Virus record (IMG/VR): IMGVR_UViG_3300049218_000129
Coordinates: 1-49,411 of that record
Reading direction: 5' to 3' (one strand)
Source of the DNA: a virus
Length of the DNA: 49,411 nt
Positions 1 through 49,411 of the stretch are shown in pieces (within the stretch, counting starts at the first letter, position 1; each line of letters begins with the position of its first letter). Position numbers and translations under genes: made by a program. The notes under the pieces were generated by a model. The model saw nothing but the letters and a program-made list of their open reading frames with translations, had not been told where the DNA came from and did not search any database.

Positions 1-1
1 G

Positions 2-241
2 GGGGTTAACGGCTTGCAGGAGGATTTGGCTGAACTGGCCGGCGGGACGTATTTCGGCGCGGCGCAGACTGCCGAGCGGCTGGCGGAAATCAGCAAAACC
101 GTCTCCGAGGAGCTGGCCTATGCGTTGAAATCGGTCGAATTAGCCGAGATCGACGTTGCGCGTTGCCGCGAGACGCTGAGCGAGAAACAGGCGGCGGCTC
201 CGGACTACGTTTCCGATATCGCAATATGGGCGATTGTTTAG
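2..241 (+). CDS. Hypothetical protein, 5' end not in window
   Basis: The frame is open from base 2 to the TAG at 239-241. The readable product is Glu/Ala-rich and probably alpha-helical in its middle part. No family is recognised. TTG codons at 14 and 26 could be starts, but AGGAG at 18-22 lies too close to the second, so I treat the gene as entering from outside. If the contig is circular, the frame stays open across the junction from the right end. It ends 16 nt before the next gene and is probably in the same early operon. Confidence 0.45.
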   Translation, partial: GVNGLQEDLAELAGGTYFGAAQTAERLAEISKTVSEELAYALKSVELAEIDVARCRETLSEKQAAAPDYVSDIAIWAIV

Positions 242-256
242 GTTTAGGAGGGGAAA

Positions 257-523
257 ATGGCGCAATTTACAATCTATAATTCGGACGTGTTGATCGGCGT
301 GGTTGAGAGCGAAACCCCGGAATTGGCAGCGGTCGCCGTGTTTGAGGGTGCGTTCCGGCGTCCCTACGAGGTCCAGGCGTCGCACGGGCCGAATTGGGGC
401 AACGGCTCTGCCCGAATCAACGGCAACGGCGCGGAGAATCTCGATTACTGCGCGGACGTGTATATCCGCGATCGGCACGTTGCCCGCGTCGAAATGCGCG
501 AGATAGAGCGAGATAGAGATTGA
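257..523 (+). CDS. Small hypothetical early protein (88 aa)
   Basis: ATG at 257 follows a strong ribosome site (GGAGGGG, 247-253). The 88-residue product starts MAQFTIYNSD and has mixed charge, a Gly/Asn-rich middle and a C-terminal Arg/Glu run. I recognise no family. It is the last protein gene before the CRISPR-like repeats and the HTH regulator. In anti-CRISPR loci, small uncharacterised proteins often sit beside Aca-type regulators, so by position alone it is a candidate anti-CRISPR protein; nothing in its sequence supports that. It ends in TGA inside TTGACT (520-525), a possible -35 for the repeat transcript downstream. Confidence 0.7.
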   Translation: MAQFTIYNSDVLIGVVESETPELAAVAVFEGAFRRPYEVQASHGPNWGNGSARINGNGAENLDYCADVYIRDRHVARVEMREIERDRD

Positions 524-548
524 CTGGGTTAGAAAATGACGTCAGTTT

Positions 549-639
549 ATGTTCCCCGCACACGCGGGGATGACCCATTACTTTGCGGTTTTTATTCGCA
601 CCCGATGGCAGCGTTCCCCGCACACGCGGGGATTTATCA
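549..639 (+). CRISPR. Type I-E-like CRISPR mini-array (2 repeats, 1 spacer-like unit)
   Basis: Two units (549-577 and 611-639) share a 21-nt core starting GTTCCCCGCACACGC with the CCCCGC/GCGGGG hairpin of type I-E repeats. Against the common 29-nt I-E repeat as I remember it, unit 1 has about 3 and unit 2 about 5 differences, mostly in the 3' handle. The period is 62 nt, so the unit between (578-610) is 33 nt, the size of an I-E spacer. No cas genes or long array are present, which fits a phage mini-array or RNA anti-CRISPR rather than a defence array. A perfect palindrome TGACGTCA (537-544) lies just upstream. Unit 2 directly abuts the GTG start of the HTH gene. Confidence 0.8.
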
Positions 640-837
640 GTGACCGCCTCCGAACTCCAAACCGCCCGCGCCGCCTTGGGTTTGACCCAGGGCGGCCTGG
701 CTACTGCGCTGGGCGTCGGTCGCCGCACGGTCCAGAATTGGGAGGCGGACGACCGGGCTATTCCTGAAACTGTCGCCAAAATTTTACGCGCCGCGCTGGT
801 AGACCGCACGATGCTGGACCGGATCGCTTCCGCTTAA
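640..837 (+). CDS. Small HTH regulator, Aca-like by position
   Basis: GTG at 640 gives 65 residues. A helix-turn-helix of the XRE/lambda-repressor type spans roughly residues 5-50 (ARAALGLTQ, LATALGV, RRTVQNWE, IPETVAKILR). The frame also opens upstream through the repeat, but the HTH domain begins only after the GTG, and the upstream codons spell the repeat itself. There is no Shine-Dalgarno: the 5' leader is the second I-E-like repeat. The gene lies between a type I-E-like mini-array and a type I-C-like repeat. Anti-CRISPR-associated (Aca) proteins are small HTH autorepressors of such loci, so that role is inferred; the sequence alone says only DNA-binding regulator. Confidence 0.75.
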   Translation: MTASELQTARAALGLTQGGLATALGVGRRTVQNWEADDRAIPETVAKILRAALVDRTMLDRIASA

Positions 838-848
838 GCCAAAGCCGC

Positions 849-880
849 GTCGCCCCCAGCGCGGGGGCATGGATCGAAAC
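849..880 (+). CRISPR. Solitary type I-C-like CRISPR repeat
   Basis: This 32-nt element begins GTCGCCCCC and ends GGATCGAAAC, with a GCCCCC (852-857) / GGGGGC (863-868) stem and a 5-nt loop. Length, GTCGC start, central GC stem and ATCGAAAC end are all hallmarks of type I-C repeats. No second copy was seen nearby, so it is a solitary repeat unit. It starts 11 nt after the HTH stop codon and is probably co-transcribed with it. There is no U-run after the stem, which argues against an intrinsic terminator. Expected role (inference): sequester host Cas5/Cas7 of a type I-C system as an RNA anti-CRISPR. Confidence 0.75.
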
Positions 881-917
881 TTTGTGACCCTCGCTCACTA
901 GCCGCCGCCGCGCGAGG

Positions 918-970
918 TTTCGGGGTGGGACGCGCGCGTGAATTAGGGTTTTCGGGGTGATACGCGCGCG
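918..970 (+). repeat. Pair of 21-bp direct repeats, 32-bp period
   Basis: TTTCGGGGTG-NN-ACGCGCGCG occurs at 918-938 and 950-970, identical except for two central bases. The 32-bp spacing is close to three helical turns. The pair lies just downstream of the I-C-like repeat in a stretch without a convincing gene. It may be a tandem operator or a duplication. The rest of 881-1222 shows no clear gene apart from one doubtful short frame. Confidence 0.5.
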
Positions 971-993
971 GGCGGGTATCGGAAAGATCGACA

Positions 994-1113
994 ATGAAGC
1001 CGGCCAGCGTATTGTCATCAGCCGAATCGGTAGGCACCGCCGGCGCCGGCGGGCATGTCAGCAGTGCGTCCGGTATTTTAATTGGGGGGGTTGTTGAACT
1101 GGTCGGGTATTAA
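994..1113 (+). CDS. Possible 39-aa ORF
   Basis: ATG at 994 follows a weak purine tract (GGAAAG, 981-986) and runs to TAA at 1111-1113. The product is Gly/Ser/Val-rich (start MKPASVLSSAE, end VVELVGY). No family is recognised and no other gene in the strand context supports it. It may be spurious. Confidence 0.25.
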   Translation: MKPASVLSSAESVGTAGAGGHVSSASGILIGGVVELVGY

Positions 1114-1222
1114 GCCAGGACTGACCCGAAGTTTCCTGCTTGTGCAGCACCACTGCACCGCGCCTATGGTGATCCGTGGAATTTTACCTCTCCACAGCCG
1201 AGGGTTGGGGGATATGTGGGAC

Positions 1223-1582
1223 TCAGGCGGGATTGCCAATAGCGGTGACGATCATGCCCTGGTTATCGCCCCCAAACGGAGGCCGGATAACTAGATCGGC
1301 GCGGCACCGCACACGCACGCCGACAATCTCTGAAACGCGGGTGGCGATGCTCTGGATCATGCCCTCCATCTCGCGCACGTCTTTATAGCCGCCAACGTAC
1401 TGCGCGGCCATGTCAGCCAGATGCTCGACCGGGAACACGATGCCAACCGGGCGATAGCTGACGCGCACCTTCGAGCCGGCCAGTGGGTTGCCGCTCTTGG
1501 GGCAGCACGCCGGAAGGTCGATGACGTGATGCACCGCTGTATCAACGTCTGGCGAGGCGTGGCGCTCTTTGTACTCGATCAA
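1223..1582 (-). CDS. QueF-like T-fold protein (7-deazaguanine pathway)
   Basis: TTG at 1582 overlaps the TGA that ends the dpdA reading (1579-1581) and gives 119 residues. The sequence follows the QueF pattern: CPKSGNP (Cys27) corresponds to the CPxTGxP region carrying the catalytic Cys, then a YxP strand, a helix ending REME, and C-terminal RADLVI. The NADPH-binding block of true preQ0 reductases (E-S-K-S-L-K type) is absent and the Asp after CPxTGxP is replaced, so it looks more like QueF-like amidinotransferases than the reductase. Next to a DpdA gene it probably acts on preQ0 inserted into phage DNA or on its precursor. This is an inference from motifs. Confidence 0.5.
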   Translation of the reverse strand: MIEYKERHASPDVDTAVHHVIDLPACCPKSGNPLAGSKVRVSYRPVGIVFPVEHLADMAAQYVGGYKDVREMEGMIQSIATRVSEIVGVRVRCRADLVIRPPFGGDNQGMIVTAIGNPA

Positions 1583-2093
1583 TGGAACGCCTCTATGAAT
1601 GAAAGCTGTGGGGTAATCCGGTCGATCCGGTCGCTGTAGCGCTGTGCCTCGATAGGGCTGTTGCCGTTGCGGCCCTCGATCCGAGCGGCATAACATAATC
1701 AGCAGGCGCATAGCCTTGCAGCACCGGCATGATATAAACGCCGCCAACGTCGCAGGCCAGCAGGTCATCGTAGCGTTCGACGGTAAGGCGCTGATGCTCG
1801 GGCACGGTTAGGCCAGTCTTTGCAAGCATATGCTGCTCGCACATATAATCTTGCGCGACCGCAGCCAAAAGCCGGCCTTCGCCGCTCCATCTTTTGATTT
1901 GCGCGGCGTAGGATGAAACAGGCTCTGGATAGCCACCGTGCATGTTGATGGTTGAGAACGCGCCGCTATCCATGATCCATTCGCAGTCGCCAGCAAAGGC
2001 CGCCTTGCGCTTAGCGACGGTATGCACAGAAATGAACGCACGCTGAAATTTGCGCGCATCGCCCGGGTGATGAAGGCCAACGAAGAAGCGCAC
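1579..2093 (-). pseudogene. dpdA: DpdA-like 7-deazaguanine DNA transglycosylase, internally deleted
   Basis: GTG at 2093 begins a TGT-like protein: MRFFVGLHHPGD, WIMDSGAF (Asp42), QDYMCE and YIMPVLQGY are typical of phage DpdA, which swaps guanine for preQ0 in DNA. At about residue 133 (near 1685-1697) the frame leaves the family, reads nonsense and stops at 1593. The frame two bases on then reads AARIEGRNGNSPIEAQRY and ends at 1579, matching the expected DpdA C-terminus. The middle of the protein, including the usual substrate-binding segments, is missing. The break is therefore an out-of-frame internal deletion, or an assembly join of strain variants. The stop overlaps the QueF-like start, as expected for an ancestral operon. 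Confidence 0.65.
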
Positions 2094-2106
2094 ACGTTTC
2101 TAACTT

Positions 2107-2271
2107 TCAACGGAGATTGATTTCAACGATTTGGTAAAGGCGGCCGCCCAGCTTTGCTTTATGATAAAGCTGGGCATCGCGGCGGCAATCGAAAACGAAA
2201 AGTTTGCCGTCTTCCCTGGTAATAGCTTCTATGTCGCCCTTTGGGCCGCAGACTAAAAGTATGCACTCCAT
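2107..2271 (-). CDS. Small hypothetical protein (54 aa), first gene of dpd operon
   Basis: ATG at 2271 gives a 54-residue product (start MECILLVCGPKG, end YQIVEINLR). A longer in-frame start at 2307 exists, but the upstream residues look like leader. No family is recognised. It ends 13 nt before the GTG of the dpdA remnant and so heads that - strand operon. It is transcribed from the divergent promoter near 2340-2365. Confidence 0.5.
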   Translation of the reverse strand: MECILLVCGPKGDIEAITREDGKLFVFDCRRDAQLYHKAKLGGRLYQIVEINLR

Positions 2272-2336
2272 AGCTTGGGCTCTCCGGGCGGTTTGTGACT
2301 GAACCATTCGATAAATTCAAACGGTTCGATTTACCT

Positions 2337-2405
2337 TGATTACCATTGCGCTTGTAATCTGTCAACTAAAAATGTTTGACAAATAACAGACAAATGTCGT
2401 ACAAA
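2337..2405. promoter_or_regulatory. Divergent promoter pair with inverted -35 boxes
   Basis: TGTCAA (2360-2365) and TTGACA (2376-2381) form an inverted repeat, so each strand gets a perfect -35. On +, TACAAA (2400-2405) is a -10 with an 18-bp spacer; on -, TAATCA (2342-2337) is a -10 with 17 bp. The + start would fall close to the ATG at 2411, implying a leaderless or near-leaderless mRNA. The palindrome centred at 2370 could double as operator for the RHH protein. Confidence 0.55.
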
Positions 2406-2410
2406 TACGC

Positions 2411-2584
2411 ATGACAAAAAGCCCACCCAAGCCACGCCGAAAGACGGAAACTATCGCCGTGCGAATAGACCCGGAAACAAAAGCCAAAGCCGAAATTGCC
2501 GCTGCTGCTGATGATCGCAGCTTGTCCCAATGGGTGACGGCACTGATTAAGGCCGCACTGAAAGGTAAGCGCCGTGGACCCTAA
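2411..2584 (+). CDS. Ribbon-helix-helix (CopG/Arc-type) regulator
   Basis: ATG at 2411 gives 57 residues. After a basic start (MTKSPPKPRRK) comes ETIAVRIDPETKAKAEIAAA followed by RSLSQWVTALIKAAL, the strand-helix-helix pattern of small RHH DNA-binding proteins. It is the first gene of the + early operon and has no Shine-Dalgarno, consistent with leaderless translation from the promoter 6 nt upstream. It probably dimerises and autoregulates the inverted repeat between itself and the dpd operon; antitoxin-type use is an alternative, but no toxin partner is evident. Confidence 0.7.
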   Translation: MTKSPPKPRRKTETIAVRIDPETKAKAEIAAAADDRSLSQWVTALIKAALKGKRRGP

Positions 2585-2678
2585 TTATGTTTATGTGATG
2601 CGCTTGAATGACCGGGCGCATAAGATCGGTATTAGCCGAAAGAAATATAAATGTTCGCGCCATCTGACCCGAGCCTGA
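2574..2678 (+). pseudogene. Truncated T5orf172 (GIY-YIG-like) domain remnant
   Basis: GTG at 2574 overlaps the RHH stop and gives 34 residues. The start VDPNYVYVMRL and KIGISRK match the first two strands of the T5orf172/MUG113 domain, a GIY-YIG-related nuclease fold. The family then needs about 60-80 more residues, but the frame stops at 2676-2678. The next gene starts inside it at 2651. It is either a remnant or an expressed mini-domain. Confidence 0.4.
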
Positions 2679-2779
2679 CCAGGGCGCAAGCGGCAGAAAA
2701 GATCGGGGTTAGCCCGTCCACGGCGTACCGAGAGCTTGGCCCACGAGATCAACCCATATTTGGAAGGAAGCCTAAGTAA
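2651..2779 (+). CDS. Small HTH (resolvase/AlpA-like) protein, 42 aa
   Basis: ATG at 2651 follows GAAAGAA. The product contains TRAQAAEKIGVSPSTAYREL, a Hin/resolvase-like helix-turn-helix, and then a short basic tail ending GRKPK. It carries no other domain. Its TAA overlaps the next ATG as TAATG (2777-2781), showing translational coupling. A role in DNA binding or as an adaptor for early gene control is inferred. Confidence 0.5.
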   Translation: MFAPSDPSLTRAQAAEKIGVSPSTAYRELGPRDQPIFGRKPK

Positions 2780-2967
2780 TGAGCGCCGATAAAATCCCAT
2801 TTATGTGTACGCCAAGCAATCCATGGAAACCTGAGTATGGCACGCCGGTTCAGCACTTGAACGCGCAGGAATATGGTGAGCAAGAAGATGACTGGGGAGG
2901 CGCGTCTTACGCCAAAATGATGTGTCCCGATTGCGGCCATCGCTGGAAAACGGAATTGCCCCAATGA
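2779..2967 (+). CDS. Small zinc-ribbon-like protein (62 aa)
   Basis: ATG at 2779 overlaps the previous TAA. The 62-residue product is acidic and ends with MCPDCGHRWKTELPQ, one CxxC knuckle followed by GHRW as in half of a zinc ribbon; a further Cys lies near residue 10 (FMCTPSN). Metal binding is plausible but only three Cys and a His are available. Phage early zinc ribbons often bind host nucleic-acid machinery. The next ATG overlaps its end. Confidence 0.6.
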   Translation: MSADKIPFMCTPSNPWKPEYGTPVQHLNAQEYGEQEDDWGGASYAKMMCPDCGHRWKTELPQ

Positions 2968-3212
2968 ATGACCTGGTGGAGCCTACCCCGCCGCAGCCAA
3001 CCCTTGCGCTAACGCTTCAATCGCGTTCGCTGCTGGAAATCGCAGTCCGGCAATCAGCGAGCCGTGCGACGATGACGTTCAATGAACTGGTCGCCGGATG
3101 CACTCCGGATGAGCGGGAGCAATTGGCGTGGCATATCGCGATCTGTCCGCATGGGGCGCGACCGAGCCCCTTGCAGAGCATGATGTTCAGCATCACACGT
3201 TTTGACGGTTAG
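2964..3212 (+). CDS. Hypothetical early protein (82 aa)
   Basis: The in-frame ATG at 2964 overlaps the TGA of the zinc-ribbon gene (ATGA), so I prefer it to an upstream in-frame start at 2922. The product has a Pro-rich start, then an alpha-helical region (SLLEIAVRQSASRA) and a Cys-containing middle (CTPDEREQLAWHIAICPHG). No family is recognised. It is part of the close-packed + operon. Confidence 0.6.
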   Translation: MNDLVEPTPPQPTLALTLQSRSLLEIAVRQSASRATMTFNELVAGCTPDEREQLAWHIAICPHGARPSPLQSMMFSITRFDG

Positions 3213-3220
3213 GACATAAG

Positions 3221-3394
3221 ATGAGCGATTCAACAGATCGCGAATACACGCGAGCAGAGATGCGAACAGCAACGCGCAACAATTACATTGCTGCCCTAAA
3301 AAAAGCCCTGGACTTAACCAAAAAGCATGGTGCGTCCGACGCATACCGTCACGCACTGCAAGATTTGATTTATTTTGAGGAATCCCGAAAATGA
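3221..3394 (+). CDS. Hypothetical early protein (57 aa)
   Basis: ATG at 3221 follows AGGACATAAG. The product is short, charged and helical (TRAEMRTATRNNYIAALKKAL, ending YFEESRK). Its TGA overlaps the next ATG as ATGA (3391-3394). No family is recognised. Confidence 0.55.
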   Translation: MSDSTDREYTRAEMRTATRNNYIAALKKALDLTKKHGASDAYRHALQDLIYFEESRK

Positions 3395-3576
3395 GCGAAG
3401 AACCCCTGCACGGTGGCTTTTCTATCTGGGTCAGCGGCCTCAAGGTTGCCAGCGGGTGCGGGCCTTACGAATGGATCAAAGCCGAGGCGGCGCACTACGC
3501 AGCGCAGTATGCACAAGATGGCCAGGTCAAAGTTCGGGTTTACAAATTTCCGGTGAGAAAGGCAGTCACAAAATGA
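3391..3576 (+). CDS. Hypothetical early protein (61 aa)
   Basis: ATG at 3391 overlaps the preceding stop. The product starts MSEEPLHGGFSIWVSGLK and ends VRVYKFPVRKAVTK; it looks like a small beta-rich fold with a basic end. No family is recognised. It is coupled by ATGA to the next gene. Confidence 0.6.
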   Translation: MSEEPLHGGFSIWVSGLKVASGCGPYEWIKAEAAHYAAQYAQDGQVKVRVYKFPVRKAVTK

Positions 3577-3830
3577 GCGATTATAAACTAGTTTTTTTGT
3601 TTCCCGACCAGTCCCTTTCTTTTGCGAATGGTTTCGCTTGCGGTCGCATTTGGGAGCGTATGGCGGAAAGCGACAAGCCTATTACCGAAATCATGCTTGC
3701 TGAGAACCGCGACACGATTGAGGCAATGGCAATGGCGAAAGGCTGGGACGAAAAAATTGTCATTCTTGATGAACACTGGATCGAGGTGACTTTGACCAAT
3801 GCGTCTTTCAAATGGGAATCAGGAAAATGA
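3573..3830 (+). CDS. Hypothetical early protein (85 aa)
   Basis: ATG at 3573 overlaps the previous TGA. An in-frame extension to 3375 exists but covers the previous gene and is unlikely. The product (start MSDYKLVFLFPDQS) has alternating strands and helices and an acidic centre. No family is recognised. Its stop overlaps the ATG at 3827. Confidence 0.6.
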   Translation: MSDYKLVFLFPDQSLSFANGFACGRIWERMAESDKPITEIMLAENRDTIEAMAMAKGWDEKIVILDEHWIEVTLTNASFKWESGK

Positions 3831-4030
3831 GCAAACAAGATGATGATACCCGCGAAGCAGCCCGCGCCGCATTAACGGATGCCCGGCTCTACGGCACGGG
3901 CTTAATCAAAGTCACGCATAGCGAAGCTGGTTTCAAATACGAACGAATTGATCCGACCGAAATCAGATTGATGCGTCGGCCAAAACCAAACCATAATTGG
4001 ATTGACCCTGACGGTGTGGAGGAGGTTTAG
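3827..4030 (+). CDS. Hypothetical early protein (67 aa)
   Basis: ATG at 3827 overlaps the previous TGA, chosen over the in-frame ATG at 3812. The product is highly charged: an acidic helical start (MSKQDDDTREAARAAL), then KVTHSEAGFKYERIDPTEIR and a C-terminal acidic tail. No family is recognised. The next gene begins 3 nt later. Confidence 0.55.
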   Translation: MSKQDDDTREAARAALTDARLYGTGLIKVTHSEAGFKYERIDPTEIRLMRRPKPNHNWIDPDGVEEV

Positions 4031-4033
4031 GAT

Positions 4034-4252
4034 ATGAGCGATCCCATCCACGAAGCAAAAATGCTAGCCGATCCCGCTTTCGATTTTTACAAACTTGATG
4101 CGGAACTTGAAAGTTTGAGCGCGGCCATTGATGTCGAGCCACTTGGGGATCGGTACAATTTTCTTTGCGCTTCTTACCAAGCCTTGATGTGGGCGCGGAA
4201 TCCTAAAGACCATTCGCCCCCGACAAAAATGGCGGAAGCGTTTAGCAAATGA
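4034..4252 (+). CDS. Hypothetical early protein (72 aa)
   Basis: ATG at 4034 follows GGAGGTTTAGGAT, a strong ribosome site. The product (start MSDPIHEAKML) is acidic and alpha-helical. No family is recognised. It overlaps the next gene by ATGA. Confidence 0.6.
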   Translation: MSDPIHEAKMLADPAFDFYKLDAELESLSAAIDVEPLGDRYNFLCASYQALMWARNPKDHSPPTKMAEAFSK

Positions 4253-4533
4253 ACGCCTGGCAGGCTTGGCCTCCGAATATCTCCTTAAATACCGGCGAGG
4301 AAATCATTGTCTACCGGCCCGATGCCAGCACCTTTTCCGCCTTGTTGGTTGAAGATGACAACGACGAAGGCGGCAACTGGTTTTCGGTATCTGGTGATGA
4401 CCTGACTAACGTTCTGGCAGCCCATGCCCGAGGGGCCGACAGACATAAAGGCCACCCCATGAGCGCGTGGTGCAGTGGACCGATTCCAGCTTGCGTTTTG
4501 AAGAAACTTTTTGATAGAAAGGCCACCCTATGA
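4249..4533 (+). CDS. Hypothetical early protein (94 aa)
   Basis: ATG at 4249 overlaps the preceding stop. The product has an N-terminal beta-rich part (EEIIVYRPDASTFSALLVED) with an acidic loop and two C-terminal Cys residues. No family is recognised. It overlaps the next gene by ATGA (4530-4533). Confidence 0.6.
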   Translation: MNAWQAWPPNISLNTGEEIIVYRPDASTFSALLVEDDNDEGGNWFSVSGDDLTNVLAAHARGADRHKGHPMSAWCSGPIPACVLKKLFDRKATL

Positions 4534-4808
4534 GCATCTTGACCCGCGACGATCTGCCGCCATCGCTCAACGGCGGCAAAACCCGTCCGCTATCCGATGC
4601 CGCTAAGACGGTGCTGTATGTCCTGGCGCAAGGTCCAATCCCGCGCCAAGAGATCAATCCTGGCGTTTCGGACAGGCTAGAGCGCGAAAGTTTGGTCGAG
4701 GTGGTTGACCTGCCCAGCCCCTACAAAACCCACAAGGGCGCGAATATCAGGCACACGCGCCTGACCGCCGCCGGCCATGCTTTATTGCGAGAAGGCGTTA
4801 TCAAATGA
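4530..4808 (+). CDS. Putative winged-helix protein (92 aa)
   Basis: ATG at 4530 overlaps the preceding TGA. The pattern LSDAAKTVLYVLAQGPIPRQEI, then NPGVSDRLERESLVEVVDLP and RHTRLTAAGHALLREG fits a winged helix: helix 1, helix 2, recognition helix, and a beta wing before TAAGHALL, the usual ending of such folds. It is probably a DNA-binding early protein, or a structural adaptor using the fold. It couples by ATGA to the next gene. Confidence 0.5.
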   Translation: MSILTRDDLPPSLNGGKTRPLSDAAKTVLYVLAQGPIPRQEINPGVSDRLERESLVEVVDLPSPYKTHKGANIRHTRLTAAGHALLREGVIK

Positions 4809-4963
4809 GTAGCGAGATGAGGTTTGAGCGATCAAAGGAGGAACCCCGGAACCGCGTCCAATCGGACGCAACGCGCGTGGAGACCGGAGATCAGGCTGAT
4901 GGCGAAAGTCATCTCCCGGTGCCGGTCGTTGAAACGCGAATGCTGGCAGGCGTCGGTCCATGA
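4805..4963 (+). CDS. Hypothetical early protein (52 aa)
   Basis: ATG at 4805 overlaps the previous stop and the frame ends in TGA at 4961-4963. The product is rich in Arg, Glu and Ser (start MSSEMRFERSKEE) and looks disordered. No family is recognised. ATGA overlaps on both sides are the main support. Confidence 0.45.
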   Translation: MSSEMRFERSKEEPRNRVQSDATRVETGDQADGESHLPVPVVETRMLAGVGP

Positions 4964-5208
4964 CCACGAAAGTCAGTAATTCCGAACTTGACCACCAAGG
5001 CGCATATCCAACGTTTGAGGAATGGGAAGCTGACAGACTTTTAATTGCGTCAATTCCGGTGATGCGATCGCGCATTCCGTGCCAATCAAGCGTCAATCCC
5101 AGCTTGAAACAACGGAACATTTGCCGTTGCGTTTGCCGATCCAAAAGCCGAATTATAAACCGCCTTATGGTAATCAGCCATCGCTACGGCATCGGTCGCT
5201 GCAGGTAA
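4960..5208 (+). CDS. Hypothetical last gene of + operon, overlaps lysin antisense
   Basis: ATG at 4960 is coupled to the previous gene. The first 35 residues (MTTKVSNSELDHQGAYPT, FEEWEADRLLIA) look like a real protein. The rest, Cys/Arg-rich, runs 123 nt antisense into the lysin gene that ends at 5086, and probably is read-through after loss of the original 3' end. Confidence 0.4.
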   Translation: MTTKVSNSELDHQGAYPTFEEWEADRLLIASIPVMRSRIPCQSSVNPSLKQRNICRCVCRSKSRIINRLMVISHRYGIGRCR

Positions 5209-5574
5209 CGCCAACGGGCTTCGGATGTACTTTACCCTTGCCATCGCGCACGCATAAAATAAATTGCCGCACATCGCTACCATTGGATCACTAGGCTGCG
5301 CGCCTAGAAACCCCTGGACGGTAATTTTCAAAACTTCCTGGCCTTGGAAATTCAAAAAATTGACATAGCAGTCATCGTGCGTCTCTTGCTCCATTTGCCA
5401 TAACCCACGCGCAGGACCGCCTCCAAGCTGGGCTAGATTGATGCCGCCGCTTTCCGCTAGCATTGTGCCGGCCAACAGATTGACCGCCGCCTCGGTGCCG
5501 TAGCGGTCCGGAAATTCTGCCAGTACCGGGCGGATTATTAGGGCTTTGACTTGAGTGAGGTTTAGGCCGGACAT
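5086..5574 (-). CDS. Putative peptidoglycan hydrolase (lysozyme-like)
   Basis: The 162-residue product starts at ATG 5574. LLAGTMLAESGG places a likely catalytic Glu at residue 41, followed by QLGGGPARGLWQMEQETHDD, the Gly-rich motif and THDD signature of a lysozyme-like family common in proteobacterial phages. An Ala-rich C-terminal half follows. There is no signal peptide, so export would depend on a holin or the tail. It is the most downstream gene of the late block, behind the membrane proteins at 5870-6833, suggesting an endolysin. Family function is recalled from similar sequences, not tested. Confidence 0.65.
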   Translation of the reverse strand: MSGLNLTQVKALIIRPVLAEFPDRYGTEAAVNLLAGTMLAESGGINLAQLGGGPARGLWQMEQETHDDCYVNFLNFQGQEVLKITVQGFLGAQPSDPMVAMCGNLFYACAMARVKYIRSPLALPAATDAVAMADYHKAVYNSAFGSANATANVPLFQAGIDA

Positions 5575-5615
5575 GGGGAGTTCCTATGTATAATTCTAAA
5601 ACTGCGCGATTTATC

Positions 5616-5644
5616 TTGACGATAAAATTACTAGAGGGTAACGT
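5616..5644 (+). promoter_or_regulatory. Sigma-70-like promoter of candidate sRNA
   Basis: TTGACG (5616-5621) and TAACGT (5639-5644) are separated by 17 bp. Transcription would start near 5651. No protein gene follows on this strand, and a strong terminator lies about 85 nt downstream. Confidence 0.45.
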
Positions 5645-5650
5645 CTTGGT

Positions 5651-5736
5651 TATCCGGTTTGACCGCCGGATCATGTGACTGAAGTTCCTCCCTAAACTTG
5701 AAACCCAGCCTGCGGAATACGCGGCTGGGTTTTTTT
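5651..5736 (+). ncRNA. Candidate phage small RNA with anti-SD stretch
   Basis: A promoter, a short transcript and an intrinsic terminator fit an RNA of about 85 nt. It would contain a 5' hairpin ATCCGG/CCGGAT (5652-5657 / 5666-5671), then a single-stranded part with GTTCCTCCCT, complementary to purine-rich ribosome binding sites, then the terminator hairpin. C-rich anti-SD loops are typical of several alphaproteobacterial sRNAs. The element has no reading frame of note. It lies in a 295-nt gap between lysis genes, antisense to the late transcript, so it could also act in cis. Confidence 0.5.
5702..5736 (+). terminator. Rho-independent terminator
   Basis: AACCCAGCC (5702-5710) pairs perfectly with GGCTGGGTT (5723-5731), with further GCG/CGC pairing in the loop, followed by a T run to 5736. 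The opposite strand lacks a comparable T run, so it acts mainly on + transcripts. The rest of 5737-5869 shows no gene. Confidence 0.85.
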
Positions 5737-5869
5737 AGGAATTCCCGGCCCACAAAGGCTCTGATTTTGCAGGCCGCCTAATTTCCACGTACCCTAACGC
5801 CATCACCCCCACATCGCCGGCAAACTGCATCCCCACGCCACACGCTCTGACACGCACCACACCGATACG

Positions 5870-6079
5870 TCACTCGCTCTGCCCATAACGCTTCACCAAG
5901 CGGTCGCGCATCGTCTCCGGCAACGTCATCTGCGCGATCAGCCGCTCCGCACGCCGTTTTTCATATATCCACCACGTAATAGTGCCCCACATATCAAGTG
6001 CGCGCAGTAAGATGCGTTCGCGTCTGGTGAACATGTGGGGATGGCGGGACGGGGTTACAAACGTGCGGCGGGCTCTCAC
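5870..6079 (-). CDS. Small basic protein, one hydrophobic segment (69 aa)
   Basis: GTG at 6079 overlaps the TGA of the upstream gene (GTGA). The product is Arg-rich with a Trp-rich central stretch (ALDMWGTITWWIYEKRR) that could sit at or in the membrane, then a helical C-terminus. No family is recognised. Its position just upstream of the lysin suggests a lysis accessory role, but this is positional only. Confidence 0.5.
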   Translation of the reverse strand: MRARRTFVTPSRHPHMFTRRERILLRALDMWGTITWWIYEKRRAERLIAQMTLPETMRDRLVKRYGQSE

Positions 6080-6588
6080 GGCACCGTAATTTCATTAGAC
6101 GTTGTAATGACTTCTCGTCCGCCGGTTAACCACGCCCAGCCGCCGCAATCGTCAAGTTGTGATTCTTTAATTTGCCAAACTCCTGGTGGAATATCGGCAA
6201 GAGGCGCCAACAACAACACAAATTTCTGCCTCCCTAATTCCGGCCAGACCAACGCTTGCGATGAGGTTGGCAAAACAATTGGCAAATCCTGACCCTGCAC
6301 GTCAGCCAATTTATAAATAATCCTGGACGGCGATGACGTGCAGAATGTGGTGCGTGTTCGATCAATCTCAACCGAAACATAACCGTCATAAATAAGAGCG
6401 TTGGTCGAATTGCGGTGAATTGCGGGCTGGAATGTAAAAGCGCCAAATATAGCCCAACATACGGCGCCGATTATCAACCCAGTGACGAGTGAAATCGGAT
6501 GCGGTGGTTGGGGCCATCGAGAGGGCAACAATTTCTGTAATTCCCTATCGGTTATTTCGCGAGAATGTAGATTTTTATAATTTGCCAC
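6076..6588 (-). CDS. Single-pass membrane protein of lysis region
   Basis: I prefer the GTG at 6588 (MANYKNLHSREITDRE) to the longer start at 6621, which would overlap the upstream gene by 70 nt. The 170-residue product has a cytoplasmic N-terminus, one membrane segment (ISLVTGLIIGAVCWAIFGAF) and a soluble C-terminal domain with two Cys residues that would face the periplasm. This topology is compatible with a spanin or a holin regulator, but no family is recognised. Confidence 0.5.
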   Translation of the reverse strand: MANYKNLHSREITDRELQKLLPSRWPQPPHPISLVTGLIIGAVCWAIFGAFTFQPAIHRNSTNALIYDGYVSVEIDRTRTTFCTSSPSRIIYKLADVQGQDLPIVLPTSSQALVWPELGRQKFVLLLAPLADIPPGVWQIKESQLDDCGGWAWLTGGREVITTSNEITVP

Positions 6589-6833
6589 GCGATGTAGGCT
6601 AATGCCGCTGTCAACGCCCATAGGCCATTGCCCCCAAATGCAGTTAACGCGCCAGTGAGAACGCGGCCTGGCCAGCCTTCCCGCCGTTCTTGCGCTTGCA
6701 CGATGCGGTTGATGGTCCGAAACCCTTCGCGCGTTGCAAAAAGCCCTTCTGGAGTAGTGTCGTCAATGCCCATCCGTTGCAGTCGTGCGGTAAGTCGCTC
6801 GTCAAACCGGCGGTTAAATTCTGTTTCGTCCAT
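6552..6833 (-). CDS. Small C-tail-anchored membrane protein, holin candidate
   Basis: ATG at 6833 gives 93 residues: a charged helical N-terminal part (MDETEFNRRFDERLTARLQR) and a hydrophobic C-terminus (LWALTAALAYIAWQIIKIYIL) after a Gly-rich turn. It resembles short membrane proteins in phage lysis cassettes. The single evident membrane span and its place upstream of the lysin make a holin or antiholin role possible. It overlaps the next gene by 37 nt. Confidence 0.5.
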   Translation of the reverse strand: MDETEFNRRFDERLTARLQRMGIDDTTPEGLFATREGFRTINRIVQAQERREGWPGRVLTGALTAFGGNGLWALTAALAYIAWQIIKIYILAK

Positions 6834-6895
6834 TCCATATCCGCCCTCCGGTCGCCGTTGAATACCTTAAACGTTCTTAATTCGCCTTAATTTCG

Positions 6896-7036
6896 CTAAA
6901 TTCCCCTTAATAGCAACACAATCAGGACGATCAAAAGTACGAGCCCCAGACCGCCGCCTAAAGCAGCGCCGCCCATATAAAAACCGCCGCCGCCGCATAC
7001 GAGGATCAGGATGATTAGGATGAGGATTATTGGCAT
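6896..7036 (-). CDS. DUF3309-like tiny membrane protein (46 aa)
   Basis: ATG at 7036 directly follows the TAA of the protease gene. The product is two hydrophobic segments, MPIILILIILILVCGGGG and GLGLVLLIVLIVLLLRGI, joined by a Gly-rich turn. This is the layout of DUF3309-type small membrane proteins, found widely in proteobacteria and some phages. Function is unknown; in this setting a role in membrane permeabilisation is possible. Confidence 0.6.
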   Translation of the reverse strand: MPIILILIILILVCGGGGFYMGGAALGGGLGLVLLIVLIVLLLRGI

Positions 7037-7705
7037 TTAATTCATCGCCGCCAGCGACAATTCATACACCGCCACCACAAACCCAGGCGCATCAAAGTAC
7101 GAACGGTCAATGTAAAATTCTTCCCCCCATGACGTAATTTTTGTCAGATCGCCTTCGTAGCTATCTGCCCAAACAAAATGGCCGCCCCAACTTCCTGGAG
7201 TTCCTGCTGGCATCCAAACACGTTGATTTTGTTGTTCAACAGACAGCGACAAGCATAGACCGACACCGCCAGTTCGCAAAATAGCGTCTCGTATTTCACC
7301 CTCGCCAAATTTTATTGGCAGAGATCGCAATTTATTTAGTTTGTACCCTGCAATTGGGTTAGCCTGCCACCACGCGAAACCTTCAATTGGATCGGTTCCT
7401 TGATCAGTTTCGGGTTGGCCTAAAACATAGCCAGCCATCCCCTCGTAAGCGGCTACAGCGGCCGTGTTTGGGATTGGCGAGTAGTGCCCCGCCAATCCCA
7501 TGACGGTCTGTACGGCGTTCACGCATCCTGTGGGGAAGCAGTCTCCGAGCGTCTGGTTGTTTCCGCTCACACGTGGCGTCTCCATTATCCGGCTATAAAC
7601 GTCCAAATGCTCAATGCTGACGTTGACTGGTTCAACGTTTTTCGGCGCAACAAAACTTGATTTTAACCCAAGTTTCATAACGGAAAGTTGAGAAGGTAGA
7701 AGCAT
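7037..7705 (-). CDS. Papain-like cysteine peptidase
   Basis: ATG at 7705 gives 222 residues. GDCFPTGCVNAVQ places the catalytic Cys at residue 56, GGHFVWADSYEG the His at 176, and ITSWGEEFYID the region of the third residue, where the usual Asn of an NSWG motif is Thr. The order Cys-His-xSWG is that of C1/C39-like papain folds. No signal peptide is evident. Such genes recur between phage fibre and lysis genes; cleavage of peptidoglycan cross-links or of host proteins are both possible. Confidence 0.65.
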   Translation of the reverse strand: MLLPSQLSVMKLGLKSSFVAPKNVEPVNVSIEHLDVYSRIMETPRVSGNNQTLGDCFPTGCVNAVQTVMGLAGHYSPIPNTAAVAAYEGMAGYVLGQPETDQGTDPIEGFAWWQANPIAGYKLNKLRSLPIKFGEGEIRDAILRTGGVGLCLSLSVEQQNQRVWMPAGTPGSWGGHFVWADSYEGDLTKITSWGEEFYIDRSYFDAPGFVVAVYELSLAAMN

Positions 7706-7717
7706 GACAAATATACC

Positions 7718-7822
7718 TTAGTTTACTTTTTTCGGTCCTTGCATTGCGGCGCGGATTTTTATGGCGATGAAAACCAGGACCGCAACCGCTCCTGCAATTG
7801 CGCCGCAGACGGCAGCGATCAC
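7718..7822 (-). CDS. Tiny membrane peptide (34 aa)
   Basis: GTG at 7822 overlaps the TGA of the lipoprotein gene (GTGA, 7819-7822). The product is one membrane segment (MIAAVCGAIAGAVAVLVFIA) and a basic tail ending KKVN. No SD is needed if it is translationally coupled. Size, position and coupling support a real gene, but it is too short to classify. Confidence 0.4.
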   Translation of the reverse strand: MIAAVCGAIAGAVAVLVFIAIKIRAAMQGPKKVN

Positions 7823-8301
7823 GAAAGTGGGACCGGAATTGGTCCAGGCACGACGGCATGTGCAGACACCGAGCTGGAAGCCGGAATCGTCGGTATTGAC
7901 ATGGACGAAACGCCCGCCAATAGCCCGGAGATCAACGATAGACCCATTGAAATCGCAAACGACGTAGCTGTCGGAAGCGGTAAAATAGGAAGAAGCAAAC
8001 TCACGTCCTTAATGACCGCTTGAGCATTTGCGACATAAGACGATCCAGGTGTCAGCAACACAAAAGAAGAAACGTCATTCTCCAACGTTGTCAAATCCGC
8101 ATTGACGGCAGAAACGATGCCGGCCGGTATTGTGGATTTCAGATTCGGAATAAGCGTTTGTAGCGCGGTTAGAATTGTGTTCGCTTCCGCTTGTGCGTTG
8201 GCGAGGGTCACGGCGATGGTGTTTGCAGTGGTTTGAGACACGCAGCCGGCGAGGGCCAGTGGGGCAAGGGCGGAGGTTTTGATGAGGTTGCGGCGGAGCA
8301 T
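7819..8301 (-). CDS. Predicted exported lipoprotein
   Basis: ATG at 8301 gives 160 residues. The start MLRRNLIKTSALAPLALAGC has twin basic residues, a hydrophobic core and the lipobox LAGC with Cys20. The mature part is Ala/Thr-rich and helical with a hydrophobic segment (LISGLLAGVSS) and a Pro-rich end. Processing by signal peptidase II and anchoring to the outer membrane are expected. In a lysis region this suggests an outer-membrane spanin subunit or superinfection factor; it is long for an o-spanin. Confidence 0.6.
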   Translation of the reverse strand: MLRRNLIKTSALAPLALAGCVSQTTANTIAVTLANAQAEANTILTALQTLIPNLKSTIPAGIVSAVNADLTTLENDVSSFVLLTPGSSYVANAQAVIKDVSLLLPILPLPTATSFAISMGLSLISGLLAGVSSMSIPTIPASSSVSAHAVVPGPIPVPLS

Positions 8302-8305
8302 GGCG

Positions 8306-8719
8306 TTATCCTTTCGGGGTAAGTGAAACGGCAGTGGGAGCGGGTGACGCCGGCGTGACTGGGACCGTCAAAGCAATTTGCACCGCGCCGTCAATTTTCG
8401 CGGCGAGCGATGCGGGGGTGACGTTTTTTAGCGTCATTGCGGCTTGAGTGGAAGCAGAAAGGTCGTTCAAAATGGCGGCAATCGTGGCGTTTTTTACGTC
8501 CAGAGGTGCTGCGGTCGTCGGCGCTTTGGCGATGGCCGATACAACGGCTTGACTGCTTGCGGTGACGAAAAGATCAAGAATGTTTGCTGCGGCGCTCCCA
8601 TTGGCAAGTTTGAAATGCGTTTTTGTCCACGTCGCGATCAAGCCAAGAATGACCGGAACGGATATTGCGGCAACGCCTTCGATAAGTTGAAGCCACGGCG
8701 TGATTTGTATGGTCGTCAT
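8306..8719 (-). CDS. N-terminally anchored membrane protein, LL-H-holin-like
   Basis: ATG at 8719 gives 137 residues. One membrane segment (LIEGVAAISVPVILGLIATW) is followed by an amphipathic Ala-rich region and a Pro-rich tail. The layout recalls the phage LL-H holin family: a single N-terminal span and a soluble helical rest. It ends 4 nt before the lipoprotein gene and follows the fibre cluster. Holin is the best guess; the similarity is in layout only. Confidence 0.45.
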   Translation of the reverse strand: MTTIQITPWLQLIEGVAAISVPVILGLIATWTKTHFKLANGSAAANILDLFVTASSQAVVSAIAKAPTTAAPLDVKNATIAAILNDLSASTQAAMTLKNVTPASLAAKIDGAVQIALTVPVTPASPAPTAVSLTPKG

Positions 8720-8756
8720 TTTTTAGCCTCCTATTTTGGAAAAATAATTTACGCGT

Positions 8757-10949
8757 TTATTTCCCGGCCATAATGTTACAGTCCGGATTTGCTGAAAAAA
8801 TGATGGTATCTGTTGACGTGCTCGTAACGCTGAAGACGCCCATGGTGTAAGTCATGTTGGCAGTCGGTGCCGCAAATGTTAAAGCGCTCACCAGCGTTGC
8901 ATTGCTGCCTGTGGCAGCGGTTCCTACACTACCGTTATTAAGACTCATATTTAGAGTTCCTGGGCTACGTTGAGCAAAAAACGTAAGCGGCCATGCAGCG
9001 ACCGTATCGGCCGTAATATCTTCCGCCATGATTGTACCTGTGCAGTATTCTGCCATAAACGCACTACCCGTATGCGGGCTTGCCAGACTAAGCGAATTTT
9101 GTAAGGATAGCGCATTGGAGTTATCAGTGGTGAGAATGACGGTTCCCGTACCCGCCAGTTTTCCATAAAGATGTTCTCTACAATTTTCTCCTGTCGCCGC
9201 TCCACTATCAATTTCAGCGGATGCAAAACAAGATACACCCGTTATAGCTAAGGGATCGGTGCCAACGCCGATTGCAGCTTCGGAATTTCCGCAAGCATAC
9301 CCATTTTTTCCAGTAACAAAATCGTAGTTTGCCGCCGAACAGGTGGAAGAAGTTTGTCCATTGACGAGATTAGCAAAACCCGCTGCGGTACTCTGATCTC
9401 CGAGACCTACCGATACAAGTCCTTCTCCTGTCCGATTTCCAAACTCCTCCTGGACATTGGTTAGAACTCGGTCCTGAGTCGCGGAGTTTAGAGAAGTGGT
9501 CCAGGATGCGCCACCATCGTTAGCATTGATGGTGATTCGACCGTTAATTCCCGATCCGGTTGTAAGAAAAGTTCCCGCAGTAGAAGAAGAAATGTCTCGA
9601 ATATTGAAATACATTCCTTGACCCGCTTGAAGGTTTAAAACTCCGCCTCCTCCGTCTCCTCCGATATTGCCATCAAAAGTAATATCTAACGGTGTTTGAG
9701 CGGTTCCGTTATTTAGAGTGGATAACGCATAATACCCAGTTGGTGGTGTATTTAAAATAGCATCGCTAAATGTAATATCTGATACCTGGCCGTTATATAC
9801 GCTTCCAGTACAACCAATGTCGAGGTTGTCGCCAGCCACCGGTTGCTCCACGCGAAACCCAACAAACCGCAAGTTGCCTATTCCGTTGTTGGCATTTTGC
9901 GAGCAAATTTGCACGCCGGTAGATTGCGGGCTGTAATCATTATAATCTACAAAAAATATCTGGTTAGTGCTGTCAATCGTCCCAACATCGGTAATGTCCA
10001 TGGCTGGAAGTGTAGAAGTGCCATCCCGTGATCCGCGTATATTAGAAAAGAAACTTTCTCTTATGCTTGCATGTGTTTCTGTTCCAGTAGTATGCCCCAT
10101 AGAGAGCTTATAGCCGTGCATATAGTTGACTTCGATATTTTCCATATCGACATATTGATCTTCGCCATAAAGCATAATAGCGTTTTGCTGATTTGACGCT
10201 GCTGTGAAACCGTTAATGGTTATGTTTTTAAGCGTTGGCCCATAAAAATCCGCACTTGGAGGACCAGCTTGCGGCCCATATCCAGTAGCAGGAATTGACA
10301 CGTTATTCCAGGAGAGCACGTCACCGTTGTATTGTGGGTCGATCAACAGATATGTTTTGTGTACGGATGCACCTTCAATGCACCCACCATGTCCGGTAAA
10401 AGTGGGAAGATTGGTGCCGATAATGTAATAAGATCCAGCCGGAATAAATACGCAAGCTTTAATTCCTTGAGCATTAAGTGACGATTCTTTAGCCATCGCC
10501 GTTGCAATAGCGGCGCTGTCGTCAAAACCATAGTAGTATTGAGCGTTGGATATCGCAGCGGATGCCGTAAACGAAACATCCACGTCATGCGCATCGACGT
10601 AAGCGGTTATTGTGCCGTATTGAAGCTGTGTCAAACTGGCGCTTTCGGCCAATTCCTTACCGACATCCGCAGGTGTAAAAGTTGCTGATGCAGAGTTAAA
10701 GACTTGCGAACCGCTTGTCATTGACCCATCTGCATATCCGTTGGCTGTTCCTAATGCGCCAAAGTCTTTTACATTTAACCAGTCATTAAAATGAGCAGAC
10801 ATAACGCGTGCAGCCGTAGCATACGCAGGAAGCGCCGTCGTGGCGCTGGCATCTCCATGCATAGTACCAAATGTCGGATTTGGCTGAGCAAATGAAATGC
10901 AAGGCAACAAAAGCATCAACAGAACAAAACTAAGCCTCATTAAGCTCAT
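8757..10949 (-). CDS. Tail spike/fibre with beta-helix domain and Sec signal
   Basis: ATG at 10949 gives 730 residues. A clear signal peptide (RLSFVLLMLLLPCISFAQ) precedes the mature chain. NVKDFGALGTANG and FDDSAAIATAM, then ACVFIPAGSYYI, are the usual opening of pectate-lyase-3-type right-handed beta-helix spikes. The C-terminal part is Thr/Ser/Gly-rich and probably trimerises. The expected role is binding or degradation of host surface polysaccharide. A Sec signal is unusual for a virion protein assembled in the cytoplasm. It is the last of a series of fibre-like genes. Confidence 0.7.
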   Translation of the reverse strand: MSLMRLSFVLLMLLLPCISFAQPNPTFGTMHGDASATTALPAYATAARVMSAHFNDWLNVKDFGALGTANGYADGSMTSGSQVFNSASATFTPADVGKELAESASLTQLQYGTITAYVDAHDVDVSFTASAAISNAQYYYGFDDSAAIATAMAKESSLNAQGIKACVFIPAGSYYIIGTNLPTFTGHGGCIEGASVHKTYLLIDPQYNGDVLSWNNVSIPATGYGPQAGPPSADFYGPTLKNITINGFTAASNQQNAIMLYGEDQYVDMENIEVNYMHGYKLSMGHTTGTETHASIRESFFSNIRGSRDGTSTLPAMDITDVGTIDSTNQIFFVDYNDYSPQSTGVQICSQNANNGIGNLRFVGFRVEQPVAGDNLDIGCTGSVYNGQVSDITFSDAILNTPPTGYYALSTLNNGTAQTPLDITFDGNIGGDGGGGVLNLQAGQGMYFNIRDISSSTAGTFLTTGSGINGRITINANDGGASWTTSLNSATQDRVLTNVQEEFGNRTGEGLVSVGLGDQSTAAGFANLVNGQTSSTCSAANYDFVTGKNGYACGNSEAAIGVGTDPLAITGVSCFASAEIDSGAATGENCREHLYGKLAGTGTVILTTDNSNALSLQNSLSLASPHTGSAFMAEYCTGTIMAEDITADTVAAWPLTFFAQRSPGTLNMSLNNGSVGTAATGSNATLVSALTFAAPTANMTYTMGVFSVTSTSTDTIIFSANPDCNIMAGK

Positions 10950-10952
10950 CCT

Positions 10953-11612
10953 TTACTGTAATCCAACCACTGCAATGGGGGCGCTGGTGGCAAACGTATA
11001 CGGCCCTGTAGCCGTAGTGGGTAATGTGGTTCCAGAACCTGTGGCAGTTTCAACAGTATAAGAACTTACTGCCCCAGGTTGAAATCCTAAACTTGGCGAT
11101 GTCCCCGCAGTCGACAATGCACGAAATGCTGCTGTTGATGAATTACAAATTGTTGCTGCCCAATAAATATTAGTCCCATTTGTATTGGGCTGCAAAGTAA
11201 TGGCTGCTGCGGCTGATACGATATTTGCGACAGTAGCCGTGCTTAGATTGCCGGTTGAAACTAATAATGAATTTGGCTCGTCTGCACCACCAGATTTAGC
11301 ATCATTATAAATTCCAACGTTGCAACTATCAGATGCCTGTGCCGTAGTTACAATTACACCAAGCTGAGTCAGAGTAACTGGCTGCGGAACTGTAAAAGGC
11401 TGATATCTTATAACGGAAGTACCCGGTGTAATACTCGTAAGCCCTGAAGCATTTTGTGCCCCAAGGACAAAATATCCATTATTATTCGTAGCAATGTATG
11501 GAAATGTTCCACCAGATTGGACCAGCGTTGGATTTGACCCAACAGGACCCACAGATTGCGCAAACGCAATCCCACCAAATATCAGACTAAAAAGAAGAGC
11601 AATTCTTACCAT
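10953..11612 (-). CDS. Secreted beta-sandwich-like protein of fibre cluster
   Basis: ATG at 11612 overlaps the TAA of the gene before it (ATGGTAA). The 219-residue product begins with a signal peptide (RIALLFSLIFGGIAFAQ) and continues as a Thr/Ser/Asn-rich beta protein (PFTVPQPVTLTQLGVIVTT, WAATICNS) like tail-fibre accessory or carbohydrate-binding modules. No named family is recognised. It ends 3 nt before the spike gene and is probably its partner. Confidence 0.55.
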   Translation of the reverse strand: MVRIALLFSLIFGGIAFAQSVGPVGSNPTLVQSGGTFPYIATNNNGYFVLGAQNASGLTSITPGTSVIRYQPFTVPQPVTLTQLGVIVTTAQASDSCNVGIYNDAKSGGADEPNSLLVSTGNLSTATVANIVSAAAAITLQPNTNGTNIYWAATICNSSTAAFRALSTAGTSPSLGFQPGAVSSYTVETATGSGTTLPTTATGPYTFATSAPIAVVGLQ

Positions 11613-12199
11613 GATGTCACCACGAACCCCGCCCCATTCGTGGCGCTTTCAATGTAAATCGTTTGTTGGTCCACCTGATTACTTGCGACATTGCAGGTGT
11701 AATACTGATTAGGTTGGATGGGCGTCACAGGCGTAGAATTAATATCCACATATTCTATCACTGTCGATGTATTTAAAATTTGACAGCCTTTTCTTGATGT
11801 AGATGACGCCAAGGCAGTTTGAGTAGTGCCACCTGAAGCTACGGTCGAAGCTGAGGCTGTCTCGGTAATTACAGTGGGCGTCGGTTGCACGTATAAAGGA
11901 TTTGCTGACCCGACCGAAGAACCACTTTGAACAAGCTGATTATACCAAGCCTGTGCGGCACTTCCCGAATTACCTTGAATAACTGTTCCTCCGCCCCCTC
12001 CTCCACCAGAACCGCAATTCAATGTTGACAAATTGCAGGGAATTGCAAATCCGCGGTAATCAAGCTGCATCTGTACGACGCCAATAACCGTATGCTGCCC
12101 GTCATTCTGCTGTGTAGCAAATGTATTTCCGGTCGTGGTCTGCGCCCAAGAAACTGCCGGAATGATCCATATCGCGAAAGAAAAAAATAGTTTTTTCAT
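11606..12199 (-). CDS. Secreted Gly/Thr-rich fibre-associated protein
   Basis: ATG at 12199 overlaps the stop of the gene before it. The 197-residue product has a signal peptide (MKKLFFSFAIWIIPAVSWAQ), a poly-Gly stretch near residue 70, and a C-terminal beta-rich part with Cys residues. It resembles short tail-fibre tip or attachment proteins, but no family is assigned. It is the third consecutive gene here with a Sec signal. Confidence 0.55.
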   Translation of the reverse strand: MKKLFFSFAIWIIPAVSWAQTTTGNTFATQQNDGQHTVIGVVQMQLDYRGFAIPCNLSTLNCGSGGGGGGGTVIQGNSGSAAQAWYNQLVQSGSSVGSANPLYVQPTPTVITETASASTVASGGTTQTALASSTSRKGCQILNTSTVIEYVDINSTPVTPIQPNQYYTCNVASNQVDQQTIYIESATNGAGFVVTSW

Positions 12200-12384
12200 G
12201 ATTTGTTGAAATCCTGTATTTGCTGTTCGATCTGATCGTTCAGTTTTTTGACGATTTCACGAAACACTACATTCGGAATTGATACCAATTCGAGTCCCTG
12301 TGAAATTATTTGGATTGCTTGAGTATCAATTCGAAGAATAAACTCCGAAGGAAAAAGTTTTGGTTTTTCCGAGGGTTCTTTCAT
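12196..12384 (-). CDS. Small helical hypothetical protein (62 aa)
   Basis: ATG at 12384 lies 5 nt after the stop of the preceding gene; the in-frame extension to 12543 would lie wholly inside that gene and is rejected. The product (MKEPSEKPKLFPSEFILRI, ending QDFNKS) is amphipathic with a C-terminal helix rich in Gln, Glu and Lys. It lacks a signal peptide, unlike both its neighbours. It may be a cytoplasmic fibre-assembly factor; this is a guess from position. Confidence 0.55.
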   Translation of the reverse strand: MKEPSEKPKLFPSEFILRIDTQAIQIISQGLELVSIPNVVFREIVKKLNDQIEQQIQDFNKS

Positions 12385-12388
12385 AATA

Positions 12389-14161
12389 CTAATCGCCTCC
12401 CATGACATTCCACGCCGTTCCGTTGTAGAATAGTTTAAACGGATAATTTGCAGTAGATGTATACGAATTCGCGATATTACTGCCAGCGGTAAACGTGACA
12501 ACGCCAGAAGGTATGACCGTAATTTCCCGCCCGGTCCACGCATCGCCGGTAAGTGACGTAACCCCCGTTGTGCCGGTCAAGTCGAATGTCGGGTTTAACG
12601 GTATTGGCAGGGCAGATGCAGAGGCAACGGAAGGGATGACGTTATCAATTCCGAAGTTGTTTTTGATGATTTTTGAGACCCCCGATCCGCTGTCCGTGAT
12701 ACACGCCACGACGTTTCCAGAACAGTAATTGCCTTCGATTTGGTAGTTGTTCGATGTTCCGCTCGGAATATTGACGCCATACTGTTGAGTGGGTGTGCTC
12801 TGATTGTCGATCAAATGGTTGTTTAAAACCGAAAAATTCGATGCATTTGCTGGAAACGTTATCGCTGCGGCGTTGGCTACCGTGTTGACCTGTTGGTTAT
12901 TTTCCACAGTGTTGTCCGCGATCAACACCTGAGAATTTGCTGATGCAGGGTCTTCGACTATGCCGAACCATTTCTGGTTAGACACGACATTTCCTAGCAC
13001 CGAAACACCATTGCCATCGCCATTCAACTCCAATCCGCTGGACACCCCAGCGTTGCCAGTCTGGATGACGTTTCCTTCAATTATACAATCGGTTGTCGTA
13101 GGGTAGGTAGCGACCTGACCGCCTCCTTCTGCTGTGTACGAATGATCGTTGAAAATGTGATTGCGCGAAACGCTGCATCCTGTTCCGTTGATGCCGACCG
13201 CATCGATGCCAGTACCGCTGATTGTGTTTCCGACAATTGCGATTCCCGTTGCTCCACTTATCGCCCACACGCCATAGCCCTGCTGCACAGATGGCGACGT
13301 AGCGAGGCCGGTAATCGTCGAGTTGATCAGCGTATCATAATTCCCACTAACGTTAATGCCGATGTAAATAGAGTTCAAAATTTGAATATGATTAGCAATG
13401 GAATTAGCTCCAGAAAGAATTAATTCCGCGCTATTGGTGTTCGCAACTGTCGCGCCTTGACCATTGAAAGTCATGTCCGAAACATTTGCGCTCGCTCCGG
13501 TCAAATCCAACAGCGCACCGTTAAACGTGGTTTTTCTGACAAATTGAGCGGCCCAGCTCTGACCGATCACATGAATGTTGGTGCCCGATGAGGAAATTTG
13601 GCTGCTGATCTCGCAAGAACCGTTGGGAATAAACAAAGGTATGCCGTCGCTGGCCGTCTGTGTAAGCGCTGCTTGGATGGCCGATGTATCGTCACCAGTG
13701 CCGTTGCAGAGGGCTCCAAAAGACCGTACATCGCGGTAGTCACCAATCAGGGTAGATGCAGCCACACCCGTCGTCGCGCTGGGTGTCGTGATCGTCAGGG
13801 CCGATCCATTGCCGGTCGTGCTGAGTGGTGTATAGGTCAATGCGCTTGTAACATCGGAGCTGTTAAGCGTAACCGCACCCGTCCGAGTGTTGAACGACGT
13901 AACCCCACCCGATCCGGTGCCGCACGCCGATCCTGAATCAGACAAGCCGCCGGCCGTTCCTGACCATTGCACGCAATGTCCACTGGTTACGGTTCCCGAT
14001 TTAAAAGCTAAAACCGACGACGCTCCGGGGAATGTCATCGTATAGCCTCCAATGGTAAACGTCCCCGTCAGAGTTAAGTTAAGGTACGTTGGTGAACCAT
14101 ACGATTGAGCGAACGCCAACGATGGAAATACAAAAAACAAAAAGGCAATAAGTATTTTCAT
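12389..14161 (-). CDS. Beta-helix tail spike (pectate-lyase-3-like) with Sec signal
   Basis: ATG at 14161 overlaps the preceding TGA (ATGA); a start at 14191 would give extra residues before the signal peptide. The product has 590 residues. The signal peptide is MKILIAFLFFVFPSLAFAQ. VRSFGALCNGTGDDTSAIQAA followed by PLFIPNGSCEI is the classical start of a phage beta-helix spike, and the repeated GNxVxxN turns (IVGNTISGTG, IIEGNVIQTG, VLGNVVSN) are parallel beta-helix rungs. A C-terminal knob follows. It probably acts as depolymerase or receptor-binding spike. Confidence 0.75.
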   Translation of the reverse strand: MKILIAFLFFVFPSLAFAQSYGSPTYLNLTLTGTFTIGGYTMTFPGASSVLAFKSGTVTSGHCVQWSGTAGGLSDSGSACGTGSGGVTSFNTRTGAVTLNSSDVTSALTYTPLSTTGNGSALTITTPSATTGVAASTLIGDYRDVRSFGALCNGTGDDTSAIQAALTQTASDGIPLFIPNGSCEISSQISSSGTNIHVIGQSWAAQFVRKTTFNGALLDLTGASANVSDMTFNGQGATVANTNSAELILSGANSIANHIQILNSIYIGINVSGNYDTLINSTITGLATSPSVQQGYGVWAISGATGIAIVGNTISGTGIDAVGINGTGCSVSRNHIFNDHSYTAEGGGQVATYPTTTDCIIEGNVIQTGNAGVSSGLELNGDGNGVSVLGNVVSNQKWFGIVEDPASANSQVLIADNTVENNQQVNTVANAAAITFPANASNFSVLNNHLIDNQSTPTQQYGVNIPSGTSNNYQIEGNYCSGNVVACITDSGSGVSKIIKNNFGIDNVIPSVASASALPIPLNPTFDLTGTTGVTSLTGDAWTGREITVIPSGVVTFTAGSNIANSYTSTANYPFKLFYNGTAWNVMGGD

Positions 14162-16410
14162 GAGATTGCCAATTGCCTTCCGTTTAGCCATAGCTGATTT
14201 GCAGACCCAGGGAGCGTGGTTGGGAGAGATTCCATCAGCGCCAAAATTAATGCTGACACTGACGCAGCCGGGATTGTCACTGTCCCATTGGGATTAAGAG
14301 ATAGTGTTCCTGCCACTGGTGCAGACAGTGAGCAGGCAAGCAACGCCGCTATCCCGTTTTCTCCTGTTGGGACAGTCGCCGTAGGCAGAACACCAGGTGT
14401 ATAGCCCAATCCTCCTGACAACCCTGTAAATCCACCAATGTTAAATCCAACCGTGGCAACAAGAGAAGAGCCACCTGAAAATGATGCTGGCATGGATGGA
14501 AGAGCTGAAAGCAACCCAGGAGTATCTGTGCATAAAGAATTGATCCAAGTAATATCTGCAGTTAGACCGGTTCCATTGTCAAGATATCCTAGTTGACCAG
14601 GAACAGGCGTAAACGAAACAGGGTTTGATGGAAGAACGGTATAAGCCCCAGGCGTCATCATGATCAAACTGACAACGTTTCCGCTGTCCTGCGTTGCATA
14701 AAAAATTGCAGGCGATCCGTTTGTCGCAACCGTGCCGCCATTCACTTGCAGATACGCGCCTCTATCATAGCCCGTTCCTTGGTTAATGATCTGACCGTTG
14801 CTGCTGCTTGTTTGTGTTATCAATCCTGTGGGCGCCGCATAGCAATATGTAAAAGTTGGAGCTGTTCCTGTTCCGCCTTGCAACGTAAGAGTTGCGCCAA
14901 TGGTCGCGCTACCGCTTGTTATCGAAATAGCGTTTCCTACGGCGGACATAAGACAAGAGGACGTTGCGGTTGTTCCTCCATTGGGAGGAGCCGAAATAGT
15001 AATGGAAGGAACAGAAGTATAAATCCCAACGTTTGAAATTACCGACAAAGATGCAACAACGCATGTTTCGTTTGAAATAGTTCCGGAGATATTCAAATTT
15101 GATCCATAAATGTTTCCCGTTGAGTCAACAGAAAACGATGGAGTTTGAATACCACCAGCATCAGGAATTCGGAATGCCATTTGAGATGGACCTATAACGG
15201 TGCTGCCATTCCCGTTTCGGTAATCCCACGAATTTGTTATAGGATCATAAAGAGAAATACGATTGTTTTTGCTTGTATCTGAAAGTTTTTGAGATAAGGT
15301 ATTTTTACATGACCAGTCGATAATTTGGCCTTCTGCAAGTCCAATCATTGAAACACGCTGCTGCAGATTTTGCGCCATAAACGGAAAAACATAGGCTGAA
15401 GCAGATGAAAACCCGGCTTTATACACCGCGCCCGTAAGTTTAAACCCTTCGCCCATCGCGACGGCCGGCTGTTGCGCCGCAGCGCCCGTGTTTATCCCTG
15501 TTGACGCGCTGCTGTGCCAAATTCCTGCAGATGCAGCAGCACTAGCGGACGAATAGGACATACCAACAAGCATTCCAAACAAAACTCGGTTAAGATTTGA
15601 AATCGCGTTGCCCGATGTAGGATCAAAGTCTAAATTAAAAGTTTCAACGTCCAGTTCTACCGCTTGAAAGCCAGTACCTATATTGTCAGTCTCAACCATA
15701 AAGATTAAGCCGCCACCTGCGCCGTCGCCTGTCGAGTTGATATTAAATTGACCGCCGTAACAGTATACTTCTCTTACGGTACTTGTTCCATTTAGGTTGA
15801 CCACATTGAATATGTTTGAATTTTGATTGTTTTCATTTGCCGTGATAGTCCAAAATGTGGATAAACAATGTACGTTAGCTTGGGAAAGTGCACCTGTCCC
15901 GAGTTGATCGGAAAAAAGGGATAATGTTCCATTTGCCGTTCCCGTCAAGCCACCTGTCATAACCCCGGTAAAATACCCGTTTGCGATTGTCGCGTTGGCG
16001 ATACTTGAAACAGCAATCTCTCCAGAACCATTGAGCGCCAACGTCGCATTGTCCACCGCATCCGCCAGATGGTATCCAGAAAGCGCCAGAAAAGCGCCTA
16101 CGCCGCTTGTAGTGGCAGGTGACGCAAATACCAAGGCTTCTGGTTTAACTCCGGAAATAGGCCCCAGAGACGTTGTTAGATTTGCCAAACTAATGGCGGT
16201 TGTTTGACCGGCAGGAATAACATTAAACGAAGAAGCATTTCCGAGTGCATCAAAAACAGCGGCGCCGTTTGCACCTCCGGCGTTGAGAAACGCCGCAGCC
16301 CCAAGGCTGTCGTAATCAACTTTTCCTGCAAACGCCGCACTCCATTGAGCGGGCGTTGGAACAAAACCGAGCGGCCAATTTGGGGAAGAACCGGAATTTG
16401 GATTTGCCAT
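14158..16410 (-). CDS. Large tail fibre protein
   Basis: ATG at 16410 gives 750 residues without a signal peptide. The start (SSPNWPLGFVPTPAQWSAAF, then GKVDYDSLGAAAFLNAGG) is a common opening of baseplate-bound phage fibres. The rest is Gly/Ser/Thr/Asn-rich beta structure with repeated hydrophobic-Thr patterns. It follows the Gly-rich adhesin gene and precedes the secreted spikes. It is probably the baseplate-proximal fibre on which the other receptor-binding proteins depend. Confidence 0.65.
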   Translation of the reverse strand: MANPNSGSSPNWPLGFVPTPAQWSAAFAGKVDYDSLGAAAFLNAGGANGAAVFDALGNASSFNVIPAGQTTAISLANLTTSLGPISGVKPEALVFASPATTSGVGAFLALSGYHLADAVDNATLALNGSGEIAVSSIANATIANGYFTGVMTGGLTGTANGTLSLFSDQLGTGALSQANVHCLSTFWTITANENNQNSNIFNVVNLNGTSTVREVYCYGGQFNINSTGDGAGGGLIFMVETDNIGTGFQAVELDVETFNLDFDPTSGNAISNLNRVLFGMLVGMSYSSASAAASAGIWHSSASTGINTGAAAQQPAVAMGEGFKLTGAVYKAGFSSASAYVFPFMAQNLQQRVSMIGLAEGQIIDWSCKNTLSQKLSDTSKNNRISLYDPITNSWDYRNGNGSTVIGPSQMAFRIPDAGGIQTPSFSVDSTGNIYGSNLNISGTISNETCVVASLSVISNVGIYTSVPSITISAPPNGGTTATSSCLMSAVGNAISITSGSATIGATLTLQGGTGTAPTFTYCYAAPTGLITQTSSSNGQIINQGTGYDRGAYLQVNGGTVATNGSPAIFYATQDSGNVVSLIMMTPGAYTVLPSNPVSFTPVPGQLGYLDNGTGLTADITWINSLCTDTPGLLSALPSMPASFSGGSSLVATVGFNIGGFTGLSGGLGYTPGVLPTATVPTGENGIAALLACSLSAPVAGTLSLNPNGTVTIPAASVSALILALMESLPTTLPGSANQLWLNGRQLAIS

Positions 16411-17315
16411 CAGTATTCAATCATCACGAGACCATTACCGCCCGCGCCTCCGGTGCCAGACGTCGAATTATAAGCGCCACCACCGCCCGCGCCTGGGACG
16501 TTGCTTGATAGTCCAGTGACTGCGCCAGCGCGAGCACCACCGCCCCAATAAGAAGCGCCGCCATTTCCCATGCCAGTAAATGCACCCGATTGCCCATCTG
16601 ATCCGTAGCCGCCATAAAGATTTAATTGACCACCATATCCTACACCTGGCGAGCCGCCCGCTGAACCATTTGGCGTTGGAAAAGATGCCCCCGTGCCACC
16701 TAAAGCAGAACAAAATCCTGATACCGTCGTTGTGCCGCCATTTACACCGTTTCCAGAACCGCCAATACCAATTGAAATCGGAATGATTTGGCCGGCAGTA
16801 ACTGAAAATATACCTATCGCCGTTCCGCCTGCCCCACCACCTCCACCAGAGCTATAATTTGCTCCTTGCGTGGTGCTGCTACAATTTGATCCACCACCAC
16901 CGCCTCCGGTTACGATAAGTTTTACGTAGCTTACACCGGCTGGAACAGGGAAATTTCCAGACGATCCTATATAATCAATTCCGTGCGTTAGGTTTTGTGC
17001 CAGGGCGTAGCTTTGAATACTCGTCAATTCGCCGGCCGTAACATCGGCATAAACGCGATCACCTGTAGACCAATTAAGCGCAGAAGTTCCTTCCTGACCG
17101 CGCATCACCGTTAAATTGGCTCCGGCTACTGCAGTCGCGTACAAAACCTCAAAAATTTGTCCCGACGCCGCATCGTTTAGCGTAACCACAAAATATTCGC
17201 CGGTCGGAATTGACGGCAATCCAACAGAAGATGCCAATGTAATTGTCGTCGCAGTCGATATGATTGGCAATGCCAATGTCGTGTTTATATTGTTGGCAAA
17301 AACAAAAAAAGCCAT
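16410..17315 (-). CDS. Gly-rich receptor-binding adhesin/tail fibre
   Basis: ATG at 17315 overlaps the previous TGA (TGATG); an in-frame start at 17357 is unlikely. The 301-residue product has an N-terminal beta domain (GEYFVVTLNDAASGQIFEVLYAT, MRGQEGTSALNWSTGDRV) typical of baseplate-attached fibres, then a C-terminal domain with many poly-Gly runs ending GGNGLVMIEY. Such polyglycine domains form the receptor-binding tip of T-even gp38-type and related adhesins. Host range is expected to map here. Confidence 0.7.
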   Translation of the reverse strand: MAFFVFANNINTTLALPIISTATTITLASSVGLPSIPTGEYFVVTLNDAASGQIFEVLYATAVAGANLTVMRGQEGTSALNWSTGDRVYADVTAGELTSIQSYALAQNLTHGIDYIGSSGNFPVPAGVSYVKLIVTGGGGGGSNCSSTTQGANYSSGGGGGAGGTAIGIFSVTAGQIIPISIGIGGSGNGVNGGTTTVSGFCSALGGTGASFPTPNGSAGGSPGVGYGGQLNLYGGYGSDGQSGAFTGMGNGGASYWGGGARAGAVTGLSSNVPGAGGGGAYNSTSGTGGAGGNGLVMIEY

Positions 17316-17938
17316 CAGGAAATATCCACTGTGTAAGTATACTGAAACGGCAAACACAAAACATTATTAGAAACGCACTGGGAAAAAAATTGTCCCGATG
17401 TTGTGTGGGGGACAGTAATTGTGAAATTTCCGTTGTTTGGAACAATTGATGGCGGCGAATTTAAAACCGCATAATCCAAGCCGTTCGGACCGTTTAAAAA
17501 ACGGTTAACTCTGTTTTTAAGCCAACGAACGGAAAACGTTTTACCATCTCCACGATACAACCACCAAGTCAAAACGCGCTTGTAGATGTCATCAGAAGCT
17601 ATCATTGCCGTTCCTGAAGAGGACTTTTCCCCCTCGTTTAAAGCGGGGACGTTCAGAGCAAAAGCGTTTACACCAGCCATGAATGAAGTCGATAAGGTTG
17701 AAAGAACCGGCCTTTCAATTCCATAAATTCCTTGACCAATCCAGTCTAATAAAGCTCCTGAGATCGAAGGAGACGTGTAAACACCAAGCGGTGTTTGATT
17801 GAACCAAGTCAAATAACTTTGCGCGATGGAATTCCACGCATTAACAAATGATTGTACGTTTTGATCGTCTGCATATTGTTGATACAAGTAAGATGGAATT
17901 ATCTCCTGTAACGGCTGCGTTGAAAATGATTCGCTCAT
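17315..17938 (-). CDS. Baseplate/tail protein, DUF2612-like (gpI position)
   Basis: ATG at 17938 overlaps the stop of the J-like gene (ATGA). The 207-residue product has AWNSIAQSYLTWFNQTPLGV, GALLDWIGQGIYG and ILTWW-like (KRVLTWWLYRGDG) segments, the pattern of DUF2612-type tail proteins that connect the baseplate wedge to fibres. The order J-like, this gene, fibre matches the J-I-H order of P2-like phages. The family call is from memory. Confidence 0.6.
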   Translation of the reverse strand: MSESFSTQPLQEIIPSYLYQQYADDQNVQSFVNAWNSIAQSYLTWFNQTPLGVYTSPSISGALLDWIGQGIYGIERPVLSTLSTSFMAGVNAFALNVPALNEGEKSSSGTAMIASDDIYKRVLTWWLYRGDGKTFSVRWLKNRVNRFLNGPNGLDYAVLNSPPSIVPNNGNFTITVPHTTSGQFFSQCVSNNVLCLPFQYTYTVDIS

Positions 17939-19353
17939 GCTTGAACGCTCGTCGCACCCGTAGGCGAGCAATAAAAATAGCCTTCGGGGTCGCCAAGTAT
18001 AATCGACGTGCCGGCCTGTACCGAAACCGAATATCCGTTGATCGTCACGGAAAATGTAAGCGTCGTAAGATTGATCGTTGGCAAAACCAAAGCGACTGCC
18101 ATTTGAAAAACAGCCGTTAATTCAAGAATATTGATCGGCTGTCCAGTTACGATTGAATTTATATATGACGCCATCGCAGGCGGTGCGAGCTGGTTGACTG
18201 ATGCCGCCGCCGTAAATCCTAAAAGTGTCGTGTTCCAAGAAGCCGCAACTGTTACTTGCTGCTGCGGAGGAATGACAAACGGAATTGTGTAGGTGTTTGG
18301 ATTATCAAAAATTGAAACCGATACATTGCGAGAATTCGGTCCAGCCACGCCGCCCGAAGTGTATGCAGGAAATGCCGTCGTGTTTGTCGCAATAGAAAAA
18401 GTATAAAGTCCGGTATTTGTTACGGTGTATGTACCAGAATTTAATTCCGTCATTCCTCCAACGCCAGTAAATGAAATTACCGATCCATTCGCAAAAGCCG
18501 ATTGTTTATTGACGGTCACTACGCCAGGATTAGCTTGCGTAATTCCGGTCACTGAAATGACGCTGCTTTGAAGCGTTGTAATGTCTGGCACAGAAGCCAG
18601 AATTGCAGCGGCTATGGCTTGCGTCGATCCGCCATTGCATAAAATCTCGTAACCACCAACGCCCTGAATAATTCCGACCTGTTGCGGCGATACGCCGGGG
18701 ATGGCTTGTAATGCCGTTTTTAAAGTGGTTGGCAATCCGGTCGTTGCGGCTTGACCAGACTGCAACACGCGAGACCGGTAAGAAGGTACACTTTCCGAAC
18801 CTTGCGACAAAATCCCAGCCGCAGGATTATTGCACGTTACTGTGTACGTGCTTGCCACCGACGTTATAACTGATTGTACGGTATTCTCCGGCACTGCCCA
18901 AGTTCCAGATTGCGTTGCGACCGCCAGCACAAGCTGAGACGGTCCACTGCTCGGTATCGCCGTTCCTGACTGTGTGACGTACTGATACGTCCCATCTGAG
19001 ACCGTAAAACCCGGCGGAATGTTGTATCCAGCCGATCCGGAAAATTGCACATAGACGCTGGTGTTGGTCGGCGTTCCTTGTGGAATGCCAAATTGTTGGC
19101 CAAGCTGATTGAGAATGTACGCATTTGAAGCCAGGGGCGTCACCGCGTTGACGGCATCAATGCGTGCTTGGTCAATCTCGGTGAGACCGCCGACCTGCGT
19201 ATCCAGAATATCCTCAATTAATCCGGCAGGCAGAATTGTATAACCCGGACTTTGTGCCGCTACGGCGTTCTGAATGGCCGCCAGCAAGGCCGCAGGTGCC
19301 GTTGCCACAGGTCCGGCGGCAGTCATGACCAGCGGGATTGTGGTGCCGCTCAT
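17935..19353 (-). CDS. Baseplate J-like protein with FCCH-like insertion
   Basis: ATG at 19353 gives 472 residues. The N-terminus (QSPGYTILPAGLIEDILDTQ, then ARIDAVNAVTP) and the C-terminal region (PAMASYINSIVTGQPINILEL) match gp47/J-type baseplate wedge proteins. Between about residues 270 and 350 an inserted domain (ITGITQANPGVVTV, GVGGMTELNSGTYTV, YTSGG) resembles the FCCH-like beta-barrel found in many virion proteins. It should form the wedge ring of the baseplate with the gp25-like protein encoded just before it. Confidence 0.75.
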   Translation of the reverse strand: MSGTTIPLVMTAAGPVATAPAALLAAIQNAVAAQSPGYTILPAGLIEDILDTQVGGLTEIDQARIDAVNAVTPLASNAYILNQLGQQFGIPQGTPTNTSVYVQFSGSAGYNIPPGFTVSDGTYQYVTQSGTAIPSSGPSQLVLAVATQSGTWAVPENTVQSVITSVASTYTVTCNNPAAGILSQGSESVPSYRSRVLQSGQAATTGLPTTLKTALQAIPGVSPQQVGIIQGVGGYEILCNGGSTQAIAAAILASVPDITTLQSSVISVTGITQANPGVVTVNKQSAFANGSVISFTGVGGMTELNSGTYTVTNTGLYTFSIATNTTAFPAYTSGGVAGPNSRNVSVSIFDNPNTYTIPFVIPPQQQVTVAASWNTTLLGFTAAASVNQLAPPAMASYINSIVTGQPINILELTAVFQMAVALVLPTINLTTLTFSVTINGYSVSVQAGTSIILGDPEGYFYCSPTGATSVQA

Positions 19354-19685
19354 ACCGGCACCAAGGCCGGCAAAATGGCACCTGTATGCGCAGTCATATT
19401 AACCGCGTAGGTCGGTGGTGACGTGTTCGGTGTACGCTGGATCGTGAGCGATGGAAACGCCGATGCAAATTGACCTTGAGTAATCATTGCATAGTAATCA
19501 GGAAACACTTGCGTCACCACGCTTTGCTGCGCTGGAATACCATAATTCGCATAGACCGGAGATTCTCCAAGGTTAAGTCGCAAAACTTGACAAAGTGTAG
19601 TCAAATAAACCGCATCGTTATAGCCGTTCTGATCGGTCGTTACTTCGTTCCAAATACCATTAATCCGTCCCCATGTGCGCATCAT
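19350..19685 (-). CDS. gp25-like baseplate protein (W)
   Basis: ATG at 19685 gives 111 residues. DAVYLTTLCQVLRLNLGESPVY followed by ANYGIPAQQS is the signature of the gp25/GPW family of lysozyme-related baseplate proteins, which start sheath polymerisation. It overlaps both neighbours by four bases and lies between spike (V) and J, the order seen in P2- and Pam3-like tails. Confidence 0.75.
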   Translation of the reverse strand: MMRTWGRINGIWNEVTTDQNGYNDAVYLTTLCQVLRLNLGESPVYANYGIPAQQSVVTQVFPDYYAMITQGQFASAFPSLTIQRTPNTSPPTYAVNMTAHTGAILPALVPV

Positions 19686-20281
19686 ACCGGCGGTCCAGTA
19701 TCAATTGGCGATCCGCTACCAGGTTGATAAAGATGCGAATGCGTATCCCAAAGTTTTCCGTCCAAAGTGATACCCGATGAATTAATAATTAGCGTATGAC
19801 CACCGAATGATGCCGTGATGCCGTTTTCATTTACAACTAAAGATGACGTTCCATCAGCCGTTTGAATGACCGCTCCTTCTGGTCCCGATACATAAGCGGC
19901 ATTCGTATTTACGGATGAAAAATTTACATTTGCAATCGGCACGTAAACCAAAGTGCTGAGATTTCCGCGTTGACGAAGCGTTGCCGTTCCACCACCCAGC
20001 CCACTTATGCCACCAAGATATGCGTCGGCTGGTTGAGCAATGCCGAAATCTCCCGGTTGGATTGGCGTTCTGATCCACCGGCTTTCGGCCTTAGGGATCG
20101 TCACCTGTGGCAAAGGCCAGGGCGTCGCATCAACCTCGAATTTCACCGTGACAATTGATCCGTCTACAGAAACAACGCTGCACGGCAAAGCGCGGCCGGT
20201 GCTAAGAACGATTTCTTGAGCGCGTCGGATCGCAATGTCATTAAGATTTTTTTGTATCCAAAGTTTATCGTAATGATCCAT
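19682..20281 (-). CDS. Baseplate spike protein (gpV-like)
   Basis: ATG at 20281 gives 199 residues. The first half is an OB-like domain (PCSVVSVDGSIVTVKFEV, TPIQPGDFGIAQPADAY) as in Gp138/gpV proteins. The second half is a beta-helical stalk (GAVIQTADGTSSLVVNENG, TLIINSSGITLDG) ending in THSHLYQPGSG, where the HxH motif could bind the iron ion at the membrane-piercing tip. It should sit at the centre of the baseplate and puncture the outer membrane. Confidence 0.75.
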   Translation of the reverse strand: MDHYDKLWIQKNLNDIAIRRAQEIVLSTGRALPCSVVSVDGSIVTVKFEVDATPWPLPQVTIPKAESRWIRTPIQPGDFGIAQPADAYLGGISGLGGGTATLRQRGNLSTLVYVPIANVNFSSVNTNAAYVSGPEGAVIQTADGTSSLVVNENGITASFGGHTLIINSSGITLDGKLWDTHSHLYQPGSGSPIDTGPPV

Positions 20282-20320
20282 TACAAAACTCGCAACCGCC
20301 GATTATTGGCGAAGAAAAAA

Positions 20321-21295
20321 TTAAGGCGTTGCACTTACAGGGTAACAGTTAAAAATCGAAACCCAACTATCTCCCGATGGATCACGTAAATTTCCAACAT
20401 GCCTAACGCTTCTTATTCCAAAAACTCCTTGAAACGTCGATTGATATTTATTGTAAGAAGGCTGTGACTCTGCCGCAGTGTTTACAATTCCGGGCGCATT
20501 TTGAAGTCCAACCGGCATTTTTATTGTGTTGTATATCTGCAAGTCTGCCCTCAAAACTGTCTTTACTTGCATGGTTTTTACCGCAAGCCATGCGGGCTGT
20601 CCCATCAAATCCGTAAAAACCAAAGTCGTCGGCGTTGGCGTTATCGTCTGATCTGAGACCTCAAAAACGCCTGCGTTAAACGCGATGGAAACTCCGGGAT
20701 AATCTACCCCTAAAAACCCTGTCGTAAGAGCCATTATCGCAGATGAATACTGTTCCAGTGTCGAATAAAATCCAATTTCATTGTTTGGAAGAACAAGTGA
20801 CGAACTGATTTGAATATTTTGCTTTACGCTTCCAAAAACAGAAGAGAGCGTATTTGATATTGACTTTGACAACGGCGTTCCAGACGGCCAATTTAAAACA
20901 AATGCACCAGGCACATCGAGGGTCTTATCACTTGCATAAACAACAAACGTCAGCGTCATCTCTGTTCCCGTCCAGTTTCCAAACGATTGCTGAATAGAAC
21001 CAGAAAACAAAACACCAGATTGCGCTGGATTAGTAAGAGGTAACCCTTTTCCCATCCCGCCTTTTAAAATGAGAGTTCCGTTGGCGAATTGCTGCGCTTG
21101 CTGCAAGCTAGACAACGATACGCCGTGCAAAGTTATCGTCGTGCCACCAGCGGGTTGATCAGAACCATATACGAACGCATCGAATTCAATCATTAGAGCG
21201 CCAGGGTCGGGTGGCGCGTATATGCCGTTGGGATGTGTCGTCCATTCAAAAACCTGACCGCCCGTCGTGGTAACTTTTAAGTCGTAATATCTCAC
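20321..21295 (-). CDS. Baseplate hub protein (gp27/gpD-like)
   Basis: ATG at 21295 gives 324 residues. Its position between the plug and the spike is that of the hub protein in simple contractile tails. The sequence is a beta-rich mosaic (RYYDLKVTTTGGQVFEWTTH; ITLHGVSLSSLQQAQQFANG; MTLTFVVYASDK) resembling the paired barrels of hub proteins. It should form the trimer linking tail tube to spike. The exact family is not certain. The 39-nt gap to the spike gene holds no gene. Confidence 0.6.
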   Translation of the reverse strand: MRYYDLKVTTTGGQVFEWTTHPNGIYAPPDPGALMIEFDAFVYGSDQPAGGTTITLHGVSLSSLQQAQQFANGTLILKGGMGKGLPLTNPAQSGVLFSGSIQQSFGNWTGTEMTLTFVVYASDKTLDVPGAFVLNWPSGTPLSKSISNTLSSVFGSVKQNIQISSSLVLPNNEIGFYSTLEQYSSAIMALTTGFLGVDYPGVSIAFNAGVFEVSDQTITPTPTTLVFTDLMGQPAWLAVKTMQVKTVLRADLQIYNTIKMPVGLQNAPGIVNTAAESQPSYNKYQSTFQGVFGIRSVRHVGNLRDPSGDSWVSIFNCYPVSATP

Positions 21296-21567
21296 GGGTT
21301 TATCTCAAAATTACCGCTTCCCGAACGATACAAAATAGTCGAAACGCTAAAAATTCCCGGCGCCAAAAATATCGAAAAATTAGGCGGAGAGCCGATTAGC
21401 GGGGCAGTAATTACCGCATTGCCATTTTGCGACAACTGATAATACCAATACTGGCTATAGATGTTCCAAAAACATGATAGTTGATAACCAGACCCATCTA
21501 ATTGTACGGTTGATTGAAATGGTGGAGACGAGGTGTTTGATGGAGAAAATGAGAGAAGCGTTGTCAT
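21292..21567 (-). CDS. Baseplate plug protein (Pam3 gp18-like)
   Basis: ATG at 21567 gives 91 residues. FQSTVQLDGSGYQLSCFWNI then YWYYQLSQNGNAVITAPLIG matches the small plug-domain family found between tail hub genes in simple myoviruses. It is expected to close the distal end of the tube until ejection. It overlaps both neighbouring genes by ATGA-type joints. Confidence 0.7.
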   Translation of the reverse strand: MTTLLSFSPSNTSSPPFQSTVQLDGSGYQLSCFWNIYSQYWYYQLSQNGNAVITAPLIGSPPNFSIFLAPGIFSVSTILYRSGSGNFEINP

Positions 21568-22304
21568 ATCGAAGGCGCAGACAAAAAGTTATTTACTGCT
21601 CCTGTTAGACCTTGCACGTTTTGAACAAGCTGGGCAGCGCCAGGTATCGCGGAGTTAAGAGCCGCTGTAGCACCCGACCAAAGCGGTTGACCGACAATTT
21701 GAGCGCCAGATGTCAATTTACTCAAAAGCCCATTTTGTGCATTTTGTGCTTGAGATTTTGTAATAAGAGGTTGGCGAAAATCCAACTGCCATTCAATCTG
21801 TTGCTGTTTACTATCGGAAGGCGTTACATCGGTCATTCCAGTCATAAGCATGTTTGTGTAAACAAACGCAGGAGTAGCTATATTATACCAACCGCCCGCA
21901 AGATTGTGCTGCTGTAACGATGTCTGCAAAGCAGTAAAAATAGGTAGTTTTGTAATGTATCCGCTCACCTGATTTACAGGCGCGATCATCAATAGGGAAA
22001 GAGTCAGCGGCTGCTGTATTAAAGCATTCGCAGCAACTTGCTGATTTGCAAATGGATACTCACCAAAAACATTGTTGATCAGAGTTCCGCCAGGAAGCGG
22101 AATAAACCGACAAAAAAAATCGTTTGCCGATATTCCGTTTGTAAGAGCGCCTTGAACAAAAGAAACCAATTGACCAGTTAGCGCGACAATCGGAAGAAGT
22201 CCGCCCAACGATCCAGAAGCAATTCCATTTTGTAGGATGATCGGTGAGACCTGAAAAGCAAGGTCGTATGCCGTTATCGCAATTTGCGAAAGGGCGCCGC
22301 TCAT
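21564..22304 (-). CDS. Tail protein between tape measure and plug
   Basis: ATG at 22304 overlaps the tape-measure TGA. The 246-residue product starts with a hydrophobic Ala/Gly-rich part and continues with YPFANQQVAANALIQQPLTL and QQQIEWQLDFRQPLITKSQA, beta-strand-rich blocks typical of distal-tail/baseplate proteins that clamp the tube. In simple contractile tails the gene after the tape measure encodes a tube-initiating baseplate protein; that role is inferred from order. Confidence 0.55.
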   Translation of the reverse strand: MSGALSQIAITAYDLAFQVSPIILQNGIASGSLGGLLPIVALTGQLVSFVQGALTNGISANDFFCRFIPLPGGTLINNVFGEYPFANQQVAANALIQQPLTLSLLMIAPVNQVSGYITKLPIFTALQTSLQQHNLAGGWYNIATPAFVYTNMLMTGMTDVTPSDSKQQQIEWQLDFRQPLITKSQAQNAQNGLLSKLTSGAQIVGQPLWSGATAALNSAIPGAAQLVQNVQGLTGAVNNFLSAPSI

Positions 22305-24082
22305 CAGACGGCCGCGTTAATGCTAATCGCTACCCGAGACGCCGTGCTGTTGTTTACGGAAACTCGAACGGGAACAATTGGATATTGTTTTTGTCGAGAA
22401 ATTTTATTTAATACGCTCGTTACTGATGATGGTAATGCAGGAATCATGCTAGTCACGTTAGAAATCTCTTTTTGCGTTTCTTTTGGTGCATATTTTAGCC
22501 ACTCATTGCCGTGATTTTTTATGTCAAGATCAAGGTTTTTTTCGCCCCAGTTGTAGGCAGCAATAGCTTTTTTAAGGTCATGGTATTTGTTGTAAGCGCT
22601 ACCTAGCAAGTATGCCGCCGTATAAGCTGATTGACCCGGATCAAATGGATTAATCCCAAGTGCTTTTGATACAAATGGCATAATCTGAAATAAACCCTGC
22701 GCTCCTTTTGGACTTGTAACATCAGGACGCAATCCTGACTCGTCTTTTGCAAGAGCCATCAGAGAACCCGCTGGAAGTTTAAATTTTTTTTCCAACGCGC
22801 TAAAATCCATTCCACCGTTACCGAATGACCACCGAGCTGATGGAGGTGTGATAATTTTATCGATATTTTTTGGAACTTGGAAATCGGACGGTCGATTACT
22901 GCCGCCGGACGCTGAACTACTGCCGCCGGACGCTTGCGTTGTTGGCAAAAGCCCCAACGATTTCAACAACGATTCGCCTTTATTTGCCAGCGTTTCCATT
23001 ACAGATGCAAACGTATTCAAATCTTTCATAAACTTCGGGCTTTCCAGCCAATTTGTAAATTCTGTAAGGTCTTTTTTCAGTGTCGGAGATTGCAAAAATG
23101 CCGATATGGCGGTCGATACGCCCGCCGATAGCTTGGTCATTAATTCCGGTATGTGACCGGATTCTAACCCATTAATCAGCGCGCTTTGAATTGTCTGCCC
23201 GGCCCGCGTCATTTGGTTTGACAACATTGACCACTGATGTGCCACTTCCTGAGAATATCCGAGACCGGACGTATTCATGGCCGAACGTTCGTCCTGGCCT
23301 AAAGCCGAACCGGGCGCATTAGCCGCATTACGAATATCAGCGTCCGTAAACCCCAGCGCAATCGCCGCCTGATACTGCGCGGTTTGGTTTGTCGGATTAG
23401 CCCGAAACGCTCGACGTGCCGCGTTGATTTCCTGGATGGCGAGCTGCGTGGCGGGTTCACGTGTCGCCTGCGCCGGATTGATGCCCAGAGCTGACAAATA
23501 CCCCCATTTCGAGGCGTCCACCTGTGCGCCGGCCGCCCCGGACAGAACGTTTTCGCCGACAAACTCGCCCATCGACGAGCGCCACGCCTGCAACTGGCCG
23601 GTGGATAGCCCTAGACCGGCCGCCTGACGCTGCTGAGACATGGCAGACCCAGAAAGGTCAGCAATGCCCAAGCCGCCTGCAATGCCCGCTAGCGCCCCGC
23701 CCAAGCCTCCCATTTCGCCTAATTTGAGAACCGTTCGACCTAAATCAAAAACGCCGGAGACGACGCCCTTTACCTGCTTTGACAGGAAGGCCATCGCGCT
23801 ACCGGCGCTATTTGTTTGTTTGGTAAATCCCGCCTGCGCTTTTGAAGCGTCTTTTATGGCTTCGACAATTGCGACGGTGGAGGTTGCCGCAAGCGCCAAC
23901 GCACTCTGGGTAGAAAAGGCCGACTTCGCCAGATCGCCGCCTGCTGAATTTATTGCCGCATCCAGCTTTTTCCATTCCTCCGGAATGTCAGCCAAGCGAG
24001 CTTCATAGTCTTTAAAGGCCGCCATAAATTTATCAAATTCGGCCGCATCTACGGGGATTTTAATGATCGGCGTATTTGCCAT
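22304..24082 (-). CDS. Tail tape measure protein with SLT lysozyme domain
   Basis: ATG at 24082 gives 592 residues. The N-terminal half is Ala-rich helix with a hydrophobic region (GMGGLGGALAGIAGGLGI-like, about residues 120-145). A lytic transglycosylase domain starts near residue 425 (FSALEKKFKLPAGSLMALAK), with catalytic Glu near 448 in KDESGL, followed by KGAQGLFQIMP and AIAAYNWGE. It sets tail length and helps the tube cross peptidoglycan. At 592 residues the tail should be short. It follows the tail chaperone directly. Confidence 0.85.
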   Translation of the reverse strand: MANTPIIKIPVDAAEFDKFMAAFKDYEARLADIPEEWKKLDAAINSAGGDLAKSAFSTQSALALAATSTVAIVEAIKDASKAQAGFTKQTNSAGSAMAFLSKQVKGVVSGVFDLGRTVLKLGEMGGLGGALAGIAGGLGIADLSGSAMSQQRQAAGLGLSTGQLQAWRSSMGEFVGENVLSGAAGAQVDASKWGYLSALGINPAQATREPATQLAIQEINAARRAFRANPTNQTAQYQAAIALGFTDADIRNAANAPGSALGQDERSAMNTSGLGYSQEVAHQWSMLSNQMTRAGQTIQSALINGLESGHIPELMTKLSAGVSTAISAFLQSPTLKKDLTEFTNWLESPKFMKDLNTFASVMETLANKGESLLKSLGLLPTTQASGGSSSASGGSNRPSDFQVPKNIDKIITPPSARWSFGNGGMDFSALEKKFKLPAGSLMALAKDESGLRPDVTSPKGAQGLFQIMPFVSKALGINPFDPGQSAYTAAYLLGSAYNKYHDLKKAIAAYNWGEKNLDLDIKNHGNEWLKYAPKETQKEISNVTSMIPALPSSVTSVLNKISRQKQYPIVPVRVSVNNSTASRVAISINAAV

Positions 24083-24816
24083 CTAATTCCCCTTAAAAAT
24101 TGCCCGCAATGTGCCGGTGATATGTCGTTGCCTAAAAGCCAAAGCGGATTCATATTCAATACCCGCGCGTTCTGCGACCTCTCGAAATCTGGCACCCGCA
24201 GCATCGGTCAGAATGTTACCGACGATGCCGCCTTGGTTTAGGAATTCGCGCCCTGCGTCGATTGCTGCAAGAAAACGGCGTATTCCAAAAGCGGCAATGA
24301 CGTAATCGACGCCTTCATTACTCCAGCTACCGCTGTCATCTTGATTTTCTTTTCCCTGCGCGGCGCCATTGACCAAGCGCAGGTAAAAAAAACCAGCGCC
24401 GATTCCGCCTCGCGCCAATCTTCGGCATCAATCACGCCCTGATTGATTGCCACATCAACAGGCACGTTATTCCAACCGGTTTCTGATGGAGACAATACCA
24501 GGGTCAAACGTTTTAATTCCGCCATGAACGCCGTTGCCGCCATGTCATTTGGTTTGCCATCGCGGTCAATATCCATCCGTTCGGCAGATAGTTTTCGGAC
24601 TTCTTCGCGGAATTGAAGCTCGGCAATATGTTGACCAGATTCCATCGTAAAACCAAGACCTTTTCCGAATATGGCGGCCTTTGTGGCAGCAAGCGCGGCA
24701 AAATTTGCTTCAAAAACTTCGCGCGATATTGGAGTGTGATACCCGTAAACCAATGGGGTGTCATCTTCGGCACGCCGCAACGGAATACATAATTTTAGGT
24801 CAGGAGCGATTTGCAT
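24083..24816 (-). CDS. Tail assembly chaperone GT fusion made by -1 frameshift
   Basis: The upstream frame (24816 down) and a second frame (ending at 24083) overlap, and the second is exactly -1 relative to the first. A run of eight T on the - strand (24392-24385) gives codons GTT TTT TTT, a T-TTT-TTT slippery heptamer. Slippage there yields 144 residues of G followed by YLRLVNGAAQGKENQ and on to RAIFKGN, 244 residues in total. G/GT chaperones upstream of the tape measure with a programmed frameshift are a hallmark of long-tailed phages. The product coats the tape measure before tube assembly. Confidence 0.7.
24238..24816 (-). CDS. Tail assembly chaperone G (unshifted product)
   Basis: ATG at 24816 gives 192 residues when no slippage occurs. 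The start (MQIAPDLKLCIPLRRAEDDT) and the middle (AELKRLTLVLSPSETGWNN; NQGVIDAEDWREAESALVFF) resemble phage tail-assembly chaperones. The part after the slippery site (EKKIKMTAVAGVMKASITSL) is the G-only tail. It lies between tail tube and tape measure, the conserved site for this pair. Confidence 0.75.
   Translation of the reverse strand: MQIAPDLKLCIPLRRAEDDTPLVYGYHTPISREVFEANFAALAATKAAIFGKGLGFTMESGQHIAELQFREEVRKLSAERMDIDRDGKPNDMAATAFMAELKRLTLVLSPSETGWNNVPVDVAINQGVIDAEDWREAESALVFFTCAWSMAPRREKKIKMTAVAGVMKASITSLPLLEYAVFLQQSTQGANS
24385..24391 (-). other. Slippery heptamer T-TTT-TTT for -1 frameshift
   Basis: Within the overlap of the two chaperone frames, the - strand reads GTT TTT TTT ACC in the G frame. 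Tandem slippage of the Phe tRNAs by one base continues as TAC CTG in the T frame. Six or more T allow efficient -1 shifting. No strong pseudoknot was identified by eye. Confidence 0.65.
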
Positions 24817-24821
24817 TTAGA

Positions 24822-25274
24822 CTATAGCCCGGCCCAAAGATTTGAGTTTGGATAATAAACACCGCGGATAGTAACCGAAATAGTCGGATCGGTTCCATCG
24901 TATGCTGCCGGGTTAAACCCAATGATCGAAGCGTTTGAGACTTGAATTGTTGGAAATGCCGCACTGTCCGGGTAAACATTTGTTGTCCCTAGCGCGGTAT
25001 TTAGACCAATTTGCGTCAAAATAGCTGAGCCCAGTGCTTGGGTTTTTAAAACTGAAACGCTAACCGTGGAAAATACCCACGGTGCCGGTGAGTTAACAAT
25101 TCCCGTCGCTGTGCCGATCTGGTCGGTGAATGGATCATCAAACGAAACAGAACAAAAACTCTTTCCCATATTCGACGAGCTGATGTTGAGACTTGTAAAC
25201 GAGGAAAAAGTAATCGAAGCCCGAATTCGGTTTAGCGTGCCTTGCTGGATCAGCGGATTTATAGAGCCTGACAT
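24822..25274 (-). CDS. Tail tube protein
   Basis: ATG at 25274 gives 150 residues. It lies between sheath and chaperone, the standard tube position. The pattern SINPLIQQGTLNRIRASITF, then FDDPFTDQIGTATGIVNSPA and PWVFSTVSVSVLKTQALG, is a beta-rich single-domain protein as expected for a tube subunit stacking in hexamers around the tape measure. Family assignment rests on order and size. Confidence 0.7.
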   Translation of the reverse strand: MSGSINPLIQQGTLNRIRASITFSSFTSLNISSSNMGKSFCSVSFDDPFTDQIGTATGIVNSPAPWVFSTVSVSVLKTQALGSAILTQIGLNTALGTTNVYPDSAAFPTIQVSNASIIGFNPAAYDGTDPTISVTIRGVYYPNSNLWAGL

Positions 25275-25285
25275 TTATTTTGCTC

Positions 25286-26713
25286 CTATGCCGCGAATTG
25301 AACAGCATCAATATTAAACGTTATATTCAAAAATCCAGCCTGCGAAACAATCGTTGCGGCCAAACCGTTGTAAATTCCAGATTGATAATTTGCTGGATTT
25401 TGAGCAACGTATGTTGCAAAAGGGGTCGCCGTAACAACGGCAGAGCTTAATAGCTGAAAAGCTATTGCCGTATTTCCCAAATCCTGAACAACAGTTTCTA
25501 ACGTATTGATGCCGTTTTGGTTGTAAATCAAAGGCGGATTTTGATTGGAGCCGTTAATCACGGTTGCCGTTAATGCTTGGCTTGATTGGATTTGATACCA
25601 GTCGATCCCGTACCACTGCATAAACTGCACGCCGTCCATCGTAGTGCCGTTTTGCAACATATTTTCGGATATGCCGCCCTGAGACGCGGACGTGATGGCA
25701 TTTCCATAAGCGCTTAATACGGTCGTTAGATTGGCTTGGCTACCCGTTGTAGGCCACGCTGTGACACCGTACGCATATCTAAACGCCATCGGACCGGCCG
25801 GACTTGCGGCTGACGGATTATTCGCAAGGCATTGGTAAAATGGCATTGCCGCAGGAAATTCGACGCTGTTAGCGTTTGGCGACGGAACGGTCATAAAAGC
25901 TGATTTATAACCAGAATAATTAGATATGTTGGCGGCCGTCGTGGTACCGAAAAAATACGTTTTTGCGGTTGGGCTGGTATATTGAGAAATTAAATTCGTA
26001 AAGGCGTCTCCGGTCGTATTTACAAGCGGAGGAGCAACGCCAGTTACAAGGCCGGTAGTTGGCAATGTCCAGTTTGTACCAATTGCGATTGGCGTCGAAT
26101 TTTGCAACGTGGCTCCTATGTTGGGTTGTTGGCCGACATAAACATTCCAGCCTGTCGCTCCGGCTTCCGCAGCAGGGCTGTCGACCACGAGAAGAAAATC
26201 AGCGGCAACACTTTGTGATACAATGACACTTCTGACAGTTTCACCAACCGGATTAACGTAAGTTATTCTAACACTGTATGTTTCTGCGGTTAGTGTGCCG
26301 CCCGCTACAGATGAGCATGTCGGCGCTGGGGGGGCCATAATTGGCGTAAAATCCCACTCGCTGGGAGTAAGGTGTACATAGAAAAGGTTAGGATTATTCG
26401 TAATGAAAGTTCCTAATGCACTCGGTCCAACCGTGGGCACGCTTTGAATTCCCAACTCCAAAACGTACACACCAACAGATGATCCCTGCGAAAAAAACGT
26501 AGCGCCCATGTTGGCAACTTCAGTGTAATTTCCCGAGCTCCCAACCAGCGAATTGAATGCTGCCAACGTCCCGCAAAACTGGTAAGAGTTAGTCGAAAGC
26601 GTGGTGCCTCCAAGAGACACAATTGCGCCAGATTGCTGCAGTTGAGACGATTGAGATGCCGCCGTAACCGTCACATTAAGCGTAACGATTTTCGACGTAA
26701 TGGTTTGTACCAT
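25286..26713 (-). CDS. Contractile tail sheath protein (DUF3383-like)
   Basis: ATG at 26713 gives 475 residues. ITSKIVTLNVTVTAASQSSQ at the start, AAFNSLVGSSGNYTEVANMG, then AKTYFFGTTTA and the C-terminal QNPANYQSGIYNGLAATIVS with FNIDAVQFAA match sheath proteins of the DUF3383 group. An inserted FN3/Ig-like region lies at about residues 130-230 (AETYSVRITYVNPVGETVRS, GWNVYVGQQP). Its presence defines the phage as contractile-tailed. It is followed by the tube gene. Confidence 0.8.
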   Translation of the reverse strand: MVQTITSKIVTLNVTVTAASQSSQLQQSGAIVSLGGTTLSTNSYQFCGTLAAFNSLVGSSGNYTEVANMGATFFSQGSSVGVYVLELGIQSVPTVGPSALGTFITNNPNLFYVHLTPSEWDFTPIMAPPAPTCSSVAGGTLTAETYSVRITYVNPVGETVRSVIVSQSVAADFLLVVDSPAAEAGATGWNVYVGQQPNIGATLQNSTPIAIGTNWTLPTTGLVTGVAPPLVNTTGDAFTNLISQYTSPTAKTYFFGTTTAANISNYSGYKSAFMTVPSPNANSVEFPAAMPFYQCLANNPSAASPAGPMAFRYAYGVTAWPTTGSQANLTTVLSAYGNAITSASQGGISENMLQNGTTMDGVQFMQWYGIDWYQIQSSQALTATVINGSNQNPPLIYNQNGINTLETVVQDLGNTAIAFQLLSSAVVTATPFATYVAQNPANYQSGIYNGLAATIVSQAGFLNITFNIDAVQFAA

Positions 26714-26717
26714 GCGG

Positions 26718-26749
26718 CTATATTCCTATATTGCTATATTCCTATATTA
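26718..26749. repeat. Four tandem 8-bp AT-rich repeats before the sheath gene
   Basis: CTATATTN is repeated four times with the last base C, G, C, A (so two 16-bp units). It lies immediately upstream of the sheath start codon on the - strand, where it reads AATATAGG and AATATAGC. It contains no clear SD; it may be a slipped-strand expansion, a transcript element or a weak promoter. Confidence 0.6.
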
Positions 26750-26755
26750 CGGCCA

Positions 26756-27190
26756 TTACGCAACCAAAGATGCCGCGCCGATGGTTCCTGAAATAATCGG
26801 CGACGTTCCGGCAATGGTGTATTGCACGCGCCAGTACGGAGGCATCGGGCTCGAAATGCCGAAGTTTGGCGTAGTACCTGGCGCGGTAATCCCCGTGCTG
26901 CACGTCAAACGATACAAATTGCCAACGACCGGTGTAAAAGCACCTGTCGATCCAAGAGTAAAAAACTGACCTGATGCGACATCATAACCTTGGAGGATCA
27001 AGTTGATTGTCGGCGATGTTCCAGAAACCGCCGAACAATAAAACCTGATATCAAGACGGCCATTACCTGAATTGGTAAAATATATCGGCGGACCAGCAGG
27101 ACTGACCGAAACCGTACCCGAACCGGCTCCAGCCAGCGTGGAAATCAATCCAAGATCGGTATTAACTGCGGTGTATGGGCTTTGTGCCAT
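26756..27190 (-). CDS. Virion-associated beta-sandwich protein (144 aa)
   Basis: ATG at 27190 gives 144 residues, beta-rich, with LDIRFYCSAVSGTSPTINL and PYWRVQYTIAGTSP. The layout is like small decoration or tail proteins of the jelly-roll type. It lies between the putative tail terminator and the sheath. No family is recognised; a role as neck or tail decoration is inferred from position. Confidence 0.55.
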   Translation of the reverse strand: MAQSPYTAVNTDLGLISTLAGAGSGTVSVSPAGPPIYFTNSGNGRLDIRFYCSAVSGTSPTINLILQGYDVASGQFFTLGSTGAFTPVVGNLYRLTCSTGITAPGTTPNFGISSPMPPYWRVQYTIAGTSPIISGTIGAASLVA

Positions 27191-27202
27191 TTCAGTGTTC
27201 CT

Positions 27203-28240
27203 TTAGGTAGAGAATGTTGTTGTAACGGCGGCCGATAGAATGAGGCGTTGTGCAATCGCGTAAGCCGTCGATTGATAATAAGACGCCTCAATCATGATTG
27301 TTTTTTTCTGCGCAATAATACCAAGCTCGGTTTGTGTTCTTTTGTCGTCTCGAATAATCGGAGAATTCATAAATCCAAACTCATCCGTTGCAAGGCTGTA
27401 GTTTTGAAGAGATACAAAAAATTGAATGGCTTGCTGATTGTTAAAGCCGTATAACGTTAGCCTTACTAGATCGCGAGACAACTGATTCGATGGAAATTCC
27501 AAAAGTGGCGATGCGCCGCTGTTTGGAATGGACACGTCAGGAGTAAATGAGCTTTTTCCAATTGAGGAATTTCCAATGTTAAAAAATCCAATGGCGGGAG
27601 AGTAAGAAGCAGTAAACAAATTATATGATGGAAATCCTTGTAATGCTTCAGTCGATTCCGGTTCGACATGCGCCACAACGTAAGGCGGCGAGATATTGTC
27701 GGGAACCAAAAAAGACGGGTAAACCGGAGCAAAACTGCTTTGAGATAACCAGATTGGAAGAGAATTAGAAACGATGGGCTGTATGGATGGCAATTGAGAT
27801 GTTGTAATTATTTGGCTTTGCATTGCGGGGTAGATAGCATCGCCGGTGTAATGCCATAAATTCGCCTGCGTATAATAATTACCTTGCCGCGAAAAAGCGA
27901 AGTTTATTCCTTGATAAGTTCCAATAAAAATCGTCGTCGGACTGATATTATCGAATACCTGAATTTGTTCTTCCGCTGTAAAAACGATGCGATTGATCGC
28001 TATCGTTTCATCTTCGTTTTGTTGTTTATCAATCCCGTAGTGGATTGACCCCTTAACGGTTTCATTTGTCTCGGTTTGCACCCAATAAACCCAACCATCG
28101 GCTGGAATAATGGTTTTGTTATACATCGTGAATACGACCGTACAGTCACGGTCAATTGAATCGAGGCCAGCATTAAGTGCGGCGGATAATTGCGATTGGT
28201 TTCCAAGAGCTTCTAGGATGCCGCTCACGACGTGATCCAT
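27203..28240 (-). CDS. Structural protein of the neck, possible tail terminator
   Basis: ATG at 28240 gives 345 residues. It overlaps the gp10-like gene by 16 nt. The C-terminal part (DLVRLTLYGFNNQQAIQFFV, then LGIIAQKKTIMIEASYYQST) resembles neck-terminator proteins in that an alpha/beta end domain carries a conserved Tyr-rich strand. The central region is Pro/Ser-rich. The gene order of capsid, adaptor, gp10-like, this gene and sheath makes a tail-terminator or neck role likely. Confidence 0.5.
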   Translation of the reverse strand: MDHVVSGILEALGNQSQLSAALNAGLDSIDRDCTVVFTMYNKTIIPADGWVYWVQTETNETVKGSIHYGIDKQQNEDETIAINRIVFTAEEQIQVFDNISPTTIFIGTYQGINFAFSRQGNYYTQANLWHYTGDAIYPAMQSQIITTSQLPSIQPIVSNSLPIWLSQSSFAPVYPSFLVPDNISPPYVVAHVEPESTEALQGFPSYNLFTASYSPAIGFFNIGNSSIGKSSFTPDVSIPNSGASPLLEFPSNQLSRDLVRLTLYGFNNQQAIQFFVSLQNYSLATDEFGFMNSPIIRDDKRTQTELGIIAQKKTIMIEASYYQSTAYAIAQRLILSAAVTTTFST

Positions 28241-28668
28241 GCGCGAAATGCAGATTGAAATAAGCCGGTATCAATCAAGGCTGGTCTTGCTTCATAATTT
28301 TTATTGTAGCCTTTTTTCTTACGGCTGTTTTTGCCCAACTGAGCCGCTGTTATCTGCTGCGTAATTGGTAGAATTTTCGATATTTCATCGGCGTCAAGAA
28401 ATTGACGAAATTCTTTTTCAATTTTTTCCATCGCTGGAAAATACGGATCACGAGAACGCGGTCGCCCATTTATGATAGACGCAATCTCATCCGCCATTGC
28501 CTCAGCCAACCATTCACCAATCTTCGATTTACGTTCTTCAAAAAAAATTGTGAAAGGATGGTATTTATTTTCCAGAATTTCGGCAACTTCAGATGTGGTT
28601 TTTGCGCCACCACCAGATGCGTCACTGTATGCGATGTCCATAACGCCAAGGTTAAGAAACAACGTCAC
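28225..28668 (-). CDS. HK97 gp10-like head-tail/tail-completion protein
   Basis: GTG at 28668 overlaps the previous TGA (GTGA); upstream in-frame residues lie inside that gene. The 147-residue product has a helical middle (IGEWLAEAMADEIASIINGR; MEKIEKEFRQFLDADEISK) and the C-terminal PALIDTGLFQSAFRAWITS, the 'L-hydrophobic-DTG-L..S' motif of tail-completion proteins. It should join the neck before sheath and tube attach. Confidence 0.6.
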   Translation of the reverse strand: MTLFLNLGVMDIAYSDASGGGAKTTSEVAEILENKYHPFTIFFEERKSKIGEWLAEAMADEIASIINGRPRSRDPYFPAMEKIEKEFRQFLDADEISKILPITQQITAAQLGKNSRKKKGYNKNYEARPALIDTGLFQSAFRAWITS

Positions 28669-29213
28669 GTCAATCCCCAAACACTCGGTCCGACATCTTG
28701 GCAATATCCCAAAAATTCCCGCCCCCACGGCGTCAAAATGAAATTGAGATCGTTAATCGTCAGATTCTTAAAAAAATCTGCCACCAATAACGATTGGTTA
28801 GTTGAAACGTCGCCGGATGCTTGCACTACACCAGGCAAAAATCCGATCAAATTAAAACCATAAGGCGATGGTCCGCGCAGTGTGGCAAAATATCCTAAAT
28901 TTGCCGGTCCCCCAAGTATCCCTGACGGGACGCCGGGCTGATCCGGTGTGATCTTCAAGAGCACATGGGCACCGCAATTATAGACCGCCAGCACATATTC
29001 TAGCGCGTTCACCTGCGGATAATATGGCGTCAAATCCATAGCCCGGTTGAACGCGAATTGCGGCCACTGCGAGTTTAGCGGCAACGCCGAAACTGGAACT
29101 CCCATATTTTCATAAATAAAGCTGGTAAAATCAGAGATATTCGGAACGTTTGGATTAGTCCACGGAGAGCCGAACGAAAATGTTCCAAAAGCTTGATTGC
29201 CAAATCCGCTCAC
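28665..29213 (-). CDS. Putative head-tail adaptor (182 aa)
   Basis: ATG at 29213 overlaps the previous TGA. The product has an Asn/Pro/Gly-rich start and the segment EYVLAVYNCGAHVLLKITPD, similar to the 'AxHxL' helix of head-closure adaptors such as DUF4054. The C-terminal part (QSLLVADFFKNLTINDLNFI) is mixed. The adaptor call rests mostly on position between capsid genes and gp10-like gene. Confidence 0.5.
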   Translation of the reverse strand: MSGFGNQAFGTFSFGSPWTNPNVPNISDFTSFIYENMGVPVSALPLNSQWPQFAFNRAMDLTPYYPQVNALEYVLAVYNCGAHVLLKITPDQPGVPSGILGGPANLGYFATLRGPSPYGFNLIGFLPGVVQASGDVSTNQSLLVADFFKNLTINDLNFILTPWGREFLGYCQDVGPSVWGLT

Positions 29214-29806
29214 GGAACAACATTCCAGCCTGTTCCGTTTAAAACATATTTAACCGATCCATAATTAGAAGAAATTACAGAAGATGAAGCGCCGTCAATC
29301 AATTTAGCGTCCGCTGTGGTAACGGTGATCGGATATGTTGCCGCGTTTCCAGCGCCATCTTTAACCGTATAGACGGGACAATAGGCTACTGATGCCGATG
29401 GACACAGAGGCCAGTTTGTGGAGGCGGGCAGCACTACCGACGTTGCGGCCGGGCTTGTTTTGTCGATCACCAGAACCTCTTGCGCGGCTACGGATGGTGT
29501 CACAGCACCGGCCGTCGTAATGACCGCCAGCATAGCCCCAATGCCTCCAGATGGCGTTACTGTGGGGGCATTGAACGTCCCACCGGCATAAACCCCTCCG
29601 CTCACTGTGGGGTTTGTGATAATCGGCGCACTTATCACGGAATTTAAAATTGTTGCACCGCTCAATGGAGCCAGTGACGACAAACAAGTATTCCATTGCG
29701 CGACAGTCCAAACCTGCCCCTGCACAACGGTAGGGCACGCAGCGTTTTGCGCGTGGCAAACAATGGGCGCAAATATCAGCGCCGCCAGTAAAAATAGCCG
29801 ACGCAT
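29210..29806 (-). CDS. Signal-peptide-bearing Gly/Thr-rich virion-region protein
   Basis: ATG at 29806 begins MRRLFLLAALIFAPIVCHAQ, a textbook Sec signal with an A-Q cleavage site; a start at 29839 would bury it. The mature part (VQGQVWTVAQWNTCLSSLAP, then GATILNSVISAPIITNPTVS) is the usual N-terminal part of a phage tail-fibre or surface protein, ending in a beta domain (YPITVTTADAKLIDGASSSV). Its presence inside the head-tail joining block is unusual. It is one of five such genes. Confidence 0.55.
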   Translation of the reverse strand: MRRLFLLAALIFAPIVCHAQNAACPTVVQGQVWTVAQWNTCLSSLAPLSGATILNSVISAPIITNPTVSGGVYAGGTFNAPTVTPSGGIGAMLAVITTAGAVTPSVAAQEVLVIDKTSPAATSVVLPASTNWPLCPSASVAYCPVYTVKDGAGNAATYPITVTTADAKLIDGASSSVISSNYGSVKYVLNGTGWNVVP

Positions 29807-29807
29807 A

Positions 29808-30332
29808 TTACGCAGCGGCACCCTGATCGACATACCCATCCGGTGCGATTTTCATGGAAAAATCCACTTCATCTCCTTTTGGACGTTCACCCGGCGGCAA
29901 TTCCTGCCGCAAAGACAATTCGGTCAGTTGAGCGCGACGTTTTCCGCCGCGACCGGGATTGATCGACGCATCAATTGCTGCTGCCGTGTTGGTGAATTGC
30001 TCTTTCGACCGCAACGTCAAAGTTTTCACCGTTTCTTCGTGTGCGTAGTGAATTTCATTTTCGCTGATCTCGAAGCCGTCCCGAAACAGCAAGCCGGTGA
30101 ATTTACCGAGCGGCGCATGAGCTTCGGCGGCATCACGCCCACCATGCAATTCAAGCTGTTTGATGACGTAGGCTTTTTGTTCTTCCGTCCAACGATGGCC
30201 GAGTTCTACCTGCTGACCAGACGGAATAGGAACGGCGTTCGGGCTTTTCGTCAACGGCTCGTTGTCGCTGAGACGATATGGAAAAATCACGTCTTGCTTG
30301 GATGGGTTCGATATAAAAAGAGTGCGGGGCAT
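29808..30332 (-). CDS. Hypothetical structural-module protein (174 aa)
   Basis: ATG at 30332 follows AAAGGAAC; an in-frame start at 30410 lies inside the capsid gene. The product has a beta-rich N-terminal half (RTLFISNPSKQDVIFPYRL), a helical middle with ETVKTLTLRSKEQF, and a basic tail (NPGRGGKRRAQL). No family is recognised. Located immediately after the capsid gene it may be a capsid decoration or joining protein. Confidence 0.55.
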   Translation of the reverse strand: MPRTLFISNPSKQDVIFPYRLSDNEPLTKSPNAVPIPSGQQVELGHRWTEEQKAYVIKQLELHGGRDAAEAHAPLGKFTGLLFRDGFEISENEIHYAHEETVKTLTLRSKEQFTNTAAAIDASINPGRGGKRRAQLTELSLRQELPPGERPKGDEVDFSMKIAPDGYVDQGAAA

Positions 30333-30343
30333 AATCGTTCCTT

Positions 30344-31369
30344 TTAGTAAGGCAAGCTGACGATGGTAATACCCTGCGGACGGATACACCAGCCGCTCGT
30401 AATCCGCCATTCCTGAATTTCGGTAATGCCGCCATCCGGAGTTGGCGTCGGAATTTTCATCGGTGCGGCCATATCCGCATACATCAAATTCACGTCTTTG
30501 ATGTTCGGCTGCAAATCCGGAAAGGTGTTGGTGTTGATGCCCGGCGTGGTGGGCTGTTCAATTTCCGGCATGGTCAGAATGACCGCGTCGTTGCCGTTCG
30601 ATCCCGCGCCGATCAAGGTGTCATCGAAATACCAATCAAACTGATCGCCGGACGCAGCGGCTACGGCTTGAATAACTTCCGCCGTGGTTGCGGTGCCGGC
30701 GCCTGGACGCTGATAAGACGTCACCTGCACAATGTTCTGTTCGGCAAACGGCAGGAAAACGCGCTGCGGTGAAATCACCACGATTTTGTTTTTGATGCCG
30801 CCGCCGGACTGATACATGCGCGATTTCAAAGCAACGATCTGGCCCAGCCAAAACAACGCCATCTGGCCGTTGTCATAAGTCAGCACGTTGGTGTTGCCGT
30901 AACTATCCGGCGGAAGCGTGACAGCGGTCGCGCCGGGCGTGTTGAGAAGCCCTTCGCCATTGGCCGGGTTGAATCCGAACAAAAGGCCGGTTCGCGCGCC
31001 CATGAAGTGACCCTGACGCAGCGCCAAATCCTGCGCCGCAATCAAGGACACGTTTTGCAGTGACGCGCGTGCAATGTCGTGATGATCCCAGATGGCTCGG
31101 TTTCGCAACAAGTAAGTCGCCGTGCTGTAGTATTCTGATACCAGCGTCGCGCTTGGCAACGAATTGGCCGGCGATTGGCTGGCGGCAACGTTGGACCGAA
31201 GATCCAAGCGGTTGATATAAACCGCCATATCCTCGCTGCCCATTTTGACGCGCGGCTTTTCTTCCGGGAGCGCCGCAAAAGCACCGGAACTCTGCGCATA
31301 GGTAATAACCAGCCCCGGCTCCGTAAAGGAAGGCGTGACGCGGGTTTGTGCATTAAAATAGTTTGCCAT
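30344..31369 (-). CDS. Major capsid protein (DUF2184-like, HK97 fold)
   Basis: ATG at 31369 gives 341 residues. HDIARASLQNVSLIAAQDLA, FNPANGEGLLNTPGATAVTL and the C-terminal EIQEWRITSGWCIRPQGITI match capsid proteins of the DUF2184 group. Its size and its place after protease/scaffold and decoration genes fit. The start MANYFNAQTRVTPSF shows no long delta-domain, so scaffold is supplied by the upstream gene. Hexamers and pentamers of it form the head shell. Confidence 0.8.
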   Translation of the reverse strand: MANYFNAQTRVTPSFTEPGLVITYAQSSGAFAALPEEKPRVKMGSEDMAVYINRLDLRSNVAASQSPANSLPSATLVSEYYSTATYLLRNRAIWDHHDIARASLQNVSLIAAQDLALRQGHFMGARTGLLFGFNPANGEGLLNTPGATAVTLPPDSYGNTNVLTYDNGQMALFWLGQIVALKSRMYQSGGGIKNKIVVISPQRVFLPFAEQNIVQVTSYQRPGAGTATTAEVIQAVAAASGDQFDWYFDDTLIGAGSNGNDAVILTMPEIEQPTTPGINTNTFPDLQPNIKDVNLMYADMAAPMKIPTPTPDGGITEIQEWRITSGWCIRPQGITIVSLPY

Positions 31370-31381
31370 TTTGCTGGTTCC

Positions 31382-32230
31382 TTAGATCAAGATGATCGCG
31401 GCGTTGCCAGTGGTCCAAAGCAAGGACGAGCCCGCAACATAGGGGGATACGATTTTCGAGTTGGTGTTGATGCTGAGCACTTTGCATGGTGCAGCGCCGC
31501 CGCCGGCATTCAAAGTGCCAAACGTAGTTGCGGCGCCGGGGTTTGTCGCAAGCGCCGCAACAAGCGTGCTTCCCGTGGTTCCGGTGACGGCAACGAAATC
31601 ACCGTTATACCCCGCAGGCGTCATGCCCGAAACGCTGAAATACGACCCCACGGTGACGCCGTGGGCCGTGGTGGTGGTAAACGTCACCTGCCCGCCGTTT
31701 GTGGATGCCCACGACGCGGCAGTGATCACGTTAGCAGCGTATGCGGCCACATACGGGATCAACTGCTGGTTCAGAAAATCCCAGCTAACCTGCGTATTGG
31801 CGGGCAACCCGGAAAGCCCAGCCAGCACGCCAGCCGAGCACTGTACAGCCAACCGTGCGTTGCTGCCGGTACGCATGTAGTGGACATCGCCACCAACGCC
31901 CTGGAGAGGCACCGTAGAGCCTGGCGTGATTACCATGCTGCCGTTCTGATTGCCGACGCACCAGCCAGTAATCGTTGCGGCGCTGACGGAACGAGCAATT
32001 GCCGCACCAAGATTATCGCCGTTATTGCCCGGAAAATTTGTGTATTCCTGAATAGCAACGCCGGGCCACATGGGAATGGTTTCGGTCGATTTGAGAAAAC
32101 CCGCCGTCAACTCCATGCGGACGGACGGGTCATCCATCAAAGCGCCCTGCACATAGCCTTGAGTGCTCTGCAGAAAGGTGTCAGCCGGCTGGGTCGTCTG
32201 ATACGGGTTAAACGAAATTGAACCGGACAT
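31382..32230 (-). CDS. Head decoration/stabilisation protein with Ig-like domain
   Basis: ATG at 32230 gives 282 residues. An N-terminal half with IPMWPGVAIQEYTNFPGNNG and WCVGNQNGSMVITPGSTVPL is followed by an FCCH/Ig-like insertion (QVTFTTTTAHGVTVGSYFSV, YNGDFVAVTGTTGS) and a C-terminal strand region. The location between protease/scaffold and capsid is that of cement proteins. It should cap capsid threefold sites; this is inferred from position. Confidence 0.65.
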   Translation of the reverse strand: MSGSISFNPYQTTQPADTFLQSTQGYVQGALMDDPSVRMELTAGFLKSTETIPMWPGVAIQEYTNFPGNNGDNLGAAIARSVSAATITGWCVGNQNGSMVITPGSTVPLQGVGGDVHYMRTGSNARLAVQCSAGVLAGLSGLPANTQVSWDFLNQQLIPYVAAYAANVITAASWASTNGGQVTFTTTTAHGVTVGSYFSVSGMTPAGYNGDFVAVTGTTGSTLVAALATNPGAATTFGTLNAGGGAAPCKVLSINTNSKIVSPYVAGSSLLWTTGNAAIILI

Positions 32231-32232
32231 GA

Positions 32233-33729
32233 TTAGTTACCTTTCTGCACAAAACGGCCAGATTGCGGATGGCTTTTGAAATGAGACATCCACGCATTCG
32301 GATCACCGCCGTAGCGTGTGATCTGACGCCCGGCGGAATCCGATTCGATCATCGGAAACAGAATGCCCGGCTGCGCCGTGGCCGGTTTGCGGAATGCTTC
32401 GGCTGCATCGTTGTAAATCCGCTCTTCGACCAGCGACAACGCGGCGTCGTCATAAGCGTCGAAACGGCTTTCCTTAAACGTGGGCGAAAACGATTTGAAA
32501 CGCTCCAGGGTGCGTTTGCGATATGCCAGCGCAGTTTCGCCAGGCAGAGGAGCAGCAACGCGCTCGCCGGTCAGGCACGCCACGCTGTCAGCGCGGGCCT
32601 GTGTGCGGGCCAGAGCGTCCCGTTCGTTCGCCGGCACCTCTCGGGTCATCAGCGCCTCAACCGCCGCCAGACGCTTCACCAAGTCGGTATTCTGAGCGAT
32701 TAGAGCGGCGGCGTCATTGCGTTCTTTTTCGCGGTCAGCCATTTCCAAGGCCCTCTTTTCTTCTGCGGTTTCGGCGTCTTTGCGGGCTTTTTTTGCTCGG
32801 TCCATCGCGGTGGTTTCGTCGCAGCCTTCTTCCATCGCGTCTTTTCGCTCTTCCTCTTCGGCGGCGTCCAGACGCTTCTTGTAGCCGCTGTCGTCCTCGC
32901 CATCCTTGCGACCCATCCAGCGATCCTTGCGCGCCATATCTTTGCGGGCGCGATCAACGCGGGCTTTTTCTTCCTCGCGCTTCTGCGTTTCCACGGCCTC
33001 GGCGTCCTTGCGGGCCTTGTCCATGGCTTCCATGGCATCAAGCCTGGCGTTCACGGCGCGCACGTCCTGCATGGCGGAGTCAAACCGCGTGGCGAGCGTG
33101 TTGATGCCGGAAAGCATCGCATCCAGTTTTGCCGCATCCGCTGCGGCTTTTTCGGCGTCGGTCATCGTGGTTCCTTCGGTTAAAGAGGTGGTGAGTACGC
33201 CCGATGCCGGGCCGGTTTTGTCCCAAACGCCGAATTGTCCGACATTCAGAACAGCGAGGTGATCAAGCAATGACGGGTCGCCTTCGACATAAAGCGTTTC
33301 ACCGTCCGGTAGATTGTATGTTTGGCTCCCGTCCATTTCCGAAAACACAACACCCGGACTGGTAGAGAGTTGGTTTTTTTTCATCAATTCGATGGCTTGT
33401 GCGTCGTAAACCCGCGCAATGCCTCGAAGCTCTTTGCCTTTGACGAACGGCAGCATAATGCTGCCAATGGACCGTTCGCCGTACTCTTTGGAGTTTAGTT
33501 TTGCAGCGTCGGGGTGAACAAATATCAGCGGCAAACCATTGCAACGCCGGACCATCGTTGGACTTAGAAAAATCTCAGGGTCACGCCAAACGTTTTCTTT
33601 TAAACCGGCTCGATAAGCGGCACCAACACCCGAAATACGCACATCCCAAAGATACATTGTGCCGATTTTTTGCGGAGACGGTAATAGACCATCTCGCATT
33701 TGTTCGGCAATTTCCAACTCGGTAGGCAT
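32233..33729 (-). CDS. Prohead protease (DUF2213-like) fused to scaffold
   Basis: ATG at 33729 gives 498 residues. The first part (ISGVGAAYRAGLKENVWRDP, GLPLIFVHPDAAKLNS, STSPGVVFSEMDG, LDHLAVLNVGQFG) is a DUF2213-type capsid protease; HPD and the STSPG/LDHLAVL segments would hold the catalytic His and Ser. From about residue 188 a long charged coiled coil (DKARKDAEAVETQKREEEKA) forms the scaffold, then a C-terminal capsid-binding domain. An internal ATG at 33165 with GAAGGA before it could give scaffold alone (310 residues). Confidence 0.75.
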   Translation of the reverse strand: MPTELEIAEQMRDGLLPSPQKIGTMYLWDVRISGVGAAYRAGLKENVWRDPEIFLSPTMVRRCNGLPLIFVHPDAAKLNSKEYGERSIGSIMLPFVKGKELRGIARVYDAQAIELMKKNQLSTSPGVVFSEMDGSQTYNLPDGETLYVEGDPSLLDHLAVLNVGQFGVWDKTGPASGVLTTSLTEGTTMTDAEKAAADAAKLDAMLSGINTLATRFDSAMQDVRAVNARLDAMEAMDKARKDAEAVETQKREEEKARVDRARKDMARKDRWMGRKDGEDDSGYKKRLDAAEEEERKDAMEEGCDETTAMDRAKKARKDAETAEEKRALEMADREKERNDAAALIAQNTDLVKRLAAVEALMTREVPANERDALARTQARADSVACLTGERVAAPLPGETALAYRKRTLERFKSFSPTFKESRFDAYDDAALSLVEERIYNDAAEAFRKPATAQPGILFPMIESDSAGRQITRYGGDPNAWMSHFKSHPQSGRFVQKGN

Positions 33730-33737
33730 CGCCGCTC

Positions 33738-34388
33738 CTATTTTGCGGCGGTCATCCGATCCGCCAATTTTGTCACAGCATCAAATGCGCGGCTGACTTT
33801 TTCGGAATGATCTCGGTTCCAGATCGTCATCGCTTGTAAATCATCGGTTTCTTCGGTAATCGTCTCGCCGGTAATTTTTCGCAGTGCCGATTCACACCCT
33901 GGATGCAAAGGCAATGGCGGACCATCGGCGGTTGCCCAGCACCACGCGGTGTTTTCGTAATTCAACACCGGACAAAACTCGGCGGCGACCATGGCACGAA
34001 ACGTTGTGTAATGAACCGGCGTTTCGTAATCAGTAGGATCATCGTTTAGAGCGTTGTGCCATAATTCAGGATTGCCGTGTGGGCATGGTCCGGCTTCCTC
34101 CATCGTCTCGCGCTCTGCAGCTTGTTCCGGGGTTTCGCCGATCTCTAAGCGTCCACCAGGAAAATGCCAGCAACCAGCAAAATCAGAACCAGGGCCACGA
34201 CGCAGAAATAAAATTCTGTCTGTTTTAAAACAATGAAGCATCAGGCCAGCTGCTTGTATTGGAACCATGTCGTTGCGAGATTCTGATAACGCAATGGCAA
34301 CCGCTTGGTTTTCTGAATGACCCGCGCGCCTAAGTTCGGAAATGTTTTTCGATACCGTTGCTTGGGACGATCCTTTCTGCAGCGGCAT
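33738..34388 (-). CDS. Nudix hydrolase with N-terminal phage motif
   Basis: ATG at 34388 follows AAAGGAA. The first 40 residues (QKGSSQATVSKNISELRRAG, NQAVAIALSES) are a helical motif found alone in other phage proteins. A Nudix domain follows: PGGRLEIGETPEQAAERE and METMEEAG-type end (residues 79-100) fit G-x5-E-x7-REUxEExG. It hydrolyses nucleoside-diphosphate derivatives; the natural substrate is unknown. Placement inside the head operon beside the protease is odd for a nucleotide enzyme. It is 217 residues with a helical C-terminal tail. Confidence 0.75.
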   Translation of the reverse strand: MPLQKGSSQATVSKNISELRRAGHSENQAVAIALSESRNDMVPIQAAGLMLHCFKTDRILFLRRGPGSDFAGCWHFPGGRLEIGETPEQAAERETMEEAGPCPHGNPELWHNALNDDPTDYETPVHYTTFRAMVAAEFCPVLNYENTAWCWATADGPPLPLHPGCESALRKITGETITEETDDLQAMTIWNRDHSEKVSRAFDAVTKLADRMTAAK

Positions 34389-34530
34389 TAGTTTTTCCTT
34401 TGTTCAAAAATTCCCAAAATGTATCCGCATCAATCCACCATCCGCCAAAATCATCGTCACGAATGGCAACCCCCGATTTTTTCAGCGTTGCAAGCCATAA
34501 TTTTTTTTCGTCTATTGCGATGGCGGGCAA
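34330..34530 (-). CDS. Small hypothetical protein (66 aa)
   Basis: ATG at 34530 gives 66 residues (KLWLATLKKSGVAIRDDDFG, WWIDADTFWEFLNKGK). Its last 20 codons overlap the Nudix gene and its first bases overlap the gene before, so it is sandwiched in the operon. It is not recognised. The Trp-rich centre suggests a small compact fold rather than a shadow frame. Confidence 0.5.
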   Translation of the reverse strand: MPAIAIDEKKLWLATLKKSGVAIRDDDFGGWWIDADTFWEFLNKGKTNAAAERIVPSNGIEKHFRT

Positions 34531-34697
34531 AATACCTCTGGCTCCTGAATGTTCATTTGCGCGACATATGCCGCGTTCGTTGCATCAACCTCGTCGCGGA
34601 TTTTTTCCGCTTCTTTGGCTTTTTCTGCTTCGCGCCGAAAATGTGCAGCAATACGCGACTTCATGGCGGCCGCATAAGCAATCATGTCGTACGTCAT
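34512..34697 (-). CDS. Small helical hypothetical protein (61 aa)
   Basis: ATG at 34697 overlaps the TGA of the Mu-F-like gene (ATGA). The product is almost entirely helical (MIAYAAAMKSRIAAHFRREA, EKAKEAEKIRDEVDATNAAY). It ends NIQEPEVFCPPSQ. No family is recognised. It may be a small coiled-coil adaptor of the head module. Confidence 0.5.
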   Translation of the reverse strand: MTYDMIAYAAAMKSRIAAHFRREAEKAKEAEKIRDEVDATNAAYVAQMNIQEPEVFCPPSQ

Positions 34698-35512
34698 GCG
34701 GCAACCTTTCCGTTGTTTGCAACCCAGTCGCGGCCTTTAACTGTCAGCATTTCAACCGGCAGGCGGCGAGGTGAAGTGATCCATCTATAATGACAAGAGC
34801 AAAACGGTAATTGGGCTGGTTTTTCGATTTCGTCCGTGTATTTCCCGCCGTTCAGTTTTACCAATCCCTCCCGCTGCGCCCAGCTATCGCGAACCAAAAA
34901 TATTGTTCCTTGCCGCCGTAAATGTTCAGGTCGGTTTTCGTATCCGGACCGGTGAACCGCATTCCATTCCGCTGCGATGGCGCCGTTATCAATGGCAACG
35001 ATTTCAGCGACGTTCGATATGAGTTTCATACCTTGATCAATGGCAACGCGGCGCTGTTCAAATCGAAACTTTTGCAACGCTTTACTGGTAAGCGTTTTGA
35101 CATCAACTTTATCAACCGGGCTTCCACCACGAGGAATTGATGTGGACCAGCCTTCAAACCGTTGAAGCGTTTTTTCTATGGCCTCGGCTCGATGAAGTTT
35201 TATCAAAGACGCCGAAGCCAAAATGCGCCGATCAAGTTCCGCTCTCAGTTCCGGTCGCAACATCTCCAAAGTATATTTTGGTACACCCGGGACGTAGTTT
35301 AAAACCTGACCACGATTCACAATTCTCGTAAAGATAGCATCCAACTGCCGGCGCATATCAGCGTCAATGTTCTGCGGTAATTCTCGTTCAGCGGCGATGC
35401 GAAGAAGCAAAAGCCAGCGTTCCACACGTTCTTGGCTATCATAGCCATGTTCCGCAAGATCATTGACGGCGGCGGTTAGTATTTCTCGGAAAGTTTTAGG
35501 GTGCGACGCCAT
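34694..35512 (-). CDS. Phage head morphogenesis protein (Mu gpF-like)
   Basis: ATG at 35512 gives 272 residues. A helical N-terminal domain (FREILTAAVNDLAEHGYDSQ, AELDRRILASASLIKLHRAE) is followed by VAEIVAIDNGAIAAEWNAVH, HRSGYENRPEHLRRQGTIFL and CSCHYRWITSPRRLP. The H-x-C/CSCHYRW region is the typical end of minor head proteins of the SPP1 gp7/Mu F group. It is needed for DNA ejection or for portal-vertex assembly and lies next to the portal. Confidence 0.7.
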   Translation of the reverse strand: MASHPKTFREILTAAVNDLAEHGYDSQERVERWLLLLRIAAERELPQNIDADMRRQLDAIFTRIVNRGQVLNYVPGVPKYTLEMLRPELRAELDRRILASASLIKLHRAEAIEKTLQRFEGWSTSIPRGGSPVDKVDVKTLTSKALQKFRFEQRRVAIDQGMKLISNVAEIVAIDNGAIAAEWNAVHRSGYENRPEHLRRQGTIFLVRDSWAQREGLVKLNGGKYTDEIEKPAQLPFCSCHYRWITSPRRLPVEMLTVKGRDWVANNGKVAA

Positions 35513-35684
35513 AAAGGGAAAACCAAATGGCAGTCATTTCAAGGTTTAATTCATGCGCAGTATAAGAATATACCATGCGTTCGTAATTATTAGTCGCCGC
35601 GTAATAGCATTGAACAACGTGCTTTAGCTCAGCATGAAGCAGTGTGTATTTTTCGCGCAAACTATTAACAACACGTTGCGTCAT
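35496..35684 (-). CDS. Small hypothetical protein between portal and head gene (62 aa)
   Basis: ATG at 35684 overlaps the portal TGA (ATGA). The product has a helical middle rich in Tyr and His (LHAELKHVVQCYYAATNNYE; MVYSYTAHELNLEMTAIWF). Overlap with the next gene is 17 nt. No family is recognised. Confidence 0.5.
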   Translation of the reverse strand: MTQRVVNSLREKYTLLHAELKHVVQCYYAATNNYERMVYSYTAHELNLEMTAIWFSLYGVAP

Positions 35685-37147
35685 GACCGCGCCGAAAACG
35701 GAACAACAGTTGGTTCCCGATCTTCTTCGCCGCTCGTTGATTGCATTTCCATAGCTGGAGGTTCGTCTAGTTCGTCTTCCTCAAACACCAACGGCGTAGC
35801 AAACAATTCTGTCGCCTCGGATGTGACGTCTGATAACCATTGAACAAGCCGAGCTTTGCCTTTTGGACCAACCAGAGGCGCGGTCGATTCCACAACGGCA
35901 ACGGCGGATTCAAATTTATTTTTGGCACCTTTTAGTTTTTCGCTATCCGGCTCTGCTAACAAATTCGGCCAAATTGCCGTAAACGAATTTTTCCACTCGG
36001 TAAAAGCAGTGATGTATGGAATTTTTTTGTACTCAGGAAAGTCTTTATGCAGCGTTTTGTAAAACTCTTCGGACCATGCCCGGCGCATCACGATCTCGTC
36101 CATAAACGAGTAAATCGGGTTCATTTCAATGCGCTTGCGGTCGATGTAACGTGCAATTTGTTTTGCGTCTTCAGAACCCTCTCCAAAACCGGACACCATC
36201 GTTTCTTGCTCTAAAATCTTCGCCGGCATGTTTGCTGCGGTGGCGCAGTTCTTAAAAGCATTTTCCCGTGCGAACCGCGCCGGGCCTTCGATGTTTTTAA
36301 GGTCAATACTTTCAACCGAATCTTCACTGCCGATACTTAAAACGTTGCCGGTTGTTCCGGCTTGCAGCGTCGAGCGTTTAAAACCAAACATCTGCTGAAT
36401 GCGATCTGTGATAATCGCACCGGCCGATTTTATTTTAGCGATCAACAAACCGCATTTAATCGTAATAAAATTATCGGTTATTGTCGATTGCAGAACTGTT
36501 TTTAGCGGAAACAACGCGCGCTGGTAGACCGAACGACCAACAAACCCAAATGCCGATGAAGTAAACTGAATGTAAACCGGCATGTCATTCAAGACAACGC
36601 AAGTCCGAGACGGATGCCACGCCTGACCTGCAACGGTAATGGAGCGCGGTTTCATAAAATCTGGCGAGTTTGGATCTTGATCAAGAACCAAAGAACCTGC
36701 CGTATTCAAAGGGTCGAATATGTTGAAATACAAATCTGCCTTTGCAATTTTATCAAGTTCCAGCGGATCAGCCGATGACTTTCCGCGCTCACCAACACCA
36801 AGAGACGAAATTCCGTAAACCGCAGATAAAACGACAGTGTTTTTGATAATTGTATCGGCGCCCACTTTACCTATGCTGCGCCATTCTTTATTAAATGCTT
36901 CTACCAATCTTTCGGAAGGCGCGCCCGGTACGGTGATTTCACGAGGTTGGCTTTGCGCCATATTAATCGGCGTTTCCGTCATTTTTCCTCCCAAAATATG
37001 AGAGGTGTAAATCGCCTTGCATAATTGATAAGAAGGAACGTGGCCTGGGATAATCTGATCGGCAAGCAAAATCGAAGCAAGATCATTGCCAATCGGCGTG
37101 TTTCCGAATGTTGTAAAACCTCCGCCCTGACCGACTGTTCCGCTCAA
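35681..37147 (-). CDS. Portal protein (DUF1073-like)
   Basis: I prefer TTG at 37147, which overlaps the TGA of the upstream gene (TTGA), to the longer frame from 37210. The product has 488 residues. GKMTETPINMAQSQPREITV, TVVLSAVYGISSLGVGERG, VYQRALFPLKTVLQSTITD, and C-terminal ETMVSGFGEGSEDAKQIARY match DUF1073-type portals; the MVSGFGEG-S..D segment is typical. It forms the twelve-fold ring through which DNA enters. It follows TerL and one small gene. Confidence 0.8.
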   Translation of the reverse strand: MSGTVGQGGGFTTFGNTPIGNDLASILLADQIIPGHVPSYQLCKAIYTSHILGGKMTETPINMAQSQPREITVPGAPSERLVEAFNKEWRSIGKVGADTIIKNTVVLSAVYGISSLGVGERGKSSADPLELDKIAKADLYFNIFDPLNTAGSLVLDQDPNSPDFMKPRSITVAGQAWHPSRTCVVLNDMPVYIQFTSSAFGFVGRSVYQRALFPLKTVLQSTITDNFITIKCGLLIAKIKSAGAIITDRIQQMFGFKRSTLQAGTTGNVLSIGSEDSVESIDLKNIEGPARFARENAFKNCATAANMPAKILEQETMVSGFGEGSEDAKQIARYIDRKRIEMNPIYSFMDEIVMRRAWSEEFYKTLHKDFPEYKKIPYITAFTEWKNSFTAIWPNLLAEPDSEKLKGAKNKFESAVAVVESTAPLVGPKGKARLVQWLSDVTSEATELFATPLVFEEDELDEPPAMEMQSTSGEEDREPTVVPFSARS

Positions 37148-37401
37148 AACTCGACACCACGTTTCGTTAATAACCGTTGCTGGATTGCACCACCCATTTG
37201 CACAATCCAATACCGAGTCAAATCAGCATATATCGTCGAAGCATTTTCGATTGTGGCGTTTTCAGCGCGCGCAAGGTCTTTTGACCAATGCGCTTGCAAC
37301 ACCGAATCGCCTTCACCATCAAAATGCGGCAGTATTTCAGTTTTTATTTTTTCAACAACAGCGCGGAGTTTTTTTAGGTCAGAATCCACGTTGATCCCCA
37401 C
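37144..37401 (-). CDS. Small hypothetical protein between TerL and portal (85 aa)
   Basis: ATG at 37401 overlaps the end of terL by 23 nt. The product is helical and charged (SDLKKLRAVVEKIKTEILPH; ATIENASTIYADLTRYWIVQ). No family is recognised. Its position suggests a packaging or portal accessory. Confidence 0.55.
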   Translation of the reverse strand: MGINVDSDLKKLRAVVEKIKTEILPHFDGEGDSVLQAHWSKDLARAENATIENASTIYADLTRYWIVQMGGAIQQRLLTKRGVEF

Positions 37402-38707
37402 AACAAATTGCCAAAGCGTACATATGACAATCCGCCAAATCGTCCATTGCGCCAGGTTTCATGCCAATCCGAAACCCGCAAACTTGCCCGATATAGTGAT
37501 TGCGTTCAATCTCTTTGAAATTTGTCGCTTTGTTATATGCGTAATCGCTGATTTTCAACAAACCTTGATAATGATACTCAGAAACCGAATATGCACGTTC
37601 ATTTTTACCAAGCGCCGTTATTGCTGGCGGACATTCCATAACCGGCCAGCCTAAGTTACGACCTTTTTGCAGCAACACGATTCCGGATGCTTTGTCTTCA
37701 ATGTAGCAACCCAGAAACCCCATTCGAGCGCCGCATTGCTTGGCTAATATCGCGGCTCGTTGAAAAACAGTTGGCAACCAAGTTTCCAAGGTTGCGCCTT
37801 CAATTTGCAGAGCGTCCCAATCCAACAATATTAAGCGATGCGGACCGAATTGATCAAACGCATACCATGTTACACCCGTGCCGTCGTGTTGAACGCCGTC
37901 TTTAAGCGCGCTGTCGATAAACACAACTACGCCATCACAGGAGCGCGGATATGGTACAGGCTCGCCGTTAACCAGCATTTTTTCTTTGTTAAAAAATGCT
38001 ACACCCGAAAAGTCTACAAACTCTGCGCCGTATTCTTGCGCAAACACAAGCGGATGTTTTTTTGCGCGAAGATCGTCAAACATTTGATCGCGCCTGGTCG
38101 TCCATTCTTCGACGGTTTCGCTTGGTTTTTTTATTGGAATAGTCGGATTTGTCCACGACGGCGCGTGATATTGACTAAACCCTAATTTACCTTGGTTTTT
38201 CGCATCCTCACACACGGCAAACATAAAATTGTTTGGATCGACGCCGTTGGTGTTGCTTAAAATGTATGCAGTCCCTTCATAATCAAGAAGCGTCGGTTCA
38301 ATTGAACGTTCCCAGATTTCCATCATGTTTGGCTTTGTAAAAGCCGCTTCGTCAATTATGACTTTGTGATATTTTCGCGATCTGCCGGCTCGATCATCTT
38401 CCAGCGACCAGAAATCAATTCTTCCGCCTGTAATAGTTCTGTAAACACCCTCAACTCTTGAGGATGTTTTGCGAACGGGGGCAAGAATGTCTTCAATATC
38501 TGAATAAATTTCGGTCTGATATTTGTATCCAGGCGTAAAATAACCGATGGATTCCCGTTTTATCGCGCCATCGCAAGCAATTGTTTCACCAAAAAGAGAC
38601 TTTCCCCATCTTCGACCGCATCTAATAACTTTGCGTTTTCCTGGGGTTTTAAACGCTTCGACTTGGCCGGCGTGTAATGTTGGAAGTTTTATTTCAATCG
38701 CCGGCAT
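37379..38707 (-). CDS. terL: Terminase large subunit
   Basis: ATG at 38707 gives 442 residues. Walker A is CGRRWGKS (Gly31-Ser37) after an adenine-binding start (LHAGQVEAFK), Walker B KVIIDEAAF (Asp119, Glu120), and YILSNTNG serves as the coupling motif. The RNase H-like nuclease follows with VVFIDSALKDG, GCYIEDKASG and MDDLADCHMYA carrying the acidic residues. It pumps and cuts DNA at the portal. Start overlaps the stop of the TerS-like gene. Confidence 0.9.
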   Translation of the reverse strand: MPAIEIKLPTLHAGQVEAFKTPGKRKVIRCGRRWGKSLFGETIACDGAIKRESIGYFTPGYKYQTEIYSDIEDILAPVRKTSSRVEGVYRTITGGRIDFWSLEDDRAGRSRKYHKVIIDEAAFTKPNMMEIWERSIEPTLLDYEGTAYILSNTNGVDPNNFMFAVCEDAKNQGKLGFSQYHAPSWTNPTIPIKKPSETVEEWTTRRDQMFDDLRAKKHPLVFAQEYGAEFVDFSGVAFFNKEKMLVNGEPVPYPRSCDGVVVFIDSALKDGVQHDGTGVTWYAFDQFGPHRLILLDWDALQIEGATLETWLPTVFQRAAILAKQCGARMGFLGCYIEDKASGIVLLQKGRNLGWPVMECPPAITALGKNERAYSVSEYHYQGLLKISDYAYNKATNFKEIERNHYIGQVCGFRIGMKPGAMDDLADCHMYALAICCGDQRGF

Positions 38708-39168
38708 TACTCGGACGGCAAGCCGCCGGTAATTTTAATCTCAAACCCGTTTTCGCCAGTAGACAATTCAATTTCCTGCTTCGGTTTATTGATTGAATAC
38801 GAAAGTGCGATTTCAACCCCAAAATGATGACGTGGATGCGTAGGATCATTTACCCATTCCGTTACGGCCTGAACGGCTGGAGCTGCCACGTTCATCACCA
38901 TAAACTCCTCAAGCAGTTTTTTTTGCTGTTTGACCGTATTTCCCTTTAGCGTTCCCAGCATCGCCCGTTCGCGCTGCACTTCCGAATCATCCGTATCCGG
39001 AATCGGTGGAGCTTTTTGCGCGGTACTGGCGCCTTTTGCAGGAATTCCACTTGCGGGGACGCCACTTGCGGGAACGTTACTTGCCGGAATTCCACTTGCC
39101 GGAATTCCACTTGCGGGACCACCGTGACCTGGCTTGCGGGTGGTGGAACGCTGCCCACCCCTAGGCAC
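38707..39168 (-). CDS. Putative terminase small subunit with PASG repeats
   Basis: GTG at 39168 overlaps the TAG of the small membrane gene; TTG at 39204 is an alternative. The 153-residue product has a disordered start with five PASGI/V/N-P-like repeats, then a helical region (KGNTVKQQKKLLEEFMVMNV, APAVQAVTEWVNDPTHPRHH) and KPKQEIEL with a beta end. The context upstream of terL and the 'KP-Q-IEL' end resemble some TerS proteins. No DNA-binding HTH is obvious, so the call is tentative. Confidence 0.5.
   Translation of the reverse strand: MPRGGQRSTTRKPGHGGPASGIPASGIPASNVPASGVPASGIPAKGASTAQKAPPIPDTDDSEVQRERAMLGTLKGNTVKQQKKLLEEFMVMNVAAPAVQAVTEWVNDPTHPRHHFGVEIALSYSINKPKQEIELSTGENGFEIKITGGLPSE
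39041..39116. repeat. Five 15-bp tandem repeats in TerS-like gene
   Basis: Units such as GGAATTCCACTTGC recur every 15 bp (39041-39116), with three sequence types for Ile, Val or Asn codons. On the coding (-) strand they encode PASG(I/V)P repeats. The variation is mostly third-base or one codon, pointing to recent slippage expansion. Confidence 0.7.
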
Positions 39169-39253
39169 GCTTGGAAGCCCGGACTCGAGCGAGCCCAAAA
39201 CCAATGCGGATCACGATGACGTAAAAAACCAGTAGGATAACCAGGGCCGCCAT
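39161..39253 (-). CDS. Tiny membrane peptide (30 aa)
   Basis: ATG at 39253 overlaps the TGA of the NusG-like gene as TGATG. The product is one hydrophobic span (MAALVILLVFYVIVIRIGFG) and a basic tail. It ends inside the start region of the next gene (GTG overlapping TAG). The coupling on both sides is the main support. Confidence 0.4.
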   Translation of the reverse strand: MAALVILLVFYVIVIRIGFGLARVRASKRA

Positions 39254-39831
39254 CACGTACTCGCTTCTAAAAGTAGGACAACATCCTCGCGCAATAGCCG
39301 GACCTCAGTCATCCAGCCGCCAAGATTGACCGTCGTATGTAGCCCGTCACAACCCGCGCAAAGCCCCTTGTGGCCCTCAAAAACCCCCCGGAGCACTTTA
39401 ACCCGCGCGCCTCTCTTAATCGGCTCCACGGCCTTCCTAGGCAGTTTTAACCGGTTGGACTCGTCAGCGATCAGCGCATCCACATCAAATCCTCGGATCG
39501 GCTCAGGCTCATATTGCGCGTTACACATCAATCGGATAACGCCGTCGATACCCACGCCGTCACGCCGCCGTGATATTTGTCCCCAGCCGTCCGATGACGC
39601 AAATCGGGCAAATATGTACGGGCCAAACATCGGAACGGCAATTGATTTACGTACTCGCACACCGTTGACCATAATCCGGCGTTCAGTCGCAACGCTGGGT
39701 AAATACGCCTCAAATCCGTGAGATTTTATGCCCGATACGGCGCGGAATTGCTGGTTTGGAATGCATTGGACGACGTGCCAAGCGGGAATTCGCGGCGACA
39801 ATCGCAAAGCGGCGCTCAATCCGGCCCCCAA
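39253..39831 (-). CDS. NusG-like transcription elongation/antitermination protein
   Basis: The frame starts at TTG 39831 or TTG 39819 (better SD GGGGG). The product, about 190 residues, begins with an NGN domain: WHVVQCIPNQQFRAVSGIKS, GFEAYLPSVATERR, and PMFGPYIFARFASSDGW. A KOW domain closes it (RVKVLRGVFEGHKGLCAG). This is the order of NusG/RfaH paralogues, which bind RNA polymerase and suppress termination. It sits at the promoter-proximal end of the late operon (about 34 kb), so it probably makes late transcription processive; paralogues also occur in alphaproteobacterial phages. Confidence 0.7.
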   Translation of the reverse strand: MGAGLSAALRLSPRIPAWHVVQCIPNQQFRAVSGIKSHGFEAYLPSVATERRIMVNGVRVRKSIAVPMFGPYIFARFASSDGWGQISRRRDGVGIDGVIRLMCNAQYEPEPIRGFDVDALIADESNRLKLPRKAVEPIKRGARVKVLRGVFEGHKGLCAGCDGLHTTVNLGGWMTEVRLLREDVVLLLEAST

Positions 39832-39936
39832 AAATTGCTAAACCAGTTCTGGCCGCAGCGCGCGCTGGCTGGGGCAGAACCTACCGGATGATTGCTACTG
39901 ATTAACGAGCGGTCGTGTCAAGGGCGATCGTCCTGA

Positions 39937-39978
39937 CGGCCAACCCTTTGTTTTTGGCCGCGCGCGCGCGCGCGCGGC
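39937..39978. other. Inverted repeat and (GC)n tract upstream of NusG-like gene
   Basis: CGGCCAA (39937-39943) pairs with TTGGCCG (39954-39960) around a 10-nt loop. It runs into an alternating CG tract (39958-39976) that could adopt Z-DNA or a long cruciform. It lies between the NusG-like start and the candidate origin. On the - strand it would be in the 5' leader of the late transcript. Coordinates of the stem may be off by one or two bases. The rest of 39832-40050 shows no gene. Confidence 0.5.
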
Positions 39979-40053
39979 GGAGGGATTAGGTGGGACAGGC
40001 GCGTTCCGGGTGATTTTCGTGCTAGCGAATTTGTCGTAACATTACCAACCTTG

Positions 40054-40314
40054 ATGTTACGACGTGTTACGGGCATGTGTTACAGCCAAAAACAGCCAAA
40101 AGCCCCTATAATATATAACTTTATTTATAAATAAATAATAATAAGTAACACCGTAACACCAATTATGCGTATGACACACGTATGCGCACGCTCGCATATG
40201 GCGTGTTGGCAAATTTGGTGTTACGCGTGTAACGCCGTAAACTTCGCAGATATAGAGTTGAGATTTTGTAACCACCGGTGTTACTATTCCCGCCCGGCGG
40301 TGTTACGGTGTTGC
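40054..40314. other. Candidate replication origin: iterons around AT-rich core
   Basis: The heptamer GTGTTAC or its complement GTAACAC occurs at 40064-40070, 40077-40083, 40145-40151, 40153-40159, 40218-40224, 40278-40284 and 40300-40306, plus close variants at 40054-40060 and 40308-40314. Another copy lies at 40424-40430. Between the first and second groups, 40106-40144 is almost all A and T (CTATAATATATAACTTTATT and on). Iterons flanking an AT-rich unwinding region beside the replication helicase gene fit a replication origin. There is no protein gene in 39832-40405 that I can support. Confidence 0.6.
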
Positions 40315-40405
40315 GACCAGTTCCGTGAAGATCGCGGTAAAAATGGCGGTTTTCTGCCGTTTTTACCGGTATCACCGGCAACGATTTTCCGCAAGGGTGG
40401 TTTTG

Positions 40406-40552
40406 ATGGGCGGTTCGAATTTCGTGTTACGGCTGGACGACGGAGAGCATTTGATCGGCCTGTCGAAATGGACGAGGCTTATGTCGGCGGCAAGCCGCGT
40501 TACGGCTCCGGCGGATCAATCACATCCATTGGCAACCACACAACTCGACTGA
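40406..40552 (+). CDS. Possible 48-aa + strand ORF beside origin
   Basis: ATG at 40406 follows AAGGGTGG. The product (MGGSNFVLRLDDGEHLIGLS, ending ATTQLD) looks protein-like, but it converges on and overlaps the end of the helicase gene by 53 nt. No family is recognised. It could be a small origin-linked regulator or be spurious. Confidence 0.3.
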   Translation: MGGSNFVLRLDDGEHLIGLSKWTRLMSAASRVTAPADQSHPLATTQLD

Positions 40553-42191
40553 CATGCCCCACAGCAAATCGTACGAGGGTTTTCCGTCCTCCCACGCTCT
40601 GAGGTATTCGAGCGAGCGACCTGGACCACGAATTTTCCCACGGCTGGCCGGCCAGGAGCCGTTTCAGGGCTGGGTGGTTTGTGCTGAAATATAGCCCATG
40701 CACGTTTTCGTGGGGCGCGTATTTGATACCAGCCTCGCTTAATGCCCTTTGGGCGGTTTCGGGTGCTGGTAAGCCCTCGGCCTGCTGAATGGCCTGAGCG
40801 GCCTCCACAAGCCGCGCAACGGGCATTTCGGATGTGCCGATCCGTAGTTTGGCGGCCATCAGATACCTGAGAAGGCGGAACTCGTCTTTTTCGTCTGCTT
40901 CGGGCGCTTGGTCGGCCCACTCCTCGCGACTGACGTATTCGGCAGCGGTTTCCGGGGATATTAGTGCCTCGGAATGGAGCGAGTAAGCGCCGGCCAGCAA
41001 TGTTCCGAGCTGATCACCCAACCGGCGGTTGCCGAGCCGAACGGCGATAGCACGGGCAAACGTCTCAGCATTGGCGCGGATAACTGGCAGCAGTTTGACC
41101 GACCGAGATATGAGCGCCGAGCCGAATTCGGGGGTGATGCGTTCGCGCACCGTGGCATCGAGATCATCAAACCCAATATCGCGCTCTGTCGAGTGATCCC
41201 GTAGGGATAATACGGTTATCCGGCTCTCGTCGGCGCGTTGAGATAGCCCTACGTTGATCGATTGAAAAAGAAACGCCGACCTAATCCGGAAAATTTTTGC
41301 GCGAGATTGGTTGGTCTGACCCTTGAGCTGGTCCGGTGAATTTTCGGACGCTGAGGCGCGGACGAGATTTAGCACCGATTGCAGCCTGGCGACGGCTTGG
41401 GGTGATTCCGCCTCGGCTTCGTCAAAAATCACCGGGCGCGCATCGCATTGCAGACCCTGACGAATACCGGCTTCCGTCGTGGTGGATGCGACGGCCAGTG
41501 CGAATTCCCCTAAAACCGCATTGACAATGTGATCCATAATCCAACTTTTGCCGCTGCCAGAGCTTCCAGTCAGCCAGACTGATGGGCGCCATTTAAGCGC
41601 GCCACAAATTGCGGCGATGGCAATCCAGCCAGCCAGCAGGGTGCCGTGAGCCGGTATCTCCCACCGAAGCAGACGGCACACTTTGATAAGCCAGTGGGCT
41701 TCTTGTGTAGATGCGGCGGGGCGGATGGTCGGCAACAAGGACGCCGTTGTTTCATAAATATAGCGACTTCCGGGATACACGAGCCCAGCGCGCGATCCGT
41801 TGACAATCAACGCATCCCCAACGTGGATGATCGGCTGATCACCCTCCATCCACGCTCCAGTCCCACGCACGCGGCGTGGATCATAGGGGCCTCTTTTGCG
41901 GCACTCTTCCATGAGATAGCCCGCCAGTTGCGCCCATAAAAATCCATGTTTTGAATTGAATTGATCAAAATTTTCCCAATAACGCGGAGCAGACGCTAAA
42001 CCTTCTAGATTTGTTCGGCTATGTTCAGCGGGCCGCAACGATGCAGTCTGCTTCAAAGAAGCCGAATAATAAAAATATACCGGTCCTCGATCATAACCAA
42101 GCGGGATTACGTTATCCCGCTCCGGAAATTCAATGAGCGGTATATCGTTTTCCGGCGGCTCAAAATCAGAAATAAAATCCTCGTCATCCAT
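40500..42191 (-). CDS. P-loop replicative helicase/primase-associated ATPase
   Basis: ATG at 42191 gives 563 residues and overlaps the previous TGA. An N-terminal domain of about 190 residues precedes Walker A GSSGSGKS (209-216) and Walker B RPVIFDEAEAES (Asp257, Glu258), with VASTTTEAGIRQGLQCD between. Later comes ADESRITVLSLRDHS, an arginine-finger-like region. A helical end follows. It resembles DUF927/D5-type ATPases that phages use as replicative helicases. It is adjacent to the iteron origin, which it probably serves; origin recognition could be by its own C-terminus or by a host factor. Confidence 0.65.
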   Translation of the reverse strand: MDDEDFISDFEPPENDIPLIEFPERDNVIPLGYDRGPVYFYYSASLKQTASLRPAEHSRTNLEGLASAPRYWENFDQFNSKHGFLWAQLAGYLMEECRKRGPYDPRRVRGTGAWMEGDQPIIHVGDALIVNGSRAGLVYPGSRYIYETTASLLPTIRPAASTQEAHWLIKVCRLLRWEIPAHGTLLAGWIAIAAICGALKWRPSVWLTGSSGSGKSWIMDHIVNAVLGEFALAVASTTTEAGIRQGLQCDARPVIFDEAEAESPQAVARLQSVLNLVRASASENSPDQLKGQTNQSRAKIFRIRSAFLFQSINVGLSQRADESRITVLSLRDHSTERDIGFDDLDATVRERITPEFGSALISRSVKLLPVIRANAETFARAIAVRLGNRRLGDQLGTLLAGAYSLHSEALISPETAAEYVSREEWADQAPEADEKDEFRLLRYLMAAKLRIGTSEMPVARLVEAAQAIQQAEGLPAPETAQRALSEAGIKYAPHENVHGLYFSTNHPALKRLLAGQPWENSWSRSLARIPQSVGGRKTLVRFAVGHVSRVVWLPMDVIDPPEP

Positions 42192-42711
42192 CTTTAGGCC
42201 GGCGAAGTTTATATTCGTCCCTTAATATTTCAGAGATTTCGTCATCAAAAAGTACGGTATTCCACCGCGCGGCTTCGGCGCGAATTTCGTCCGGAGACGT
42301 GTCGCCGTGCATCATGGGACCGCATTTAATTCGAATTTTTTCAGACACGCGAATGATTTCGGCATTGCGCCGATCCAAAGCAGATGTAAAATTAGCGAAG
42401 GCATAATCGTAATCATGTGGTGGGAGGTCGCGGACATATCGGATCAACGCCTCCTGAGATTCGTCGTAACTGATAATACCGCGCGAAAGGTTTTCGTGTA
42501 GCCTGATCATAAATACGGTGACAAGGTTGCGAAAGGTTTTTTGATCTCCAGATGGATTGAGAGACTTTATAATAGCGGATTGTTTTGCGCGGAGAATTTT
42601 TTCAATTCTGATTTGCGCCGCTATTTGCTGCCAATACTTTTCTTCCGGTTGAACTTCCATATCGGCCGACTGTAGTTCGGTCTCAATGATTTGATTTATG
42701 GGATGGTTCAC
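42184..42711 (-). CDS. Hypothetical replication-module protein (175 aa)
   Basis: GTG at 42711 overlaps the preceding TGA (GTGA). The product is helical and charged (MNHPINQIIETELQSADMEV; TFRNLVTVFMIRLHENLSRG; DYDYAFANFTSALDRRNAEI). No family is recognised. Position between nuclease and helicase suggests a helicase loader or replication accessory; this is inferred only. Confidence 0.5.
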   Translation of the reverse strand: MNHPINQIIETELQSADMEVQPEEKYWQQIAAQIRIEKILRAKQSAIIKSLNPSGDQKTFRNLVTVFMIRLHENLSRGIISYDESQEALIRYVRDLPPHDYDYAFANFTSALDRRNAEIIRVSEKIRIKCGPMMHGDTSPDEIRAEAARWNTVLFDDEISEILRDEYKLRRPKDG

Positions 42712-43031
42712 AGTGCCACCAGTGCGGCCAATGCCTGCTCCGGTGATTTCGCAATAATATAAACGCCGCCAGCTTGCTCATGCTTTTTTTGATACATACG
42801 CTGCGATTCTCCCTGAACCCCTCTCCGTTTTTTGGTTTCTATGTGAATAGAGTATCCGCGATAAGTTCCCACAATATCACCTAGGCCCTCAATCGACGTA
42901 GCGCGAATGTGGCGTTTTCCGTCCAGCGTCAGAAATAATCCACAGTTCTGTCGATAAAATACAGCTCCTGGCAGTTTTGAAACTGCTACTAGAACAGGCG
43001 ACGTTACATCAACGGTTTCGTTCATGTGCAT
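42708..43031 (-). CDS. VRR-NUC domain nuclease
   Basis: ATG at 43031 (or 43025, two codons on) gives 107 residues. VFYRQNCGLFLTLDGKRHIR, IEGLGDIVGTYRGYSIHIET and QRMYQKKHEQAGGVYIIA match VRR-NUC, a PD-(D/E)xK fold, with Asp52, Glu65, Lys67 (ExK) and Gln81. These stand-alone nucleases act on branched DNA and are common beside SF2 helicases in phages; here it overlaps the SF2 gene by 23 nt. Its likely role is replication-fork or recombination intermediate resolution. Confidence 0.8.
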   Translation of the reverse strand: MHMNETVDVTSPVLVAVSKLPGAVFYRQNCGLFLTLDGKRHIRATSIEGLGDIVGTYRGYSIHIETKKRRGVQGESQRMYQKKHEQAGGVYIIAKSPEQALAALVAL

Positions 43032-44508
43032 TTCCCTGGCGTAATCGCATCTGATGATAGCACCAGCGCCAGTGATACCCTCGAACTCGCGCGATTTCCT
43101 TTAATTTTTCAATCGTATCTGCTTTTTGAATCATCGCCGTAAATTCCGGTCCCGATGCCCGTGCAATATTTATTCCGTGTGCCCAATCCGGAGTTTCCGA
43201 TACTGCGTGCAACTCCCCGGCCTGCGTTTCGATCTCTCGCACTGACGCGGCTTCTTCGGATGGTGATTTGACATGAAACAGACACTTACTATGTGCGCGC
43301 TCATCGCATATTAGTTCACCGCGATTATCAAAAATTTTATCAAGCAAACCAATCATATTTTTTCTGTATTGGTCATATTCATCTCGGTCAAACGCTTTAA
43401 AACACACATCGCATTGCTGCGCTCCGGAGACGGACGATTTCCGCTTTGTGCTTTGCAGTGACCACGTATTTTCCGTTTTTGGCGTTCCGTGCCGCGATAT
43501 ATTATTTACGTGGTCAATAATCACGGCTTTGGAGCCGTCTGGCTTTAAGCGCAATACCCTTCCGCATTGCTGGCGTGCGAGCGCCAACGATTTGGTATGA
43601 CGCAATAAAATTGCACCAGATACCGCCGGCACGTCAAACCCCTCGCTGATTAAGTCGCACGAAGTCAGGACTTTTATTTGGCCGTTTTTCAAACCATCAA
43701 TCCGTATGGCGCGATCAACCGAACCCATCGTGCCGTCAATTGAAGCTGCAGGAATTTTTGCGGCATTAAATGCCATCGCGACATCATTGGCGTGTTTGAT
43801 GTTAACGCAAAACGCAATCGCGGTTTTACCATCCAGATATTTGGCATAATGCGCGACAGCATCGCCCGTTATTTTCGGCTTGTTCATGATCTCGGCCAAA
43901 GCGGAATTGGCATAATCACCAAGCCTAATTTTAACTTGCGAAACGTCCGCGTCAGTTTTTGGTGCGTAATAATCAAAATCAGAAAGGTATCCGGTTTCTA
44001 TAAGCTCGCGAACGGATGGACCTAGAACCATATCGTCAAAACAGTCGATCAGCCCTTGCCCATCAAGCCTTTCAGGCGTTGCTGTAACCCCTAGAATTTT
44101 TGCTTTAGGAAAATGCGCCGCCAGAGCTACATACCCCGGACTAATCGCATGGTGAGCCTCGTCGATTACAAGAAGCGACGGAGGTTTAATTCGGTCCAGC
44201 CGCCGCTGAATTGTCTGGATCATTGCGACTTGCACCGGATCATCGGTCATTGTACGGCCAGGTTGAATACGTCCATATCTGATATTAAATTCATCCAGCG
44301 CGCGGCAAATCTGATCAATGATCTCTGACCGATGAACCACGATGGTGATGGTATTTCCCTTAAGCATGGTCGCGTTAGTTATATACGCGAACGTAACGGT
44401 TTTACCGCTGCCTGTTGGACTTACCGCCAGCACACGGCGATGCAGCGCCATCGACGCTCGAATATCGGCAACAAGTTTTTCCTGATACGGCCGAAGCGTA
44501 ATCGGCAT
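43009..44508 (-). CDS. SF2 DEAH-box helicase
   Basis: ATG at 44508 gives 499 residues. Motif I PTGSGKT (31-37), motif II DEAH (116-119), motif III GVTATP, then the second RecA domain with SCDLISEGFDVP and motif VI QQCGRVLR. After about residue 350 comes a zinc-like Cys motif (CDVCFKAF) and a helical tail (IEKLKEIARVRGYHWRW), as in phage DEAD/DEAH helicases of the UvsW/RecG-like type. It probably unwinds branched DNA together with the VRR-NUC nuclease encoded immediately after it. Confidence 0.85.
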   Translation of the reverse strand: MPITLRPYQEKLVADIRASMALHRRVLAVSPTGSGKTVTFAYITNATMLKGNTITIVVHRSEIIDQICRALDEFNIRYGRIQPGRTMTDDPVQVAMIQTIQRRLDRIKPPSLLVIDEAHHAISPGYVALAAHFPKAKILGVTATPERLDGQGLIDCFDDMVLGPSVRELIETGYLSDFDYYAPKTDADVSQVKIRLGDYANSALAEIMNKPKITGDAVAHYAKYLDGKTAIAFCVNIKHANDVAMAFNAAKIPAASIDGTMGSVDRAIRIDGLKNGQIKVLTSCDLISEGFDVPAVSGAILLRHTKSLALARQQCGRVLRLKPDGSKAVIIDHVNNISRHGTPKTENTWSLQSTKRKSSVSGAQQCDVCFKAFDRDEYDQYRKNMIGLLDKIFDNRGELICDERAHSKCLFHVKSPSEEAASVREIETQAGELHAVSETPDWAHGINIARASGPEFTAMIQKADTIEKLKEIARVRGYHWRWCYHQMRLRQGNAHERNR

Positions 44509-44587
44509 CTAAATGCTCTTGCATTGAGTAACGCGGACCGCTAAATGTGGTATAGCCAAGGCGTTCTCTCCAAACGCTTAACGGTTA

Positions 44588-44624
44588 GCTCTGGGTCGAA
44601 GTGCCCGCCAGCACTCCCCAGAGC
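44588..44624. other. Two-stage hairpin downstream of gcrA-like gene
   Basis: GCTCTGGG (44588-44595) pairs with CCCAGAGC (44617-44624), and inside it AGTGC (44600-44604) pairs with GCACT (44611-44615). No T run follows on either strand, so it is not an intrinsic terminator. On the - strand it lies between the GcrA stop and the SF2 helicase ATG; it may be a structured RNA, processing site or attenuator. The rest of 44509-44637 holds no gene. Confidence 0.5.
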
Positions 44625-44637
44625 GCCTATCTTACGT

Positions 44638-45084
44638 TTAGATTATGGAACTGGCAATTCTGAAATTAACAAAAGCGACCGCGCAATGCGCCTCGCAATA
44701 CGAGTAGTTTGGCAACGCATTATCCCGGCATTCAAACCGAATTGGACGTTCACCGCTTGGCCACATACACGAGGCCGAGCGCAAAAGTAAGGGAACCGGT
44801 TTCTGTGGGACGACGGGCGCGCACGTAAGCGGTGGCAATGTAGCTATTTGCCGTATTCTAGTCGGTTTGACTGAACGCGGTTTTTCAGAATAGACAATTG
44901 GTGAAGGACGGCACGGAAGATTAAGGCGATGCGCTTTTCCGCAAATGCTGTTTTTTGAAAACCCCAGTTTCTTTCCGATTTGGTTTAATGAATATAAAGA
45001 ATTGCCTTTCCCATCAGTTGCGCTCCACAATTCCCGCAATTTTTCAACGACGTCCGGGGTCCAACCTGATCCTGATGTACTCAT
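44638..45084 (-). CDS. gcrA: GcrA-family regulator
   Basis: ATG at 45084 gives 148 residues. The start (WTPDVVEKLRELWSA, SLYSLNQIGKKLGFSKNSIC, GKAHRLNLP) is the GcrA DNA-binding helix-turn-helix, and the end (CMWPSGERPIRFECRDNALP, CEAHC) is its Cys/His-rich sigma-70-binding domain. GcrA works with sigma-70 at promoters carrying GANTC sites methylated by CcrM in Alphaproteobacteria. A phage copy would steer host transcription or mimic the host regulator. It overlaps the next gene by ATGA. Confidence 0.85.
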   Translation of the reverse strand: MSTSGSGWTPDVVEKLRELWSATDGKGNSLYSLNQIGKKLGFSKNSICGKAHRLNLPCRPSPIVYSEKPRSVKPTRIRQIATLPPLTCAPVVPQKPVPLLLRSASCMWPSGERPIRFECRDNALPNYSYCEAHCAVAFVNFRIASSII

Positions 45085-45302
45085 CGCAAATTTTCTCCTG
45101 CTTCAATCGCCCAAAGCAAAGCCTGCCAATCGTGCGCCAATTTCGTCGGACCAAAAGCAAAGGATTGCATTAGGTCCGTTGTATTTCCAATTGGATCGGA
45201 AATACAATCAAATATGCCCGGCGATAAAGTTCGCGACGGTCGTTTTGCGCTTGCAGTGAATACGGCGATCTTATTGTTTTTGAAACAGACGTGGGATGCC
45301 AT
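45081..45302 (-). CDS. Small hypothetical protein (73 aa)
   Basis: ATG at 45302 gives 73 residues (MASHVCFKNNKIAVFTASAK, ending AIEAGENLR). Its TGA overlaps the gcrA-like ATG (ATGA). It contains basic and Cys residues in the first half and Trp in the second. No family is recognised. It may be a transcription or replication accessory expressed with GcrA. Confidence 0.5.
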   Translation of the reverse strand: MASHVCFKNNKIAVFTASAKRPSRTLSPGIFDCISDPIGNTTDLMQSFAFGPTKLAHDWQALLWAIEAGENLR

Positions 45303-45332
45303 GAGAAATTTTCCTTACCGAATTATCTAGTG

Positions 45333-45512
45333 TCATGGGTTCGCGTTAAATAATTCGGCGGCGGAATTGTCAAAATGCCGCAGATGCCCGCAAGCTTGTT
45401 TCCAATATCGCTCAGAAAGCTCCGTTCCAACGAATTTTCGCGAATGCTTCACGCTCATAGCCCCCTCGCTGCCAATGCCCATGAACGGAGAGAAAACCAC
45501 ATCGCTAGGCAA
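45333..45512 (-). pseudogene. C-terminal fragment of a DNA methyltransferase
   Basis: From TTG 45512 the frame reads LPSDVVFSPFMGIGSEGAMS, RKFVGTELSERYWKQAC, and ends at 45333. 'SPFMGIGSEG' followed by 'R-FVG-EL---Y--QA' is the AdoMet-binding motif I region at the C-terminus of permuted phage DNA methyltransferases. The catalytic and target-recognition parts are missing: immediately upstream is an unrelated gene. It is therefore a 5'-truncated remnant, though a short translated fragment is possible. Confidence 0.55.
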
Positions 45513-46014
45513 TTTCCGCCGCTGGTTCGACCGCCGATTTCGCGCCGAAAATCTCATCAAACGATTTTTCAGTTTGACCAACGATCCGCTCATGCTCCGA
45601 CACCACCGCAGACCGTTCTTGCGCCGCCTTGGTTTTATCGCGCGACCACGGCGAAAATGTGACCAGTGCTTCGTTGTACGCCGCCACAAACTCGTCGGTG
45701 TCGTACAGTTTTTTTCCGGGTTTCGCGCGCACGCCGGCCGATTTGACGACGCCAAGCGCATGAGCTGCAGCAGCAGCTTGATGCCAGGTCGAATATACGA
45801 CCGTTTTTCCAGCGCGTTCCTTGACCGATCCGGCTTGCAACTCGGCGTACAATTTGGCCGGGTCTTTGGCGCGCGAAATCAACGATTGAAGTCCGACGGT
45901 CGCCAAATATTCGTTCACATGCAACGGCAACGTATTGCGATTATAGACGGCCCCGTCATATTTAAACGTGCCGGCGTTGGCATCCATGTCGGAAATTTTA
46001 CGTTCTTTTTTCAT
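45505..46014 (-). CDS. Hypothetical phage protein (169 aa)
   Basis: ATG at 46014, four codons into a longer frame, follows GGAGAG and overlaps an upstream TGA (ATGA). The product (MKKERKISDMDANAGTF, TLPLHVNEYLATVGLQSLIS, RAKDPAKLYAELQAGSV) is a protein I have seen as a conserved hypothetical in alphaproteobacterial phages. It is helical with a basic middle and an acidic end. Function is unknown; its frequent neighbourhood with replication genes suggests an early DNA-related role. Confidence 0.6.
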   Translation of the reverse strand: MKKERKISDMDANAGTFKYDGAVYNRNTLPLHVNEYLATVGLQSLISRAKDPAKLYAELQAGSVKERAGKTVVYSTWHQAAAAAHALGVVKSAGVRAKPGKKLYDTDEFVAAYNEALVTFSPWSRDKTKAAQERSAVVSEHERIVGQTEKSFDEIFGAKSAVEPAAEIA

Positions 46015-46145
46015 GTCACTCTCCATGCGCGTTTGCCGGATTCCCAGGGTGCGCGACCTGGCGGGATTAAAGCTCCGGGGTCTATATCGCCTGCCGTACC
46101 CGGAAAAGCAGATTGGACGCCCAGTCTAGGCGCAGCGATCTCTAT
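46011..46145 (-). CDS. Short open frame without a canonical start
   Basis: The frame ending at TGA 46013-46011 reads IEIAAPRLGVQSAFPGT, then PGALIPPGRAPWESGKRAWR. It looks protein-like and its stop overlaps the next ATG (ATGA), but no ATG, GTG or TTG starts it; it remains open into the gene before. It may begin at a rare codon, be made by frameshifting, or be a 5'-truncated relic. Confidence 0.3.
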   Translation of the reverse strand: MEIAAPRLGVQSAFPGTAGDIDPGALIPPGRAPWESGKRAWRVT

Positions 46146-46333
46146 TTTATCACTCTCAAACCGCGCCGCATTTCCACCACGTTCGGCGTAAACACGGTCG
46201 TCTCTTCCAGCGTCTCCGCCATACCATCCAACTGATCCGCCAATCGCGTAAGTTCGCGCGGGGTCGGGTTAACGCCGTGCCGAATCATATTGCGCAGGTT
46301 TTCGGCGATGGCACGGATGTCGCGGGTTATCAC
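46142..46333 (-). CDS. Small hypothetical protein (63 aa)
   Basis: GTG at 46333 overlaps the TGA of the membrane peptide (GTGA); a longer frame to 46432 would cover that gene. The product (ITRDIRAIAENLRNMIRHGV, LADQLDGMAETLEETTVF) is helical and ends MRRGLRVIK. No family is recognised. Confidence 0.5.
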   Translation of the reverse strand: MITRDIRAIAENLRNMIRHGVNPTPRELTRLADQLDGMAETLEETTVFTPNVVEMRRGLRVIK

Positions 46334-46416
46334 GACAACCAGACCAGCGACGGCGCCTCGGCCAGCGCGAAAAACACGGAGGCAATCAAAGCAATTACGA
46401 ATAAAGTGTAGTTCAT
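46330..46416 (-). CDS. Tiny membrane peptide (28 aa)
   Basis: ATG at 46416 overlaps the TGA of the HTH gene (ATGA) and its own TGA overlaps the next GTG. The product is one hydrophobic segment (MNYTLFVIALIASVFFALAE) and an end of PSLVWLS. Tight coupling on both sides is the support. Confidence 0.45.
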   Translation of the reverse strand: MNYTLFVIALIASVFFALAEAPSLVWLS

Positions 46417-46610
46417 TCCGCTGCCTCACCATAAAAATCCACAGGCAAAACCTTTCCGCCGGTCGCGCGCTGAATAACGGCCATGTTCTCGCCAGATGGT
46501 TTCCGTTTCTCGGTCAACCAATTGTGAACAACGGCGTATGATTCGCCGATGCGTTGCGCGAATTCCGTGATGCTTTCCTGCGAGTTCTCTAAGTATTCTC
46601 GGAGTTTCAT
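46413..46610 (-). CDS. Cro/C-like HTH repressor, probably leaderless
   Basis: ATG at 46610 gives 65 residues. FAQRIGESYAVVHNWLTEKR is a Cro/C-type helix-turn-helix (about residues 17-40), and GKVLPVDFYGEAAE is a beta end like that of Cro/YdaS proteins. There is no SD: a promoter with -35 TTGACG (46646-46641) and -10 TATCCG (46623-46618) would start the RNA at or near the ATG. An inverted repeat at 46649-46673 is its likely operator. It probably balances the divergent early + operon. Confidence 0.7.
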   Translation of the reverse strand: MKLREYLENSQESITEFAQRIGESYAVVHNWLTEKRKPSGENMAVIQRATGGKVLPVDFYGEAAE

Positions 46611-46617
46611 GCGCTAT

Positions 46618-46673
46618 CGGATATTCGCAAAAAAATTATGCGTCAAGCATTATTTCTGCTTGCAAGAAATAAT
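46618..46673. promoter_or_regulatory. Operator/promoter region between divergent early genes
   Basis: ATTATTTCT (46649-46657) and AGAAATAAT (46665-46673) form a perfect 9-bp inverted repeat with a 7-bp spacer. The - promoter TTGACG/TATCCG (46646-46618) lies next to it. A + promoter is less clear; TTGCAA (46660-46665) could be its -35. Binding of the HTH protein here would control both directions. Confidence 0.6.
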
Positions 46674-46713
46674 TCTGTGTGCAATAAGGGTTTGTCAAAA
46701 TGGAGCAACAAAG

Positions 46714-46971
46714 ATGGTTTACACAGTCGATGGCATGACCAAGCCAGCAATGTTTACATACCATCCTGATTTCATCGTCGCCACGGATCGGGTCCACGGA
46801 TTTCGCTGTACGTTTCAATTTACGGTGTCCGGCACCAAACGGCAGGGTGTTGAGTATGTCAAAACTCTGGTTCCGACAGGCGAATTGTTGACGACGGTTG
46901 CGGCGAAAGCGGCAAAAATCATTTGCAAGCGCGCGGGGGCTGACACGGCTGTTTTGTGGAGGGTTTCTTGA
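46714..46971 (+). CDS. Hypothetical early protein (85 aa)
   Basis: ATG at 46714 lies 9 nt after GGAG (46701-46704). The frame extends upstream but crosses the operator, so this start is preferred. The product (MVYTVDGMTKPAMFTYHPDF; GFRCTFQFTVSGTKRQGVEY) is beta-rich with a helical end (AAKAAKIICKRAGADTAV). No family is recognised. It is the first gene of the right-hand + operon. Confidence 0.6.
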   Translation: MVYTVDGMTKPAMFTYHPDFIVATDRVHGFRCTFQFTVSGTKRQGVEYVKTLVPTGELLTTVAAKAAKIICKRAGADTAVLWRVS

Positions 46972-46996
46972 AACTGTAGGGTTTGATTTGGAGGAC

Positions 46997-47134
46997 ATGG
47001 CGAAACAGGATGCGGCGCGCGTCGGGCTGTTCCCTCGTAATCCAGGATATTTTGACGCTTCTGCCCGCACTTTTTACCCAACGCTTGCATCGGTAAGCGT
47101 TGCGAAAATCCCCGCCCAACGGAGGCTGACATGA
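46997..47134 (+). CDS. Hypothetical early protein (45 aa)
   Basis: ATG at 46997 follows TTGGAGGAC, a strong ribosome site. The product starts MAKQDAARVGLFPRNPGYFD. The last residues are basic (PAQRRLT). Its TGA overlaps the next ATG. No family is recognised. Confidence 0.55.
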   Translation: MAKQDAARVGLFPRNPGYFDASARTFYPTLASVSVAKIPAQRRLT

Positions 47135-47688
47135 TGATGAACGCAGATCAGTTTTTTTTATTCGTGAACAATAAGCGTGTTTCCTTGACCGCGTATCTGG
47201 CCATGTCCCCTGAAACTGTGCAAACCGTCGATGCGTGCGGCTGCACGGCGCTGACGGAACTCGCCGCGCCCAAGGCAATCACCGTCGATGCGAGCGGCTG
47301 CACGGCGCTGACGGAACTCGCCGCGCCGGAAGCGACCACCGTCTATGTGAGCGGCTGCACGGCGCTGACGGAACTCGCCGCGCCGGAAGCGACCACCGTC
47401 TATGTGAGCGGCTGCACGGCGCTGACGGAACTCGCCGCGCCCAAGGCAATCACCGTCGATGCGTGCGGCTGCACGGCGCTGACGGGTTATGAGCATTTTT
47501 ATGCGGGATCAGATTCTCGTGGATATGTCTTTTCGGCAATCAAACTGCACGGATCATGGCGATTTATCGCAGGGTGTCGCAATTTTACACGTGAGGAAGC
47601 GCTGCATCATTGGGGTCCTGGGGGTCGCAGCAATCGTCCAGATTGCCTTGCGCTGGTGCATAAGCTGATTGCGCAAATTGATGCGTGA
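47131..47688 (+). CDS. Repeat protein with 19-residue LRR-like units
   Basis: ATG at 47131 (second and third ATG directly follow) gives 185 residues. After a short N-terminal part come five units of GCTALTELAAP-x-A-x-TV-xx, 19 residues each, like short bacterial leucine-rich or beta-solenoid repeats. The C-terminal domain (GYVFSAIKLHGSWRFIAG, FTREEALHHWGPGG, LALVHKLIAQI) is shared by many phage repeat proteins as far as I recall. Function is unknown; binding of a host protein is the natural guess for such a scaffold. Repeat DNA is nearly identical. Confidence 0.65.
   Translation: MMMNADQFFLFVNNKRVSLTAYLAMSPETVQTVDACGCTALTELAAPKAITVDASGCTALTELAAPEATTVYVSGCTALTELAAPEATTVYVSGCTALTELAAPKAITVDACGCTALTGYEHFYAGSDSRGYVFSAIKLHGSWRFIAGCRNFTREEALHHWGPGGRSNRPDCLALVHKLIAQIDA
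47239..47490 (+). repeat. 57-bp coding repeats
   Basis: Units starting GGCTGCACGGCGCTGACGG recur at 47239, 47296, 47353, 47410 and 47467 (the last incomplete). The 57-bp period encodes 19 residues. Copies differ only at a few codons, with copies 3 and 4 the most alike, implying recent tandem duplication. Confidence 0.85.
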
Positions 47689-47812
47689 CGGATTAATATA
47701 TTCCATCGCCGCCGCCATCCAATCCCACGCCGACCGCATCCTATGCACCGCGCGCTTGGCGAAAGAGGATGCGGCGCGGGTGAGGAAGATGATTGAGAGG
47801 ATTATGAAATGA
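47681..47812 (+). CDS. Hypothetical early protein (43 aa)
   Basis: ATG at 47681 overlaps the end of the previous gene by 8 nt. The product (MRDGLIYSIAAAIQSHADRI, ending RKMIERIMK) is helical and basic at the end. Its TGA overlaps the next ATG (ATGA). Close packing supports it; no family is recognised. Confidence 0.5.
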   Translation: MRDGLIYSIAAAIQSHADRILCTARLAKEDAARVRKMIERIMK

Positions 47813-48294
47813 GCTATCCTGATTTCACGAACCAGTCTTTTGAAAATCGCCGAAAAATTCGTTCTGCACGTACATTGGAACAACGGAAAAACGATTACAT
47901 TCAAACGATGGTTGATTATGCCATTGATCAAACAAACGGCGCGATTTACCATTGTCCTGGTGAATATGAGCACGGCCAGTACACCATACATGGCGAGGAA
48001 GCGGCAGAAGAAGCAGCGTTAGAGGCTGCAAGGGAATGGGATTTGGCGCTTCAGTTATGGAATAAAACGCCGACAGAATATGGCGATGAGAAATACGAGG
48101 CGGTCGAAACGAAATATGGAGATGATCTCGCCAACGAAATGGCAGATTTATCGGAGAATTGTAACGCAGTGGGAAAAAGCTTTACCGCGCTTAATACCCT
48201 GCGCACGATTTGGTTATACACAGGAGAATTGTCGTTTCTCGTTGGTATGATTTTAGGGATCGTATTTGTTTTTATTTTTTTTGCTGCAACATAG
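47809..48294 (+). CDS. Early membrane protein, C-terminal anchor (161 aa)
   Basis: ATG at 47809 overlaps the previous TGA. The product has a charged helical N-terminal domain (FENRRKIRSARTLEQRKNDY; HGEEAAEEAALEAAREW), an acidic central part and one C-terminal membrane span (LSFLVGMILGIVFVFIFFAA). A tail-anchored early protein could act in superinfection exclusion or at the host membrane. No family is recognised. Confidence 0.6.
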   Translation: MSYPDFTNQSFENRRKIRSARTLEQRKNDYIQTMVDYAIDQTNGAIYHCPGEYEHGQYTIHGEEAAEEAALEAAREWDLALQLWNKTPTEYGDEKYEAVETKYGDDLANEMADLSENCNAVGKSFTALNTLRTIWLYTGELSFLVGMILGIVFVFIFFAAT

Positions 48295-48303
48295 GAGAAC
48301 AGC

Positions 48304-48507
48304 GTGAATTTTACAGAAATGGATTCGATTGCTAAATTCAACGAAGCTTTGAAAGCGGCGAAAACGCGTATGGATGCGATGTGTCAAGCATTAAAATTTG
48401 CGCCGGCCGATGAATCAATTGAGGATCGCATAACGATGTTAGATGCAGCTATTGTCACCCGCCGGCAGTTGCTGGCGGCCACGCGTCGGTGTGGATTTGA
48501 TACCTAA
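48304..48507 (+). CDS. Hypothetical early protein (67 aa)
   Basis: ATG at 48304 follows GGAGAACAGCG, a good ribosome site. The product (MDSIAKFNEALKAAKTRMDA; SIEDRITMLDAAIVTRRQLL) is a helical hairpin-like sequence. No family is recognised. Confidence 0.55.
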   Translation: MNFTEMDSIAKFNEALKAAKTRMDAMCQALKFAPADESIEDRITMLDAAIVTRRQLLAATRRCGFDT

Positions 48508-48526
48508 AACACCATGGAGACTAAAA

Positions 48527-49366
48527 ATGCTCGCATATACCCACCCGAAAATCACGCGCGATGCGTTTCTCGCGGAATTGCAAGCGCATCAGGACGCCGA
48601 CCAGATCATCAAGGGTACGTATGGTCGGATAGAAGGCAATAAATTTCTCGGATGTGCGGTCGGATGCTCGCTAGATAGCGTGCGCCGAGTTGCAAAAATA
48701 GAAACATTAGAGACCGATAAGCATGACTTGTTTGAAACATACCTCGGTATCCCAAAACTCCTGGCGCAATTGCAGGACGCTATTTTCGAGGGATTATCGG
48801 AGGAATACAATTTGGCTTGGCCGATGCGATTTAGTTCGGCAATTCAAAGCAATGCCGATCTCTCTGGTGTATGGGCCAAAGTCGCTCCCCGTATTTTGCG
48901 TGAAATTGTCATACCCACAATTCAGCCTGAGTTTGATTATGTGCGCGAAGTAGTCGCGCGGGTTGCGTTGGGCTGGGAAACTGGTTGGGCAGCCGAGAGC
49001 GCGGAGAGCGCGGCATGGAGCGCGGCGAGCGCGGCATGGAGCGCGTTGAGCGCGGCGTTGAGCGCGGCGAGGAGCGCGGCGAGGAGCGCGGCATGGAGCG
49101 CGGCGAGGAGCGCGGAGAGCGCGGCGAGCGCGGCGAGGAGCGCGGCATGGAGCGCGGAGAGCGCGGCGAGGAGCGCGGCGAGGAGCGCGGAGAGCGCGGC
49201 GAGGAACGCGGCGAGGAGCGCGGCATGGAGCGCGGAGAGCGCGGCGAGGAGCGCGGCGAGGAGCGCGGAGAGCGCGGCGAGGAACGCGGCGAGGAGCGCG
49301 GCGTATTACAAAATGTCAGAAATCCTGTGTGAAGAATTGGCTGCGGCGCCGATTGTTGCATCATGA
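48527..49366 (+). CDS. Ala/Ser/Arg-repeat protein (279 aa)
   Basis: ATG at 48527 follows ATGGAGA (48514-48520); an in-frame start at 48443 is less likely as it overlaps the previous gene. Residues 1-155 form a globular domain (LAYTHPKITRDAFLAELQAH, GCAVGCSLDSVRRVAKIETL). About residues 156-260 are tandem SAARSAAWSAES-like units with Ser every 4-5 residues, then a short end (MSEILCEELAAAPIVAS). Such low-complexity Ala/Ser/Arg repeats occur in several phage proteins and probably form an extended helical rod. Function is unknown. Confidence 0.65.
   Translation: MLAYTHPKITRDAFLAELQAHQDADQIIKGTYGRIEGNKFLGCAVGCSLDSVRRVAKIETLETDKHDLFETYLGIPKLLAQLQDAIFEGLSEEYNLAWPMRFSSAIQSNADLSGVWAKVAPRILREIVIPTIQPEFDYVREVVARVALGWETGWAAESAESAAWSAASAAWSALSAALSAARSAARSAAWSAARSAESAASAARSAAWSAESAARSAARSAESAARNAARSAAWSAESAARSAARSAESAARNAARSAAYYKMSEILCEELAAAPIVAS
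48990..49304 (+). repeat. GC-rich tandem coding repeats
   Basis: Units built from GCGGCGAGGAGCGCG and GAGAGCGCG recur over about 315 bp. A longer block of about 78 bp near 49140-49215 is repeated almost exactly near 49217-49295. All three frames and the complement stay open over much of it because no unit contains a stop. Confidence 0.75.
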
Positions 49367-49411
49367 CCGCATCCCGCAACCCCTAAACCGGAGCCAATCG
49401 TATCGCAGCGT

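Follow-up and report, generated by a model that had tools for sequence, protein, structure and literature searches.

A complete solitary type I-C CRISPR repeat lies on the plus strand near the beginning of the viral record IMGVR_UViG_3300049218_000129, and it is a member of a published class of elements. The window, i.e. the whole stretch of DNA analysed, comprises positions 1 to 49,411 of that record. Solitary repeats of this kind (SRUs) were validated as RNA anti-CRISPRs (Racrs) by Camara-Wilpert et al. (PMC10651486), and the SRUFinder set of viral SRUs numbers 2,103 (PMC10651486); solitary I-C repeats therefore belong to an anti-CRISPR class already in the literature. Two type I-E repeats precede the I-C element on the same strand (Table 1). 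We consider it probable that the I-C element works as an RNA anti-CRISPR, and the I-E repeats may bind Cas6e likewise; transcription, binding, inhibition and joint action of this kind are what we infer from the sequence.

Table 1. Features of the two-subtype locus (positions in the window)
Feature	Position	Strand	Basis or remark
Orphan ORF, 88 aa	257..523	+	strong Shine-Dalgarno
Type I-E repeat 1	549..577	+	24 nt exact to canonical repeat
I-E spacer, 33 nt	578..610	+	between the two I-E repeats
Type I-E repeat 2	611..639	+	stem-loop intact, handle degenerate ATTTATCA
Small HTH (XRE/HTH_3) protein, 65 aa	640..837 (GTG to TAA)	+	Pfam
Solitary type I-C CRISPR repeat (SRU, candidate RacrIC), 32 nt	849..880	+	sequence, fold, weight matrix

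The I-C element reads GTCGCCCCCAGCGCGGGGGCATGGATCGAAAC and is laid out as GTC-GCCCCC-AGCGC-GGGGGC-ATGGATCGAAAC, with GTCGC at its start and ATCGAAAC at its end. The stem GCCCCC/GGGGGC encloses a loop of 5 nt and is followed by a single-stranded 3' part, TGGATCGAAAC; the predicted fold has a 6-bp stem and a free energy of -13.9 kcal/mol. Apart from the loop and nt 21, which is A in place of the consensus G, every I-C consensus position is intact. The A removes the C3-G21 pair (-13.9 kcal/mol compared to -15.5 kcal/mol with G). The I-C consensus matched the 49 kb record at this site only, and 100 dinucleotide-preserving shuffles gave no match. When scored with a weight matrix built from 54 distinct 32-nt I-C repeats, the element reached 46.2 bits, while the next best site of the window scored -31 and the best score in first-order Markov windows was -17.5. 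The difference between 46 bits and -31 rules out chance as an explanation. No degenerate second copy was found in the 100-nt flanks, where the best local matches agreed in 17 of 33 and 18 of 32 columns (shuffled flanks gave 17 on average), indicating that the element is solitary. With its single repeat, it also falls outside the definition of a type I-C array (at least two repeats, spacers of 33-36 nt). The original prediction of a full 32-nt type I-C-like repeat that stands alone, starts 11 nt behind the stop of the HTH gene and has a very small probability of arising by chance was borne out in all these respects.

Alignment with type I-C repeats had been set beforehand as a test, and it gave full-length matches. 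The element is identical at 30/32 positions (93.8%) to array-terminal repeats in loci L007 and L008, and at 29/32 (90.6%) to the array repeat of a Paracoccus MAG. When 84,980 genomes were scanned, with the loop of the repeat left free, two matches were obtained, one in the Paracoccus MAG and one in an alphaproteobacterial MAG. In the Paracoccus MAG, the match stands last in an array with 46 copies of GTCGCCCCCTTCGCGGGGGCGTGGATCGAAAC, and cas5d lies on the same contig, 5 kb upstream of the array, with a score above the curated cut-off. The second match is likewise the last repeat before the end of an array. The exact repeat was matched in two of 385 sampled alphaproteobacterial genomes, namely in G240 and in the Paracoccus MAG itself. 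The matches to array and terminal repeats indicate that the element represents a genuine I-C repeat type. Neither the Paracoccus genome nor the other MAG could be established as a host with both systems, as no I-E repeat within two mismatches was detected in them. We also considered A at nt 21 as a mark of uncuttable solitary decoys; it occurs in 2/80 solitary and 1/160 arrayed repeats, which is too few for such a conclusion.

Other parts of the window give hints about the host. The minus strand encodes, at 44638-45084, a GcrA-family protein, a homologue of the cell-cycle regulator. GcrA is an alphaproteobacterial protein, and this homologue therefore hints at an alphaproteobacterial host, in agreement with the repeat type. 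The nearest named portal protein is that of Shewanella phage vB_Sb_QDWS; at 54%, this kinship is too distant for testing conservation. A NusG-domain protein (39253-39831, minus strand) adjoins the terminase genes, and strongly repetitive coding stretches are present at 49010-49310 (GCGCGGCGAG-type units) and 47230-47490 (GTCGATGCGTGCGGCTGCACGGCGCTGACGGAACTCGCCGCGCC-type units). On the minus strand, ORFs 1223-1768 and 1593-2093 overlap in different frames; the match of the latter to DpdA/queuine tRNA-ribosyltransferase is confined to the first half of that protein, and given the half match and the overlap in another frame, the DpdA-like gene is probably frameshifted.

SRUFinder requires at least 90% identity and at least 90% coverage to a known repeat, a blastn-short score of at least 41.1 bits, an intergenic position, and no partner above 70% within 100 nt (PMC10651486). 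Compared to repeats from the loci of this analysis, the I-C element shows 90.6-93.8% identity over its full length. Its blastn-short score was 48.1 bits against terminal-type repeats and 40.1 bits against array-consensus repeats (cut-off 41.1), the comparison repeats being again those of our own loci and not SRUFinder's 17,823-repeat database. The element is intergenic, located behind the HTH stop; two minus-strand ORFs overlap it (758-1018 and 834-1037), both of them unsupported, and ORF 758-1018 has no Pfam match. No partner is present within 100 nt. The element resembles other viral SRUs and Racr candidates in its intergenic position, in the absence of cas genes, in its identity of at least 90% to a known repeat and in the lack of a flanking partner. 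Unlike them, it is probably co-transcribed with an I-E mini-array at a distance of 209 nt, whose repeat pair SRUFinder would discard as an array.

To place the element among viral I-C repeats, we used a looser I-C pattern, which found 104 IMG/VR stretches with 194 repeat copies. Besides the one in the window, 72 copies in 71 IMG/VR loci are solitary, i.e. have 110 clean nt on both sides. One stem pair had been left free by the search pattern, and it forms a standard pair in 71/72 solitary copies (G-C 26, C-G 15, T-A 14, A-T 9, wobble 7), while 10,000 shuffles gave 29 such cases on average and 44 at most. Such covariation with all four Watson-Crick pairs indicates that the hairpin is retained in solitary copies. 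By itself it would not prove a function in the phage, as recent independent capture from arrays would fit equally well. According to a simple ORF rule, 46 of the 72 solitary repeats are located outside ORFs of at least 70 aa. Two further features were examined as general patterns of viral I-C SRUs and rejected: a downstream terminator was found in 2/69 cases (the strict test misses bulged stems), and HTH genes were not seen as regular neighbours among the 25 of 38 families listed for 108 neighbouring ORFs.

The I-E repeats were recognized by a 21-nt sequence that recurs exactly, at 551 and 613, with a period of 62 nt. They form a mini-array of two 29-nt repeats at 549-639, and the gap to the I-C element (640-848) is 209 nt, in line with the roughly 210 bp given in the original prediction. 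The 5' handle of repeat 1, ATGACCCA, is nearly intact compared to the expected ATGAACCG. Repeat 2 abuts the GTG start codon of the HTH gene exactly, and its GGGG is the gene's only Shine-Dalgarno-like stretch, a weak one (duplex -5.7 kcal/mol). In other phages with I-E repeats (L110:720-798, plus strand; L113, L114 and L116), the last copy is intact only through GGGGAT, which ends just past the Cas6e cut site, as does repeat 2 of the window. Like viral mini-CRISPR arrays (PMC6858448; reviewed in PMC11656645), the locus has two I-E repeats at array spacing and one spacer, without cas genes. It differs from them in that no leader or target was found and in that repeat 2 degenerates beyond the Cas6e cut site and runs directly into a start codon. 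The search for a target in IMG/VR, in which the spacer had to match exactly except at five free positions, returned no related virus or other hit, and within the window the best match was 20/33.

On the plus strand, the order is 88-aa ORF, I-E repeat 1, spacer, I-E repeat 2, HTH gene and I-C repeat. No terminator-like or promoter-like site was predicted on this strand from 235 to 987, and neither a promoter upstream of the locus nor a terminator downstream of it was recognizable, which weighs against an RNA anti-CRISPR. The 88-aa ORF probably shares a transcription unit with the HTH gene; it has no relatives in IMG/VR, and the predicted structure of its product (pLDDT 53) was not used. Considering the shared strand, the short gaps and the lack of a terminator between them, the I-E and I-C repeats could be carried by one transcript. 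The earlier proposal of one transcript with decoys against two subtypes thus stands as far as the arrangement is concerned. It does not hold in full for the I-E part, as two repeats with a 33-nt spacer could give rise to a guide RNA and need not act solely as a decoy. A scan of positions 1-3000 against Rfam gave no match, and BLAST searches of the region and of the 32-mer against named phages gave weak, chance-like matches inside genes only.

The start codon of the HTH gene is backed by the relatives L006 and L143, as their proteins start with this residue too. The HTH protein also matches Aca2/YdiL (PF08965) with 23.9 bits (cut-off 23.8), covering profile positions 1-55 of 118 only, and HTH_3 outscores this profile. 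As with aca2 and other anti-CRISPR-associated HTH regulators, a small HTH gene adjoins a candidate anti-CRISPR element; unlike aca2, the Pfam match is borderline, the protein has 65 aa compared to a 118-position profile, and an operator is only conjectural. Just behind the I-C repeat, the plus strand carries near-identical 21-nt direct repeats at 918-970 (TTTCGGGGTGGGACGCGCGCG and TTTCGGGGTGATACGCGCGCG, 32 nt apart), which are possibly operator sites. The two close relatives of the HTH gene (77-78% identity) carry neither CRISPR repeat beside them, so the locus is a single case without conservation, which likewise weighs against the anti-CRISPR reading. In these relatives, only the HTH gene can be aligned; since the surroundings are not conserved, absence of the repeats from an otherwise conserved region, which had been named as grounds for refutation, was not what we observed.

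These observations bear on the main rival explanation, according to which the last I-C repeat and the end of an I-E array were recombined from a host and are now drifting without present function. We regard this as rather unlikely. Consistent with it, A at nt 21 is present in just 1/160 arrayed repeats examined, that one being a last repeat, and both genome matches of the A variant are last repeats as well. The GC content of the first 2 kb is 60%, compared to about 45-56% elsewhere, and the absence of the repeats beside the HTH relatives also fits. However, the I-C consensus is intact except for nt 21 and the loop, two unrelated subtypes are kept within 300 nt of a compact intergenic stretch, and lone I-C units are kept as a class in many phages. 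Capture of an array end explains the origin of the element and does not decide its function.

The combination of two subtypes had been put forward as undescribed, yet it is also present in two other records. The exact I-E 21-mer was found in 12 other IMG/VR stretches, all from records that lack an I-C repeat. Searching the whole I-C records for I-E repeats brought up one, IMGVR_UViG_3300031901_000009 (L038, L100). Besides a solitary I-C repeat, it contains two mini-arrays, one of type I-C with two repeat variants and one of type I-E (L038:8001-8269 and L038:2748-2928, both on the minus strand), and no cas genes were seen in the part examined. Two of its spacers nearly match its own neighbouring genes (one I-C spacer 27/34, one I-E spacer 24/33), as expected for the targeting of a related phage. 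L014 and L038 have one I-C spacer in common at 94%. The second record, IMGVR_UViG_3300008255_002065 (L102), carries an I-F mini-array at L102:2425-2513 (plus strand), consisting of two repeats GTTCACTGCCGCACAGGCAGCTTAGAAA with a 61-nt period, and a solitary I-C repeat at 10571 (minus strand). Phages with two subtypes are infrequent among the records sampled (2 of about 100). Like the window, IMGVR_UViG_3300031901_000009 combines a solitary I-C repeat with I-E repeats in one phage record, but there, full mini-arrays with near-self spacers extend over about 15 kb among structural genes. In the window, unlike in the other two-subtype records, the repeats are packed around a regulator gene within 330 nt. 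Two kinds of repeat side by side are therefore unusual and not unique; outside the supplementary candidate lists, our search found no published description of such a pair.

Among the 59 ORFs of the window, no cas family was detected with PADLOC and Pfam. The sole type IV-associated match (DinG) is to a helicase model, and Pfam assigns ResIII/DEAD helicases. With no cas family in the window, the partner of the repeats must be a Cas protein of the host. Cleavage of the I-C repeat by Cas5d takes place at the hairpin base and produces a 5' handle of 11 nt and a 3' handle of 21 nt; the enzyme requires the hairpin and a 3' single strand, and it remains on the hairpin (PMC3890593, PMC5965380). The I-C element provides these features. 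As an RNA anti-CRISPR, it would be transcribed together with the HTH gene, and Cas5c (Cas5d) of a type I-C host would bind the hairpin and the 3' single strand, possibly cut after nt 21, and then remain on the hairpin. Judging from the sequence, the A at the cut site could weaken this processing. Cas5c, and possibly Cas7, would be tied up on an RNA without a useful guide. Most likely, the element would titrate Cas5c and give rise to useless complexes; this has been demonstrated with Cas6f and Cas7f in the case of RacrIF1. Cas6e would find its stem-loop twice in the I-E repeats, which lie on the same strand and might bind it likewise, so that one transcript could hamper two subtypes. Processing of the mini-array, should it occur, would also give a guide RNA whose handle is altered; no target for it was found.

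The closest known counterpart is RacrIC1 of a Bifidobacterium pseudocatenulatum prophage, which is located 11 nt after acrIC5, is part of a bicistronic RNA and inhibits type I-C (PMC10651486). The two have in common that a solitary I-C repeat is located 11 nt behind a small phage gene of the same orientation. In contrast, the neighbouring gene encodes an HTH protein here and AcrIC5 there, and inhibition by RacrIC1 was measured while the element of the window is a candidate. The part of PMC10651486 considered here reports no repeat of a second subtype beside RacrIC1.

A more elaborate version of the anti-CRISPR function would be a Cas-sensing operon, in which one transcript combines the I-E repeats, an Aca-like regulator and the I-C repeat. 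Binding or cutting of repeat 2 by Cas6e would remove the Shine-Dalgarno-like GGGG before the regulator start, the repressor would be lowered only in type I-E cells, and both repeat types would titrate Cas6e and Cas5c. We think this version improbable. Guide-type use, by which crRNAs made from the I-E mini-array, and perhaps also from the I-C repeat and the RNA downstream of it, would direct host Cas effectors against a rival phage or a gene, appears distinctly improbable. The geometry of 29 + 33 nt is right, the L038 spacers nearly match neighbouring genes, and virus mini-arrays have been described (PMC6858448). However, the I-E spacer has no target in the searches given above, the I-C element lacks a second repeat to close a crRNA, and both I-E handles are altered.

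It is very improbable that the repeats are landing or control sites, serving Cas-dependent regulation or integration and not inhibition. Other repeat-like sequences do mediate integration into arrays or transcriptional repression (PMC10651486), and Cas6e cutting would alter the HTH message, as repeat 2 abuts its start codon; on the other hand, neither a tie to an integrase nor an array junction was seen, and cutting at the I-C repeat behind the HTH gene would not affect HTH translation. A chance hairpin or transcription terminator, as a GC-rich stem after a gene end might suggest, is virtually excluded by the weight-matrix score and by the lack of a T-run after the element.

Racrs have been described as mimics of one subtype each. 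If active, the short two-subtype locus would give the phage a compact, RNA-based means against hosts that have two CRISPR systems, and the other two-subtype records suggest that such an arrangement recurs. With a repeat fused to the start codon of a regulator, the sensing of Cas6e by a phage through its own message becomes directly testable.
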